64,000 bases of DNA, taken from positions 2,604,001 to 2,668,000 of the forward strand of contig NZ_JAVDYG010000001.1 in assembly GCF_031458325.1 (NCBI RefSeq), given 5' to 3'. Below the pieces are notes generated by a model. That model was given only the letters and a program-made list of their open reading frames with translations. It made no database searches and was not told the origin of the DNA. Origin of the DNA: Nocardioides marmoribigeumensis. Its GTDB lineage: Bacteria > Actinomycetota > Actinomycetes > Propionibacteriales > Nocardioidaceae. Positions 1 to 64,000 of this stretch are shown here, in pieces. Each line of letters opens with the position of its first letter. Position 1 is the stretch's first letter. Made by a program: the position numbers and the translations under genes.

Positions 1-299
1 GAGGCAACGGCGGCGGCACTCCGACCTGCCTGCCCCAGACCCAGGTCTGCCTCCCCGGCGGTCTCCCGACCAAGCTGCCGACCAAGCTGCCGACCAAGCT
101 GCCGACCAAGCTGCCGACGACCGTCCTGCCGGGCACCGGTGGTGGCGGCTCGGGCGGCGACGGCGGCCTCCTCGGCGGCCTCGGCGTGGGTCGCGCCGCG
201 GTGGGGCCGACCAGGACGGTGCCGACCGCCGAGCACGTGCCCGGCACGATCGACACCGAGCTCACCGCTCTGATCGGCTGGGGGGTGCTGGGCCGATGA
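1..299 (+). CDS. MCE-family protein, C-terminal end (5' truncated by window)
   Basis: Only the last 98 codons are present. The frame reads into the window at base 3 and ends at a TGA (297-299) that overlaps the ATG of the next mce gene by the ATGA pattern, so the two are translationally coupled. The visible part is low-complexity: a Cys-containing segment, four Thr-Lys-Leu-Pro repeats, a Gly/Ser-rich linker, then a short hydrophobic end. Such disordered tails are common on actinobacterial MCE proteins, which are anchored in the cell envelope and form the substrate tunnel of lipid importers. Position directly before the last MCE gene suggests an MceE-like (lipoprotein) subunit; this is inference because the diagnostic MlaD domain is outside the window. 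Confidence 0.75.
   Translation, partial: GNGGGTPTCLPQTQVCLPGGLPTKLPTKLPTKLPTKLPTTVLPGTGGGGSGGDGGLLGGLGVGRAAVGPTRTVPTAEHVPGTIDTELTALIGWGVLGR
69..116 (+). repeat. Four tandem 12-bp repeats (ACCAAGCTGCCG)
   Basis: Four perfect in-frame copies of ACCAAGCTGCCG encode Thr-Lys-Leu-Pro repeats in the tail of the first MCE protein. Perfect identity suggests recent slippage expansion; copy number may vary between strains. Confidence 0.95.
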
Positions 300-1603
300 T
301 CACCAGGCGCACCAAGATCCAGCTGGTCATCTTCTTGGCGATCACCCTCTTCGGGGTCTCGTTCGTGGGGGCGAAGTACGCCCAGCTCGACCGTCTGGTG
401 CTCGACGACTCCTACGAGGTCACCGCGCACTTCGCCGACAGCGGTGGCATCTTCGCCGGGGCCGAGGTGACCTACCGCGGTCTCACCATCGGCCGCGTCG
501 ACTCGCTCAAGCTGACCGACCAGGGGGTCGACGTCAACCTCGCGATCGAGAACCAGCACGACAGCATCCCGGCCAAGACCGACGCGATCGTGGGCAACCG
601 CTCGGCGGTCGGTGAGCAGTACGTCGAGCTCCAGCCGTTCTCCAACGACAAGCCCTACCTCAAGGAGGGCTCCGAGATCGCCCAGTCGGCCACGCAGATC
701 CCGATCCAGCCCACGGAGTGGCTCGACAACACCCAGAAGCTGGTCAACTCGGTCCCCAAGCAGGACCTGAGCACCGTCGTGAGCGAGTTCGGGCAGGCCT
801 TCAAGGGCGGCGGACGGGACCTCGGCACCCTGATCGACTCGCAGGACTCCTTCATCCGGGCCGCCAGCGACAACCTCGACATCACCCGCCAGCTGCTGCG
901 CGACAGCAACGTGGTCCTCACCACCCAGCTCGACAAGGCCTCGGCGATCCAGAGCTTCGCGCGCGACCTCGCGGCGTTCTCCGACACCCTGGCCTCCTCC
1001 GACGGTGACCTGCGCAAGGTGATCGCCAACGGCTCGGCCACCGCCAACGAGCTGCGCAGCTTCCTGGAGGAGAACAAGGTCGACCTCGGCAAGCTCGTGA
1101 GCAACCTGGTCACGACCGGCGAGGTGCAGGTCAAGAACCTCGCCGGCATCCGGATGACGCTGATCCTCTACCCCTACGTCGTCGCGGGCGGCTTCACGGT
1201 CGTGGACAAGGTGGGCAACGGCCCCTACAACGCCCACTTCGGGCTCGTCACCACCAACGACCCGCCGGTCTGCACGCGGGGCTACGAGGGCACCAACCGC
1301 CGGCCGCCCGACGGGAAGCAGAACACCGGCAACGTCCCGATGAACGAGAACGCCCGGTGCAGCGAGCCGGCCACGCAGAGCAACCCCCGTGGTGCGCAGA
1401 ACGCGCCGCGCGTGGCGCCCTTCGGCGAGGCCGGCCAGCCCGGAGTGGACGCCCCGGTCATCGGCACCTACGACCGCGCCTCGGGGACGTTCAGCTACGC
1501 CGACGACGCCTCCACGCCGCAGGTCGCCTACACCGGCGGTTCGGCCGCCCAGTACGGTGACCAGTCGTGGATGCAGCTGCTCCTGCAGCCGGTTCTCCCG
1601 TGA
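296..1603 (+). CDS. MCE-family protein, last MCE gene of the operon (MceF-like)
   Basis: This 435-residue protein is an MCE (MlaD-type) subunit of an actinobacterial lipid/sterol import system. Residues about 7-27 form one N-terminal membrane anchor, residues about 38-113 match the MCE/MlaD fold (YEVTAHFADSGGIFAGAEV near its start), and residues about 120-300 are a long helical region as in the C-terminal domain of Mce proteins. The last 130 residues are Pro/Gly/Asn-rich and probably disordered outside the membrane. It overlaps the preceding gene (ATGA) and the following Mce-associated gene (GTGA), so all four genes here form one operon. Being the last MCE gene before two Mce-associated proteins, it occupies the mceF position; the subunit letter is inferred from order only. 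The substrate cannot be read from sequence. Confidence 0.88.
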   Translation: MITRRTKIQLVIFLAITLFGVSFVGAKYAQLDRLVLDDSYEVTAHFADSGGIFAGAEVTYRGLTIGRVDSLKLTDQGVDVNLAIENQHDSIPAKTDAIVGNRSAVGEQYVELQPFSNDKPYLKEGSEIAQSATQIPIQPTEWLDNTQKLVNSVPKQDLSTVVSEFGQAFKGGGRDLGTLIDSQDSFIRAASDNLDITRQLLRDSNVVLTTQLDKASAIQSFARDLAAFSDTLASSDGDLRKVIANGSATANELRSFLEENKVDLGKLVSNLVTTGEVQVKNLAGIRMTLILYPYVVAGGFTVVDKVGNGPYNAHFGLVTTNDPPVCTRGYEGTNRRPPDGKQNTGNVPMNENARCSEPATQSNPRGAQNAPRVAPFGEAGQPGVDAPVIGTYDRASGTFSYADDASTPQVAYTGGSAAQYGDQSWMQLLLQPVLP

Positions 1604-2115
1604 CGGGCCGGCGCAGACGACCTCGACTCGCGACCGCCCTGGCGGTGCTGTGCGTCCTGGCCCTGGCCGGGGGACTGGCCGCCGGGCTCTGGATGCGCAG
1701 CCGCTCGGCCGACATCGAGGCGGACGACACCGCCCGCGCCGAGGTGGTGCAGGCGGCGGCGAGGTTCACCTCCACCTGGAACACCATCGACCCGAAGCAT
1801 CCCCAGGCCTACGTCGACGCGGTGACGCCCCTGCTCTCGACGAAGTTCCGCAAGGAGTTCACCGACACCAAGGACGACGTCATCGGCGGCATCACCCAGC
1901 TCGGCCTGTCCTCCCGGGGCAAGGTCCTCAACGACGACGACGGCATCCCGCTGGTCGGGATCGCCGACCTGGACGCCGACTCGGCGAAGGTCCTGGTCGT
2001 CTCGGACTCCCAGCGGGTCTCCGGTGGCCAGCCGGTGGTCCGGCACTGGCGCTGGGAGCTCACCATGGTCAACGTCGACGGCTCCTGGCTGGTCGACGAC
2101 CTGAAGGCGGTGTGA
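1600..2115 (+). CDS. Mce-associated membrane protein 1
   Basis: A 171-residue protein starting with GTG at 1600, chosen because it overlaps the upstream TGA (GTGA) and places an Arg-rich stretch just before the membrane segment (about residues 9-29). The rest is an extracytoplasmic NTF2-like (SnoaL/Mam) domain ending in SWLVDDLKAV, the usual ending of mycobacterial Mce-associated (Mas/Mam) proteins. These proteins are thought to stabilise the Mce complex in the envelope. An in-frame ATG at 1567 would extend deep into the upstream gene and is less likely. No catalytic residues are evident. Confidence 0.82.
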   Translation: MTGRRRRPRLATALAVLCVLALAGGLAAGLWMRSRSADIEADDTARAEVVQAAARFTSTWNTIDPKHPQAYVDAVTPLLSTKFRKEFTDTKDDVIGGITQLGLSSRGKVLNDDDGIPLVGIADLDADSAKVLVVSDSQRVSGGQPVVRHWRWELTMVNVDGSWLVDDLKAV

Positions 2116-2116
2116 G

Positions 2117-2866
2117 ATGAGCGGCCAGCTCCCTCCGCCCCGCCGCCGGCGCATCGCCGGTGAGCGCCGTCCGGCCCCCACCGCCCAGTCGGCGACCCCG
2201 GCGACCCCGGAGCCCCAGGCGACCCCGGCGACTCCGGCGCCCCAGGCCGCGCCGGACGAGCAGGCGCCCGTCGACCTGACGAAGCCCGCGAAGCCGACAG
2301 AGCCGACGAAGCGCACGAAGGTACGCCGCCCGCGCCCGCAGCCGACCGGTGACGGGTGGTGGGGCTCGACCGCGACGGTGGTCGTGCTGGCGGTCGCCTT
2401 GGTGGTCATCCTCGCCCTCACCGGCCTGGGCCTGGCTGGGCTCCTGGGCAACCGCGGCATCCCCCAGATCCGCGAGGCCGCCCAGGTCACCGACGCCGAG
2501 GAGACCGCGCCCTCGGTGGCCGAGCGGGCGGCCGAGGCGATCCTGGCCTACGACTACAAGACGCTGGACGCCGACCAGGACGCCGCCGAGCGCTTCATGA
2601 CGCCGGCCTTCGTCAAGAAGTACTCCGACAGCTTCACCAAGGCCGTGGCCCCGGCGGCCCGAACCTTCAAGGCGCGGGTCACCACCGAGGTGCTCGCCTC
2701 CTCGGTCGTCCGCGCGACGCCCGACCACGTGCGCGTCCTGGTGTTCGTGGACCAGACCACGGTGGCGACCAACAAGAAGAACCCCCAGGTGGCCCTCAAC
2801 CGGGTCGAGCTGAGCATGGTCCTGCGGGGCGGCTCGTGGCTCGTGGACGACATCGGCTCCTACTGA
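2117..2866 (+). CDS. Mce-associated membrane protein 2
   Basis: A 249-residue paralogue of the preceding protein. Residues 1-75 are cytoplasmic, disordered and rich in Pro, Ala, Thr and Lys; a single membrane segment lies at about 82-106; the remainder is an extracytoplasmic NTF2-like domain ending SWLVDDIGSY, parallel to SWLVDDLKAV in its neighbour. The start ATG follows the upstream TGA by one base, so translation is probably coupled. It is the last gene of the mce operon and is followed at once by a GC-rich hairpin. The expected role is structural support of the Mce importer; this is family knowledge, not visible catalysis. Confidence 0.82.
   Translation: MSGQLPPPRRRRIAGERRPAPTAQSATPATPEPQATPATPAPQAAPDEQAPVDLTKPAKPTEPTKRTKVRRPRPQPTGDGWWGSTATVVVLAVALVVILALTGLGLAGLLGNRGIPQIREAAQVTDAEETAPSVAERAAEAILAYDYKTLDADQDAAERFMTPAFVKKYSDSFTKAVAPAARTFKARVTTEVLASSVVRATPDHVRVLVFVDQTTVATNKKNPQVALNRVELSMVLRGGSWLVDDIGSY
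2192..2245 (+). repeat. Two tandem 27-bp repeats in the Mce-associated gene
   Basis: Two in-frame copies (2192-2218 and 2219-2245) differ at two bases and encode ATPATPEPQ and ATPATPAPQ in the disordered cytoplasmic N-terminus. Confidence 0.9.
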
Positions 2867-2886
2867 GCGAGCCCGCCGCGGCTCGC
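2867..2886 (+). terminator. GC-rich hairpin after mce operon
   Basis: Directly after the stop codon, GCGAGCC (2867-2873) pairs perfectly with GGCTCGC (2880-2886) across a six-base loop. There is no T-tract, as is usual for high-G+C actinobacterial terminators. It probably separates mce transcription from rpoB. Confidence 0.55.
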
Positions 2887-3205
2887 CCGCGCGGGTGGGA
2901 GAAGCCCGCTCCGTCCTGGACCGGGGGCACGGTTTGGGGCGATTCGCTTGACTGCCGCCCCGGTGGCCCCCATCCTTTCGGCAGAGGTCTCGAGCCGCTG
3001 ATGGCTCCTCGTGACGGTCATATGGAGGTCCGGGCACGCAGGGGCGACGAAGGCGAGCTCTCTGCGGTTGTGCCTTGTGCACGGCGGTGATATCGTCGCT
3101 CTTTGCGTCTGCCCACCCTCCCCTCTCCGGACACTGGTGTGTCCTCGACCAGGTGAGCCCGGGCAACGCCCCCACGATGAGTCCGAGCCTCCGGAAGGAC
3201 GCCTC
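2887..3205 (+). other. Intergenic region and rpoB leader
   Basis: This 319-base stretch holds no convincing gene. It contains the candidate rpoB promoter at 3068-3096, another TTGACT at 2948-2953 without a clear -10, and a leader hairpin GGACAC/GTGTCC (3129-3144). The Shine-Dalgarno sequence GGAAGGA at 3193-3199 lies six bases before the TTG start at 3206. If the 3068 promoter is used, the leader is about 100 nt. Confidence 0.6.
3068..3096 (+). promoter_or_regulatory. Candidate rpoB promoter
   Basis: TTGTGC (3068-3073), a 17-base spacer, then TATCGT (3091-3096). Good spacing for the housekeeping sigma factor; transcription would start near 3103. Confidence 0.5.
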
Positions 3206-6718
<3,513 letters not shown>

Positions 6719-6762
6719 CCCGCCCCACCACCCGGCGTACGAAGCAAACAAAGGAACAAGCT

Positions 6763-10623
<3,861 letters not shown>

Positions 10624-10637
10624 TCCTCAGCACCACG

Positions 10638-10670
10638 CGAAGGGCCGTCCCCACCGGGGGCGGCCCTTCG
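10638..10670 (+). terminator. rpoBC terminator
   Basis: CGAAGGGCCG (10638-10647) pairs perfectly with CGGCCCTTCG (10661-10670); the interior TCCCC/GGGGG extends the stem to a four-base-scale loop. The stem begins 14 bases after the rpoC stop codon. It lacks a T-tract but is very stable. Confidence 0.85.
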
Positions 10671-10717
10671 TCGTACGCCGGGGCAAGCGTCGCGCGGGCC
10701 TCCTGCGAACCCCGGAC

Positions 10718-11488
10718 GTGGTCGACGACTGGGTGATCCGCGTGGGGCGGCTGGTGTTCCGGCTGCTCGGGCTGCGCGTGCGGCTCGAGGGCCTCGAGCA
10801 CGTGCCGCGGACCGGACCCGCGGTCCTCGCCGCCAACCACGTCTCGTTCCTCGACTTCCTGCTGCTCGGGCTCGTCGGCGAGGAGCAGTGCGGCCGGCGG
10901 GTGCGGTTCCTGGCGCGCCACGACCTGTGGAAGGTGCGACCCGTCGGGCGGCTGATGGACCGGATGGGGCACGTCCCCGTCGACCGGGACGCGCCCGCGG
11001 ACGCCTACCTGAGGGCTCGCGAGGCCCTGCGACGAGGTGAGCTGGTGGGCATCTTCCCCGAGGCCGGGGTGAGCCGCTCCTTCACCGTGCGGGCGTTGAT
11101 GCCGGGGGCCGCCGCGCTCGCGAACGAGACCGGGGCGCCGCTCGTCCCGGTCGTGCTGTGGGGCGGTCAGCGGATCTGGACGGCCAAGAGCCGCCCGGTG
11201 CTGCGGCGGCACGTCCCGGTGTCGGTGAGCGTCGGGCCCCGGCTGCCGGAGGCCGGGGTGGTCGAGCGCACGGCGCTGCTCGGCCGCACCCTGCAGGGGA
11301 TGCTCGACGGCGTGCAGGCCGAGCCGCGACACCGGCCCGCGCCGGGGGAGTCACCGGCCTGGCACCCGCACCACCTCGGCGGGTCCGCGCTCTCGGTGGC
11401 CGAGGCCGCCCTGGTCCAGGACGTGCCCCGCAGCGCCCTGGACCCCGCGTGGGCGCCGGCGGTCAGGGCAGCAGCGGCGGAGGGGTGA
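10718..11488 (+). CDS. PlsC-like 1-acyl-glycerol-3-phosphate acyltransferase family protein
   Basis: This 256-residue protein belongs to the LPLAT/PlsC family, which transfers acyl chains to lysophospholipids or related acceptors at the inner membrane face. The catalytic HX4D motif is NHVSFLD at about residues 38-44, and the second conserved block is FPEAGVS (FPEG variant) near 113. The GTG start at 10718 gives VDDWVIRVGR and avoids the terminator hairpin; a GTG five codons later is possible and neither has a clear Shine-Dalgarno. The last 60 residues are specific to actinobacterial forms. The 3' end overlaps the end of the convergent membrane acyltransferase by 26 bases. The acceptor lipid is unknown. 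Confidence 0.85.
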   Translation: MVDDWVIRVGRLVFRLLGLRVRLEGLEHVPRTGPAVLAANHVSFLDFLLLGLVGEEQCGRRVRFLARHDLWKVRPVGRLMDRMGHVPVDRDAPADAYLRAREALRRGELVGIFPEAGVSRSFTVRALMPGAAALANETGAPLVPVVLWGGQRIWTAKSRPVLRRHVPVSVSVGPRLPEAGVVERTALLGRTLQGMLDGVQAEPRHRPAPGESPAWHPHHLGGSALSVAEAALVQDVPRSALDPAWAPAVRAAAAEG

Positions 11489-12542
11489 CGACCTTGTCGA
11501 GGCGCGTGGAGACCGGGCGCCAGGCCAGGGCCGTGGCGAGCGCGAAGCCGCCGGCCGTCGTCAGGACCACCGACTGCCAGGCGTGGTCCTCGGACCAGCC
11601 GTTCATGCCGGCGATGGCCAGCCCCTCGACCACGAAGCCGTGGAACAGGTAGACCACCAGGCTCGCGGCACCCAGCCGGGAGTACCACGTCCTGCGGTTC
11701 GGGACCCACGAGAGCACGGCCAGCGACATCAGCAGGCCGGTGGCGAGGAACATCGCCCGCAAGGCCACGCCCTGGAGGCCGAGCGCGTCGAGCTCGGCGT
11801 ACGGCGTGCGGTAGTAGAGCCACTCCGTGGTCAGCCGGCTCTCGACGAGCCACGCCATGCCGACCCCGGCCAGCAGGACGAGGAGCCCGGGCCTGCGGAA
11901 CGTGCCCTCGCGCAGCCGCTGGACCTGCTCGGGGCGCGCGGTGAGGCCGAGGACGAAGAAGGGGAGCAGCCCCATGGCGCGGTTGCCGTCGAGGTAGGCC
12001 ACCGAGAGGAACCCGCCCGCCAGCGACACCGCGAACGACAGGAGCACCACGTGGGGCACCCGGGTGAGCAGGGGGGTCGCCATGCGCCACAGGAACAGCA
12101 CGGAGAGGTACCACATCGGCCAGTGGGGGTTGAGCCACAGCAGCTCGAGCCGCTCGCCCCCGACGTAGATGCGCAGGAGCGCGAAGAGCCCCTCGAAGAG
12201 CGCGTAGGGGAACACGACGGTGACCGCGAGCCGGTGCAGGTGGCGCCGGCTGAAGCGGAACGAGCGTGAGAGGTAGCCCGTGACCAGGACGAACGCCGGG
12301 ACGTGCCACAGGTAGAGCCAGCTGTAGAGCAGGCCCACGCTCGCGGCGAGCGTCCAGGCGTGGCCCACGACCACGAGGGCGACGAAGAGGAACTTGCTGT
12401 TGTCGAGGAACGGGTCGCGTTCCTTGCGACCAGGGGTCGCGGCGGCCTGGCTCTCGCGGGTGGGTGCGGAGGCGGTCCGGCGCTCGAGGGTGACGGCGTC
12501 TGACTGCACCTCCGGAGGATGCCCAGACGGCGACTCACCCAC
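11463..12542 (-). CDS. Integral membrane acyltransferase (acyltransferase 3 / fucose O-acetylase-like)
   Basis: A polytopic membrane protein of about 359 residues with roughly ten hydrophobic segments. The segment starting [20 protein letters not shown] resembles the first transmembrane helix of acyltransferase-3 proteins, including the conserved His; these move acetyl or other acyl groups from the cytoplasm onto sugars or lipids outside. Homologues are often described as YcfT/OafA-like. The start is uncertain: a GTG at 12542 is used here, because the in-frame ATGs at 12578 and 12569 would run into the divergent NUDIX promoter; a GTG at 12509 is also possible. The first 50 residues are polar and disordered. 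It converges with, and overlaps, the PlsC-like gene; a lipid or glycolipid modification pair is possible but unproven. Confidence 0.75.
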
Positions 12543-12554
12543 ACGTGCACTGCC

Positions 12555-12560
12555 TAGAAT
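12555..12560 (+). promoter_or_regulatory. -10 element of NUDIX gene (leaderless)
   Basis: TAGAAT ends seven bases before the ATG at 12568, so the transcript would start at or next to the start codon. No good -35 is seen. Confidence 0.6.
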
Positions 12561-12567
12561 CGCTGCC

Positions 12568-13074
12568 ATGTCCGTCACACCCCCTGCCGGCCCGGACGGG
12601 GAGGTGCCTCCGAGGCGTCAGCGCGTCGCGGCCTACGCCCTGCTCCGACGCGACGACCAGGTGCTGCTGTGCCACCTCGCGCCGCGGGTCGGCTTCGACG
12701 GCTGGGCCCTGCCCGGCGGGGGAGTCGACCACGGTGAGTCCCCGCGCGCCGCCCTGGTGCGTGAGGTCCACGAGGAGACCGGGCTCGACGTGGAGCCGGG
12801 CCGGGTGCTCGACGTCTACTCGCACCACTTCACCGGCCACAGCCCCCGCGGCGTGCTCGAGGACTTCCACGGGATCGGCCTGGTCTTCGAGGCCGAGATC
12901 ACCCCCGCGTCGTACGCCGTCGAGCCGCACGTCGTCGAGGTCGACGGGTCCACCGACCGGTGCGGCTGGGTCGACCTGGACGAGGCCGCCCGGCTGCCCC
13001 TGACCGGCGCCGCACGCTTCGGCCTGCGGCTGCTGGGCATCGAGACCCCGATCCCCGAGGAGTACTCCCGATGA
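12568..13074 (+). CDS. NUDIX hydrolase
   Basis: A 168-residue NUDIX enzyme, which hydrolyses a nucleoside diphosphate linked to another moiety using divalent metal ions. The Nudix box is complete: [20 protein letters not shown] followed by TG, at about residues 51-73, with the REVHEE metal ligands present. The ATG at 12568 fits a leaderless transcript from TAGAAT; longer readings enter the opposite-strand gene. The stop overlaps the ATG of the next gene (ATGA), so it is translationally coupled to the transhydrogenase. Substrate cannot be deduced; the coupling hints at a nucleotide- or cofactor-cleaning role. Confidence 0.9.
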
Positions 13075-14333
13075 ACGAGACCGTCTTCACCTACGGCGCG
13101 CCCTCGCTGAAGTTCGGCCTGGGCGCCTCCGACGAGCTCGGGCACGACCTCGCCGCGCTCGACGCCCGACGCGTGCTGCTGGTGACCGACCCCGGCGTCG
13201 CCGCGGCCGGCCACCCCGCGCGGCTGGCCGAGCTGGTGCGTGCCGCCGGCATCGAGGTGGAGGTCTTCGACCGGGTCCACGTCGAGCCCACTGACGTCTC
13301 GCTGGAGGAGGCGGTCGCGTTCGGCCGCGACACCGGGCCGTACGACGCGATCGTGGCGGTCGGCGGGGGGTCGGCCATCGACACGGCCAAGGCGGTCAAC
13401 CTGCTCACCAGCAACCCCGGCGAGCTCATGGACTACATCAACGCCCCGGTCGGCAGGGCGCGGGCACCGAGGAACGCCCTGGCCCCCCTCGTGGCCGTGC
13501 CCACCACGACCGGCACCGGCAGCGAGAGCACGACGATCTGCGTGCTCGACGTGCTGTCGCTGCACGTGAAGACCGGCATCAGCCACCCGCGGCTGCGTCC
13601 CACGTTGGCGGTCGTCGACCCGCGGCTCACCATGTCCCAGCCGCCCGAGGTCACGGCGGCGGCCGGGATGGACATCCTGTGCCACGCCCTGGAGTCGTGG
13701 ACGGCGCGCCCCTACTCGTCGTACCCCCGCAAGAAGCCCGAGGAGCGGGTGCCCTACTGCGGCGCCAACCCGGTCGCGGACATGTGGGCGGAGAAGGCGA
13801 TGACGCTGCTCGCCGCGTCGTTCCGCACCGCCGTGCGCGACGGCGGGGACGAGGCTGCCCGCGAGCAGATGGCGCTGGCCGCGACGTTCGCCGGGATGGG
13901 CTTCGGCAACGCCGGCGTGCACATCCCGCACGCCAACGCCTACCCGATCGCGGGGCGGGTCAAGGACTTCCGCCCGGCCGGCTACCCGCAGGACGGGCCG
14001 ATGGTGCCGCACGGCATGGCGGTCTCGCTCACCGCGCCCGAGGCCTTCCGCTTCACGTTCGAGGCCTCGCCGGAGCGGCATCTGCGCGCCGCCGAGCTGC
14101 TCGGCGGCGCCGAGGGTGCCGAGGGACCGGACCTCCTGCCGCGCACGCTGGCCCGGCTCATGCGCGACATCGAGATGCCCAACGGCATCGCCGCCGTGGG
14201 GTACGACGAGGGCGACGTCGGTGCCCTCGTCGAGGGCTCGCTCAAGCAGCAGCGGCTGCTCGCCACGGCCCCCCGCGAGGTGGGCGCCGACGACCTGGCC
14301 GGCATCCTGCGGGGCTCGCTCGAGCTCTGGTGA
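13071..14333 (+). CDS. Hydroxyacid-oxoacid transhydrogenase (iron-containing alcohol dehydrogenase family)
   Basis: This 420-residue protein is a group III metal-dependent alcohol dehydrogenase most similar to hydroxyacid-oxoacid transhydrogenase (HOT, ADHFE1 type). HOT oxidises 4-hydroxybutyrate to succinic semialdehyde while reducing 2-oxoglutarate to D-2-hydroxyglutarate with bound cofactor. The nucleotide site [11 protein letters not shown] and the metal-binding region [12 protein letters not shown] (Asp201, His205), with further His in HIPHANAYP (284-290) and VPHG (314), are all present. The HOT-like signatures [11 protein letters not shown] and [15 protein letters not shown] support the subfamily over ordinary alcohol dehydrogenases. 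It overlaps the NUDIX stop (ATGA) and converges with the amidohydrolase gene five bases downstream. A general short-chain alcohol dehydrogenase remains the alternative. Confidence 0.85.
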
Positions 14334-14337
14334 GCGG

Positions 14338-15990
14338 TCAGACGGGCCGCTCGTGCACCACGCGCCCGTCGACGAGGGTCAGGTCGACCCGCGCCTCGTG
14401 CAGCTCGTCCGCGGGGATGGCGAACAGGTCGCGGTCGAGCACGGCGAGGTCGGCCAGCATGCCGACCTCGAGCCGGCCGGTGACGTCGTCGAGACGGTTC
14501 ACGTAGGCCGACCCGGCGGTGTAGGCGGTCAGCGCGGTGTCGAGGTCGATCGCCTGGTCCGGCAGGAAGGGCGGGGTGCCCTCCGGCTGTGACGGCGCGA
14601 CGCGCGTGACCGCCGTACGGATCGCCTTGAGCGGGTCCGGGCTGCTGACGAACCAGTCGCTCCCCATGGCGAGCCGGGCCCCGGAGCGGGCCAGGTCGGC
14701 GAACGGGTAGTGCCACGCGGCGCGCTGCTCGCCGACCAACGGCAGGCACAGCTCGTCGACCTGCCACTCGTGCGTGGCCCACAGCGCTTGGCAGTTGGCG
14801 GTGACGTCGAGCTCGGCGAAGCGCGGCACGTCGTCGGGGTGGATCACCTGGATGTGCGCCAGGTGGTGGCGCCCACCGCCCGGTCCGTTGGCGCGCCGGG
14901 CGGCCTCGACCGCGTCGAGCGCCTCACGGACGGCCCGGTCGCCGATCGCGTGCACGTGCAGGGTGAACCCCTGCGCGTCGAGGCGTACGGCGGCCTCGCG
15001 CAGCATGTCCGGGTCGACCATCGAGATGCCGCTCTCCTGGCCGGGCAGGCAGCAGACGTCGGGGTGCGGGAGGTAGGGCTCGAGCATCGAGGCGGTGCCG
15101 TTCTCGACGATGCCGTCCTGCATCACCTTCACGGCTCCCGTGCGGAAGCGCCCCACCTCGGAGGTCGCGCGGCGGTGGACGAGCTCCTCGACCTGCTCGA
15201 GCCCGTCGCCGCGACGCCACCACAGCGCGCCCTCGACGCGGGCCGTGAGGGTGCCGTCGGCCGCGGCGGCCATGTAGTAGGGCGTCGGGTCGGACCAGCC
15301 GGCGAAGTCGCCCAGGATCGCGTCCTGCCAGGCGGTGACGCCGTGGGAGTGCAGCCGGGCCTGGGCGGCCCTGAGCCCGGCCTGGTAGTCCTCGTCGGAG
15401 GGCGGGGGCAGCACGCCCTCGACGAGGTCCATCGCGCCCTCGTGGAGGACGCCGGTCGGGCGCCCCGCCTCGTCCCGCTCGAGGTAGCCGTCGGCCGGGT
15501 CCGGGGTGCGCTCGTCGATCCCCGCCAGCGCGAGCGTGCGGCTGCTCGCCCAGCCGGCGTGGCCGTCGCGGATCGTCAGCCAGGCCGGGCGGTCACCGAC
15601 CAGCAGGTCGAGGTCGGCGGCGGTCGGCGTGCGGCCGAAGGTGTCGAAGGACCAGCCGCCACCGAGCAGCCAGCCCTCGGGACGCAGGTGCGAGGCCTCC
15701 ACGATGCGTCGCTGCGCGGCCTCGCCGTCGAGCCCGGCGAGGTCGCAGCGGATGACCGTGACCCCGGCGAAGACGGCATGGACGTGGGCGTCCTGGAACC
15801 CGGGCAGCAGCATGCGCCCGGTCAGGTCGACCTCCTCGGTGCCGCGGCCCCGTTGCGCCAGGGCCTCGTCGTCCCACGCGACGACCCGGCCGTCCCGCAC
15901 CCCCAGGGCGTACGACGGCCCGCCGCCCGCGCTCCACAGCCGCCCGGGGCCGGAGGGGTCACGACGGAGGAGGAGGTCCAGGGGCGCCAT
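14338..15990 (-). CDS. YtcJ-like amidohydrolase
   Basis: A 550-residue amidohydrolase of the amidohydrolase-3/YtcJ group, metal-dependent hydrolases with a TIM barrel and a flanking beta domain. The N-terminal metal motif HxH appears in DAHVHAVFAG, a central HVHAIGD supplies a further histidine, HLAHIQV another, and MGSDWFVSS carries the catalytic Asp. The Lys in AVKVMQDG matches the position of the metal-bridging lysine in this superfamily. The ATG at 15990 starts the conserved part; an in-frame ATG at 16029 adds only a charged tail inside the divergent promoter region. Physiological substrates of YtcJ-like proteins are mostly unknown. It is divergent from the FAD/Fe-S oxidoreductase. Confidence 0.88.
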   Translation of the reverse strand: MAPLDLLLRRDPSGPGRLWSAGGGPSYALGVRDGRVVAWDDEALAQRGRGTEEVDLTGRMLLPGFQDAHVHAVFAGVTVIRCDLAGLDGEAAQRRIVEASHLRPEGWLLGGGWSFDTFGRTPTAADLDLLVGDRPAWLTIRDGHAGWASSRTLALAGIDERTPDPADGYLERDEAGRPTGVLHEGAMDLVEGVLPPPSDEDYQAGLRAAQARLHSHGVTAWQDAILGDFAGWSDPTPYYMAAAADGTLTARVEGALWWRRGDGLEQVEELVHRRATSEVGRFRTGAVKVMQDGIVENGTASMLEPYLPHPDVCCLPGQESGISMVDPDMLREAAVRLDAQGFTLHVHAIGDRAVREALDAVEAARRANGPGGGRHHLAHIQVIHPDDVPRFAELDVTANCQALWATHEWQVDELCLPLVGEQRAAWHYPFADLARSGARLAMGSDWFVSSPDPLKAIRTAVTRVAPSQPEGTPPFLPDQAIDLDTALTAYTAGSAYVNRLDDVTGRLEVGMLADLAVLDRDLFAIPADELHEARVDLTLVDGRVVHERPV

Positions 15991-16036
15991 GCGTCCATGA
16001 TCCCGGTCGGGGCGAAGCGGCCTCGGCACCCCCCAA

Positions 16037-16042
16037 TAAACT
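16037..16042 (+). promoter_or_regulatory. -10 element of FAD/Fe-S gene (leaderless)
   Basis: TAAACT ends seven bases before the ATG at 16050; a leaderless transcript is expected. No clear -35. Confidence 0.55.
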
Positions 16043-16049
16043 CAGCGGC

Positions 16050-18872
16050 ATGTCCCTGGCCCCCGACCCCCTCGCCGGGGACCTCGTCGCAGCCCTGCGC
16101 GCAGCGGGTCTCGCCGACGTCGACGACTCCCGGCTGGCCCGGACCCTCTACTCCTCCGACGCGTCGGTCTACCGCCTCGAGCCGCGGGTCGTCGTACGCC
16201 CTCGGCACCGGGACGAGATCGCAGCGACCCTCGCCGTGGCGCGTGACCTCGCGGTGCCGCTGACCGCGCGCGGGGCCGGCACGTCCATCGCGGGCAACGC
16301 GATCGGCACGGGCATCGTGCTCGACACCTACCGTCACCTCAACCGGGTCCTGGCGGTCGACCCCGAGGCGGCCGAGGCCGTGGTCGAGCCGGGCGCGGTG
16401 CACGCCACGCTCCAGCGCGCCGCGATGTCTCACGGCCTCCGGTTCGGCCCCGACCCGTCGACGCACACGCGCTGCACGATCGGCGGCATGATCGGCAACA
16501 ACGCCTGCGGCTCGCGAGCGCTGGGCTACGGCCGCACCTCCGACAACGTGCTCGGCCTGTCGACCCTCACCGCCGACGGTGCCGGCGTCGAGACCCGGGC
16601 CGCCGACCTGGCCGCCCTCGTCGACCAGCACCTCGGCCTGGTCCGCACCGAGTTCGGCCGCTTCGCGCGCCAGGTCTCGGGCTACGCCCTCGAGCACCTG
16701 CTGCCCGAGAACGGCCGTTCGCTCGACCGCTTCCTGGTCGGCAGCGAGGGCACGCTCGCCCTGGTCACCGAGGCACGCGTGCGGCTCGTGCGCGACCTCC
16801 CGGTGCGCGTGCTCGTGGTGCTGGGCTACCCGAGCCTGGCCGAGGGCGCCGACCACGTGCCCGCGATCCTCGCGCACCGCCCGGTCGCCTGCGAGGGCAT
16901 CGACCACCGCATCACCGACGTGCTCACCACCCCGCCCGACCTGCCGGGTGGCCGCGCCTGGCTCATGGTCGAGCTGACCGGTGACGACCCGCGCGAGGTC
17001 GCCGACCGGGCCGCGGCGGTGGTCGCCGACTCCGCGCCCCAGGACCACCGGGTGGTCGAGGACGTGGCGGAGCAGGCCGCGATCTGGCGGGTCCGCGAGG
17101 ACGGTGCCGGGCTCGCGGCTCGCGCCGTCGACCCGCCCGGCCAGCCCGGCTGGGAGGACGCCGCGGTGCTGCCCGAGCGGATGGGGGCCTACCTGCGGGA
17201 CTTCGACGCGCTCCTGGAGTCCCACGGGCTCCAGGGCGCGCCCTACGGCCACATCGGCGACGGCTGCCTGCACATCCGGGTCAACTTCGACCTGGCCTCC
17301 GCGGGCGGACGGGTCGGCTACCGCCGCTTCGTCGAGGAGGCGGCCGACCTCGCCATGGGGTACGGCGGCAGCCTGTCCGGCGAGCACGGCGACGGCCGGG
17401 CCCGCTCGGAGCTCCTGACGCGGATGTACTCCCGCGAGGCGCTCGACCTCATGGCCGCGGTGAAGCACGCCCTCGACCCCGGCGCCCTGCTCAACCCCGG
17501 CGTGCTGGTCGACCCGGCCCCGCTCGACGCCGACCTGCGCCTGGCCCACGTGCCGGCGCACCCGCCCCGCACGTCCCTGCGGCTCGTCGCCGACCGGGGC
17601 GACCTGGTCGCGGCGGTGCACCGCTGCACCGGTGTCGGCAAGTGTCTGGCGGACGGCACCGCCAACGGGGGAGTGATGTGTCCCTCCTTCCAGGCCACGC
17701 GCGAGGAGAAGGACTCCACCCGTGGCCGGGCGCGGACCCTGCAGGACGCCGTCGCCGGCCACCTGCCCGGCGGTCTCGCCGACCCCGCGGTCCACGAGGC
17801 GCTCGACCTCTGCCTGGCCTGCAAGGGCTGCGCGAGCGACTGCCCGACCGGGGTCGACATGGCGACGTACAAGTCCGAGGTGCTCCACCAGACCTACTCC
17901 GGCAAGGGCCGCAGACGGCGCCCTCGCACGCACTACACCCTCGGCGGGCTGCCCCAGCTGCTCTCCCGCGTCCCGACCCCGCTGGTGCGCCTCGGGCTGC
18001 GCGCGACCCCCGGCATCGCCGCCCGCGTGGGCGGCGTCGACCGCAGGCGCCGCCTCCCGGTCCCGGCACCCCGGCCGCTCTCGTCGCGGACCCACGACCG
18101 GGCGGCCGACGCCGACGTGGTGCTGTGGGTCGACACCTTCACCAACCGCTTCTCCCCGCAGGTGGGCGACGCCGCCGTCCAGGTGCTCGAGGCGGCCGGG
18201 GCGCGGGTGCGGGTCGTGGCCGACGGATCCCAGTGCTGCGGGCTGACGCTGGTCAGCGCCGGACGGCTCGACGAGGCGCGGGCCACGCTCGGCCGCCTGG
18301 TCGACACGTTGGGCGCGCACAACCCCGAGGGTCTGCCCGTCGTGGTGCTCGAGCCGTCGTGCCTGGCGGTGCTGCGCCACGACGCGCAGCACCTGCTCGA
18401 GGAGCACCGGGTGCCGGACCTGCCCCCGCTGCGCACGCTCGCCGAGCACCTGGCCGACCTGGGCTGGACGCCCCCGCGCCTGGACGGCGTCCAGGTGGTC
18501 GCCCAGCCCCACTGCCACCAGGCCTCGGTGATCGGGTGGCAGGCCGACGAGGCGCTCCTGCGCGCCACCGGCGCGGAACTGACCCGCGTCGGCGGCTGCT
18601 GCGGCCTGGCCGGCGACTTCGGCATGGTCCCCGAGCACTACGACGTCTCGGTCAAGGTCTTCGAGCACGACCTGGGACCTGCTCTCGAGCAGCACCCCGA
18701 AGCCCTGCTGTGGGCCGACGGCTTCTCCTGCCGCACGCAGGCAGCCGACCTGCGAGGACGCACCGGGCTGCACCTCGCCGAGATCCTGCAGCGGGCGGCC
18801 TCGTCGACCGTCGGGGTGGCCTCGGCTCCCGCTGGGGGCACCGATTTTGACCCTCCCCACGGCACCCGGTAG
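16050..18872 (+). CDS. Fused FAD-linked oxidase / Fe-S oxidoreductase (YdiJ / D-lactate dehydrogenase type)
   Basis: A 940-residue fusion with three parts: an N-terminal FAD-binding-4 domain (about 35-215, with ARGAGTSIAGNA), an FAD-oxidase C-terminal domain (to about 490, with HIGDGCLHIRVNF), and an iron-sulfur half. The Fe-S half has C526/C532/C544 and the complete CLACKGCASDCP cluster motif (Cys588, 591, 594, 598), then two CCG domains (QCCGLT near 729, GGCCGLAG near 850). This architecture is that of YdiJ-like D-2-hydroxyacid dehydrogenases, which pass electrons to a membrane or cytosolic acceptor. Candidate substrates are D-2-hydroxyglutarate or D-lactate; the nearby transhydrogenase favours the former. 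The stop codon TAG is part of the -10 box of the rpsL promoter. Confidence 0.88.
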   Translation: MSLAPDPLAGDLVAALRAAGLADVDDSRLARTLYSSDASVYRLEPRVVVRPRHRDEIAATLAVARDLAVPLTARGAGTSIAGNAIGTGIVLDTYRHLNRVLAVDPEAAEAVVEPGAVHATLQRAAMSHGLRFGPDPSTHTRCTIGGMIGNNACGSRALGYGRTSDNVLGLSTLTADGAGVETRAADLAALVDQHLGLVRTEFGRFARQVSGYALEHLLPENGRSLDRFLVGSEGTLALVTEARVRLVRDLPVRVLVVLGYPSLAEGADHVPAILAHRPVACEGIDHRITDVLTTPPDLPGGRAWLMVELTGDDPREVADRAAAVVADSAPQDHRVVEDVAEQAAIWRVREDGAGLAARAVDPPGQPGWEDAAVLPERMGAYLRDFDALLESHGLQGAPYGHIGDGCLHIRVNFDLASAGGRVGYRRFVEEAADLAMGYGGSLSGEHGDGRARSELLTRMYSREALDLMAAVKHALDPGALLNPGVLVDPAPLDADLRLAHVPAHPPRTSLRLVADRGDLVAAVHRCTGVGKCLADGTANGGVMCPSFQATREEKDSTRGRARTLQDAVAGHLPGGLADPAVHEALDLCLACKGCASDCPTGVDMATYKSEVLHQTYSGKGRRRRPRTHYTLGGLPQLLSRVPTPLVRLGLRATPGIAARVGGVDRRRRLPVPAPRPLSSRTHDRAADADVVLWVDTFTNRFSPQVGDAAVQVLEAAGARVRVVADGSQCCGLTLVSAGRLDEARATLGRLVDTLGAHNPEGLPVVVLEPSCLAVLRHDAQHLLEEHRVPDLPPLRTLAEHLADLGWTPPRLDGVQVVAQPHCHQASVIGWQADEALLRATGAELTRVGGCCGLAGDFGMVPEHYDVSVKVFEHDLGPALEQHPEALLWADGFSCRTQAADLRGRTGLHLAEILQRAASSTVGVASAPAGGTDFDPPHGTR

Positions 18873-18875
18873 ATT
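18847..18875 (+). promoter_or_regulatory. str operon (rpsL) promoter
   Basis: TTGACC (18847-18852), a 17-base spacer and TAGATT (18870-18875), close to the housekeeping consensus and the best promoter in the window. The -10 begins with the TAG stop codon of the upstream gene. Transcription should start near 18882, giving a leader of about 148 nt. Confidence 0.8.
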
Positions 18876-18936
18876 AGGCGATCGTGCCTGGCCGCCCAGG
18901 CCGTCACGCGTGCTCGCAGTCGCCGCCCCGCTCCAT

Positions 18937-18980
18937 CGGGCGACACGCCCGACCGCGGGGGTGTGCATCAAAGCCCCCCG
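18937..18980 (+). promoter_or_regulatory. rpsL leader structured element
   Basis: CGGGCG/CGCCCG (18937-18951) forms a hairpin with a three-base loop, and CGGGGG/CCCCCG (18956-18980) could form a second. Bases 18940-18962 are identical over 23 nt to 35741-35763 in the rpsJ leader. The shared element suggests common control of the two ribosomal operons. Confidence 0.6.
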
Positions 18981-19029
18981 TCCGGCGAGCACCACCCAGA
19001 CGTAGTCACAGAGGAAAGAGAACGACGCG

Positions 19030-19404
19030 GTGCCCACAATCCAGCAGCTGGTCCGCAAGGGCCGCCAGGACAAGGTGTCGAAGAACAAGACGCCCGCTCT
19101 GAAGGGCTCGCCCCAGCGGCGAGGGGTGTGCACGCGTGTGTACACCACCACCCCGAAGAAGCCGAACTCCGCGCTGCGCAAGGTGGCTCGCGTCCGACTG
19201 TCCAGCGGTGTCGAGGTCACGGCCTACATCCCCGGCGTCGGCCACAACCTGCAGGAGCACTCGATGGTGCTCGTGCGTGGCGGTCGTGTGAAGGACCTGC
19301 CCGGCGTGCGCTACAAGATCATCCGCGGCTCGCTCGACACCCAGGGCGTCAAGAACCGCAAGCAGGCTCGCAGCCGCTACGGCGCGAAGAAGGAGAAGAG
19401 CTGA
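19030..19404 (+). CDS. rpsL: 30S ribosomal protein S12
   Basis: S12, 124 residues, shapes the decoding centre of the 30S subunit. The GTG start at 19030 follows a purine-rich Shine-Dalgarno (GAGGAAAGAGAA, ending at 19021). The loop [12 protein letters not shown] and the second loop [12 protein letters not shown] keep the lysines equivalent to E. coli Lys42 and Lys87, so no classical streptomycin-resistance change is present. Its stop overlaps the ATG of rpsG by one base. First gene of the str operon behind the strong promoter at 18847. Confidence 0.98.
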
Positions 19405-19874
19405 TGCCGCGCAAGGGCCCCGCTCCCAAGCGACCGATCGACATCGACCCGGTCTACGGCAGCCCCGTCGTGACCCAGCTGGTCAACAAGATCCTGATGG
19501 ACGGCAAGAAGCAGACCGCTCAGCGCATTGTCTACACCGCGCTCGAGGGCGCCCGCGAGAAGACCGGCACCGACCCGGTCGTCACGCTCAAGCGCGCGCT
19601 GGACAACGTCAAGCCGCAGCTCGAGGTCAAGTCCCGCCGCGTCGGCGGTGCGACCTACCAGGTGCCGATCGAGGTCAAGGGCAACCGCGGCCTCACCCTG
19701 GCGCTGCGCTGGCTCGTGCAGTACTCCCAGGCCCGCCGTGAGAAGACCATGGCCGAGCGCCTCATGAACGAGATCCTCGACGCCTCCAACGGCCTCGGCG
19801 CCGCGGTCAAGCGTCGCGAGGACACCCACAAGATGGCTGAGTCCAACCGCGCCTTCGCGCACTACCGCTGGTGA
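19404..19874 (+). CDS. rpsG: 30S ribosomal protein S7
   Basis: S7, 156 residues, nucleates the 30S head by binding 16S rRNA. The ATG at 19404 shares its A with the rpsL TGA. The sequence [20 protein letters not shown] and the conserved [21 protein letters not shown] end are standard for actinobacteria. A 107-base gap, with a GAGGA Shine-Dalgarno, separates it from fusA; no promoter is evident there. Confidence 0.98.
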
Positions 19875-19981
19875 TCGCGGCTTGGTGAGCGCGGGGCTGG
19901 GAACACCTTCCGCACTCGCCAGGCACGTCACCACGCGCCCCATCAACTAACCGCAGCACGAGTCTCGAGGAGACATCACAG

Positions 19982-22093
<2,112 letters not shown>

Positions 22094-22182
22094 CCCCGGC
22101 CTCACCGCACCTGTCGCCCCGTCGAGACTGGGCGTCATCAGCTTCAACGAGACACAGAAACAAACAACAGGAGGAGCCCACC

Positions 22183-23376
<1,194 letters not shown>

Positions 23377-23381
23377 TCCCC

Positions 23382-23405
23382 GGCCGGTCACCCTGGTGAC
23401 CGGCC
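23382..23405 (+). terminator. First hairpin after tuf
   Basis: GGCCGGTCACC (23382-23392) pairs perfectly over 11 bases with GGTGACCGGCC (23395-23405), beginning five bases after the stop codon. It may stabilise the mRNA 3' end or aid termination with the next hairpin. Confidence 0.7.
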
Positions 23406-23416
23406 CCGCAGGACCA

Positions 23417-23448
23417 CGAAGGGCCCCGACTCCGGTCGGGGCCCTTCG
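23417..23448 (+). terminator. str operon terminator
   Basis: CGAAGGGCCCCGAC (23417-23430) and GTCGGGGCCCTTCG (23435-23448) form a perfect 14-bp stem with a TCCG loop. It shares the CGAAGGG/CCCTTCG arm ends with the rpoBC terminator at 10638-10670. Confidence 0.88.
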
Positions 23449-23471
23449 CCATGTCCCCCGAGAGGAGCCCC

Positions 23472-24221
23472 ATGGATCGCGAGGCGTCGTACGACGGCGG
23501 CGTGCGCCGCGCGCACCCGTCCGCGGGACTGACCCCCGACGGCCGCCGGATGCAGGTGGTGACCAGCTACACCCGTCGCGGCAGCCGGCTCACCAGCGGG
23601 CAGCAGGCCGCGTGGGAGCGTCGCTCCGGCCAGTGGCTGGTCCCTGACGCGGTGGCGTCCGAGGGGCACCTGGACCAGCGCCGCTACTGGGGGCGTGCGG
23701 CACCGGACGGGCTGGTGATGGAGATCGGCTCCGGCAACGGGGAGGTGGTGGCCGCGCTGGCCGCCGAGCGGCCCGAGGCCAACGTCCTGGCGTGCGAGGT
23801 CTGGCGTCCCGGGGTGGCGGCGACCTTCCTGCGGCTGGAGGAGACCGGGCTCACCAACGTGCGGCTGCTGGCGCTGGACGCGGTCTGGGTGCTCGAGCAC
23901 CTGCTGCGGCCCGGTGAGCTCGCCGAGCTGTGGACGTTCTTCCCCGACCCGTGGCACAAGGCCCGTCACCACAAGCGGCGCCTGGTGACGCCCCGGGTGG
24001 CGGCGCTGGTCGCGGACCGCCTCCGACCGGGCGGGGTCTGGCGCATCGCCACGGACTGGCCGGACTACGCCGAGCAGGTCGACGAGGTCCTGGCCGGCGA
24101 GCCGCGCCTGGTCGGCGGTCGCACCGAGCGCTGGGCCGAGCGGCCGGTGACGAAGTTCGAGCGACGGGGACTGGCCGAGGGGCGCCCGATCGCCGACTGG
24201 ACGGCGACCCGGGAGCCCTGA
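23472..24221 (+). CDS. trmB: tRNA (guanine-N7-)-methyltransferase
   Basis: TrmB, 249 residues, methylates G46 of tRNA with S-adenosylmethionine. The SAM-binding MEIGSGNGEV and the family signature DPWHKARHHKRRLV (catalytic Asp and tRNA-contacting basic residues) are present, followed by the conserved TDWPDYAEQ and the RPVTKFERRG segment near the C-terminus. The ATG at 23472 is chosen for its Shine-Dalgarno (AGAGGAG); an earlier ATG at 23451 abuts the terminator. It stands alone between the str terminator and the PadR promoter. Confidence 0.93.
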   Translation: MDREASYDGGVRRAHPSAGLTPDGRRMQVVTSYTRRGSRLTSGQQAAWERRSGQWLVPDAVASEGHLDQRRYWGRAAPDGLVMEIGSGNGEVVAALAAERPEANVLACEVWRPGVAATFLRLEETGLTNVRLLALDAVWVLEHLLRPGELAELWTFFPDPWHKARHHKRRLVTPRVAALVADRLRPGGVWRIATDWPDYAEQVDEVLAGEPRLVGGRTERWAERPVTKFERRGLAEGRPIADWTATREP

Positions 24222-24253
24222 CCAGGCCGCGTCTCGCAGAGATCGTGCGACTA

Positions 24254-24283
24254 TTCACAGTGTGTATTCATGTGGTGTACAGT
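24254..24283 (+). promoter_or_regulatory. PadR/ABC exporter promoter and probable operator
   Basis: TTCACA (24254-24259), an 18-base spacer and TACAGT (24278-24283), ending six bases before the ATG at 24290 (leaderless). The spacer is AT-richer and contains repeated TGTG/GTGTA steps (24261-24280), a plausible site for autoregulation by the PadR product. Confidence 0.6.
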
Positions 24284-24289
24284 CGGCCC

Positions 24290-24810
24290 ATGACGGTCTC
24301 CCACGTGCTCCTGGGCATCCTGGCCGACGGCCCGGCCCACGGGTACGACCTCAAGCGCGTGCACGACAGACGGTTCGCCGGAGCGCGGCCGCTGGCGTTC
24401 GGCCAGGTGTACGCCGCGCTGTCCAGGCTCGAGCGCGACGGCCTCGTCGTCGTGGCGGGGACGGCCACCGATGGCGGGCCGGAGCGGACGACGTACGCCA
24501 TCACCGACGGGGGACGGGCCTCCCTCGACTCCTGGCTGGCCACCAGCGAGCCGGCCGGTCCCTACGCAGCGGACGAGATGGTGCGCAAGGTCGTCACCGC
24601 TCTCGCGCTGGGCGCCGGAGCGGTCGACGTGCTCGACCGGCAGCGCGTCGCCCACCTGGCCGAGATGCGGCGGCTGCTCGCCGAGCAGTCCGCGGCGACC
24701 GACGTGTCCACCCGGATCGTCCTCGACCACGCCGTCTCCCACCTCGACGCCGACCTCCGGTGGCTCGAGACCTCCGCCGACCGGATCCGCACCACTCAGG
24801 GGGCCCTCCG

Positions 24811-24814
<4 letters not shown>
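24290..24814 (+). CDS. PadR-family transcriptional regulator
   Basis: A 174-residue PadR-type repressor. The winged helix-turn-helix covers about residues 1-80 (LLGILADGPAHGYDLKRVHD, then FGQVYAALSRLERDGLV, then the wing with TYAITDGG), and the remainder is the helical PadR C-terminal dimerisation domain. It begins a leaderless transcript and overlaps the ABC ATPase gene (ATGA). PadR regulators next to ABC exporters usually repress the exporter until a toxic ligand binds, so a role in drug or stress export is likely. The ligand is unknown. Confidence 0.9.
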
Positions 24815-25511
<697 letters not shown>

Positions 25512-25515
<4 letters not shown>

Positions 25516-26882
25516 GCGGCTTCGGGGGCACCGCGCTCCTCCGGCTCGGGCCGCGCCGCCACCGCCCGGTGGCCCGGCCGGTCGTCGTCGCCTTCTGCGT
25601 GGCGCTCGTCGCGGCGCTCGCGCTGGTCGCGATCACGGTCGCGCTCCTGCCAGCAGGCACCTGGCAGGCGGGCTCCAACCTGGTCAACGACCCCGGGGTC
25701 CGTGGGGGGTACGTCGTCGGGCTGGCCCTGTGCTGCCTCGGTCCCCTCGCGCTCCTGTGGCAGGTGCTGCGGCTGGGCGCCGCCGCGCGCGCACGGCACC
25801 TCGCCGCGCTCCGCACCGCCGGTGCGACGGCGGCCGACGCCCGGGTGGAGGCCGCGGTGGCCACCGCCCTCCCCTCGGTGGTCGGCGCCCTGCTCGGCAC
25901 CCCGCTCTACCTCCTCGCCCGGCACCTGCTGGGCGCCGTCCCCCCGGGGTCCAGCACTTCCCGGATGAGCGAGTTCGAGCTCCAGCTCCGGGTGGTGCCC
26001 ACGGCGACCGCACCCACGTGGTGGCAGGTGCTGCTCGTCGTCCTGCTCCTCGGTGCCCTGGGGGCGGCCGCCGGCGCTGCCACGGCCGGTGCGGCGGTCC
26101 GCGATCCCCTCGGCACCTCACGACGTGTGTCGGGCCGAGCGCCGCGCCCCTGGAGCCTCCTGCTGCTCGTGCCCGGCGTGGGGCTGGTCGGGGCCATGGT
26201 GCTGGGGGACGTCAACGGGTCGGTCGCCTCCCAGGTCCTCGGCAGCCTCGCCGTGACCTGCCTCGCGCTCGCCTTCCTCGGGCTCGGGCCGAGCGTCGCC
26301 CACCGCATGGGCCGCCGCCTCTCGAGGACCGCCACGTCTCCCTCGACGATGCTCGCGGCCGCCCGGCTGCGCACCGACCCGCGGTCGACGGGCCGGGCGG
26401 CCGCCGCCGTCGGCACCGTGGCTCTCGCCGCCGGCGTGTGTGCGTGGTTCATCGCCTCGCTCGGCGGCAGTGGCAACGGCGGCGACCCGATCTACGTCGT
26501 GCCGGCCCTCATGGTGCTGGCCGTGCTCGGTGTGTCGCTGCTCCTCGTGGCGGTCTCGTTGGCCGCGCACGGCGTCGAGACCGCGGCCGACCGTCGACGG
26601 GCCTTCGCTGCGCTGGGGGCGCAAGGGGCGACCGTCGGGGACCTGGTCGCTGCCCACCGTCGCGAGGCCGAGCTGGTGGTCCTTCCCCTGGCTGCCCTCG
26701 GTGTGACCGCGGGCATCGTCCCGGTCGCGTTCGACCACCCCTCGGGGGGCTCCGTCGGCCTGGCGCTCGGAGTGGCGGTCGGGACCCTCGTGCTGTGCTG
26801 GCTGGCGGTGGCGGTCTCGACTGCGCTCGCCCGCCCGGCGATCCGGCGGGCGTGCCGCCCGGAGAACCTCCGCAACGGCTGA
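25512..26882 (+). CDS. ABC transporter permease (FtsX/MacB-like)
   Basis: A 456-residue membrane protein with about eight hydrophobic segments, arranged as two FtsX-like halves of four helices. The Arg-rich N-terminus is followed by the first membrane helix at about 23-47. Cytoplasmic coupling segments appear as HLAALRTAGATAADARVEAA and, in the second half, RRAFAALGAQGATVGDLVAA, the usual FtsX repeat of A-L-[RG]-[AT]-x-G-A. There is no large periplasmic MacB domain. Together with the ATPase it probably exports a hydrophobic compound. The end converges with the aminotransferase gene four bases away. Confidence 0.88.
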
Positions 26883-26886
26883 CCGG

Positions 26887-28233
26887 TCAGCGACCGAGCA
26901 GCTCCTCCACCGCCTCCCCGAAGACCTCGGTGTGGCGGTCGACGTCGGACTCGGTGTGGTGCGGGGAGAACAGCGCCATGTTGTGGAAGGGCGTCAGCAG
27001 CACCCCGCGGTTGAGCGCCCACAGGTGCATGAAGCCCTCGAGATCGTCGTCGATCGCGGCGGCGGCGTCGGCGCCGTTGCGCGGGGGAGGGCAGAACCAG
27101 TACTCCGCCCGGCAGCCCAGCTGCTGCACGTGCCAGGGCAGGTCGTGCTCGGCGATCACGCCGGCCACCCCGGCGGTCCACCTCGTCGCCAGCGGGACCG
27201 CGGCGGCGAAGTCCTCCTCCCGCAGGGCGGTGGACAGCGTCGCCCGCGTCGCGGCCATCGCCAGCGCGCTGCCGGTCAGGGTGCCGCCGACCCCCGCGAC
27301 GTCGATCTCGTGGCCGCGCATCGGCCCCTCGAGCCGGTCGGCGACCTCGGCGGTCATGCCGTAGGCCGCCACCGGGATCCCGCCCCCGATGGGCTTGCCC
27401 ACCACGAGCAGGTCCGGCTCGAGGCCCCAGGCGGCGGTGGCACCCCCGGGCCCGGCGCAGAGGGTGTGCGTCTCGTCGACGACCCACAGCACGCCGTGCT
27501 CCCGGGTCAGCTCGCGCACCCGGGCGAGGTAGCCCTCGTCGGGCAGGATCATCCCGATGTTGGTCAGCGCCGGCTCCATCAGCAGCGCGGCCACGTCACC
27601 GTGCGCCAGCGCCGCGTCGAGCGCGTCGAGGTCGTTGAAGGGCACGACCCGCGTGGTGAGGGCCACGTCCACCTGCGGGCCCAGCGCACCGGGCCGGGGG
27701 ACGACCCGGTCGCCGTCGAGCACGGCGAGGGTCTCGTCGACGGTGCCGTGGTAGCACCAGTCCATCACCGCGACCTTGGGCCGCCCGGTCAGGTGTCGCG
27801 CGAAGCGCAGCACGAACCGGTTGGCGTCCGTCGCGGTCATCGCGAACTGCCAGCGGTCCAGCCCGAACCGCCGCCGCAGCTCCTCGCCGACCCACGCGGC
27901 GTCGCTGCTCGGCATCATCGTGGTGAACCCGTGCGCCGCCCGGTCCTGCACCGCGGAGGCGACCGACGGCAGCGCGTGGCCCGTCATCGCGCCGGTGTCG
28001 CCGAGGCACAGGTCGACGTACTCCAGGCCGTCGACGTCGGTGAACCGCGCCCCGCCGGCGGAGTCCACGAAGAGCGGGAAGGAGCCCGCCCACCTGGTCA
28101 TCCACGGCATCGGGACGCCCGCCAGCAGGCTGTGGTCGGCCTCGCGCGCGAGCTCCGCGGACCGCGGGTGGGACTCTCGGAACCGCTCCTCCTCGGCGGT
28201 GCGCAGGGAGTCGAGTCGGGTGCGGTCGATCAT
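26887..28233 (-). CDS. Class III aminotransferase (glutamate-1-semialdehyde aminomutase-like)
   Basis: A 448-residue PLP enzyme of the class III aminotransferase family. The catalytic lysine lies in VVGKPIGGGIPVAAYG, preceded by the Asp of VVDETHT that contacts the PLP ring nitrogen; CYHGTVDE matches the family's YHG motif. The overall pattern resembles glutamate-1-semialdehyde aminomutase-like transaminases rather than true HemL, with the C-terminal FHNMALFSPHHTE segment. The ATG at 28233 is leaderless behind TACGCT; longer readings enter the promoter. It is monocistronic and convergent with the ABC exporter. The substrate is unknown; omega-amino acids are possible. Confidence 0.85.
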   Translation of the reverse strand: MIDRTRLDSLRTAEEERFRESHPRSAELAREADHSLLAGVPMPWMTRWAGSFPLFVDSAGGARFTDVDGLEYVDLCLGDTGAMTGHALPSVASAVQDRAAHGFTTMMPSSDAAWVGEELRRRFGLDRWQFAMTATDANRFVLRFARHLTGRPKVAVMDWCYHGTVDETLAVLDGDRVVPRPGALGPQVDVALTTRVVPFNDLDALDAALAHGDVAALLMEPALTNIGMILPDEGYLARVRELTREHGVLWVVDETHTLCAGPGGATAAWGLEPDLLVVGKPIGGGIPVAAYGMTAEVADRLEGPMRGHEIDVAGVGGTLTGSALAMAATRATLSTALREEDFAAAVPLATRWTAGVAGVIAEHDLPWHVQQLGCRAEYWFCPPPRNGADAAAAIDDDLEGFMHLWALNRGVLLTPFHNMALFSPHHTESDVDRHTEVFGEAVEELLGR

Positions 28234-28239
28234 GCGGAA

Positions 28240-28268
28240 AGCGTAGGGAAGTGCCCCCGAGTTGTGAA
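28240..28268 (-). promoter_or_regulatory. Aminotransferase promoter (leaderless)
   Basis: On the minus strand, TTCACA (28268-28263), a 17-base spacer and TACGCT (28245-28240), ending six bases before the ATG at 28233. Confidence 0.65.
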
Positions 28269-28291
28269 GGATCCGCACGTGAACGCGTCGG

Positions 28292-29116
28292 TCACGAGCG
28301 GATGCGTCCCTCCTCGGCGCTCCTTCGGAGGAGGGCGTCCTTGCGCGTGACGTCGGCACGCAGGCGGGCGACGTCGCGCTCCCGCCGCTCGGCCAGGACG
28401 GCGGCCAGGAAGTCCTCGGGGTGCGTGCCGGCCGGCGGGTCGGGGGCGGTGTACGCCGCGAGCGAGGCCGCCAGCTGCTGGGCCGTGACCCACCGGTGGT
28501 GGGGCACGAGGGTCGGTGCGCGCAGCAGGAACTGGCGCACGGCGACGGCCAGCCCGACCGGCGGGTCGGCGAGGTCGGCGCTCGCCGCCCAGGTGCGCAG
28601 GTGCGGCGGGCAGGCTCGCGGCTCGGTGAGCCTGAGCCGGAAGCGCTCGCGGACGACGTACGTCCCCGCGACGAGGTCGCCCACGCGCTGGCCGCGCGAG
28701 GTGGCGAGCGAGCTGAACAGCGCGGGGGCGCCGGACAGGAGGTAGATCTCGACCACCCCGACCAGGGCGCGGACGAAGCAGTGCCGGAACGAGACCGGGC
28801 CGGCGTCGCCGCGCACCGCGCGCAGCCCCATCACCCACTTGCCGAGCGTGCGGCCGCGGGTGACCGTCTCGACCGTGGTGGGGAGCCCGACCAGCACCGC
28901 GACCACGGCGAGCAGCGTCACGACCGCCTGCAGGGCGCCGTCGAGCAGCGGTCCGACGGCCGCGATGCCCAGGACCGCCCCGACCACGAGGAGTGCCGCC
29001 AGGACGAGGTCGATGACCCCGGCGACCGCTCGCACCCCGACGCTCGCGACCGGGAGGTCGAGGGCGACCGCCTCGCCGGTGAGGACGAGGTCCTCCCGTC
29101 GCGGTCCGCTCCTCAT
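28292..29116 (-). CDS. RDD-family membrane protein
   Basis: A 274-residue protein with an RDD domain at about residues 18-150: R-A-V-A-G-V-I-D in the first membrane helix, a second helix near 45-90, and the conserved GRTLGKWVMGLR segment. The last 120 residues are soluble and Arg-rich, ending in a coiled-coil-like stretch. RDD proteins are poorly understood; some act in ion exchange or stress. It is divergent from the SpoIIM-like gene and part of the conserved actinobacterial RDD/SpoIIM/DUF58/MoxR cluster. The ATG at 29116 is leaderless behind ACGGTA (TACCGT on its own strand). Confidence 0.85.
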   Translation of the reverse strand: MRSGPRREDLVLTGEAVALDLPVASVGVRAVAGVIDLVLAALLVVGAVLGIAAVGPLLDGALQAVVTLLAVVAVLVGLPTTVETVTRGRTLGKWVMGLRAVRGDAGPVSFRHCFVRALVGVVEIYLLSGAPALFSSLATSRGQRVGDLVAGTYVVRERFRLRLTEPRACPPHLRTWAASADLADPPVGLAVAVRQFLLRAPTLVPHHRWVTAQQLAASLAAYTAPDPPAGTHPEDFLAAVLAERRERDVARLRADVTRKDALLRRSAEEGRIRS

Positions 29117-29121
29117 GCGCC

Positions 29122-29150
29122 CACGGTACGGCGGGCGGGCACGTACCGTG
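29122..29150. promoter_or_regulatory. Back-to-back divergent -10 elements in a perfect inverted repeat
   Basis: CACGGTACG (29122-29130) and CGTACCGTG (29142-29150) are perfect inverted arms around an 11-base spacer. Each contains a TACCGT -10 that ends six bases before a start codon: minus-strand 29128-29123 for the RDD gene (29116) and plus-strand 29144-29149 for the SpoIIM-like gene (29156). Each promoter's -35 position falls on the other's -10, so simultaneous use is sterically unlikely. Confidence 0.7.
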
Positions 29151-29155
29151 ACGGC

Positions 29156-30151
29156 ATGGACCTCGACGCCCTCGCCGCTGTGCACCGCGAGGAGTGGGTC
29201 CGGCTCGACCGGCTGAGCCGGCGCCGCCGGCTGAGCGGCGAAGAGGCCGACGAGCTGGTCGACCTCTACACCGAGGTGGCCACGCACCTGTCGCTGGTCA
29301 GGTCGCAGGCGCCGGACGCGGAGGTGATCGCCTACCTCTCCTCGGTCCTGGCCCGCGCACGCAGCCGGCAGACCGGGACCCGCTCGGCGTCGTGGCGCGC
29401 GGCGGGGGACTTCTTCCTCCGCCGCTTCCCCGCGGCGCTCTACCGCACCCGCTGGTGGTGGGCGACGACCGCGCTGGCGAACCTCGCGGTCGCGTTCCTC
29501 ATGGGCTGGTGGCTGCTGCGGCACCCCGAGGTCGAGACGGGGCTCGTGGGCGCCGACCGTGCGCGGCAGATCGCCTCGCAGGACTTCGAGGGCTACTACT
29601 CGACCTATGCCGCCTCGCACTTCGCCGCGCAGGTGTGGACCAACAACGCCTGGGTCGCCGCGCTGTGCATCGGGCTCGGGGTCTTCGGCGTGCCGGTGCT
29701 CTGGGTGCTGTTCCAGAACGTCGCCAACCTCGCGCTGATGGGGTCGGTGATGGTGCGCCACGACCGCGGCGAGCTGTTCTTCGGGCTGATCCTGCCCCAC
29801 GGCCTGCTCGAGCTGACCGCGGTGTTCGTGGCCGCCGGGGTCGGGCTGAGGATCTTCTGGTCATGGGTGCGGCCGGGTCACCTCACGCGGGGGCAGTCGC
29901 TGGCACGCGAGGGCCGGTCGGCCGCCGGCGTCGCGATGGGCCTGGTGGTCGTGCTGCTCGTCTCGGGGGTCATCGAGGCGTTCGTGACGCCGAGCCCCCT
30001 GCCGACCTGGGCCCGCATCGGGATCGGCGTCGTCGCGGAGGTGTCCTTCCTGGCCTACGTCCTGGTGGTCGGGCGTGCCGCCGTCCGGGCCGGCGAGACC
30101 GGCGACGTCGACGCCGACCTGCTCGAGGCCTCGGTCGCCACCGCGGGCTGA
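29156..30151 (+). CDS. SpoIIM-like (stage II sporulation protein M domain) membrane protein
   Basis: A 331-residue protein with a soluble helical N-terminus (1-95) and about five membrane segments. The central part (FFGLILPHGLLELTAVFVAAG) is the signature of the SpoIIM/DUF95 family. In spore-formers SpoIIM acts in engulfment, but the family is widespread in non-sporulating actinobacteria beside MoxR and DUF58 genes, where its role is unknown. The ATG at 29156 is leaderless. It points away from the RDD gene and converges with DUF58. Sporulation should not be inferred from it. Confidence 0.87.
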   Translation: MDLDALAAVHREEWVRLDRLSRRRRLSGEEADELVDLYTEVATHLSLVRSQAPDAEVIAYLSSVLARARSRQTGTRSASWRAAGDFFLRRFPAALYRTRWWWATTALANLAVAFLMGWWLLRHPEVETGLVGADRARQIASQDFEGYYSTYAASHFAAQVWTNNAWVAALCIGLGVFGVPVLWVLFQNVANLALMGSVMVRHDRGELFFGLILPHGLLELTAVFVAAGVGLRIFWSWVRPGHLTRGQSLAREGRSAAGVAMGLVVVLLVSGVIEAFVTPSPLPTWARIGIGVVAEVSFLAYVLVVGRAAVRAGETGDVDADLLEASVATAG

Positions 30152-30165
30152 GCCGTGACGGCCGG

Positions 30166-30210
30166 GGTCACAGCCGCCCGGGTCGCGGCCGCCCGGGTCA
30201 CAGCCGCCCG
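30166..30210. repeat. Three tandem 15-bp repeats at the DUF58 3' end
   Basis: Copies at 30166-30180, 30181-30195 and 30196-30210; the first and third are identical (GGTCACAGCCGCCCG) and the middle has two changes. The third copy contains the DUF58 stop codon. The unit is five codons long, so expansion keeps the frame. Confidence 0.9.
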
Positions 30211-31484
30211 GCGGCCTTGAGGGCGAGGTAGTGGTCGGCGACGCCCACGGGCAGCCGGTCCGGCGAGGTCTCGAGGACCTCGACCCCGGTCAGGGCGAGG
30301 GCCGCGGCCGCACGCCGGCGCCGTTCACGGCCACCGGCCCGGCCCGCGGCGGCGTAGGCCTCGGTGACCAGCTGCGGGGGCTCGTCGGCCTCCGAGGGGT
30401 CGACGGTGGCGGCCACCAGCACCTCGTGCCGTCGCGCCAGCACGGGGAGGTGGGGCAGCAGGCCGTGCTCGCCGGCCGCGGCGTCGAGGGAGGTGAGCAC
30501 GACGACCAGGCTGCGCTGCGAGGTCAGGCCCTGCACGGCCCCCGCGAGGAGTCGCCAGTCGGCCTCGACGAAGACCGGCTCGAGGTCGCCCAGTGCGGCC
30601 TGCAGGTCCGGGAGGACGCCGTGCCGGTGGCCCGACGAGAGCTGGAGACGCAGGGCCACGTCGCCGGCGACGACGTCCACCACGTCCCCGGCCCGTGCCG
30701 CGAGGGTCGCCAGCAGCTGCACGGCCTCCATGGCCGCGTCGAGGCGCGGGACGTCGGCGACGCGGGCGGCCGAGGTGCGGGAGGTGTCGAGGACCAGCAC
30801 CACGCGGCGGTCCCGTTCCGGCTGCCAGGTGCGCACGACCGTCGTACGGCTGCGGGCCGTGGCGCGCCAGTCGATGCTGCGCCAGTCGTCGCCGCGGACG
30901 TACTCCCGCAGCGAGTCGAACTCGGTGCCCTGGCCGCGGGTCCGCACCGCCGTGCGGCCGTCCATCTCGCGCAGCACCGCCAGCCGCGACGGCAGGTGCT
31001 TGCGGGACTCGAACGGCGGCGCGACGCGGAGCTCGCCCGGCACCTCGCGCGAGACCTGCCGGCAGGCGAGCCCCAGCGGCCCGCGTGACCGCACGGTCAC
31101 CTTGTCTGCCCGCAGCCGTCCCCTCCGGGTCGGGCGCAGCGGCGTGGTCAGCCGCGCCTGCTCCCCGGCCGGCAGCCGGAGCCGGTGGCGGTTGGCCTCC
31201 GCGCCCGCGGTCGGCTGCCAGGCGTCGCGCAGCTGCCCGCGGACCCCACGAGGCCCCGGGTTGCGGACGGTCAGGGTCGTCTCGCTGCGCGCCCCCTCCC
31301 GCGCCGGGGGTACGACGGCACGCACGACCTCCAGCCGCCGCGGCGAGGGGGCGAGGAGGAGGTCGAGACCGACCAGCAGGACGACCACGAGCAGCCACGC
31401 CCAGGCGGTGCCGAGGGTGGGGCGGACGACGACGGCCGCGAGCCCGCACAGCACGAGCAACGGGGTGCGGCCGGTCAGGTGCAC
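30198..31484 (-). CDS. DUF58 domain protein (MoxR partner)
   Basis: A 428-residue protein with two N-terminal membrane helices (about 8-45), a beta-rich middle, and a DUF58/VWA-like domain with the signature YVRGDDWRSIDWRATARS near 208-225. The VWA-type metal site is suggested by VVLVLDTSRTS (DxSxS variant). In these systems the DUF58 protein is thought to be a target or partner of the MoxR chaperone ATPase. The GTG start at 31484 follows the MoxR stop by ten bases and has a GAGGG Shine-Dalgarno. It is the last gene of the five-gene minus-strand operon. Confidence 0.9.
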   Translation of the reverse strand: MHLTGRTPLLVLCGLAAVVVRPTLGTAWAWLLVVVLLVGLDLLLAPSPRRLEVVRAVVPPAREGARSETTLTVRNPGPRGVRGQLRDAWQPTAGAEANRHRLRLPAGEQARLTTPLRPTRRGRLRADKVTVRSRGPLGLACRQVSREVPGELRVAPPFESRKHLPSRLAVLREMDGRTAVRTRGQGTEFDSLREYVRGDDWRSIDWRATARSRTTVVRTWQPERDRRVVLVLDTSRTSAARVADVPRLDAAMEAVQLLATLAARAGDVVDVVAGDVALRLQLSSGHRHGVLPDLQAALGDLEPVFVEADWRLLAGAVQGLTSQRSLVVVLTSLDAAAGEHGLLPHLPVLARRHEVLVAATVDPSEADEPPQLVTEAYAAAGRAGGRERRRRAAAALALTGVEVLETSPDRLPVGVADHYLALKAAGRL

Positions 31485-31494
31485 GGGACGACCC

Positions 31495-32531
<1,037 letters not shown>

Positions 32532-32535
<4 letters not shown>

Positions 32536-33725
32536 GGACGGTCCTTTCCTGGGCCGGTGCCCGGGTGGGGGTCGGTGAGGGCCGCGAGGTCGACGGCCAG
32601 CCGCAGCAGGGCGCGGTCGTCGGCGACGGGGCCGTCGGCGAGCAGGGCGTGGAGGGTCCGGCGGTCCGGAGCGCCTGCGCGGGCCGCGAGGTGGTCGACC
32701 AGGTCGTCGACCGAGGCGGTGGGTGGGAGGTGGAGGCGCTCGCGCCAGGCGGACCGCGCGTCGGCACGCAGGGCGGCGGCCGCGTGGCGGCGGTCGCGTG
32801 CGGCGCGGTAGAGGCGCCCGCGGCTGGCCTCGGTCTCGTCCGCGCGCACGGTCACCGGCAGCGGCTCCACCACGAGAGGACCGAAGCGCCGCCCCTGCCA
32901 GAGCAGCGCGAGCAGGACCGCGACGGCGACCAGCAGCAGGCCCGGCCCCAGCCAGCGGGGGAGGACGGTGCTCAGCTCGGTGGCGTCCGCGCGCTCGTCG
33001 CCGGCGGCCAGGTCGTCGGCGGTGGCGTGGTACCAGACCACCCGCGGGTGCTGCCCCAGCACGCGCAGTGCGACGGCGGCGTTGTCCGGCTCGTCGACCG
33101 TGTCGTTGGTGAGCAGGCCCGCCGCGCCGACGAGCAGGGTGTCGCCGGTCGTGGCGACGAGGCCGGGCAGCTCGGCGCCTGGGCCGGTGCGGAAGCAGGC
33201 GGCGTCGCCGGTCTCCCCCCCGACGGCGTACGGCGTGCCGACCGCGTCGACGGTCAGGTCCTCGAGCAGCGGCAGGTCGCACTCGGCCTCCAGGCTCCCG
33301 CCGATCGGCGACCCGGACCGCGCCGTGACGTCGAGCTCGTCGAGCAGCCGGTCGGGCGGGGTCACCAGGACGGTGGTGCCGGCCCGGTCGAGCGCGTCCC
33401 GCACGGTGGCGTACGTCGACGTGCCGAGCTCGCCGGTGCCGGTCACGACCAGCGTGGTGCCCGCGTCGAGGTCGGTCCGCCGGAGCGCGCGGTCGGAGCC
33501 CACGACCTCGACGTCGACCCCGTGGTCGGCCAGGACCCGGGCCACCGCCCTCGCCCCGTCCTCGGTGGGGTTCTGGGGGTGGAGCGGCTCGGTCGACCCG
33601 GCGCGACCGAGGTCGGCGACGGTGAGCAGGACCGCGCCGACGAGGAGCAGGAGGGCCAGGCCGACCCAGCCGCGCGCGCCACCGGGCCGGGAGGTGCCGG
33701 CGCCCGCGGTGAGGGTGCCGGTCAC
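32532..33725 (-). CDS. DUF4350 domain membrane protein
   Basis: A 397-residue protein with a membrane helix at about 19-36, an extracytoplasmic DUF4350 domain (about 45-230, a GATase1-like fold with PQNPTEDGARAVARVLADHG near its start), a second helix near 262-285, and a cytoplasmic helical tail. The GTG at 33725 overlaps the DUF4129 stop, and its own stop overlaps the MoxR ATG. The function of DUF4350 is unknown; genetic linkage with MoxR and DUF58 is very common. The Cys-containing segment ECDLPL...DAACFRTG may form a disulfide outside the cell. Confidence 0.85.
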
Positions 33726-34351
33726 CGGGGGACCGCCAGCCCGTCGACGGGGCCGGCGGCACCGGGCCGGGTGCGACGCAGCTCGTCCTCGAGGTCGAGC
33801 AGGTCCCGGGCCGCGTCGGCGCCGGCGGCACGGCGGCCGTAGACGACGCGGTCGAAGAGGTCCGCGGCGCCCATCAGCCGGGACGACCGGTCGGTGAACC
33901 GTGCGGCGACCTCGGCGTAGACCTCGTGCGTGGTGCGGCCCGGGGAGTCGTCGATCAGGCCGCGCTCGACGCACCGCCGGGCGAGCGCCCGCGCGGCGTC
34001 GGCCACGGCGTCACCGGGTCGTCCGTCGGCCAGGGACAGCTCCGCGCGGCGCCTCAGCCCGTCGGCGGTCTCGGGCAGGTCGAGGACGCCGGCCTCACCA
34101 CCGGTTGCCACGGGGTCGCGCCGGACCCGCGACAGCGCGGCGAGCAGCACGACGGCCAGGACCCCGGCCACCACCACCGCCACCAGCACCCCGACGCCCG
34201 ACCCCCCGGCGGCGGAGACGAGGCCGTCGAGCCGGTCGCCGAGCCAGCTGAGGAACCGGTCGAGCAGGGACGGGTGGGGGTACTCCGGCCGGGCGAGCTC
34301 CCGCGTCACCCACTCCCGGGCCTGGTCGGGCGACGGGTCGAGCCCGCTCAC
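33722..34351 (-). CDS. DUF4129 domain protein
   Basis: A 209-residue protein: a short N-terminal amphipathic part (HPSLLDRFLSWLGDRLDGL), one membrane helix at about 52-72, and a cytoplasmic C-terminal DUF4129 domain resembling the C-terminal part of some transglutaminase-like proteins (ELSLADGRPGDAVADAARAL, then TTHEVYAEVAARF and AADLFDRVVYGRR). GTG start at 34351 and stop both overlap neighbouring genes. The domain's function is unknown; it is a constant member of this MoxR cluster. Confidence 0.87.
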   Translation of the reverse strand: MSGLDPSPDQAREWVTRELARPEYPHPSLLDRFLSWLGDRLDGLVSAAGGSGVGVLVAVVVAGVLAVVLLAALSRVRRDPVATGGEAGVLDLPETADGLRRRAELSLADGRPGDAVADAARALARRCVERGLIDDSPGRTTHEVYAEVAARFTDRSSRLMGAADLFDRVVYGRRAAGADAARDLLDLEDELRRTRPGAAGPVDGLAVPR

Positions 34352-35484
34352 GCCGCGGGCCCGACCGGGTCGGTCGACCCGGCGATCAGCTGCACGTCGA
34401 ACGCCTCCTTGCGGATCCTCTGGTCGACGTACTGCAGGACGGTCACGGCCGCGGTGAAGGGCGTCGCCAGCGAGTAGGAGACGAGCATGCCGAGATAGGT
34501 GCCGAGCACGTAGACCAGCCCCGCCGCCGTCTCGGGCACCACCAGGCCGGCGAACATGCCGCCGAGGCTGAACGGCATCGACAGCAGGCTGGAGGCGAAC
34601 CCGGCGACCATCTGCGCGAGCAGGGTGATGCCGAGGATGCGCCAGAACTGACCGCGGCTGAGATCGCCGGCCCGTCGCAGCGAGGCCATCACACCGGAGC
34701 CCTCCAGGACCAGGGCCGCGGGCGCGAGCACGAACCAGCGCACCCAGGCGTACGCCGCGAGGAGGACCCCGCCGAAGCCCAGTGCGAGCCCGACCACGAC
34801 GCCGAGCGCCGGGGCGACACCCACCCCCAGCGCGAGCCCCACCGCGAGGGCGACGAGCACGACGCCGACCACCATCAGCCAGCTCAGGAGGGTCAGCACG
34901 ACCAGCCGCCAGACGCGTCCGCGCACGGCAGCCCAGGCCTCGCCGGTCGTGACCCGCTTGCCGAGCACCGCCTGCGCCACGACGTGGACGACCATCCCGG
35001 TGACGAGGAGGACCGCGAAGGCGGCGAGCAGCTGGCCGGCGTAGGCCATCAGGGTCGAGAGCGGGACCTCGGTCGACGTCTGCTCGGCCGCGCGGGTGCT
35101 GAACATGTCGGGGTCCAGCGGCCCGCCGCCCAGCCGACCCGCCGCCGCCAGCGCGAGCGAGACCAGGGTGGGCAGGAGGAGGAACCACACCATCACCACG
35201 GCCGCCAGGCCGATCATCGTGCGAGGGTTCTGCCGCATCGCGGTGAAGGCGCCGTCGAACATGTCGCCGAGCCGCAGCGGCCGCAGCGGCACGATCCCCG
35301 GCTTGTGCACCGGGAGGCCGGTCGGACCCCACTGCTGCCCCCGGGTCGGCACGAAGCGGGGAGGGCCGCCAGGGCCGGGCGGTGCCCCGTGAGGCGGCGG
35401 AGGAGGGGTCGCCCGTCCGTCCGCCGGCGCACCCCCGGTCGGGGGTGTCCCGGAGGGCGAGGTCCACGAGCGCTCGTCGGTCAC
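34348..35484 (-). CDS. Polytopic membrane protein of the MoxR cluster (GDPD membrane-domain-like)
   Basis: A 378-residue protein, first gene of the minus-strand operon. Residues 1-65 are Pro/Gly-rich and disordered; about six long membrane segments follow, several with Ala/Gly/Val repeats. RPLRLGDMFDGAF before the first helix and the later GLVVPETAAGLVYVLGTYL resemble the membrane domain found N-terminal to some glycerophosphodiester phosphodiesterases, without any catalytic domain. The GTG start at 35484 is preferred to an ATG at 35532, which lies in the rpsJ promoter region. A weak TGGAAT ends six bases before it. Function unknown. Confidence 0.8.
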   Translation of the reverse strand: MTDERSWTSPSGTPPTGGAPADGRATPPPPPHGAPPGPGGPPRFVPTRGQQWGPTGLPVHKPGIVPLRPLRLGDMFDGAFTAMRQNPRTMIGLAAVVMVWFLLLPTLVSLALAAAGRLGGGPLDPDMFSTRAAEQTSTEVPLSTLMAYAGQLLAAFAVLLVTGMVVHVVAQAVLGKRVTTGEAWAAVRGRVWRLVVLTLLSWLMVVGVVLVALAVGLALGVGVAPALGVVVGLALGFGGVLLAAYAWVRWFVLAPAALVLEGSGVMASLRRAGDLSRGQFWRILGITLLAQMVAGFASSLLSMPFSLGGMFAGLVVPETAAGLVYVLGTYLGMLVSYSLATPFTAAVTVLQYVDQRIRKEAFDVQLIAGSTDPVGPAA

Positions 35485-35526
35485 GGGGCCATTCCACCAG
35501 CCACCCGGGCACCGTGGAGGGCGGAT

Positions 35527-35555
35527 TTGCACCCACTCCGGTGGTCTGACAAGAT
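35527..35555 (+). promoter_or_regulatory. Candidate rpsJ (S10 operon) promoter
   Basis: TTGCAC (35527-35532), 17 bases, CAAGAT (35550-35555). Two further overlapping TTGACT boxes (35593-35604) suggest a second start downstream, but without an obvious -10. The leader would be roughly 200-240 nt. Confidence 0.5.
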
Positions 35556-35670
35556 GTTCCGGTTGCTCCGGCGGGGTCGCCGGGGCGCGGGCTTGACTTT
35601 GACTGCTGAATCGGTGTTCCGGATCGAGGGCAGTTCATCGTGCCCGTGCCGCACCGTGAGACCCCTCTCA

Positions 35671-35766
35671 GCCCGACGTCGAGTCGGGCCGCCACCAACA
35701 AGAGATCACCCGGACGGGTCGTCGCGCGTGCGAAGCAGACGCGACACGCCCGACCGCGGGGGTCGG
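35671..35766 (+). promoter_or_regulatory. rpsJ leader hairpins and shared ribosomal-operon element
   Basis: GCCCGAC/GTCGGGC (35671-35689) forms a perfect 7-bp hairpin. At 35741-35763 lies the 23-nt element identical to the rpsL leader; here its CCGACC (35750-35755) can pair with GGTCGG (35761-35766). The element ends 39 bases before the rpsJ ATG. The rest of the 318-base intergenic region 35485-35802 shows no gene. Confidence 0.6.
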
Positions 35767-35802
35767 TGGGGAGCAGGAACACGACGACAGTGAGGACGGC
35801 TG

Positions 35803-36111
35803 ATGGCGGGACAGAAGATCCGCATCAGGCTTAAGGCCTACGACCACGAGGTGATCGACACCTCGGCGCGCAAGATCGTGGACACGGTCACGCGCACGGG
35901 TGCGAAGGTGGCAGGCCCGGTGCCGCTGCCGACCGAGAAGAACGTCTACTGCGTGATTCGGTCGCCCCACAAGTACAAGGACTCCCGGGAGCACTTCGAG
36001 ATGCGCACGCACAAGCGCCTCATCGACATCATCGACCCCACCCCCAAGACGGTGGACTCGCTGATGCGTCTCGATCTGCCCGCCGGCGTCGACATCGAGA
36101 TCAAGCTCTGA
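35803..36111 (+). CDS. rpsJ: 30S ribosomal protein S10
   Basis: S10, 102 residues, a component of the 30S head and of antitermination complexes with NusB. Sequence [18 protein letters not shown] and the conserved [19 protein letters not shown] are standard. It is the first gene of the S10-spc operon; GAGGA (35792-35796) serves as Shine-Dalgarno. The long leader before it may be regulatory. Confidence 0.98.
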
Positions 36112-36124
36112 GGGGTGTGACCTG

Positions 36125-36787
36125 ATGACGATGGAGCACCCGATCAAGGGACTGCTGGGCACCAAGCTCGGCATGACCCAGCTCTGGGACGAGAACAACC
36201 GTGTGATCCCCGTGACGGTCGTCGCGGCCGGCACCAACGTGGTCACCCAGGTCCGCGGACCCGAGAAGGACGGCTACAACGCCGTGCAGATCGGCTTCGG
36301 CGAGATCGAGGGCCGCAAGGTCAACAAGCCGGAGACCGGTCACTTCGTCGCGGCCGGGGTCACCCCCCGCCGCCACGTCGCCGAGATCCGCACCAGCGAC
36401 GCCGCGTCCTACACGGTCGGCCAGGAGCTCGCTCCCGCCGACGTGTTCGCCGCCGGTGACGTGGTGGACGTCTCCGGCACCACCAAGGGCAAGGGCTTCG
36501 CCGGTGTCATGAAGCGTCATGGCTTCGCCGGCGTGTCCGCCTCCCACGGTGCGCACCGCAACCACCGCAAGCCGGGCTCGATCGGTGGCTGTGCCACTCC
36601 GGGCCGTGTCTTCAAGGGCATGCGCATGGCCGGTCGCATGGGTGGCGTCACCGCGACCACCCAGAACCTCACCGTCCACGCCGTCGACGCGGACAAGGGC
36701 CTGCTGCTGATCAAGGGCGCCGTCCCCGGCCCCAAGGGCAGCCTGCTCGTGATCCGCACCGCTGCCAAGAAGGGTGGTGTCCAGTGA
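36125..36787 (+). CDS. rplC: 50S ribosomal protein L3
   Basis: L3, 220 residues, binds 23S rRNA near the peptidyl transferase centre. The core loop [19 protein letters not shown] is recognisable (here [11 protein letters not shown]). ATG at 36125 lies behind GAGGGG; an ATG two codons later is an equal choice. The stop overlaps the GTG of rplD. Confidence 0.97.
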
Positions 36788-37461
36788 GCGCCAAGCTCGT
36801 GAAGGTCGACTTCCCCGCCGAGATCTTCGACGTCGAGGTCAACATCCCGCTGATCCACCAGGTCGTCGTGGCCCAGCAGGCCGCTGCGCGTCAGGGCACG
36901 CACGCCACCAAGACCCGCGGCGAGGTCCGCGGTGGTGGCCGCAAGCCCTACAAGCAGAAGGGCACCGGCCGCGCCCGTCAGGGCTCGACCCGTGCGCCGC
37001 AGTTCGCCGGTGGTGGCACCGTCCACGGCCCGCAGCCGCGGTCCTACGACCAGCGCACGCCCAAGAAGATGAAGGCCGCCGCCCTGCGCGGTGCCCTCTC
37101 CGACCGGGCCCGCGCCGGCCGCGTGCACGTCGTCGAGGCCCTCGTCGAGGGTGAGGTCCCCAGCACCAAGGGCGCGCTCAAGCTGCTCCGCGACGTGACC
37201 TCGGCCCGCAAGGCCCTGGTCGTCGTCGAGCGCGGTGACGACCTGACCCGCCGCTCGCTCCGCAACGAGCAGAGCGTGCACCTCCTGCCGGTCGACCAGC
37301 TCAACACCTACGACGTGCTGGTCGCCGACGACGTGGTCTTCACCAAGGCCGCCTACGACGCCTTCGTCGCCGGGCCCTCCACGGGCAAGTCGGTCAAGGC
37401 TGTGGGAACTGCAACGGACGCGCCTGAAGCGGCCAATGGCACCCAGGAGATCCACCAGTGA
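36784..37461 (+). CDS. rplD: 50S ribosomal protein L4
   Basis: L4, 225 residues, with the extended loop [20 protein letters not shown] that lines the exit tunnel and contacts macrolides. In enterobacteria L4 also represses its own operon through the S10 leader; whether that holds here is unknown. GTG start overlaps rplC; stop overlaps rplW. The last 20 residues form a short acidic tail. Confidence 0.97.
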
Positions 37462-37763
37462 GCACATTCCACAAGGACCACCGCGACGTGATCATCCGTC
37501 CGGTCGTGAGCGAGAAGAGCTACGGCCTGATGGACCTCAACAAGTACACCTTCCTGGTGCACCCCGACGCGAACAAGACCGAGATCAAGATCGCCATCGA
37601 GAAGATCTTCGACGTCAAGGTCACCTCGGTGAACACCATGAACCGCCAGGGCAAGGCTCGCCGCACCCGCACGGGTGTCGGCCGTCGCGCCGCCACCAAG
37701 CGCGCGATCGTCAGCCTCGCCGAGGGTCAGAGCATCGACGTCTTCGGGGGCCCGGTCGGCTGA
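37458..37763 (+). CDS. rplW: 50S ribosomal protein L23
   Basis: L23, 101 residues, at the tunnel exit, docking site for trigger factor and SRP. Conserved [15 protein letters not shown] and the loop [12 protein letters not shown] are visible. The GTG at 37458 overlaps the rplD TGA. Confidence 0.97.
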
Positions 37764-37794
37764 CCGGGACCACCGAGAGATCGAGGACTAAGAC

Positions 37795-38628
37795 ATGGGT
37801 ATCCGTAAGTACAAGCCGACCACGCCGGGTCGTCGCGGCTCGTCCGTCGCCGACTTCGTGGAGATCACCCGGACCACGCCGGAGAAGTCGCTGCTGCGCC
37901 CCCTTCCCAAGAAGGGCGGCCGCAACAACCAGGGACGCATCACCACGCGTCACCAGGGTGGCGGCCACAAGCGTGCCTACCGCGTGATCGACTTCCGTCG
38001 CTACGACAAGGACGGCGTCCCCGCGAAGGTCGCGCACATCGAGTACGACCCCAACCGCACCGCGCGCATCGCGCTGCTGCACTACGCCGACGGCGAGAAG
38101 CGCTACATCGTGGCGCCGAAGGACCTGCGCCAGGGCATGACGGTCGAGGCCGGGGTCAAGGCCGACATCAAGCCGGGCAACAACCTGCCGCTGCGCAACA
38201 TCCCCGTCGGCACGACGATCCACTGCGTCGAGCTCCGTCCCGGTGGCGGCGCCAAGATGGCCCGCTCGGCCGGCAACAGCGCCCAGCTGGTGGCCCGCGA
38301 GGGCTCCCGCGCGACGCTGCGCCTGCCCTCGGGCGAGATGCGGTTCGTCGACGTGCGCTGCCGCGCCACGATCGGTGAGGTCGGCAACGCCGAGCAGTCC
38401 AACATCAACTGGGGCAAGGCCGGCCGCATGCGCTGGAAGGGCCGTCGCCCCACCGTCCGTGGTGTCGTCATGAACCCGGTCGACCACCCGCACGGTGGTG
38501 GTGAGGGCAAGACCTCCGGTGGCCGCCACCCGGTGTCCCCCTGGGGCAAGCCCGAGGGCCGCACGCGTCGTCGCAAGGCTTCCGACGCCCAGATCATCCG
38601 TCGTCGCAAGTCCGGCAAGCGCCGCTGA
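37795..38628 (+). CDS. rplB: 50S ribosomal protein L2
   Basis: L2, 277 residues, required for subunit association and peptidyl transfer. The conserved [20 protein letters not shown] near the C-terminus includes the essential histidine. ATG with GAGGA upstream; 31 bases separate it from rplW. Confidence 0.98.
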
Positions 38629-38659
38629 GCTGGCCTCGAAAGCAGAGTAAGGACACAGC

Positions 38660-38941
38660 ATGCCTCGCAGCCTGAAGAAGGGCCCCTTCGTCGACGACCA
38701 CCTGCTCAAGAAGGTGGAAGCGCAGAACGAGAAGGGCACCCACAACGTGATCAAGACGTGGTCGCGCCGGTCGATGATCCTCCCCGAGATGATCGGGCAC
38801 ACCATCGCCGTGCACGACGGTCGCAAGCACGTCCCCGTCTTCGTCAGCGACTCCATGGTGGGCCACAAGCTGGGCGAGTTCGCCCCCACCCGGACCTACC
38901 GCGGACACGTCAAGGACGACCGGAAGAGCCGCCGCCGCTGA
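38660..38941 (+). CDS. rpsS: 30S ribosomal protein S19
   Basis: S19, 93 residues, in the 30S head near the A-site finger. [20 protein letters not shown] and [16 protein letters not shown] are typical. AAGGA Shine-Dalgarno. Confidence 0.98.
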
Positions 38942-38969
38942 GCGCGGGGGCACAACGGAGAACACAGAG

Positions 38970-39410
38970 ATGAGCACTATGCGCACCAACGAGCCGAGCG
39001 CGCGGCGCGAGAGCCTGCTGGGTGACCAGCCGGGCGCCTTCGCCCGCGCCCGCTACGTCCGCATCACGCCGCAGAAGGCACGTCGCGTCGTGGACATGGT
39101 CCGTGGGATGGACGTCGAGTCCGCCCTGGTCACCCTGCAGTTCGCGCCGCAGGCCGCGGCCGAGACCGTCGGCAAGATCCTGGCGAGCGCCGTGGCGAAC
39201 GCCGAGACCACCGAGGGCCTCGACGCCGCGGACCTCGTCGTCTCGCAGGCGATGGTCGACGAGGGCCCGACGATGAAGCGCTGGCGTGCCCGCGCCCAGG
39301 GTCGTGCGTCGCGGATCAACAAGCGCACGAGCCACATCACCATCGTGGTCGCACCGGCCGGCACCGTCGCCGGCACGACCACCCAGGCTAAGAAGGGACG
39401 GAAGGCCTGA
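38970..39410 (+). CDS. rplV: 50S ribosomal protein L22
   Basis: L22, 146 residues, with the tunnel loop around [20 protein letters not shown]. The first 20 residues before [18 protein letters not shown] are an extension; the ATG at 38970 is used, another ATG lies at 38979. The C-terminal 20 residues are a Thr/Lys tail. Stop overlaps rpsC (TGATG). Confidence 0.96.
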
Positions 39411-40264
39411 TGGGTCAGAAGATCAACCCCAACGGGTTCCGCCTCGGCATCTCCACCGACCACCGCAGCCGCTGGTTCCCGCCGCGCGGGCAGTACAAGA
39501 GCTACGTGGGCGAGGACGTCGCGATCCGCAAGCTGCTGAGCAAGGGCATGGAGCGCGCCGGCATCTCCCGCGTGGAGATCGAGCGCACCCGTGACCGCGT
39601 GCGGGTGGACATCCACACCGCGCGGCCCGGCATCGTGATCGGTCGCCGTGGTGCGGAGGCCGACCGGATCCGTGGCGAGCTCGAGAAGCTCACCGGCAAG
39701 CAGGTGCAGCTCAACATCCTCGAGGTGAAGAACCCCGAGATCGACGCGCAGCTGGTCGCCCAGGGCGTCGCGGAGCAGCTGGCGGGCCGTGTGGCCTTCC
39801 GCCGCGCGATGCGCAAGGCGATGCAGACCTCGATGCGCTCCGGCGCCAAGGGTGTCCGCATCCAGTGCTCCGGCCGTCTCGGCGGCGCGGAGATGTCGCG
39901 CTCGGAGTTCTATCGCGAGGGTCGCGTCCCGCTGCACACGCTGCGTGCCGACATCGACTACGGCTTCTACGAGGCCAAGACCACCTTCGGTCGCATCGGC
40001 GTGAAGGTCTGGATCTACAAGGGCGAGGTCGCGGGCACCCGCGCCGAGCGCGAGGCGCAGGCCGCAGCGCGCGCCGGCGCCCCCGGCCGTGGCGGTCGTG
40101 GTGGCGGCGGTGGCCGTGGCGGCGAGCGTCCGACCCGTGGCAGCCGCGGCGGCGAGCGTCCGACCCGTGCGGGTCGCGAGGGTGCGCCGGCCGAGTCCAC
40201 TGCTCCTGCTGAGACCGCGGCCGCTCCGGCCGAGGCCGCGGCGACGACCGGTGGGGAGGCCTGA
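39410..40264 (+). CDS. rpsC: 30S ribosomal protein S3 with RGG-rich tail
   Basis: S3, 284 residues, part of the mRNA entry channel with helicase activity. The KH domain motif [16 protein letters not shown] and the C-terminal [25 protein letters not shown] segment (split here by its position) are conserved. After residue about 218 comes an unusual tail: Gly/Arg-rich ([18 protein letters not shown]) then Ala/Pro/Glu-rich, with a 22-nt DNA repeat. Such tails occur in actinobacterial S3 but vary. The extra basic residues could bind RNA. Confidence 0.97.
40118..40169 (+). repeat. 22-bp direct repeat in the rpsC tail
   Basis: The 22-base sequence beginning GGCGGCGAGCGTCC occurs at 40118-40139 and 40148-40169, 30 bases apart and in frame; it encodes the two RGGERPTR motifs. 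Confidence 0.9.
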
Positions 40265-40267
40265 GCC

Positions 40268-40687
40268 ATGTTGATGCCCCGTAGGGTCAAGCACCGCAAG
40301 CAGCACCACCCCAACCGCCGTGGCGCGGCCAAGGGCGGCACCACGCTGGCGTTCGGCGACTTCGGCATCCAGGCGATCGAGGGTCACTACGTGACCAACC
40401 GCCAGATCGAGTCGGCCCGTATCGCCATGACCCGGCACATCAAGCGTGGCGGAAAGGTGTGGATCAACATCTACCCCGACCGCCCGCTGACCAAGAAGCC
40501 GGCCGAGACCCGCATGGGTTCCGGCAAGGGCTCGCCCGAGTGGTGGATCGCCAACGTCAAGCCCGGCCGCGTCATGTTCGAGCTGTCCGGCGTGTCGGAG
40601 GACGTGGCCCGCGAGGCCATGCGCCGCGCGATGCACAAGCTCCCGATGAAGTGCCGTTTCGTGTCACGTGAGGGTGGTGACTTCTGA
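40268..40687 (+). CDS. rplP: 50S ribosomal protein L16
   Basis: L16, 139 residues, near the A and P tRNA sites. [19 protein letters not shown] and [17 protein letters not shown] are diagnostic. ATG at 40268 or 40274. Stop overlaps rpmC by one base. Confidence 0.98.
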
Positions 40688-40920
40688 TGGCCAACAACTC
40701 CGTGAAGGCCCACGAGCTCGACGACATGAGCAACGTGGACCTGGAGACCAAGCTCCGCGAGGCCAAGGAGGAGCTGTTCAACCTCCGCTTCCAGTCGGCC
40801 ACCGGCCAGCTGGAGAGCCACGGCCGGCTCCGGTCGGTCAAGCGCGACATCGCCCGCATCTACACCGTGGTGCGTGAGCGAGAGCTGGGGATCCGTCAGA
40901 CGCCGGGCGGTGCGGCATGA
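40687..40920 (+). CDS. rpmC: 50S ribosomal protein L29
   Basis: L29, 77 residues, next to L23 at the tunnel exit. [20 protein letters not shown] and [16 protein letters not shown] are typical of the two-helix protein. Overlaps both rplP (TGATG) and rpsQ (ATGA). Confidence 0.97.
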
Positions 40921-41210
40921 GTGAGGGTACGAACGTGAGCACGACTGACTCGACCGAGGCTCGTCCGCCCCGCAAGGTGCGCACCGGTCTCGTGGTGAGC
41001 GACAAGATGGACAAGACCGTGGTCGTCCTGGTGGAGGACCGCGTCAAGCACGCGCTGTACGGCAAGGTCATGCGTCGCACCAGCAAGCTCAAGGCCCACG
41101 ACGAGGCCAACGAGTGCGGTGCGGGTGACCGCGTGCAGATCATGGAGACCCGCCCGCTCTCGGCGACGAAGCGCTGGCGTGTCGTGCAGATCCTGGAGAA
41201 GGCGAAATGA
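40917..41210 (+). CDS. rpsQ: 30S ribosomal protein S17
   Basis: S17, 97 residues, an OB-fold 16S rRNA binder. [20 protein letters not shown] is the signature; the first 20 residues are an actinobacterial extension. The ATG overlaps rpmC; stop overlaps rplN. Confidence 0.97.
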
Positions 41211-41575
41211 TCCAGCAGGAGTCGCGACTCAAGGTCGCCGACAACACGGGTGCCAAGGAGATCCTCTGCATCCGCGTGCTCGGTGGCTCGGGGCGCCGCT
41301 ACGCCGGCATCGGCGACATCATCGTCGCCACGGTCAAGGACGCGATCCCCGGCGGCAACGTCAAGAAGGGCGACGTGGTCAAGGCCGTGGTCGTGCGCAC
41401 CGTCAAGGAGCGCCGCCGTCCCGACGGTTCCTACATCCGATTCGACGAGAACGCCGCCGTGATCCTGAAGAACGACGGGGAGCCGCGAGGCACCCGCATC
41501 TTCGGTCCCGTCGGCCGTGAGCTGCGCGAGAAGAAGTTCATGAAGATCATCTCGCTCGCGCCGGAGGTGCTCTGA
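41207..41575 (+). CDS. rplN: 50S ribosomal protein L14
   Basis: L14, 122 residues, at the subunit interface. [20 protein letters not shown] and [20 protein letters not shown] are fully conserved. ATGA overlap with rpsQ. Confidence 0.98.
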
Positions 41576-41578
41576 CTC

Positions 41579-41953
41579 ATGGGCCACAAGTCAGCCAAGA
41601 GCCTGAACATCAAGAAGGGCGACACCGTCAAGGTGATCGCCGGCAAGGACAAGGGCGCCGAGGGCAAGGTCATCGCGGTCGACCGCGAGACCGGCCGCGT
41701 CGTCGTCGAGGGCGTCAACCTCGTCAAGCAGCACACCAAGGTGCTCCAGCAGGGCGGCCGCGCGGGCAACACCGGCGGCATCGTCACCAGGGAGGCCGCG
41801 ATCCACGTGTCCAACGTGATGCTGGTCGCCGGCAAGAACACCACCCGGGTGGGCTTCAAGCGGGTCGACGTCGACAAGCGCCGGCCGGACGGCTCGACGT
41901 ACACCGCCCAGCGCAGCGTCCGCGTGTCGCGCAAGTCCGGTGAGGAGATCTGA
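41579..41953 (+). CDS. rplX: 50S ribosomal protein L24
   Basis: L24, 124 residues, an assembly initiator with a KOW motif ([20 protein letters not shown]). Three bases after the rplN stop. Length is a little above average because of the C-terminal basic part. Confidence 0.97.
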
Positions 41954-41954
41954 G

Positions 41955-42536
41955 ATGACCGACACCGCCACCGAGCAGTCGACGCGCACCGCGCCCCGGC
42001 TCAAGCAGAAGTACCGCGAGGAGATCCTCCCGGCCCTGCACCAGCAGTTCGGCCACGCCAACGTCATGCAGGTGCCCGGCCTGACCAAGATCGTGGTCAA
42101 CATGGGTGTCGGCGAGGCTGCTCGTGACTCCAAGCTGATCGAGGGTGCGGTCCGCGACCTGACCCAGATCACCGGCCAGAAGCCGCAGGTCACCAAGGCC
42201 CGCAAGTCCATCGCGCAGTTCAAGCTGCGCGAGGGCATGCCGATCGGCGCGCACGTCACGCTGCGCGGCGACCGCATGTGGGAGTTCCTGGACCGTCTCC
42301 TGTCGCTCGCGCTGCCCCGCATCCGCGACTTCCGCGGCCTCTCGGACCGGCAGTTCGACGGCCAGGGCAACTACACCTTCGGTCTCACCGAGCAGGTCAT
42401 GTTCCACGAGATCGACCAGGACCGGATCGACCGCTCCCGCGGCATGGACATCACCGTGGTCACCACCGCGACCAACGACGACGAGGGTCGTGCGCTGCTC
42501 AAGGCGCTGGGCTTCCCGTTCAAGGAGAACAACTGA
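41955..42536 (+). CDS. rplE: 50S ribosomal protein L5
   Basis: L5, 193 residues, binds 5S r[18 protein letters not shown] and [19 protein letters not shown] are typical, as is the C-terminal [14 protein letters not shown]. The ATG at 41955 directly follows the rplX stop; an upstream ATG at 41940 overlaps rplX. Stop overlaps rpsN. Confidence 0.97.
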
Positions 42537-42721
42537 TGGCGAAGACTGCCCTCAAGGTCAAGGCCGCCCGCAAGCCCAAGTTCGCGGTGCGCGGCTACAC
42601 CCGCTGCCAGCGCTGCGGCCGCCCCAAGGCCGTCTACCGCAAGTTCGGCCTGTGCCGGATCTGCCTGCGCGAGATGGCCCACCGCGGCGAGCTGCCCGGT
42701 GTGACCAAGTCCAGCTGGTGA
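42536..42721 (+). CDS. rpsN: 30S ribosomal protein S14, zinc-binding type Z
   Basis: A 61-residue S14 of the short zinc form: CQRCGRP...CRICLRE gives the four cysteine ligands. The presence of the zinc form in the spc operon is usual; actinobacteria often keep a zinc-free paralogue elsewhere for zinc starvation. ATG overlaps rplE by one base. A hairpin follows the stop. Confidence 0.97.
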
Positions 42722-42724
42722 ACC

Positions 42725-42745
42725 TCCGGGGGCTGCGCCCCCGGA
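42725..42745 (+). repeat. Perfect hairpin between rpsN and rpsH
   Basis: TCCGGGGGC (42725-42733) pairs with GCCCCCGGA (42737-42745) around a three-base loop, four bases after the rpsN stop, followed by AACCCCC. No T-tract. It resembles GC-rich interspersed palindromes of actinobacteria and could be a processing or attenuation site within the operon; the remaining intergenic 42746-42845 has only the rpsH Shine-Dalgarno (AAAGGA). Confidence 0.7.
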
Positions 42746-42845
42746 AACCCCCGATCCCTGGCCGCGTTCGCGAGAACCGGCCGCGAAGCACGAGAAGTCG
42801 TAGGTCCCTGACGGGAAACCACGACGAGAAAGGACCTTCGGTCCC

Positions 42846-43253
42846 ATGACGATGACCGACCCGATCGCAGACATGCTCACGCGTCTGCGCAACGCCAACC
42901 AGGCGTACCACGACTCCGTGACGATGCCCTACAGCAAGCTGAAGCAGGGCGTCGCGGAGATCCTGCAGCAGGAGGGCTACATCACCTCCTTCGACGTGCA
43001 GGACGCCCCCGAGGGTGCCGTCGGCAAGACGCTGACCCTGACCCTCAAGTACGGCCCGACCCGTGAGCGCTCGATCGCCGGCATCCGCCGGATCAGCAAG
43101 CCCGGCCTGCGCGTCTACGCCAAGGCCAGCGGCCTGCCCAAGGTCCTCGGCGGCCTCGGCATCGCGATCATCTCCACCAGCCAGGGCCTGCTGACCGACC
43201 GCCAGGCCAACCAGAAGGGCGTGGGTGGGGAAGTCCTCGCCTACGTCTGGTGA
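42846..43253 (+). CDS. rpsH: 30S ribosomal protein S8
   Basis: S8, 135 residues, a primary 16S rRNA binder. [20 protein letters not shown] and the C-terminal [20 protein letters not shown] are diagnostic. Preceded by a 124-base gap with a hairpin, the largest gap within the S10-spc ribosomal genes. Confidence 0.98.
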
Positions 43254-43281
43254 CGACGGACTGAGAGAGGAGAAGCAGAAC

Positions 43282-43824
43282 ATGTCGCGTATTGGCAAGC
43301 TCCCCATCCCGGTCCCCTCCGGTGTCGAGGTCACCCTCGAGGACCGTCAGGTCACGGTGAAGGGCCCCAAGGGCACGCTCACCCACACGGTCGTGCGACC
43401 GATCACGGTGGCGAAGAACGACGACGGCACCGTGGCGGTGTCGCGTCCCGACGACGAGCGCGAGTCCCGTGCCCGTCACGGCCTGACCCGCACGCTCATC
43501 GCCAACATGGTGACCGGTGTGACCGAGGGCTACGAGAAGAAGCTCGAGATCGTGGGCGTGGGCTACCGCGTCCTGTCCAAGGGTCCGACCCAGCTGGAGT
43601 TCCAGCTCGGCTACTCGCACCCGATCATCTTCGACGCCCCCGAGGGCATCACGTTCGCCGTCGAGAGCCCGACCAAGCTCGGGGTCGCCGGCATCGACAA
43701 GCAGCTGGTCGGTGAGGTCGCGGCCAACATCCGCAAGCTGCGCAAGCCCGAGCCCTACAAGGGCAAGGGCGTCCGCTACGCCGGCGAGGTCGTGCGGCGC
43801 AAGGTCGGAAAGGCTGGTAAGTGA
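43282..43824 (+). CDS. rplF: 50S ribosomal protein L6
   Basis: L6, 180 residues, near the sarcin-ricin loop. [20 protein letters not shown] and the end [19 protein letters not shown] are standard. The ATG at 43282 follows GAGAGGAG; an upstream in-frame ATG at 43225 lies inside rpsH. Stop overlaps the rplR GTG. Confidence 0.98.
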
Positions 43825-44210
43825 CGATGGCCATCTCGCTCAAGCAGGGCAAGCACACCCGGGGCCGCGTGGCCTCGCGGCTGCGCCGCCAGGTCCGGGG
43901 ACGCAAGCGCCTCTCCGGCACCGCCGAGCGGCCGCGCCTGGTCGTCACCCGCTCGTCGAAGCACATCACCGCACAGGTGGTCGACGACGGTGTCGGCCGC
44001 ACCCTGGCCTACGCCAGCACCATGGAGGCCGACCTGCGCGGCTTCGAGGGTGACAAGTCGGCGAAGGCCAAGAAGGTCGGCGAGCTCGTCGCCGAGCGGG
44101 CCAAGTCGGCCGGCATCGAGGGCGTGGTCTTCGACCGCGCCGGCAACAAGTACCACGGCCGCGTCGCGGCCCTCGCCGACGGCGCCCGCGAGGGCGGCCT
44201 CGCGTTCTGA
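43821..44210 (+). CDS. rplR: 50S ribosomal protein L18
   Basis: L18, 129 residues, binds 5S rRNA with L5. [20 protein letters not shown] and [20 protein letters not shown] are conserved. GTG start overlapping rplF; an ATG two codons later is possible. Confidence 0.97.
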
Positions 44211-44232
44211 CGCGAAGGAAGGACGAACAATC

Positions 44233-44829
44233 ATGAGCGGATCCCAGCGCCGTACCGGTGGTGGTGACCGTCGCGGTGGTCGTGACGACCGACGCGGAGG
44301 TCAGGCCCCCGACAAGAACGCCTACATCGAGCGGGTCGTCGCGATCAACCGCGTCGCCAAGGTCGTCAAGGGCGGTCGACGCTTCAGCTTCACCGCCCTG
44401 GTGATCGTCGGCGACGGTGACGGCATGGTCGGCGTCGGCTACGGCAAGGCCAAGGAGGTGCCGGCCGCCATCGCCAAGGGCGTGGAGGAGGCCAAGAAGG
44501 CCTTCTTCCGTGTGCCCCGCATCCAGGGCACCATCCCGCACCCGGTGCAGGGCGAGAAGGCCGCCGGCGTCGTGCTCCTGCGACCGGCCGCCCCCGGTAC
44601 CGGTGTCATCGCCGGTGGTCCGGTGCGCGCCGTCCTGGAGTGCGCCGGCATCCACGACGTGCTGAGCAAGTCGCTCGGCTCGTCCAACCAGATCAACATC
44701 GTGCACGCGACCGTCGCGGCCCTCAAGGGCCTCGAGGAGCCGGAGGCCGTCGCCGCTCGCCGCGGGCTGCCGGTCGAGCGCGTCGCCCCGGCCGCGCTGC
44801 TCAAGGCACGCGAGGAGGCGAAGGCCTGA
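44233..44829 (+). CDS. rpsE: 30S ribosomal protein S5
   Basis: S5, 198 residues, in the mRNA entry channel. The first 30 residues are a Gly/Arg/Asp-rich extension ([18 protein letters not shown]). The rRNA-binding [20 protein letters not shown] and the loop linked to spectinomycin are intact. ATG at 44233 behind AAGGAAGGA. Stop overlaps rpmD. Confidence 0.97.
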
Positions 44830-45008
44830 TGGCTCTCCAGGTCAAGCAGACCCGTTCGTCGATCGGCTGCAAGCAGAACCAGCGCGACACCCTGCGCTCG
44901 CTCGGCTTGAAGCGGATCGGTGACGTGGTCACCAAGGAGGACCGTCCCGAGATCCGGGGCATGGTCCACACCGTGCGTCACCTCGTGACCGTCGAGGAGG
45001 TCGACTGA
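44829..45008 (+). CDS. rpmD: 50S ribosomal protein L30
   Basis: L30, 59 residues: [20 protein letters not shown] then GLKRIGDVV and [11 protein letters not shown] shares its A with the rpsE stop; rplO follows after one base. Confidence 0.96.
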
Positions 45009-45009
45009 C

Positions 45010-45471
45010 ATGGCTGACAACACCAGCCCCAAGCCGCTCAAGCTGCACCACCTGCGGCCCGCCCCCGGTGCCAAGACCGCGAAGACCCGTGTGGGTCGCG
45101 GTGAGGCCTCCAAGGGCAAGACCGCGGGTCGTGGCACCAAGGGCACCAAGGCCCGCTACCAGGTGCCGGCGTCCTTCGAGGGTGGCCAGATGCCGCTCCA
45201 CATGCGCCTGCCCAAGCTCAAGGGCTTCAAGAACCCGTTCAAGGTCGAGTTCCAGGTCGTCAACCTGGACCGCCTGAGCGCGCTCTACCCCGACGGTGGC
45301 GAGGTCACCGTGGACAGCCTGGTCGCCAAGGGCGCCGTCCGTGACGGGCACCCCGTCAAGGTCCTCGGCACCGGCGAGATCACCTCGGCGGTCCAGGTGA
45401 CCGCCCATGCGTTCTCGGCCTCGGCCAAGGACAAGATCGAGGCCGCCGGCGGCTCCGCCACCGCGCTCTGA
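45010..45471 (+). CDS. rplO: 50S ribosomal protein L15
   Basis: L15, 153 residues, a late assembly protein. The Gly/Lys-rich N-terminus ([20 protein letters not shown]) and the central [20 protein letters not shown] are diagnostic. Last ribosomal gene of the operon before secY; a long hairpin occupies the gap. Confidence 0.97.
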
Positions 45472-45491
45472 CCTCGTCCGACCCAGTCGAC

Positions 45492-45546
45492 ACAGGGGCC
45501 GGTCGCTCTCTTCGCGTACACCCGAAGGGAGCGCCCGAGCCCCTGT
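45492..45546 (+). promoter_or_regulatory. Long stem-loop in the rplO-secY gap
   Basis: ACAGGGGC (45492-45499) pairs with GCCCCTGT (45539-45546), and inside it CGCTCTCTTCG pairs with CGAAGGGAGCG with one G-U pair. It is followed by TAGGCT (45547-45552), a possible -10. The structure may end or attenuate ribosomal transcription while secY has its own start. Confidence 0.55.
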
Positions 45547-45591
45547 TAGGCTTCCCGGGGCCGTGTGAGCCCGTAAAGAAATGAGGACCTG

Positions 45592-46884
45592 GTGCTAGGC
45601 GCATTCGTGAACGCGTTCCGCACGCCTGACCTCCGGCGCAAGCTGTTGTTCGTCATCGGGATCATCGTGATCTTCCGGGTCGGCTCGCAGCTCCCGTCGC
45701 CGGGCGTCAACGTCGCGAACGTCCGGGAGTGCGTCTCCCAGGTCGAGAACGACGGCATCTACGGGTTGGTCAACCTGTTCTCGGGTGGAGCGCTGCTCCA
45801 GCTCACCGTGTTCGCGCTGGGGATCATGCCCTACATCACCGCGAGCATCATCCTGCAGCTGCTCGTCGTGGTGATCCCGCGGCTCGAGGCCCTCAAGAAC
45901 GAGGGGCAGGCCGGCCAGACCAAGATCACCCAGTACACCCGCTACCTCACGCTCGCCCTGGCGATCCTCCAGGCGACCGGCATCGTGGCGCTGGCCCGCG
46001 CGGGGCAGCTGCTCCAGTGCGACCAGGACCTGCTCTACAAGAACAACATCCAGACCATGATCATCATGGTCGTCACGATGACCGCGGGCACCGCCGTCAT
46101 CATGTGGCTCGGCGAGCTCATCACCGACCGCGGCATCGGCAACGGCATGTCGATCCTGATCTTCACCCAGGTCGTCGCGACCTTCCCCGCCTCCCTCTGG
46201 GCGCTGCAGCAGCGCAAGGGCTGGGGCGTGTTCGCCATGGTCGTGGTGATCGGCCTGATCATCATGGCGGCCGTCATCTTCATGGAGCAGGGCCAGCGCC
46301 GCATCCCGGTGCAGTACGCCAAGCGCATGGTGGGCCGGCGCATGTACGGCGGCTCGTCGACGTACATCCCGCTCAAGGTCAACCAGGCCGGCATCATCCC
46401 GGTCATCTTCGCCTCGAGCCTGCTCTACCTCCCGGCCCTGGCGACCCAGTTCGACCGCAGCCAGACCAGCCCGATCACGCAGTGGATCGGCGGCCACCTG
46501 GTCAAGGGCGACCACCCGATCTACATGCTGATCTTCTTCGGGCTGATCGTCTTCTTCACCTACTTCTACGTCGCGATCACGTTCAACCCCGTCGAGGTCG
46601 CCGACAACATGAAGAAGTACGGCGGCTTCATCCCCGGGATCCGGGCAGGCAAGCCGACCGAGGAGTACCTCAACTACGTCCTGTCCCGGATCACCCTTCC
46701 CGGAGCGACGTACCTCGGTCTCATCGCTCTCATCCCGCTCATCGCGCTCGCGGTGGTCGGTGCGAACCAGAACTTCCCCTTCGGTGGCACCTCGATCCTC
46801 ATCATGGTCGGTGTCGCGCTGGACACGGTGAAGCAGATCGAGAGCCAGCTCCAGCAGCGCAACTACGAAGGGTTCCTCCGCTGA
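45592..46884 (+). CDS. secY: Protein translocase subunit SecY
   Basis: SecY, 430 residues, forms the protein-conducting channel with SecE and SecG. Ten membrane segments are evident. GTG start at 45592 behind GAGGA; the N-terminus FVNAFRTPDLRRKLLFVIGI and the plug region FSGGALLQLTVFALGIMPYI are conserved, as is the cytoplasmic loop QGQRRIPVQYAKRMVGRRMY. Stop shares a base with the adk ATG, so secY-adk-map are coupled. Confidence 0.98.
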   Translation: MLGAFVNAFRTPDLRRKLLFVIGIIVIFRVGSQLPSPGVNVANVRECVSQVENDGIYGLVNLFSGGALLQLTVFALGIMPYITASIILQLLVVVIPRLEALKNEGQAGQTKITQYTRYLTLALAILQATGIVALARAGQLLQCDQDLLYKNNIQTMIIMVVTMTAGTAVIMWLGELITDRGIGNGMSILIFTQVVATFPASLWALQQRKGWGVFAMVVVIGLIIMAAVIFMEQGQRRIPVQYAKRMVGRRMYGGSSTYIPLKVNQAGIIPVIFASSLLYLPALATQFDRSQTSPITQWIGGHLVKGDHPIYMLIFFGLIVFFTYFYVAITFNPVEVADNMKKYGGFIPGIRAGKPTEEYLNYVLSRITLPGATYLGLIALIPLIALAVVGANQNFPFGGTSILIMVGVALDTVKQIESQLQQRNYEGFLR

Positions 46885-47456
46885 TGCGACTCATCCTCAT
46901 GGGCCCCCCGGGGGCGGGCAAGGGCACGCAGGCCAAGGTCATCGCGACCCACTTCTCGATCCCTGCGATCTCGACCGGTGACATCTTCCGCGCCAACGTG
47001 GCCGGACGCACCGAGCTCGGCCGTGAGGCACAGCGCTACATGGACGCCGGGGAGTACGTCCCCGACGAGGTCACCAACGCGATGGTGCGCGACCGGCTCG
47101 GCCTGCCGGACTGCCGTCCGGGCTTCCTGCTCGACGGCTACCCCCGCACGCTGGCCCAGGTCGACGAGCTCGACGGGATGCTCAAGGACCTCGACGTCGC
47201 GCTCGACGCGGTGGTCGTGCTGACCGCCGACCTGGACGAGCTGGTCGCGCGGCTGCTGCAGCGCGCCCACGTCGAGGGCCGGGCCGACGACACCGAGGAG
47301 GTCATCCGTCGGCGCCAGGAGGTCTACGCCGAGCAGACCGAGCCGCTGATCAAGGTCTACGAGGAGCGCGGCATGGTGGTCTCGGTGGACGGCATGGGCG
47401 AGATCGACGTGGTCTCCCACCGCATCTTCAACGAGCTCGAGCAGCTCACCGCCTGA
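46884..47456 (+). CDS. adk: Adenylate kinase
   Basis: Adenylate kinase, 190 residues, interconverts ATP+AMP and 2 ADP. P-loop GPPGAGKGTQ at residues 8-17, AMP-binding GYPRTLAQ, and the short form without the zinc-binding LID insert (RAHVEGRADDTEEVIRRR instead), typical of actinobacteria. ATG overlaps secY. Confidence 0.97.
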   Translation: MRLILMGPPGAGKGTQAKVIATHFSIPAISTGDIFRANVAGRTELGREAQRYMDAGEYVPDEVTNAMVRDRLGLPDCRPGFLLDGYPRTLAQVDELDGMLKDLDVALDAVVVLTADLDELVARLLQRAHVEGRADDTEEVIRRRQEVYAEQTEPLIKVYEERGMVVSVDGMGEIDVVSHRIFNELEQLTA

Positions 47457-47471
47457 CCCGGCGCGGCACGC

Positions 47472-48293
47472 GTGTGGGGTGACCGCGGGATCGAGCTCAA
47501 GACTCCCGCCCAGATCGAGCAGATGCGTCCTGCGGGGCTGCTGGTCGCGCAGACGCTGGCGGCCCTGCGCGACGCCGTACGCCCCGGGGTGAGCACCGCC
47601 GAGCTGGACGCCCTGGCGGAGTCGACCATCCGCGGTGCCGGCGGCGTGCCGTCGTTCAAGGGCTACAGCGAGCCGCCGTTCCCCGCCACGATCTGTGCCT
47701 CGGTCAACGACGAGGTGGTCCACGGCATCCCGGGCAACCGGGTGCTGCAGGACGGCGACGTCATCTCGATCGACTGCGGGGCGGTCGTCGACGGCTGGCA
47801 CGGCGACGCGGCGGTGTCCGTGCCCGTCGGCAAGGTCGCCCCAGCCGTGGAGGAGCTGCTCCGGGTCACCGAGGACGCCCTGTGGGCCGGCATCGCGGCG
47901 TTCCGGGCCGGGGCGCGGGTCGGCGACATCTCCCACGCGGTGGAGACCCACGTGCGCGCGCAGGGAGCCTACGGCGTCGTCGAGGACTACACCGGTCACG
48001 GGATCGGCAGCGCGATGCACATGCCGCCGGACGTGCCCAACGTCGGCCGGCCACGGCGCGGCCCGCGGCTCGTCCCCGGCCTGGCGCTGGCGATCGAGCC
48101 GATGGTCGTCCTCGGCAGCCCCCGCACCGCGCTGCTCGACGACGAGTGGACCGTCGTCACCGCCGACGGGTCCTGGGCGGCTCACGCCGAGCACACCTGC
48201 GCGCTCACCGAGGACGGCGTCTGGGTGCTCACCGCGCTCGACGGCGGGGCCGAGCGGCTCGGCGCCCTCGGCGTGCCCTGCGCCGCCGAGTGA
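47472..48293 (+). CDS. map: Methionine aminopeptidase type I
   Basis: MetAP, 273 residues, removes N-terminal methionine. The five metal ligands are visible: Asp101 and Asp112 in SIDCGAVVDGWHGD, the His of GHGIGSAMH, Glu in LAIEPM and Glu in HAEHT. GTG at 47472 gives VWGDRGIELKTP; no other in-frame start is nearby. It closes the secY-adk-map unit; infA and rpmJ, which often follow, are absent here. Confidence 0.96.
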   Translation: MWGDRGIELKTPAQIEQMRPAGLLVAQTLAALRDAVRPGVSTAELDALAESTIRGAGGVPSFKGYSEPPFPATICASVNDEVVHGIPGNRVLQDGDVISIDCGAVVDGWHGDAAVSVPVGKVAPAVEELLRVTEDALWAGIAAFRAGARVGDISHAVETHVRAQGAYGVVEDYTGHGIGSAMHMPPDVPNVGRPRRGPRLVPGLALAIEPMVVLGSPRTALLDDEWTVVTADGSWAAHAEHTCALTEDGVWVLTALDGGAERLGALGVPCAAE

Positions 48294-48313
48294 GCGGCGC
48301 TGCGGGCGTTTCC

Positions 48314-48319
48314 TAGACT
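48314..48319 (+). promoter_or_regulatory. -10 element of cbs (leaderless)
   Basis: TAGACT ends seven bases before the GTG at 48327. No good -35. Confidence 0.55.
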
Positions 48320-48326
48320 CGCGGAC

Positions 48327-49703
<1,377 letters not shown>

Positions 49704-49731
49704 CCTCGGGAAAGGTCATGATGTCCCCAGT

Positions 49732-49752
49732 GGCCGCGGGGTGACCGCGGCC
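49732..49752 (+). terminator. Hairpin between cbs and the first cyclase gene
   Basis: GGCCGCGG (49732-49739) and CCGCGGCC (49745-49752) form a perfect 8-bp stem with a five-base loop. It may end cbs transcripts; no separate promoter for the cyclase genes is obvious, so attenuation is also possible. Confidence 0.55.
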
Positions 49753-49769
49753 TGAGCCTGGGGGTCGGG

Positions 49770-52700
49770 ATGGTCAGGTGCACGGCGTGCGGCACGGAGT
49801 GCCCGTCCGGCACGAAGTTCTGCGGCGAGTGCGGCGCGCGGCTGGCCCCGGCCGCGTGCTCGGCGTGCGGGACCACGCTGGCGCCCGGGGTGAAGTTCTG
49901 CGGCGAGTGCGGGGCCCCGGTGGCCGCCGGCGCCGCGCGTGAGCCGATGGCCGCCCCGGTCGCGTCGCGACGGGTGACCAGCGTGCTGTTCGGCGACCTG
50001 GTCGGGTTCACGACCTTGTCGGAGTCGCGTGACCAGGAGGAGGTGCGCGAGCTCCTCGGGCGCTACTTCGACGAGTGCCGCACGATCGTCGGGCACTACG
50101 GCGGCACGGTGGAGAAGTTCATCGGTGACGCGGTCATGGCGGTGTGGGGGGTGCCGACGGCCTACGAGGACGACGCGGAGCGGGCGGTGCGGGCCGGTCT
50201 CGAGATGACCGCCCGGGTCGCGGCCCTGGGCTCCGACCTGCGGCTCGACGGTCTGGCGATGCGCGTGGGCGTGGTCACCGGCGAGGTCGCGGTGACCGTC
50301 GGAGCGACGGGGCAGGGCATGGTGGCGGGCGACCCGGTCAACACCGCGGCCCGCGTCCAGTCGGTCGCGGGGCCGGGACAGGTCTGGGTCGACGAGACGA
50401 CGCGGCTGCTCACGTCGTCGTCGATCAGCTACGTCGACGCCGGCTCGCACGCGCTCAAGGGCAAGGCCGAGCCGGTGCCGCTGTGGTCGGTGCGCGCGGT
50501 CGTCGCCGCGAGCGGAGGTGCCCAGCGGGCCGACGGGCTCGAGGCGCCGCTGGTCGGCCGGGACCGCGAGCTGCGGCTGCTCAAGGAGCACTTCCACGCG
50601 ACGCTGGAGTCCGGTCGCCCCCAGCTCACGCTCGTCAGCTCCGAGCCCGGTGTCGGCAAGAGCCGCCTGGGCTGGGAGTTCTTCAAGTACGTCGACGGGC
50701 TGAGCACGACCGTCCGCTGGAACGAGGGCCGCTGCCTGGCGTACGGCGAGGGGGTCGCCTACTCCGCCCTCGCCGACATCGTGCGCGCCCGGCTGCGCGT
50801 GCCGCTCGAGGAGGACGACGGCGACCCGGGCCCGGAGCGCCTGCTCTCCGACGGCCTGTCGGCCTACGTCCCGGACGCCGACGAGCGGGCCTGGCTGCGC
50901 CCGCGGCTGGCGACCCTGCTCGGCGTACCCGGTGGGGACGCGTTCGCCCGCGAGGACCTGTTCACGGCCTGGACGGCGTTCTTCGAGCGGGTCGCGGCCG
51001 ACTCGTCCGGCCTGGTGCTCGTGCTCGACGACGCGCAGTACGCCGACGACGGGCTCGTGCTGTTCCTCGAGCACCTCCTGGCCACGGCGTCGTTCCCGTG
51101 CTTCGTCCTCGCGCTCGCGCGGCCCGCCCTGCTCGAGGCCCAGCCCGGTCTCCCGGCCAACCGGCGCGTGACGGTCCTGCACCTGGACACCCTGAGCGCC
51201 GCGGACCTCGCCCTCCTCGTCGAGGGGCTGGTGGCCGGCGTCCCCGACCCGGTGCGGGACGGCCTGGTCGCCCGGGCCGACGGCGTGCCGCTGTTCGCGG
51301 TCGAGACGGTCCGCTCGTTGATCGACCGCGACCTGGTGGTGCCGCGAGGAGGGCAGTACGTCCTCGCCACCGAGGACGTCGACCTCGACGGGATCGGCGC
51401 GCCGGCCTCGTTGCAGGCCCTGGTCAGCGCCCGGCTCGACACCCTGTCCAGCGAGCAGCGGCGGGTGGTCGAGATGGGCAGCGTGCTGGGCACGACCTTC
51501 CGACGCGACGAGCTCGCGGTGCTCTGCCCGGGGGTCGACCTGGACGAGGCGCTCCCCGCCCTCGTGCGCACGCAGATCCTCGACGTGGAGTCCAGCCGGC
51601 TGTCCGCCGAGCACGGCCACTTCCGTTTCGTGCAGGACGTCGTGCGCCAGGTGGCCTACGGGTCGCTCTCGCGGCGTGACCGCAGGGCCGCCCACCTCGC
51701 CGTCGTCGCGCTGCTGGAGCAGGACGCCCGCGAGGAGATCGCCCCGATCCTGGCGCAGCACTACCTCGACGCCGCGGACTCCCTCCCCGACGCCGACGAC
51801 GCCGAGCAGCTCACCCGGCTGGCCGTGGAGCACCTGCGCCGGGCCGCCACCCGCGCCGGCTCCCTGGGGGCCACCGGGGAGGCGGTGGCCCATCTCAAGG
51901 TCGCGCTGCGGCACGCGGGGGAGGGTCGCGAGACCGCCGAGGTGCAGTCTGCGCTCGCGGAGGCGCTCTTCGCCGTCGGCTCGTCCGCCGAGGCGATCAC
52001 GTTGGCGGTGGCTGCCGGTGAGCACTTCGAGGAGGTCGGTGACCCCGTCGCCGCCGGCTACGCGGCGAGCCTGCACGCACTCCTGCTCAACAACCAGCTC
52101 AACGCCTCGGACGGGCTGACGATCGCGCTGCCGCACTGGGAGCGGCTCAAGGGGCGCGACGACGCCGACGCCACGCTGCTGCGCCTGGGCACCGCCATCC
52201 ACTACGCGCAGCGTTCCCTCGGGCTGGACACCCGCGACGTGGTCGAGGAGATGCTGCGGATCAGCCTGGTGACGGGGGGCAACGACCTGGTCATCGGGCT
52301 CCAGGCGCTCTGCACCTACTTCATCGGCCGCGACCTCACGCCGCTCGCCGCTCCGCTGAGCGGGATGGCCGTGGAGGTCGCGCGGTCGACCGGGCGCACG
52401 GACACGCTGGCCCGGGCCCTGGTGAACAAGGTCATCCTCGACATGACCGAGCACCTGCCCACCGCGCTCCGGACCGCTGAGGAGGGCTCCGCCGCGAGCC
52501 GGCTCGGGGGGTTCGCGAGCCTGCGAGCGGTCGCGTTGATCAACACGATGACCGTGCGCTTCAACCTGGGCGCCTGGGACGAGCTGCCCCGCGCGGACGA
52601 CGAGGAGCTGGTCGAGCTGGGCGAGCAGTACGAGTTCCTCGGCCCGATGGCCGGGTGCGTCCGGGGTCTCGTCGACCGGGCGTCCGGCCGGCCGGTGGTC

Positions 52701-53261
52701 GCGCCCTGGCCGGACGAGCCGCCGGTCATCGACGAGGACGAGACGATGGCCTGGGTGCGCATGTGCGAGGCGCTCCTGGCCCAGGACGCCGGCCAGGACG
52801 AGCGTGCGGTGACCCTGGCCGTCGAGTCCTGCCGGCTGATCAGCGTGCTGGGCCTCGGCGACGACTTCCCCTTCCTGTTCGCCGCGGCGTGCGAGGTCGT
52901 GGTGGCCGCGGGCTCGGGTCACGAGGCGCTCCTGGAGCTGATCGGCAGCCGGCGCATGCTCCTGCCCCGGGCCCTCCGCGGCCATCGCGCCTGGCTCCAG
53001 GGCGCGTGGGAGCTGCACGCGGGGCGTCCCGTGGAGGCGGAGCTCGCGCTGCGCGAGGCCCTGGAGCACCACCGTGCCTGGGAGTCACCGGTCCACGTCG
53101 CCCGGTCCGAGTCCCTGCTGGCGGTGGCCCTCCACCAGCAGGGCCGCGTCGAGGAGGCCGCGGAGGCCGCCGCCTCGGCAGGCGTCGTGCTGGACCGGCT
53201 CGGTGCCACCGCCTGGGCGAGCGAGCTCGACCCGGCGGTCCTCGGAGGTGTGGCGCGATGA
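49770..53261 (+). CDS. Multidomain signalling protein 1: zinc ribbons, class III nucleotide cyclase domain, AAA-type NTPase, TPR-like tail
   Basis: A 1163-residue protein. Residues 4-47 are two zinc ribbons (CxxC pairs at 4/7, 18/21, 30/33, 44/47). Residues about 67-245 are a class III cyclase domain: metal-binding Asp76 (VLFGDLVGFT) and Asp120, Lys116 in KFIGD, Asn191 and Arg195 (VNTAAR); the usual substrate-specifying Asp/Thr position is Met184. Residues about 258-480 are an AAA-type NTPase with Walker A SEPGVGKS (first Gly replaced by Ser) and Walker B GLVLVLDD (414-421). The C-terminal 500 residues are helical, TPR-like. No DNA-binding domain or membrane segment is seen. Such proteins are thought to link small-molecule sensing to cyclic nucleotide or NTPase output. 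The next gene is a coupled paralogue. Whether it makes cAMP, cGMP or nothing is open. Confidence 0.85.
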   Translation: MVRCTACGTECPSGTKFCGECGARLAPAACSACGTTLAPGVKFCGECGAPVAAGAAREPMAAPVASRRVTSVLFGDLVGFTTLSESRDQEEVRELLGRYFDECRTIVGHYGGTVEKFIGDAVMAVWGVPTAYEDDAERAVRAGLEMTARVAALGSDLRLDGLAMRVGVVTGEVAVTVGATGQGMVAGDPVNTAARVQSVAGPGQVWVDETTRLLTSSSISYVDAGSHALKGKAEPVPLWSVRAVVAASGGAQRADGLEAPLVGRDRELRLLKEHFHATLESGRPQLTLVSSEPGVGKSRLGWEFFKYVDGLSTTVRWNEGRCLAYGEGVAYSALADIVRARLRVPLEEDDGDPGPERLLSDGLSAYVPDADERAWLRPRLATLLGVPGGDAFAREDLFTAWTAFFERVAADSSGLVLVLDDAQYADDGLVLFLEHLLATASFPCFVLALARPALLEAQPGLPANRRVTVLHLDTLSAADLALLVEGLVAGVPDPVRDGLVARADGVPLFAVETVRSLIDRDLVVPRGGQYVLATEDVDLDGIGAPASLQALVSARLDTLSSEQRRVVEMGSVLGTTFRRDELAVLCPGVDLDEALPALVRTQILDVESSRLSAEHGHFRFVQDVVRQVAYGSLSRRDRRAAHLAVVALLEQDAREEIAPILAQHYLDAADSLPDADDAEQLTRLAVEHLRRAATRAGSLGATGEAVAHLKVALRHAGEGRETAEVQSALAEALFAVGSSAEAITLAVAAGEHFEEVGDPVAAGYAASLHALLLNNQLNASDGLTIALPHWERLKGRDDADATLLRLGTAIHYAQRSLGLDTRDVVEEMLRISLVTGGNDLVIGLQALCTYFIGRDLTPLAAPLSGMAVEVARSTGRTDTLARALVNKVILDMTEHLPTALRTAEEGSAASRLGGFASLRAVALINTMTVRFNLGAWDELPRADDEELVELGEQYEFLGPMAGCVRGLVDRASGRPVVAPWPDEPPVIDEDETMAWVRMCEALLAQDAGQDERAVTLAVESCRLISVLGLGDDFPFLFAAACEVVVAAGSGHEALLELIGSRRMLLPRALRGHRAWLQGAWELHAGRPVEAELALREALEHHRAWESPVHVARSESLLAVALHQQGRVEEAAEAAASAGVVLDRLGATAWASELDPAVLGGVAR

Positions 53262-56200
53262 ACCGGTGCACTGCCTGCGGGGTCGAGACCCCGGCAGGGG
53301 CGAGGTTCTGCCCGGAGTGCGGCACCCCGACGACCCCTCCCGGATGCGCGTCCTGCGGCAGCGCCCTCACCCCGGGAGCGAAGTTCTGCGCGGAGTGCGG
53401 CACCCCGGTCGCCGGCGCGACACCCGTCGTACCCCGCGTCGAGGGCAACGGCCCGGTCGCCGCCCGTCGCGTCACCAGCGTGCTCTTCGGCGACCTGGTC
53501 GGCTTCACGGCGCTGTCGGAGTCGCGTGACCAGGAGGAGGTCCGCGAGCTGCTGAGCCGCTACTTCGACGAGTGCCGCACGATCGTGGGCCACTACGACG
53601 GCATGGTCGAGAAGTTCATCGGCGACGCGGTCATGGCGGTGTGGGGCGTGCCGACGGCCTACGAGGACGACGCCGAGCGGGCCGTCCGGGCCGGTCTCGA
53701 GATGACCGCCCGGGTCGCCGCGCTGGGGGCCGACCTCGGCGTCGAGGGCCTGTCCATGCGCGTGGGCGTGGTCACCGGCGAGGTCGCGGTGACCGTCGGC
53801 GCCACGGGTCAGGGCATGGTCGCCGGCGACCCGGTCAACACCGCGGCCCGCGTCCAGGCGGTCGCCGGTCCGGGCCAGGTCTGGGTCGACGAGACGACGC
53901 GGCTGCTCACGTCGTCGTCGATCACCTACGTCGACGCCGGGTCGCACGCGCTCAAGGGCAAGGCCGAGCCGGTGCCGCTGTGGTCGGTGCGTGCGGTCGT
54001 CGCCGCCCGCGGCGGGTCCCAGCGGGCCGACGGCCTCGAGGCGCCGCTGACCGGCCGTGACCGCGAGCTGCGGCTGCTCAAGGAGCACTTCCACGCCACG
54101 CTCGAGTCCGGGCGTCCCCAGCTCGCCCTGGTCAGCGCGGAGCCCGGTGTCGGCAAGAGCCGCCTGGGCTGGGAGTTCTTCAAGTACGTCGACGGGCTGA
54201 GCACGACGGTGACGTGGAACGAGGGCCGCTGCCTGGCGTACGGCGAGGGGGTCGCCTACTCCGCGCTCGCCGACATGGTGCGCGCCCGGCTGCGCCAGCC
54301 GCTCGGCGACGACGAGGCCGACCCGAGCTCGGAGCGGCTGCTCGCCGACGGCCTCACGGCGTACGTCCCCGATGCCGAGGAGCAGGCGTGGCTGCGTCCG
54401 CGGCTGGCGACGCTCCTCGGGGTCCCGGGCGGTGACTCGTTCGCCCGTGAGGACCTCTTCACCGCGTGGACCGGGTTCTTCGAGCGGGTGGCGGCCGACT
54501 CCGCGGGCCTGGTGCTGGTGCTCGACGACGCGCAGTACGCCGATGACGGGCTGGTGCTGTTCCTCGAGCACCTGCTGTCCACCGCGTCGTTCCCCTGCTT
54601 CGTGCTCGCCCTCGCACGGCCGGCGCTGCTCGAGGCCCACCCGGGTCTCGCGACCAACCGGCGGGTGACGGTCCTGCACCTGGACACCCTCAGCGACCGT
54701 GACATGACGCTGCTGGTGGAGGGGCTCGTGGCGGGCATCCCGGCCGGGGTGCGCGACGGCCTCGTCGCCCGAGCGGACGGCGTCCCGCTCTTCGCGGTCG
54801 AGACGGTCCGCTCGCTGATCGACCGCGACCTGGTCGTGCCGCGCGGCGGGCAGTACGTCCTCGCCGGCGACGAGGTGGACCTCGACGCCATCGGGGCCCC
54901 CGCCTCCCTGCAGGCCCTCGTGGGGGCCCGCCTGGACACCCTCTCACCGGAGCAGCGCCGGGTCGTGGAGATGGGCAGCGTGCTCGGGGCGACCTTCCGC
55001 CGCGAGGAGCTGCAGGTGCTGTGCCCGGGCGTGGACCTCGACCAGGTCCTGCCGGCGCTGGTGCGCACGCAGATCCTCGACCTCGAGGCGAGCCGGCTGT
55101 CGGCCGAGCACGGGCAGTACGGCTTCGTGCAGGACGTGGTGCGGCAGGTGGCCTACGGCTCGCTGTCGCGGCGCGACCGCAAGGCCGCCCACCTCGCCGT
55201 GGTCGCCCTGCTGGAGTCCGAGACCGAGTCGACCGCCGAGCTGGCCCCGATCCTCGCCCAGCACTACCTCGACGCCGCCGAGGCCGTGGCCGGCGACGAG
55301 GACGCGGCCGAGCTCACCCACCAGGCGGTCACGCACCTGCGCCGCGCGGCCTCGCGCGCCCGGGACCTGGGCGCCAGCGGCGAGTCGGTGGCCCACATGC
55401 GTCGTGCCCGCGAGCACGCGGTCCCCGGCCGCGAGGCGGCGGAGGTGGAGGCCGAGCTGGCGACGAGCCTGACCAGGGCGGGAGTCATCGGCGAGGCGGT
55501 GGAGCACGCCACGCGCGCCGTCGCCGCCTTCGAGGACCTCGGCGACGTCGTGGCGGCGGGCCTCGCGGTCGGCACGCTCGCGCAGGCGCTCAACAACCAG
55601 CCGAACCCCGTCGCGACCCTCGAGGTGGCGGAGCCGCACTGGGAGCGCCTGCTCGAGCGTGAGGACGCCGACGAGGCGTTGCTCGAGATCGCCCCGCCCC
55701 TGCTGTTCGCGCGCCGCGCCCTCGGGCTGGACTACCGCGAGATCGCGGAGACCCAGGTGCGCATCTCCTCCGCGACCGGTGGACGGGACCTGTCGGTGGG
55801 CCTGCAGTCGCTCAGCGCCTACTACATGGGCCGCGACCTCCCTGCCGTCGCGACCCCGCTCGCCGCGCGGGCCGTCGAGGTGGCGCGCACCGAGGGCAGG
55901 CCCGACAACCTGAGCCGAGGCCTCATGCAGCAGGTGATCCTCGAGATGACCGAGGACCTCCCGTCGGCCTCCGGCATCTCCGCGGAGATGGCGTCGGTGG
56001 CCCGGCAGACCGGCTTCCGGACCTACCAGGTCGTGGCCGAGGTCAACTCCCTCAGCATCGGGTTCCACCTCGGTGAGTGGAGCGAGCCGATCGGCCACGC
56101 CCGCCACGTGGAGATGTGCGAGCAGTTCCCGTTCTTCGCCCCGATGATGTCGGCGTTCCGGGGGCTGCGCTCCCGGGCGGTGCGAGGCCTCTTCGAGGCG

Positions 56201-56773
56201 CCGTGGGAGGGGACCACGACGGACTTCGACGAGGACGAGACGATGGCCTGGGTCCGGCTCTGCGAGGCGTTCACGGCCGCGGACCGGGCTGATCCGGAGA
56301 GGTCCGTCGACCTCGCCATCGAGGCGTGCCGCCTGATGAGTGTGATCGGCTTCGGCGACGACTTCCCGACCGTCTTCCAGGGTGCGTGCGAGCTGGTGCT
56401 GGAGGCAGGGCTCCCCACCGGGCACTCCGACCTGCTGGCGCTCGGGGGCGGACCACGTGTGGCCGTGCCGCGGGCGCTGCGCGGGCACCGCGCTCGGCTC
56501 CGCGGTGCCTGGCAGGCCCGCTACGGCGACGACCAGGTCGAGGCCGAGCTGCGCCTGCGCGAGGCGATGGAGCACTACGAGGCGTGGGGCTCACCGGTCC
56601 ACCTCGCCCGCACCCGGGCCGACCTCGCCCTCACCCTCGCCCGGCAGGGGAGGGCCGAGGAGGCCGAGGAGGCGCGCTCGCTGGCGCGGGCGACGTACGA
56701 GCAGCTGGGCGCGGCGGCCTGGCTGCTCCAGCTCGAGCAGCAGGACGTCCGGCAGGCGCGTGCGGGGGGCTAG
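53258..56773 (+). CDS. Multidomain signalling protein 2 (tandem paralogue of protein 1)
   Basis: A 1171-residue paralogue starting at an ATG that overlaps the preceding stop (ATGA), with GGAGG nine bases upstream. The architecture is identical: zinc ribbons (Cys 4/7, 18/21, 30/33, 44/47), cyclase domain with Asp79, Lys119, Asp123, Met187, Asn194, Arg198, NTPase with Walker A AEPGVGKS at about 294-301 and Walker B GLVLVLDD, and a helical tail. Similarity to protein 1 is very high from the cyclase domain to about residue 670, then drops sharply in the tail. Coupled synthesis and matched catalytic domains suggest they work as a heterodimer, as class III cyclases need two domains to form an active site. 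The divergent tails may sense different partners. Biochemical activity is unproven. Confidence 0.85.
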   Translation: MNRCTACGVETPAGARFCPECGTPTTPPGCASCGSALTPGAKFCAECGTPVAGATPVVPRVEGNGPVAARRVTSVLFGDLVGFTALSESRDQEEVRELLSRYFDECRTIVGHYDGMVEKFIGDAVMAVWGVPTAYEDDAERAVRAGLEMTARVAALGADLGVEGLSMRVGVVTGEVAVTVGATGQGMVAGDPVNTAARVQAVAGPGQVWVDETTRLLTSSSITYVDAGSHALKGKAEPVPLWSVRAVVAARGGSQRADGLEAPLTGRDRELRLLKEHFHATLESGRPQLALVSAEPGVGKSRLGWEFFKYVDGLSTTVTWNEGRCLAYGEGVAYSALADMVRARLRQPLGDDEADPSSERLLADGLTAYVPDAEEQAWLRPRLATLLGVPGGDSFAREDLFTAWTGFFERVAADSAGLVLVLDDAQYADDGLVLFLEHLLSTASFPCFVLALARPALLEAHPGLATNRRVTVLHLDTLSDRDMTLLVEGLVAGIPAGVRDGLVARADGVPLFAVETVRSLIDRDLVVPRGGQYVLAGDEVDLDAIGAPASLQALVGARLDTLSPEQRRVVEMGSVLGATFRREELQVLCPGVDLDQVLPALVRTQILDLEASRLSAEHGQYGFVQDVVRQVAYGSLSRRDRKAAHLAVVALLESETESTAELAPILAQHYLDAAEAVAGDEDAAELTHQAVTHLRRAASRARDLGASGESVAHMRRAREHAVPGREAAEVEAELATSLTRAGVIGEAVEHATRAVAAFEDLGDVVAAGLAVGTLAQALNNQPNPVATLEVAEPHWERLLEREDADEALLEIAPPLLFARRALGLDYREIAETQVRISSATGGRDLSVGLQSLSAYYMGRDLPAVATPLAARAVEVARTEGRPDNLSRGLMQQVILEMTEDLPSASGISAEMASVARQTGFRTYQVVAEVNSLSIGFHLGEWSEPIGHARHVEMCEQFPFFAPMMSAFRGLRSRAVRGLFEAPWEGTTTDFDEDETMAWVRLCEAFTAADRADPERSVDLAIEACRLMSVIGFGDDFPTVFQGACELVLEAGLPTGHSDLLALGGGPRVAVPRALRGHRARLRGAWQARYGDDQVEAELRLREAMEHYEAWGSPVHLARTRADLALTLARQGRAEEAEEARSLARATYEQLGAAAWLLQLEQQDVRQARAGG

Positions 56774-56801
56774 TCGTCCTCGGCCCGGCGTCGGGGGCGC
56801 C

Positions 56802-57140
56802 CTACTTGAAGCGCCGCACCTCGTGCGGCCAGCCGCAGGCCTCGGAGATCCTGCCCGCCCAGTGCTTGGCGGTCTCGTCGTCGGGGACGTCGACCAGGGC
56901 GAAGCCGCCCAGCCACTCCTTGGTCTCGGCGTAGGGACCGTCGGTCACGACTGTCTCCCCGGACGTCGGGTCGGCGTGCGCGAGCGGGGGCGCCTCCTCG
57001 AGGCCGCCGGCGACGACGTACACCCCGGCTTCCTTCATCTCCTCGACGCACGCCCTGGCCGGTGCGGCGCGGCTCGCGAACCACTCCTCGGAGTGGTCAC
57101 CCACCCACTGCTGGTTGAAGTAGAGGAGGTACTGGGGCAT
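56802..57140 (-). CDS. YciI-like / DGPF-domain protein
   Basis: A 112-residue protein of the YciI-related (YCII, DGPF) family: MPQYLLYFNQQ at the start, then the DGPYAETKEWLGGFALVDV signature (DGPF-type motif). These small dimeric proteins occur alone or beside ECF sigma factors; function is not established. ATG at 57140 has an AGGAG Shine-Dalgarno; an upstream in-frame ATG at 57182 adds a low-quality tail. A TAGCGT upstream on the minus strand (near 57187) is a possible -10. It converges with the second cyclase gene, 28 bases away. Confidence 0.87.
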   Translation of the reverse strand: MPQYLLYFNQQWVGDHSEEWFASRAAPARACVEEMKEAGVYVVAGGLEEAPPLAHADPTSGETVVTDGPYAETKEWLGGFALVDVPDDETAKHWAGRISEACGWPHEVRRFK

Positions 57141-57286
57141 CGGTGCTCCTTCGGCCGCGGCGGACCCGGTGCCCGCCCTCACTCACGCTACGAACGGGGA
57201 CCGACGGACACGACAGGCGGCGCGAGGAATCTCAGGAACGCGTGGCGACCAGCTCGACGAGGTCGACCAGGCCCGAGGTGACCACG

Positions 57287-57368
57287 CGGCTCAGCCCTCG
57301 GTGAGGAAGGGGACCCCGTGGTGGCGTGGCAGCGGTAGCCGTGGGGGTTCCTGGCGAGGTACTGCTGG
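57287..57368 (-). pseudogene. Fragment of msrA 3' end (direct repeat of 58032-58114)
   Basis: About 82 bases match the 3' end of the intact msrA with only a handful of differences and in the same orientation. On the minus strand it reads [18 protein letters not shown], against [18 protein letters not shown] in MsrA, and then a one-base deletion shifts the frame. There is no catalytic part, so it cannot make an enzyme. Together with the intact end it flanks a 660-base insert with two small genes, the pattern left by integration at, or duplication of, a gene 3' end. Confidence 0.85.
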
Positions 57369-57377
57369 GGGGACCGA

Positions 57378-57393
57378 GAACTGCGCGCAGTTC
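57378..57393. repeat. 16-bp perfect palindrome at the island edge
   Basis: GAACTGCGCGCAGTTC is its own reverse complement. It lies ten bases inside the junction between the msrA fragment and the insert, and 16 bases before the stop codon of the 58-residue gene; an operator, recombination site or small terminator are all possible. Confidence 0.7.
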
Positions 57394-57408
57394 GCCGAGC
57401 CCCTGAGA

Positions 57409-57585
57409 TCATGCGCGCTGAGCGCCTGCCGCCGAGAAGTCCCCGCGGGCGTTGGCGATCGCGAGGAGCGAGGCAGGCGGTTCCTCCCCGCGTTCCAGCA
57501 TGCGGCGGACCTTCATCTGAGCGGCCTTGACCTCGGCAGGGGAGACGAAGGTCTCGCTCCGCCCAGGCACGCGACGATCAACCAT
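57409..57585 (-). CDS. Small hypothetical protein of the msrA island
   Basis: A 58-residue protein beginning MVDRRVPGRSETFVSPAEV and containing a helix-rich QMKVRRMLERGEEPPASLLAI. I do not recognise a family. Its ATG overlaps the end of the upstream gene by eight bases, so the two are co-translated. The size and pairing would fit an accessory or antitoxin-like partner but nothing proves this. No Shine-Dalgarno stands out. Confidence 0.55.
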   Translation of the reverse strand: MVDRRVPGRSETFVSPAEVKAAQMKVRRMLERGEEPPASLLAIANARGDFSAAGAQRA

Positions 57586-58000
57586 CGTCGGCCACCTCCA
57601 CGTCGTAGTTCCCGCTTTCGTCAGGGTACTCCTCGACCACGGCTGTGGCATCGGACAGCACGGCGTCGAGCACGCCGTCGAGGATGCCCTGGTCCTCGGG
57701 TTGGAGCATGGCGGGCTTGGAATGGTCGAGCGCATCGAGCACTGATACCGCCAGGAGGCGCTCGTCGTCGCTCGTTGCCGTGGCCTTGTCCGCAGCCCAG
57801 CGCAAGATACGCATGGTCTCCTCCCGCCGGCGCCACTGGTCGAGCTGCTTCGCTGCCTTTCGCGAGCCGGCCAGCCATGCAGCCAGCACGGCGGATGCCC
57901 CTGCAATGAGTGCCGGAACGACTGTCAGCACCACAACCAGCCACACCGGCAGCTGAGTGGTCTCCTTCACGTCCGCGAACGTATCGAGACGTGCCGACAA
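57578..58000 (-). CDS. Hypothetical single-pass membrane protein of the msrA island
   Basis: A 140-residue protein: a short N-terminus, one strong membrane helix at about 18-45 (LPVWLVVVLTVVPALIAGAS and on), a basic helical stretch (SRKAAKQLDQWRRREETMRI), then an acidic C-terminal domain ending YDVEVADDG. I do not recognise the family; the topology resembles small membrane proteins found beside phage or defence genes, which is only a loose likeness. Base composition is lower in G+C than the neighbours (see findings). It is coupled to the 58-residue gene downstream. Confidence 0.6.
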   Translation of the reverse strand: MSARLDTFADVKETTQLPVWLVVVLTVVPALIAGASAVLAAWLAGSRKAAKQLDQWRRREETMRILRWAADKATATSDDERLLAVSVLDALDHSKPAMLQPEDQGILDGVLDAVLSDATAVVEEYPDESGNYDVEVADDG

Positions 58001-58035
58001 TCGGGCCCGCGGTCGTGCCCCGACTCCAAGCCGGC

Positions 58036-58683
58036 TCAGCCCTCGGTGGGGAACGGGACTCCCGTGGTGGCGTGGCAGCGGTAGCCGTGGGGGTTCTTGG
58101 CGAGGTACTGCTGGTGGTGGTCCTCGGCGTAGTAGTACGGCGGCGCCGGCGCGACCTCGGTGGTGATCGGGTCGTAGCCGCGGCGGGCGAGCTCCTCGCC
58201 GTAGACCTTGGTCAGTCGCTCGGCGACCTCGACCTGCTCGGGGGTGGTGGTGTAGATCGCGGAGCGGTACTGCGTGCCGACGTCGTTGCCCTGGCGCATG
58301 CCCTGCGTGGGGTCGTGGACCTCGAAGAACGTCTTGACCAGCGTCGCGTAGTCGACCTTCGTGGGGTCGTAGACCACGCGGACCGCCTCGGTGTGGCCGG
58401 TGCGGCCCGAGCAGACCTCCTCGTAGGACGGGTGGGGGGTCTCGCCGCCGGCGTAGCCCACCGAGGTGGACCAGACGCCGGGGACCTGCCAGTAGATCTC
58501 CTCCGCGCCCCAGAAGCAGCCGAGGCCGAACACGGCGACCTCGAGGCCCTCGGGGACCTCGTCGGTGACCAGCGGGGTGCCGAGCACCAGGTGGCGCTCG
58601 GAGAGGTGGAAGGGGCGCTCGGGGCGGCCGGCGAGGGCCTCACCCGGCGCCGGGAGGGTCGCAGCGCGGCGCGAGAAGAGCAT
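58036..58683 (-). CDS. msrA: Peptide methionine sulfoxide reductase A
   Basis: MsrA, 215 residues, reduces methionine-S-sulfoxide in proteins. The catalytic cysteine is Cys56 in [31 protein letters not shown], split by function, and the [15 protein letters not shown] end with the resolving cysteine are present. About 50 N-terminal residues precede the core, as in many actinobacterial forms. ATG at 58683 behind AGGGA on the minus strand. Its 3' end is repeated at 57287-57368. Divergent from metB. Confidence 0.95.
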
Positions 58684-58742
58684 GGTGGTCCCTTCGAGGT
58701 GGACGGGGGTTCCCCTCCAGTTTCCCGCTCCGGTCAAGCGGC

Positions 58743-58748
58743 TACGGT
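58743..58748 (+). promoter_or_regulatory. -10 element of metB (leaderless)
   Basis: TACGGT ends six bases before the ATG at 58755; GGAGG directly touching the ATG is too close for normal Shine-Dalgarno use. Confidence 0.55.
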
Positions 58749-58754
58749 CGGAGG

Positions 58755-59915
58755 ATGAGCGACGAGCACCCCCCCGAGCTGGGTTTCGAGTCCCGTGCGA
58801 TCCACGTCGGCTCCGAGCCCGACGCCGCGACCGGCAGCGTGATCCCGCCGATCTACGCCACCAGCACCTACAAGCAGGACGGTGTGGGAGGGCTGCGCGG
58901 CGGCTACGAGTACTCCCGCAGCGGCAACCCGACCCGCACCGCCCTGGAGCGCTGCCTGGCCAGCCTCGAGGGCGGGAGCCACGGGTTCGCGTTCGCCAGC
59001 GGCCTCGCGGCCGAGGACACGCTGCTCCGCACGATCTGCCGCCCGGGGGACCACGTCGTCGTACCCGATGACGCCTACGGCGGCACCTACCGGCTGGTCG
59101 ACCAGGTCGAGCGGCCGTGGGGGCTGGAGCACTCCACCGCGCCGGTCAGCGACCCCGAGGCCGTCGCAGCCGCGATCCGGCCGGGGGAGACCAGGGCGGT
59201 GTGGGTCGAGACCCCGACCAACCCGCTGCTCAACATCGCCGACCTCGCGGCCCTGGCCGAGGTCGCCCACGACGCGGGCGCGCTGCTGGTGGTCGACAAC
59301 ACCTTCGCCTCGTCCTACCTCCAGCAGCCGATCTCGCACGGCGCCGACGTCGTCCTCCACAGCACCACGAAGTACGCCGGCGGGCACAGCGACGTGGTCG
59401 GCGGTGCCCTGGTGGTCCACGACGAGCAGCTGGCCGAGCGCATCGGCTTCCACCAGAACGCCATGGGCGCCGTGGCCGGTCCGTTCGACTCCTGGCTCGT
59501 GCTGCGCGGCCTCAAGACCCTCGCCCTGCGGATGGAGCGCCACTGCGACAACGCCGAGGCGGTGGTGCGGTTCCTCGAGCAGCACCCCGGGGTGGGCGAG
59601 GTGTTCTACCCCGGCCGCTCGGGCCACCCGGGCCACGAGGTCGCGGCGCGCCAGATGAAGCGGTTCGGCGGCATCGTGTCGTTCCGGGTCAAGGCGGGCG
59701 AGCAGGCCGCGGTCGACCTGTGCGGGCGCACGCAGGTGTGGACCCTGGGAGAGTCGCTCGGCGGGGTCGAGTCGCTGATCGAGCACCCGGGCCGGATGAC
59801 CCACGCCTCGGTGAGCGGCACCGAGCTGGAGGTGCCCGCCGACCTGGTGCGCCTCAGCGTGGGGGTCGAGACCGTCGACGACCTGCTGGTCGACCTCGAG
59901 CAGGCGCTGGGCTGA
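58755..59915 (+). CDS. metB: Cystathionine gamma-synthase / gamma-lyase
   Basis: A 386-residue Cys/Met-metabolism PLP enzyme. The PLP lysine is Lys206 in [37 protein letters not shown] and [10 protein letters not shown] are family signatures. In actinobacteria this group acts as cystathionine gamma-synthase or as the gamma-lyase of reverse transsulfuration. With cbs 10 kb upstream, the lyase direction (homocysteine to cysteine) is plausible. The exact activity cannot be told from the sequence. Leaderless behind TACGGT; divergent from msrA. Confidence 0.9.
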
Positions 59916-59962
59916 GGACCCCCGCCCGCGGCAAGGGTGGGTCGGGACGTGGCCGGTGTCCC

Positions 59963-59968
59963 TAGAGT
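59963..59968 (+). promoter_or_regulatory. -10 element of AI-2E transporter gene (leaderless)
   Basis: TAGAGT ends six bases before the ATG at 59975. Confidence 0.55.
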
Positions 59969-59974
59969 GAGCGG

Positions 59975-61309
59975 ATGACCGGGAGCGAGGACGAGCCGCA
60001 GGACGGCGAGGGCGTCGAGGGACCGCCGGAGCAGCGTTCGCGCCGCCGGGGACGGCGCGGCGCCGGCGAGGAGTCCGCTCACGACCGCCTCGTGCGCGCC
60101 CAGGCCTGGGCGGCGCACCTGGCCGAGCAGCGCGCCCGCCACCGCGCCGAGCTGGCGCAGGTCCAGCTCCGCCCGGTCGTGACCGGCGGGGCCTCGAACT
60201 TCACCCGGGCCCAGGTGCCCTACGGCGTCGACCTCGCCGCGGCCTGGTCGTGGCGGCTCCTGGTCATCATCGGCGCGGCCGGCGTGCTGCTGTGGATGGT
60301 GGGGCACGTCACGCTGGTCCTGGTCCCGGTGTTCGCTGCGCTCTTCGTGGCCGCCCTGGCCGCCCCCGTCGTCGCGGTCATGGCCCGCGTCCTGCCCCGA
60401 GGACTCTCGACGCTGCTGGTCGTCGTGACGCTGGTCGGCGCGGTGGTGCTCATGCTCGTGTTCGCGACCCAGCAGGTCGTCCAGGGCGCCAACGACCTGG
60501 CCGACCAGGTGGTCACCGCTCTCGACCAGATCCGCACCTGGCTGCAGGACGGGCCACTGCACGCCACCGACAAGCAGATCGACGACTCGATCAAGTCGAT
60601 GCAGGACCTCGTGCTGTCGTCCAACAAGCAGCTGGCCGGCCGCGTCCAGGAGGTCGGCACCGCGATCAGCCACGTCGTCGCGGCGTTCTTCATCGCGCTG
60701 TTCTCGACCTACTTCTTCCTCGCCGACGGCGACCGGATCTGGCTGTGGGTGGTCCGGCTGTTCCCTCGTGCCGCCCGCGGGCGGGCCGACGCCTCCGGAC
60801 GAGTGGCCTGGCTGAGCCTGACCCAGTACGTCCGGGCGACGGTGCTCGTCGCCGCCACCGACGCGATCGGCATCATGATCGTCGCCGCGGTCCTCAAGGT
60901 GCCCTTCGTGATGGCGATCGGCGTCCTGGTGTTCCTCGGCTCCTTCGTGCCGCTGGTCGGCTCGACGGTCTCCGGCTCGGTCGCGGTGCTGGTCGCGCTC
61001 GTCGACCAGGGCCCCTTCGTGGCGCTGCTCATGACCGCGGGCGTCATCGGCGTCCAGCAGCTCGAGGCCCATGTGCTGCAGCCGTTCCTGCTCGGCCGCA
61101 TGGTCGCCGTGCACCCGCTCGGGGTCATCCTGGCGGTCGCCTGCGGCATCGTGGTCGCCGGCATCCTGGGCGCGCTGCTCGCCGTCCCCCTCGTCGCCTG
61201 CGCGAACGCCGTGGTCACCTACCTCGCCGCCGAGCCACCACCACCGTCGGTCACCGCGGGCTCACTGGTCAGCACCGAGGACGAGGTGGCCGAGGACCCG
61301 GGCCGCTGA
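59975..61309 (+). CDS. AI-2E family transporter
   Basis: A 444-residue membrane protein of the AI-2E (TqsA/YdiK/PerM) family. Residues 1-85 are charged and disordered; about eight membrane segments follow, with the extracytoplasmic helical part IDDSIKSMQDLVLSSNKQLA between the third and fourth. The conserved VPLVGSTVSG and QQLEAHVLQPFLLGRMVAVHP near the end are diagnostic. Members export signals, sodium/protons or other solutes; the substrate here is unknown. Followed after 19 bases by ilvA, which has its own leaderless promoter. Confidence 0.9.
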   Translation: MTGSEDEPQDGEGVEGPPEQRSRRRGRRGAGEESAHDRLVRAQAWAAHLAEQRARHRAELAQVQLRPVVTGGASNFTRAQVPYGVDLAAAWSWRLLVIIGAAGVLLWMVGHVTLVLVPVFAALFVAALAAPVVAVMARVLPRGLSTLLVVVTLVGAVVLMLVFATQQVVQGANDLADQVVTALDQIRTWLQDGPLHATDKQIDDSIKSMQDLVLSSNKQLAGRVQEVGTAISHVVAAFFIALFSTYFFLADGDRIWLWVVRLFPRAARGRADASGRVAWLSLTQYVRATVLVAATDAIGIMIVAAVLKVPFVMAIGVLVFLGSFVPLVGSTVSGSVAVLVALVDQGPFVALLMTAGVIGVQQLEAHVLQPFLLGRMVAVHPLGVILAVACGIVVAGILGALLAVPLVACANAVVTYLAAEPPPPSVTAGSLVSTEDEVAEDPGR

Positions 61310-61316
61310 GGGGTCC

Positions 61317-61322
61317 TATCGT
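61317..61322 (+). promoter_or_regulatory. -10 element of ilvA (leaderless; decides the start)
   Basis: TATCGT ends six bases before the GTG at 61329, matching the spacing of the other leaderless genes here. This favours 61329 over the in-frame GTG at 61323. Confidence 0.6.
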
Positions 61323-61328
61323 GTGGAC

Positions 61329-62564
61329 GTGACGACTCCCGATGCTCCCGTCCCCACCGCCGAGGAGATCACCGAGGCCCGCCGGCTGCTCCAGGACGTC
61401 GCCGTGCGCACGCCGCTGGAGGAGTCACGCTGGCTCTCCAAGATCGCCGGCGGCCCGGTGTACTTCAAGGCCGAGAACCTCCAGCGCGCCGGCTCCTTCA
61501 AGATCCGCGGCGCCTACGTCCGCATGGCGCGGCTGAGCAGCGAGGAGAAGGCCCGTGGGGTCGTCGCCGCCAGCGCCGGCAACCACGCGCAGGGCGTCGC
61601 GCTCGCGGCGCAGATGCTGGGCATCCGGTCCATCGTCTACATGCCGCACGGGGCCCCGATCCCCAAGATCAAGGCCACCCGCGGCTACGGCGCCGAGGTG
61701 CGCTTCCACGGCAACACCGTCGACGTCGCGCTGCAGGAGGCCAGGAAGTACGCCGACGCCACAGGCGCCGTGCTCGTGCACCCCTTCGACCACGAGGACA
61801 TCGTGCTCGGCCAGGCCACCTGCGGCGCCGAGATCCTCGAGCAGTGCCCCGAGGTGAAGACCCTCGTCGTGCCGACCGGCGGGGGCGGGCTGCTGGCCGG
61901 CATCGCGGCGGCGGTGAAACCCACGCGTCCCGACGTCCACCTGGTCGGGGTGCAGGCGGAGGGGGCGGCGGCCTACCCGCCGTCGCTGCGCGAGGGCGCG
62001 CCGACCCCGCTGGAGTCGATGAGCACGATGGCCGACGGCATCGCGATCGGGCGGCCCGGCGACGTGCCGTTCTCGACCGTCCTGCGGATGGTCGACGAGG
62101 TCACGACGGTCAGCGAGGACCGACTGTCGTGGGCCCTGCTCATGCTGGTCGAGCGCGCCAAGCTGGTCGTCGAGCCGGCCGGTGCGGCCGGGGTCGCGGC
62201 CGTCCTTGACCGCGCCGAGGGCGTCGGCGGTGCGAGGTTCGAGACGCCCGCGGTCGTGGTGCTCTCCGGCGGCAACATCGACCCGCTGCTGCTGATGAAC
62301 GTGATCCGGCACGGGCTGGCGGCCTCGGGCCGCTACCTCGCGTGCACGGTCGTCATCCCCGACCGCCCGGGCGGCCTCGCGGGGCTGCTGGCCGTGATCG
62401 CCGAGACCGGGGCCAACGTGATCGACCTGCGGCACGAGCGCACGTCGGCGTACCTCCACATCGGCGAGGTCGACGTCGCGGTGCAGCTGGAGGCCAAGGG
62501 CGCCGAGCACGCGGCCGAGGTGCTGGCGCACCTGCGGGCCGCGGGCTACGGCGTCCGGGAGTGA
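61329..62564 (+). CDS. ilvA: Threonine ammonia-lyase (threonine dehydratase)
   Basis: A 411-residue PLP enzyme converting threonine to 2-oxobutyrate and ammonia. The PLP lysine is Lys58 in RAGSFKIRGAY; SAGNHAQGVALAAQ and the phosphate-binding GGGGLLAG are present. A single C-terminal ACT domain (about 330-411, starting YLACTVVIPDRPGGL) resembles the catabolic/short form (TdcB-ACT type) rather than biosynthetic IlvA with two ACT-like domains. The start GTG at 61329 is set by the -10 spacing. It converges with greA, seven bases away. Confidence 0.93.
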   Translation: MTTPDAPVPTAEEITEARRLLQDVAVRTPLEESRWLSKIAGGPVYFKAENLQRAGSFKIRGAYVRMARLSSEEKARGVVAASAGNHAQGVALAAQMLGIRSIVYMPHGAPIPKIKATRGYGAEVRFHGNTVDVALQEARKYADATGAVLVHPFDHEDIVLGQATCGAEILEQCPEVKTLVVPTGGGGLLAGIAAAVKPTRPDVHLVGVQAEGAAAYPPSLREGAPTPLESMSTMADGIAIGRPGDVPFSTVLRMVDEVTTVSEDRLSWALLMLVERAKLVVEPAGAAGVAAVLDRAEGVGGARFETPAVVVLSGGNIDPLLLMNVIRHGLAASGRYLACTVVIPDRPGGLAGLLAVIAETGANVIDLRHERTSAYLHIGEVDVAVQLEAKGAEHAAEVLAHLRAAGYGVRE

Positions 62565-62571
62565 GTCGCGC

Positions 62572-63084
62572 TCAGCCCTCGTAGGGCTTGGCGGCGGTGA
62601 TCTTGATCGCGATCTTCTTGCCGGTCGGGCCCTCGAAGGCGACGTCGTCGCCGACCTGGTGGCCGGAGATCGCAGCACCCATCGGGGACTGCGGGGAGTA
62701 GACGGTCAGCCCCTCCACGTGGTCGGACATCTCGCGGGAGCCGAGGAGGAAGCGCTCCTCGTCGCCGGGGCCGAACTCGACGGTGACGACCATGCCGGGC
62801 TCGACCACGCCGTCGTCGGCCGGTCGCGCGCCGACCTCGGCCTTGCGCAGCTGGTCCTCCAGCTGCTTGATGCGGGCCTCGAGCTTGCCCTGCTCCTCGC
62901 GCGCGGCGTGGTAGCCGCCGTTCTCCTTGAGGTCACCCTCGTCGCGGGCGGCAGCGATCTTGTTGACGATGTCCTCGCGGACGGGACCCTTGAGGTTCTC
63001 CAGCTCCGCGGTGAGCTTGTCGTAGGACTCCTGGGTCATCCACACGGTGTCGGTGCGGCCGGTGTTCTCGCTCTGCTGGGTCAC
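62572..63084 (-). CDS. greA: Transcription elongation factor GreA
   Basis: GreA, 170 residues, rescues backtracked RNA polymerase by stimulating transcript cleavage. The N-terminal coiled coil carries the acidic tip ARDEGDLKENGGYHAAREEQ; the C-terminal FKBP-like domain ends SPMGAAISGHQVGDDVAFEG. GTG at 63084 has GGAGA upstream and fits the mycobacterial length. A TAGACT -10 on the minus strand (63152-63147) overlaps the stop codon of the upstream DUF4307 gene. Confidence 0.96.
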   Translation of the reverse strand: MTQQSENTGRTDTVWMTQESYDKLTAELENLKGPVREDIVNKIAAARDEGDLKENGGYHAAREEQGKLEARIKQLEDQLRKAEVGARPADDGVVEPGMVVTVEFGPGDEERFLLGSREMSDHVEGLTVYSPQSPMGAAISGHQVGDDVAFEGPTGKKIAIKITAAKPYEG

Positions 63085-63146
63085 CAGCGTCTCCTTCTCA
63101 GAACGTCCGTGGCCGGACGTGGTGCTCGTGGGCAGGCAAGTGTTCG

Positions 63147-63152
63147 AGTCTA
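63147..63152 (-). promoter_or_regulatory. Candidate greA -10 element
   Basis: Minus-strand TAGACT overlaps the DUF4307 stop codon (63150-63152); the leader to the greA GTG would be about 55 nt. Confidence 0.45.
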
Positions 63153-63560
63153 GCGGGGGCGGTGCTGGTCGGGCGAGGTGCACCCGTCGGCGACCACGCT
63201 CACCGCACGGCGCTCGGTGGGGATCCGCACCTCGAGGACCTGCGTCGCCCTGCCGCTGTCCACGACCTGCTGGGCCCGGCCGACGGTCGAGTGGTCCTGG
63301 GCGACCGCGTGCAGCCGGCACGTGGCACGCACGTCGGTGTCGCCGCGCGCGACGACCAGCTCGGCGACCACCTCGTGCTCGGACCGGATGTCGTAGGTGC
63401 GCAGCGTCGAGCGCACGTCGGGGTCGGCCTGCGACACGAAGGACCAGATCGTCACCGCGACCAGTGCGATGCCGGCGACGGCGGCGACGGCGAGCACGAG
63501 GTTGGTGCGGTTGCGCGACCCCGACCCGTAGCGGTCGGCCAGGGCCGTGGGGTCGGTCAT
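63150..63560 (-). CDS. DUF4307 membrane protein
   Basis: A 136-residue protein with one membrane helix at about 21-43 and an extracytoplasmic DUF4307 domain containing two cysteines ([12 protein letters not shown] and VADGCTSP) that could form a disulfide. DUF4307 genes sit between greA and mca in many actinobacteria; function unknown. ATG at 63560 is preceded by TAGGAT ending seven bases upstream, a leaderless arrangement; an ATG three codons earlier lies in the -10. Confidence 0.88.
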
Positions 63561-63567
63561 GCGGTCC

Positions 63568-63605
63568 ATCCTAGGAGCCGCCCGGTGCACACCCCTCCCT
63601 AGGAT
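63568..63605. promoter_or_regulatory. Divergent TAGGAT -10 elements of DUF4307 and mca
   Basis: Minus-strand TAGGAT at 63573-63568 (for 63560) and plus-strand TAGGAT at 63600-63605 (for 63613); both end seven bases before their ATG. Confidence 0.6.
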
Positions 63606-63612
63606 GGAGGCC

Positions 63613-64000
63613 ATGCTGCGCCTGATGCACGTGCACGCCCACCCCGACGACGAGTCCAGCAAGGGCGCGGCGTCGACGGCGAGGTACGTCGCCGAGGGGG
63701 TCGACGTCCACGTCGCCACCTGCACGGGCGGGGAGCGTGGCTCGATCCTCAACCCCAACATGGACCGGCCCGACGTGCTGGCCAACATCGCCGAGATCCG
63801 CCGGCAGGAGATGGACGCCGCCCGCGAGATCCTCGGGATCAAGCAGGACTGGCTGGGCTGGGTCGACTCCGGCTTCCCCGAGGGCGACCCCAAGCCGCCG
63901 CTGCCCGAGGGCTGCTTCGCGCTGATGGACGTGGAGGAGGCGGCCGAGCCCCTGGTCCGCCTGGTGCGCGAGTTCAAGCCGCACGTGATGACGACGTACG
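63613..64000 (+). CDS. mca: Mycothiol conjugate amidase Mca (3' truncated by window)
   Basis: The first 129 codons of a LmbE/PIG-L family zinc amidase. The zinc motif AHPDDE is at residues 9-14 and [20 protein letters not shown] matches Mca rather than the deacetylase MshB. Mca cleaves mycothiol S-conjugates to mercapturic acids during detoxification; its presence shows a mycothiol-making actinobacterium. Leaderless start at 63613. The second half lies outside the window. Confidence 0.9.

Follow-up and report, generated by a model that had tools for sequence, protein, structure and literature searches.

STAND proteins rest in an ADP-bound state and multimerise with ATP once their sensor is triggered (PMC6468293, PMC4381067), and in one described member, PH0952, that sensor is a TPR domain (PMC6468293). 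Among class III nucleotide cyclases, known guanylyl cyclases carry Glu instead of the adenine-specifying Lys, and the base-specifying pair of Cya2 is E-G (PMC4215837); bacterial guanylyl cyclases without the Asp or Thr of the second position include Cya2 (E/G) and XC_0250, which has Ala (PMC3770947). Exchanging Glu for Lys alone (E488K) gives Cya2 a Lys/Gly pair and turns it into an adenylyl cyclase specific for ATP (PMC5995499). In the open-access literature, with subscription papers outside the search, we found no characterised protein that joins zinc ribbons, a class III cyclase and a STAND NTPase. Two such proteins are encoded side by side in a 64,000-nucleotide stretch of the Nocardioides marmoribigeumensis genome (contig NZ_JAVDYG010000001.1, positions 2,604,001 to 2,668,000; hereafter the window, whose own numbering is used below).

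49770..53261, + strand: gene A, a double zinc ribbon, class III cyclase, STAND NTPase and TPR protein of 1163 aa
49779..49913, + strand: A, double zinc ribbon, residues 4-48 (PF12773)
49959..50507, + strand: A, class III cyclase domain, residues 64-246 (Pfam and structure model)
50115..50117, + strand: A, Lys116, the adenine-specifying Lys of class III cyclases, invariant in the family (alignment)
50319..50321, + strand: A, Met184, second base-specifying position (alignment)
50340..50342, + strand: A, Asn191, transition-state Asn (alignment)
50547..51704, + strand: A, predicted STAND nucleotide-binding region, about residues 260-645, with GRDxE, Walker A, Walker B, Arg451 and GxP
50637..50663, + strand: A, Walker A, residues 290-298, Ser replacing the first Gly (alignment)
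51732..53258, + strand: A, helical TPR-type sensor tail, about residues 655-1163 (Pfam and model)
53244..53249, + strand: GGAGGT, probable ribosome-binding site of B, within A (sequence)
53258..53261, + strand: ATGA, stop of A overlapping start of B (sequence)
53258..56773, + strand: gene B, tandem paralogue of A, 1171 aa
53267..53401, + strand: B, double zinc ribbon, residues 4-48 (Pfam)
53456..54004, + strand: B, class III cyclase domain (Pfam)
53816..53818, + strand: B, Met187, second base-specifying position (sequence)
54044..55201, + strand: B, predicted STAND nucleotide-binding region, Walker A AEPGVGKS (Pfam and alignment)
55226..56770, + strand: B, helical TPR-type tail (Pfam)

The original prediction, which read both proteins as zinc ribbon, cyclase and NTPase, is borne out by Pfam: each protein matches the double zinc ribbon, Guanylate_cyc and AAA_16, and weakly TPR, with PF00211 scoring 77.7 and 80.2 bits against a curated cut-off of 21.9. 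The overlap of the two genes by ATGA is likewise present at 53258-53261, and the catalytic residues lie where they had been placed, both in the sequence and in the profile alignment. A has the class III set of metal-binding Asp76 and Asp120, Lys116, transition-state Asn191 and Arg195, and B carries the same six residues as Asp76, Lys116, Asp120, Met184, Asn191 and Arg195 of A at numbers higher by 3. Aligning the position seven residues ahead of the catalytic Asn gave Met184 in A and Met187 in B, not Asp or Thr, so that the adenylyl-type base pair (Lys plus Asp/Thr) is absent: Lys116 is present, but the second site holds Met. The predicted cyclase domain (pLDDT 93) matches CyaB of P. aeruginosa with Z 27.4 (rmsd 2.0, 185 aligned), Cya2 with Z 26.0 and CyaC with Z 25.4, and in the model Met184 lies immediately ahead of a short strand that leads into the catalytic helix.

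Is this Met an oddity of the pair, as had been supposed? We sampled relatives from public genomes from genus to class level, added a second, phylum-level sample and 60 further cyclases, a hand-picked spread from a PF00211 search of 119 genomes of the phylum, and placed all class III domains in a single profile alignment (259 non-redundant domains). Where the cyclase is fused to an NTPase, position 184 proved hydrophobic in 174 of 208 cases, with Met in 110, Leu in 35, Ile in 15, Phe in 9 and Val in 5; this proportion, like the others given here, is descriptive only, since sampling was uneven and the sequences are related. The Met is a family state. Where no NTPase was detected (n=51), 44 domains have Asp (25), Thr (18) or Ser (1), and just three have a hydrophobic residue, all of them zinc-ribbon domains in short frames. 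A less query-biased subset gave a hydrophobic residue in 29/46 zinc-ribbon/NTPase domains, mostly Leu, with Met in 4 and Thr in 11, and in 0/39 domains lacking both zinc ribbon and NTPase. On a domain tree built without these columns the hydrophobic state requires 6 changes, against a shuffled mean of 70, and such a small number indicates a clade trait. Met184 and Met187 thus reflect a trait of clades within a subfamily, and not a peculiarity of the pair; in the near clade Met is the rule and, further out, a hydrophobic residue in general the commonest state, and the Met state of the subfamily is under purifying selection. Some branches of the zinc-ribbon/NTPase cyclase architecture look degenerate, judging from three sequences in which the catalytic Asn is replaced by Gly and the Lys by a gap, Gln or Glu; their genus has 16-17 cyclase genes.

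What does a hydrophobic residue at this site mean for the substrate? Among the 174 hydrophobic-type NTPase-fused domains, Lys116, Asp120 and Arg195 are each kept in 174/174, the Asn in 173/174 and Asp76 in 173/174, the remaining one being a gap. This near-invariance argues for retained catalysis, and no positive evidence emerged for the original proposal of a changed substrate or a nucleotide sensor. The adenine 6-amino group ordinarily donates a hydrogen bond to Asp or Thr, for which Met offers no acceptor, and affinity or selectivity may therefore be lower. The ATP specificity of Cya2 E488K, with its Lys/Gly pair, implies that Asp/Thr is not indispensable, and given the tolerance at this site in the Cya2 work, Met in place of Asp/Thr does not alone predict a new substrate. 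The guanylyl cyclases Cya2 and XC_0250, without Asp/Thr at this site, speak against an adenylyl reading, although they lack the Lys or other residues. The open-access papers searched held no assay of a Lys/hydrophobic cyclase. From the residues present, the substrate is probably ATP, and a changed substrate for this pair is possible but unlikely. For the Lys/hydrophobic STAND-linked subfamily at large, we also think it unlikely that base recognition is distinct and the product something other than, or beyond, cAMP. More specifically, the Met might alter the substrate so that the subfamily yields cGMP, a pyrimidine cyclic nucleotide or a mixture of products, as could be argued from the place of position 184 as second base-specifying site, from the strong correlation of its state with NTPase fusion, and from PADLOC Pycsar cyclase models that match the domain with up to 65 bits. 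We consider this improbable, because Lys116, the main adenine-specifying residue, is retained throughout (174/174) where known guanylyl cyclases have Glu instead (PMC4215837), the PycC matches reflect generic class III similarity, and none of the identified neighbours, CBS (upstream), YCII, msrA and metB (downstream), was recognisable as a Pycsar effector gene. A Pycsar or other defence system was set aside, as the cyclase similarity seen was generic only.

An unusual base-site residue within a multidomain regulator would also suit a cyclase domain that is a catalytically weak nucleotide sensor, leaving the function to the NTPase/TPR part. Had catalysis been lost, some of the catalytic residues would probably have gone with it, whereas those for metal binding and the transition state, and the Lys, hardly vary across the 174 domains and the cyclase is the slowest-evolving part of the protein, which makes this reading very unlikely. 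With dN/dS near 0.12 for the cyclase and 0.19 for the NTPase, both copies are under constraint; pseudogene decay of either was rejected, as both reading frames are open and constrained.

The NTPase region holds, in order, the features that we take to define STAND proteins (a GRExE-like motif, Walker A, Walker B, an Arg sensor and GxP): LVGRDREL at 261, [S/A]EPGVGKS at 291, LVLVLDD at 415, ALARP at 448 and GVP at 505. R264, E267, G294, G296, K297, R451, G505 and P507 are identical in 56/56 rows of the family alignment. The full-length model has a pLDDT of 90, and its top Foldseek match is the STAND-TPR protein PH0952 (6mfv; E 2.6e-11, 736 columns), a match that, with a TM-score of 0.18-0.28 over the whole chain, supports domain order and local folds only. 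Together, the confident model and the invariant motifs mark the NTPase as a predicted STAND switch, for which a cyclase active in dimeric form would be a natural effector. The absence of the first Walker A Gly from both proteins, also part of the original prediction, holds: A has S-EPGVGKS and B A-EPGVGKS, Gly occupies this position in 53/56 relatives, and one other relative shares the loss. It is a genuine minority feature, which may make the switch bind nucleotide less tightly; Ala at this position fits the usual [AG]xxxxGK[ST] P-loop pattern.

A and B share 89% identity in the cyclase/NTPase core and 51% in the TPR tail, and are sisters with 100% support in both the catalytic-core tree and the TPR-tail tree; they stem from a lineage-specific tandem duplication. 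The core/tail contrast, which recurs in other pairs of the family, suggests that the duplicates most likely share their output and differ in what they sense. At fourfold sites the core differs less (79/227) than the tail does (61/107; p 0.00014), and there is weak clustering of identical codons (p 0.01); gene conversion of the core was set aside as not needed, since other family pairs show the same contrast. On one Chloroflexi contig (L054, 474-11591), three cyclase-STAND genes lie head to tail, with tails that diverge far more than their cores.

Must A and B work together? The odd residues common to both had been offered as grounds for a probable heterodimer, but they do not support one: sister genes inherit such residues from one ancestor, and the hydrophobic state prevails across many single-copy relatives. 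The ATGA coupling and 89% core identity would accord with an obligate heterodimer, as would the tandem or near-tandem copies in seven distant loci (L025, L033, L034, L054, L068, L089, L096). Each copy, however, has a full catalytic residue set, the duplication is lineage-specific, and of the closest relatives, L101 (from the same genus), L021, L058 and L063, none has a second copy adjoining the gene within the stretch examined; single-copy homologues abound, so a heterodimer is not needed. We therefore regard an obligate heterodimer as improbable, while A/B heterodimers as such are possible.

The host genome (4.44 Mb, single contig) encodes eight class III cyclase domains, three of which have the architecture described here: those of A and B themselves and one in a further copy at 746 kb. 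It also encodes four cNMP-binding domains that could be receivers of the product. At 2573721-2575084 of the same genome, a cNMP-binding gene lies ~660 bases upstream of an ordinary Asp-type class III cyclase, possibly a self-contained cyclic nucleotide module. Upstream of the pair are genes that, from their translated sequences, we take to be secY, adk, map and cystathionine beta-synthase, and downstream, on the same assumption, a YCII-like gene, msrA and cystathionine gamma-lyase/synthase (metB). The two cystathionine genes thus lie on either side of the pair (window 48327-49703 and 58036-59915), and in three distant actinobacterial loci (L040, L046, L051) related cyclase-STAND genes are likewise near both; a conserved linkage of the pair with cystathionine beta-synthase was rejected, because the closest genus and family relatives lack that gene in the vicinity of the cyclase. 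The 3' end of msrA is present as an 86-base copy, 94% identical, ~750 bases downstream of msrA (57287-57371, 58032-58117), adjoining an apparent remnant sequence.

Taken together, A and B are likely to be duplicated STAND-gated class III cyclases of a large bacterial family, probably adenylyl. The activation that we infer would begin when a ligand or protein is sensed by the TPR tail, possibly together with the zinc ribbons, upon which the STAND NTPase would exchange ADP for ATP and assemble, letting the cyclase domains meet as active dimers and convert ATP to cAMP. Met184 and Met187 would be the normal subfamily state of the second adenine-contacting position, with Lys116 and local packing sufficing for base recognition, and A and B could each form complete homodimers, with mixing possible at 89% core identity.

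Within its family the pair is unremarkable. A hydrophobic second base-specifying residue is widespread in a very large group of multidomain bacterial cyclases, and an enzyme assay of one member would inform the substrate assignment of many proteins annotated as 'adenylate/guanylate cyclase' and bear on whether Lys alone specifies adenine. The substrate identity of the subfamily as a whole is a real but modest question.

CyaB (P. aeruginosa, 3r5g), CyaC (Spirulina, 1wc1) and Cya2 (Synechocystis, 2w01) are class IIIb-type enzymes of the same fold (Z 25-27) and share with A and B both metal Asp, the Asn and the Arg, with the Lys common to CyaB and CyaC. The second base position, by contrast, is Met in A and B, Thr in CyaB and CyaC and Gly in Cya2, and the beta4-beta5 arm is about 2-3 residues shorter in A and B. 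PH0952, MalT and AfsR, STAND ATPases with TPR sensors, have the NTPase motifs and the NTPase-then-TPR order of A and B; the effector is a DNA-binding domain in that group, whereas A and B have in its place an N-terminal cyclase preceded by a double zinc ribbon. The best curated model match across cyclase and NTPase is TIGR03903 (NCBIfam, TOMM system kinase/cyclase fusion protein), with scores of 192.2 and 194.9 bits that are far below its cut-off of 705.75; the kinase region of the model is replaced by zinc ribbons in A and B. We also take mammalian soluble adenylyl cyclase, ADCY10, to be alike in placing a cyclase before an NTPase and a long helical-repeat tail, and presumably unlike A and B in having two cyclase domains in one chain and no double zinc ribbon.
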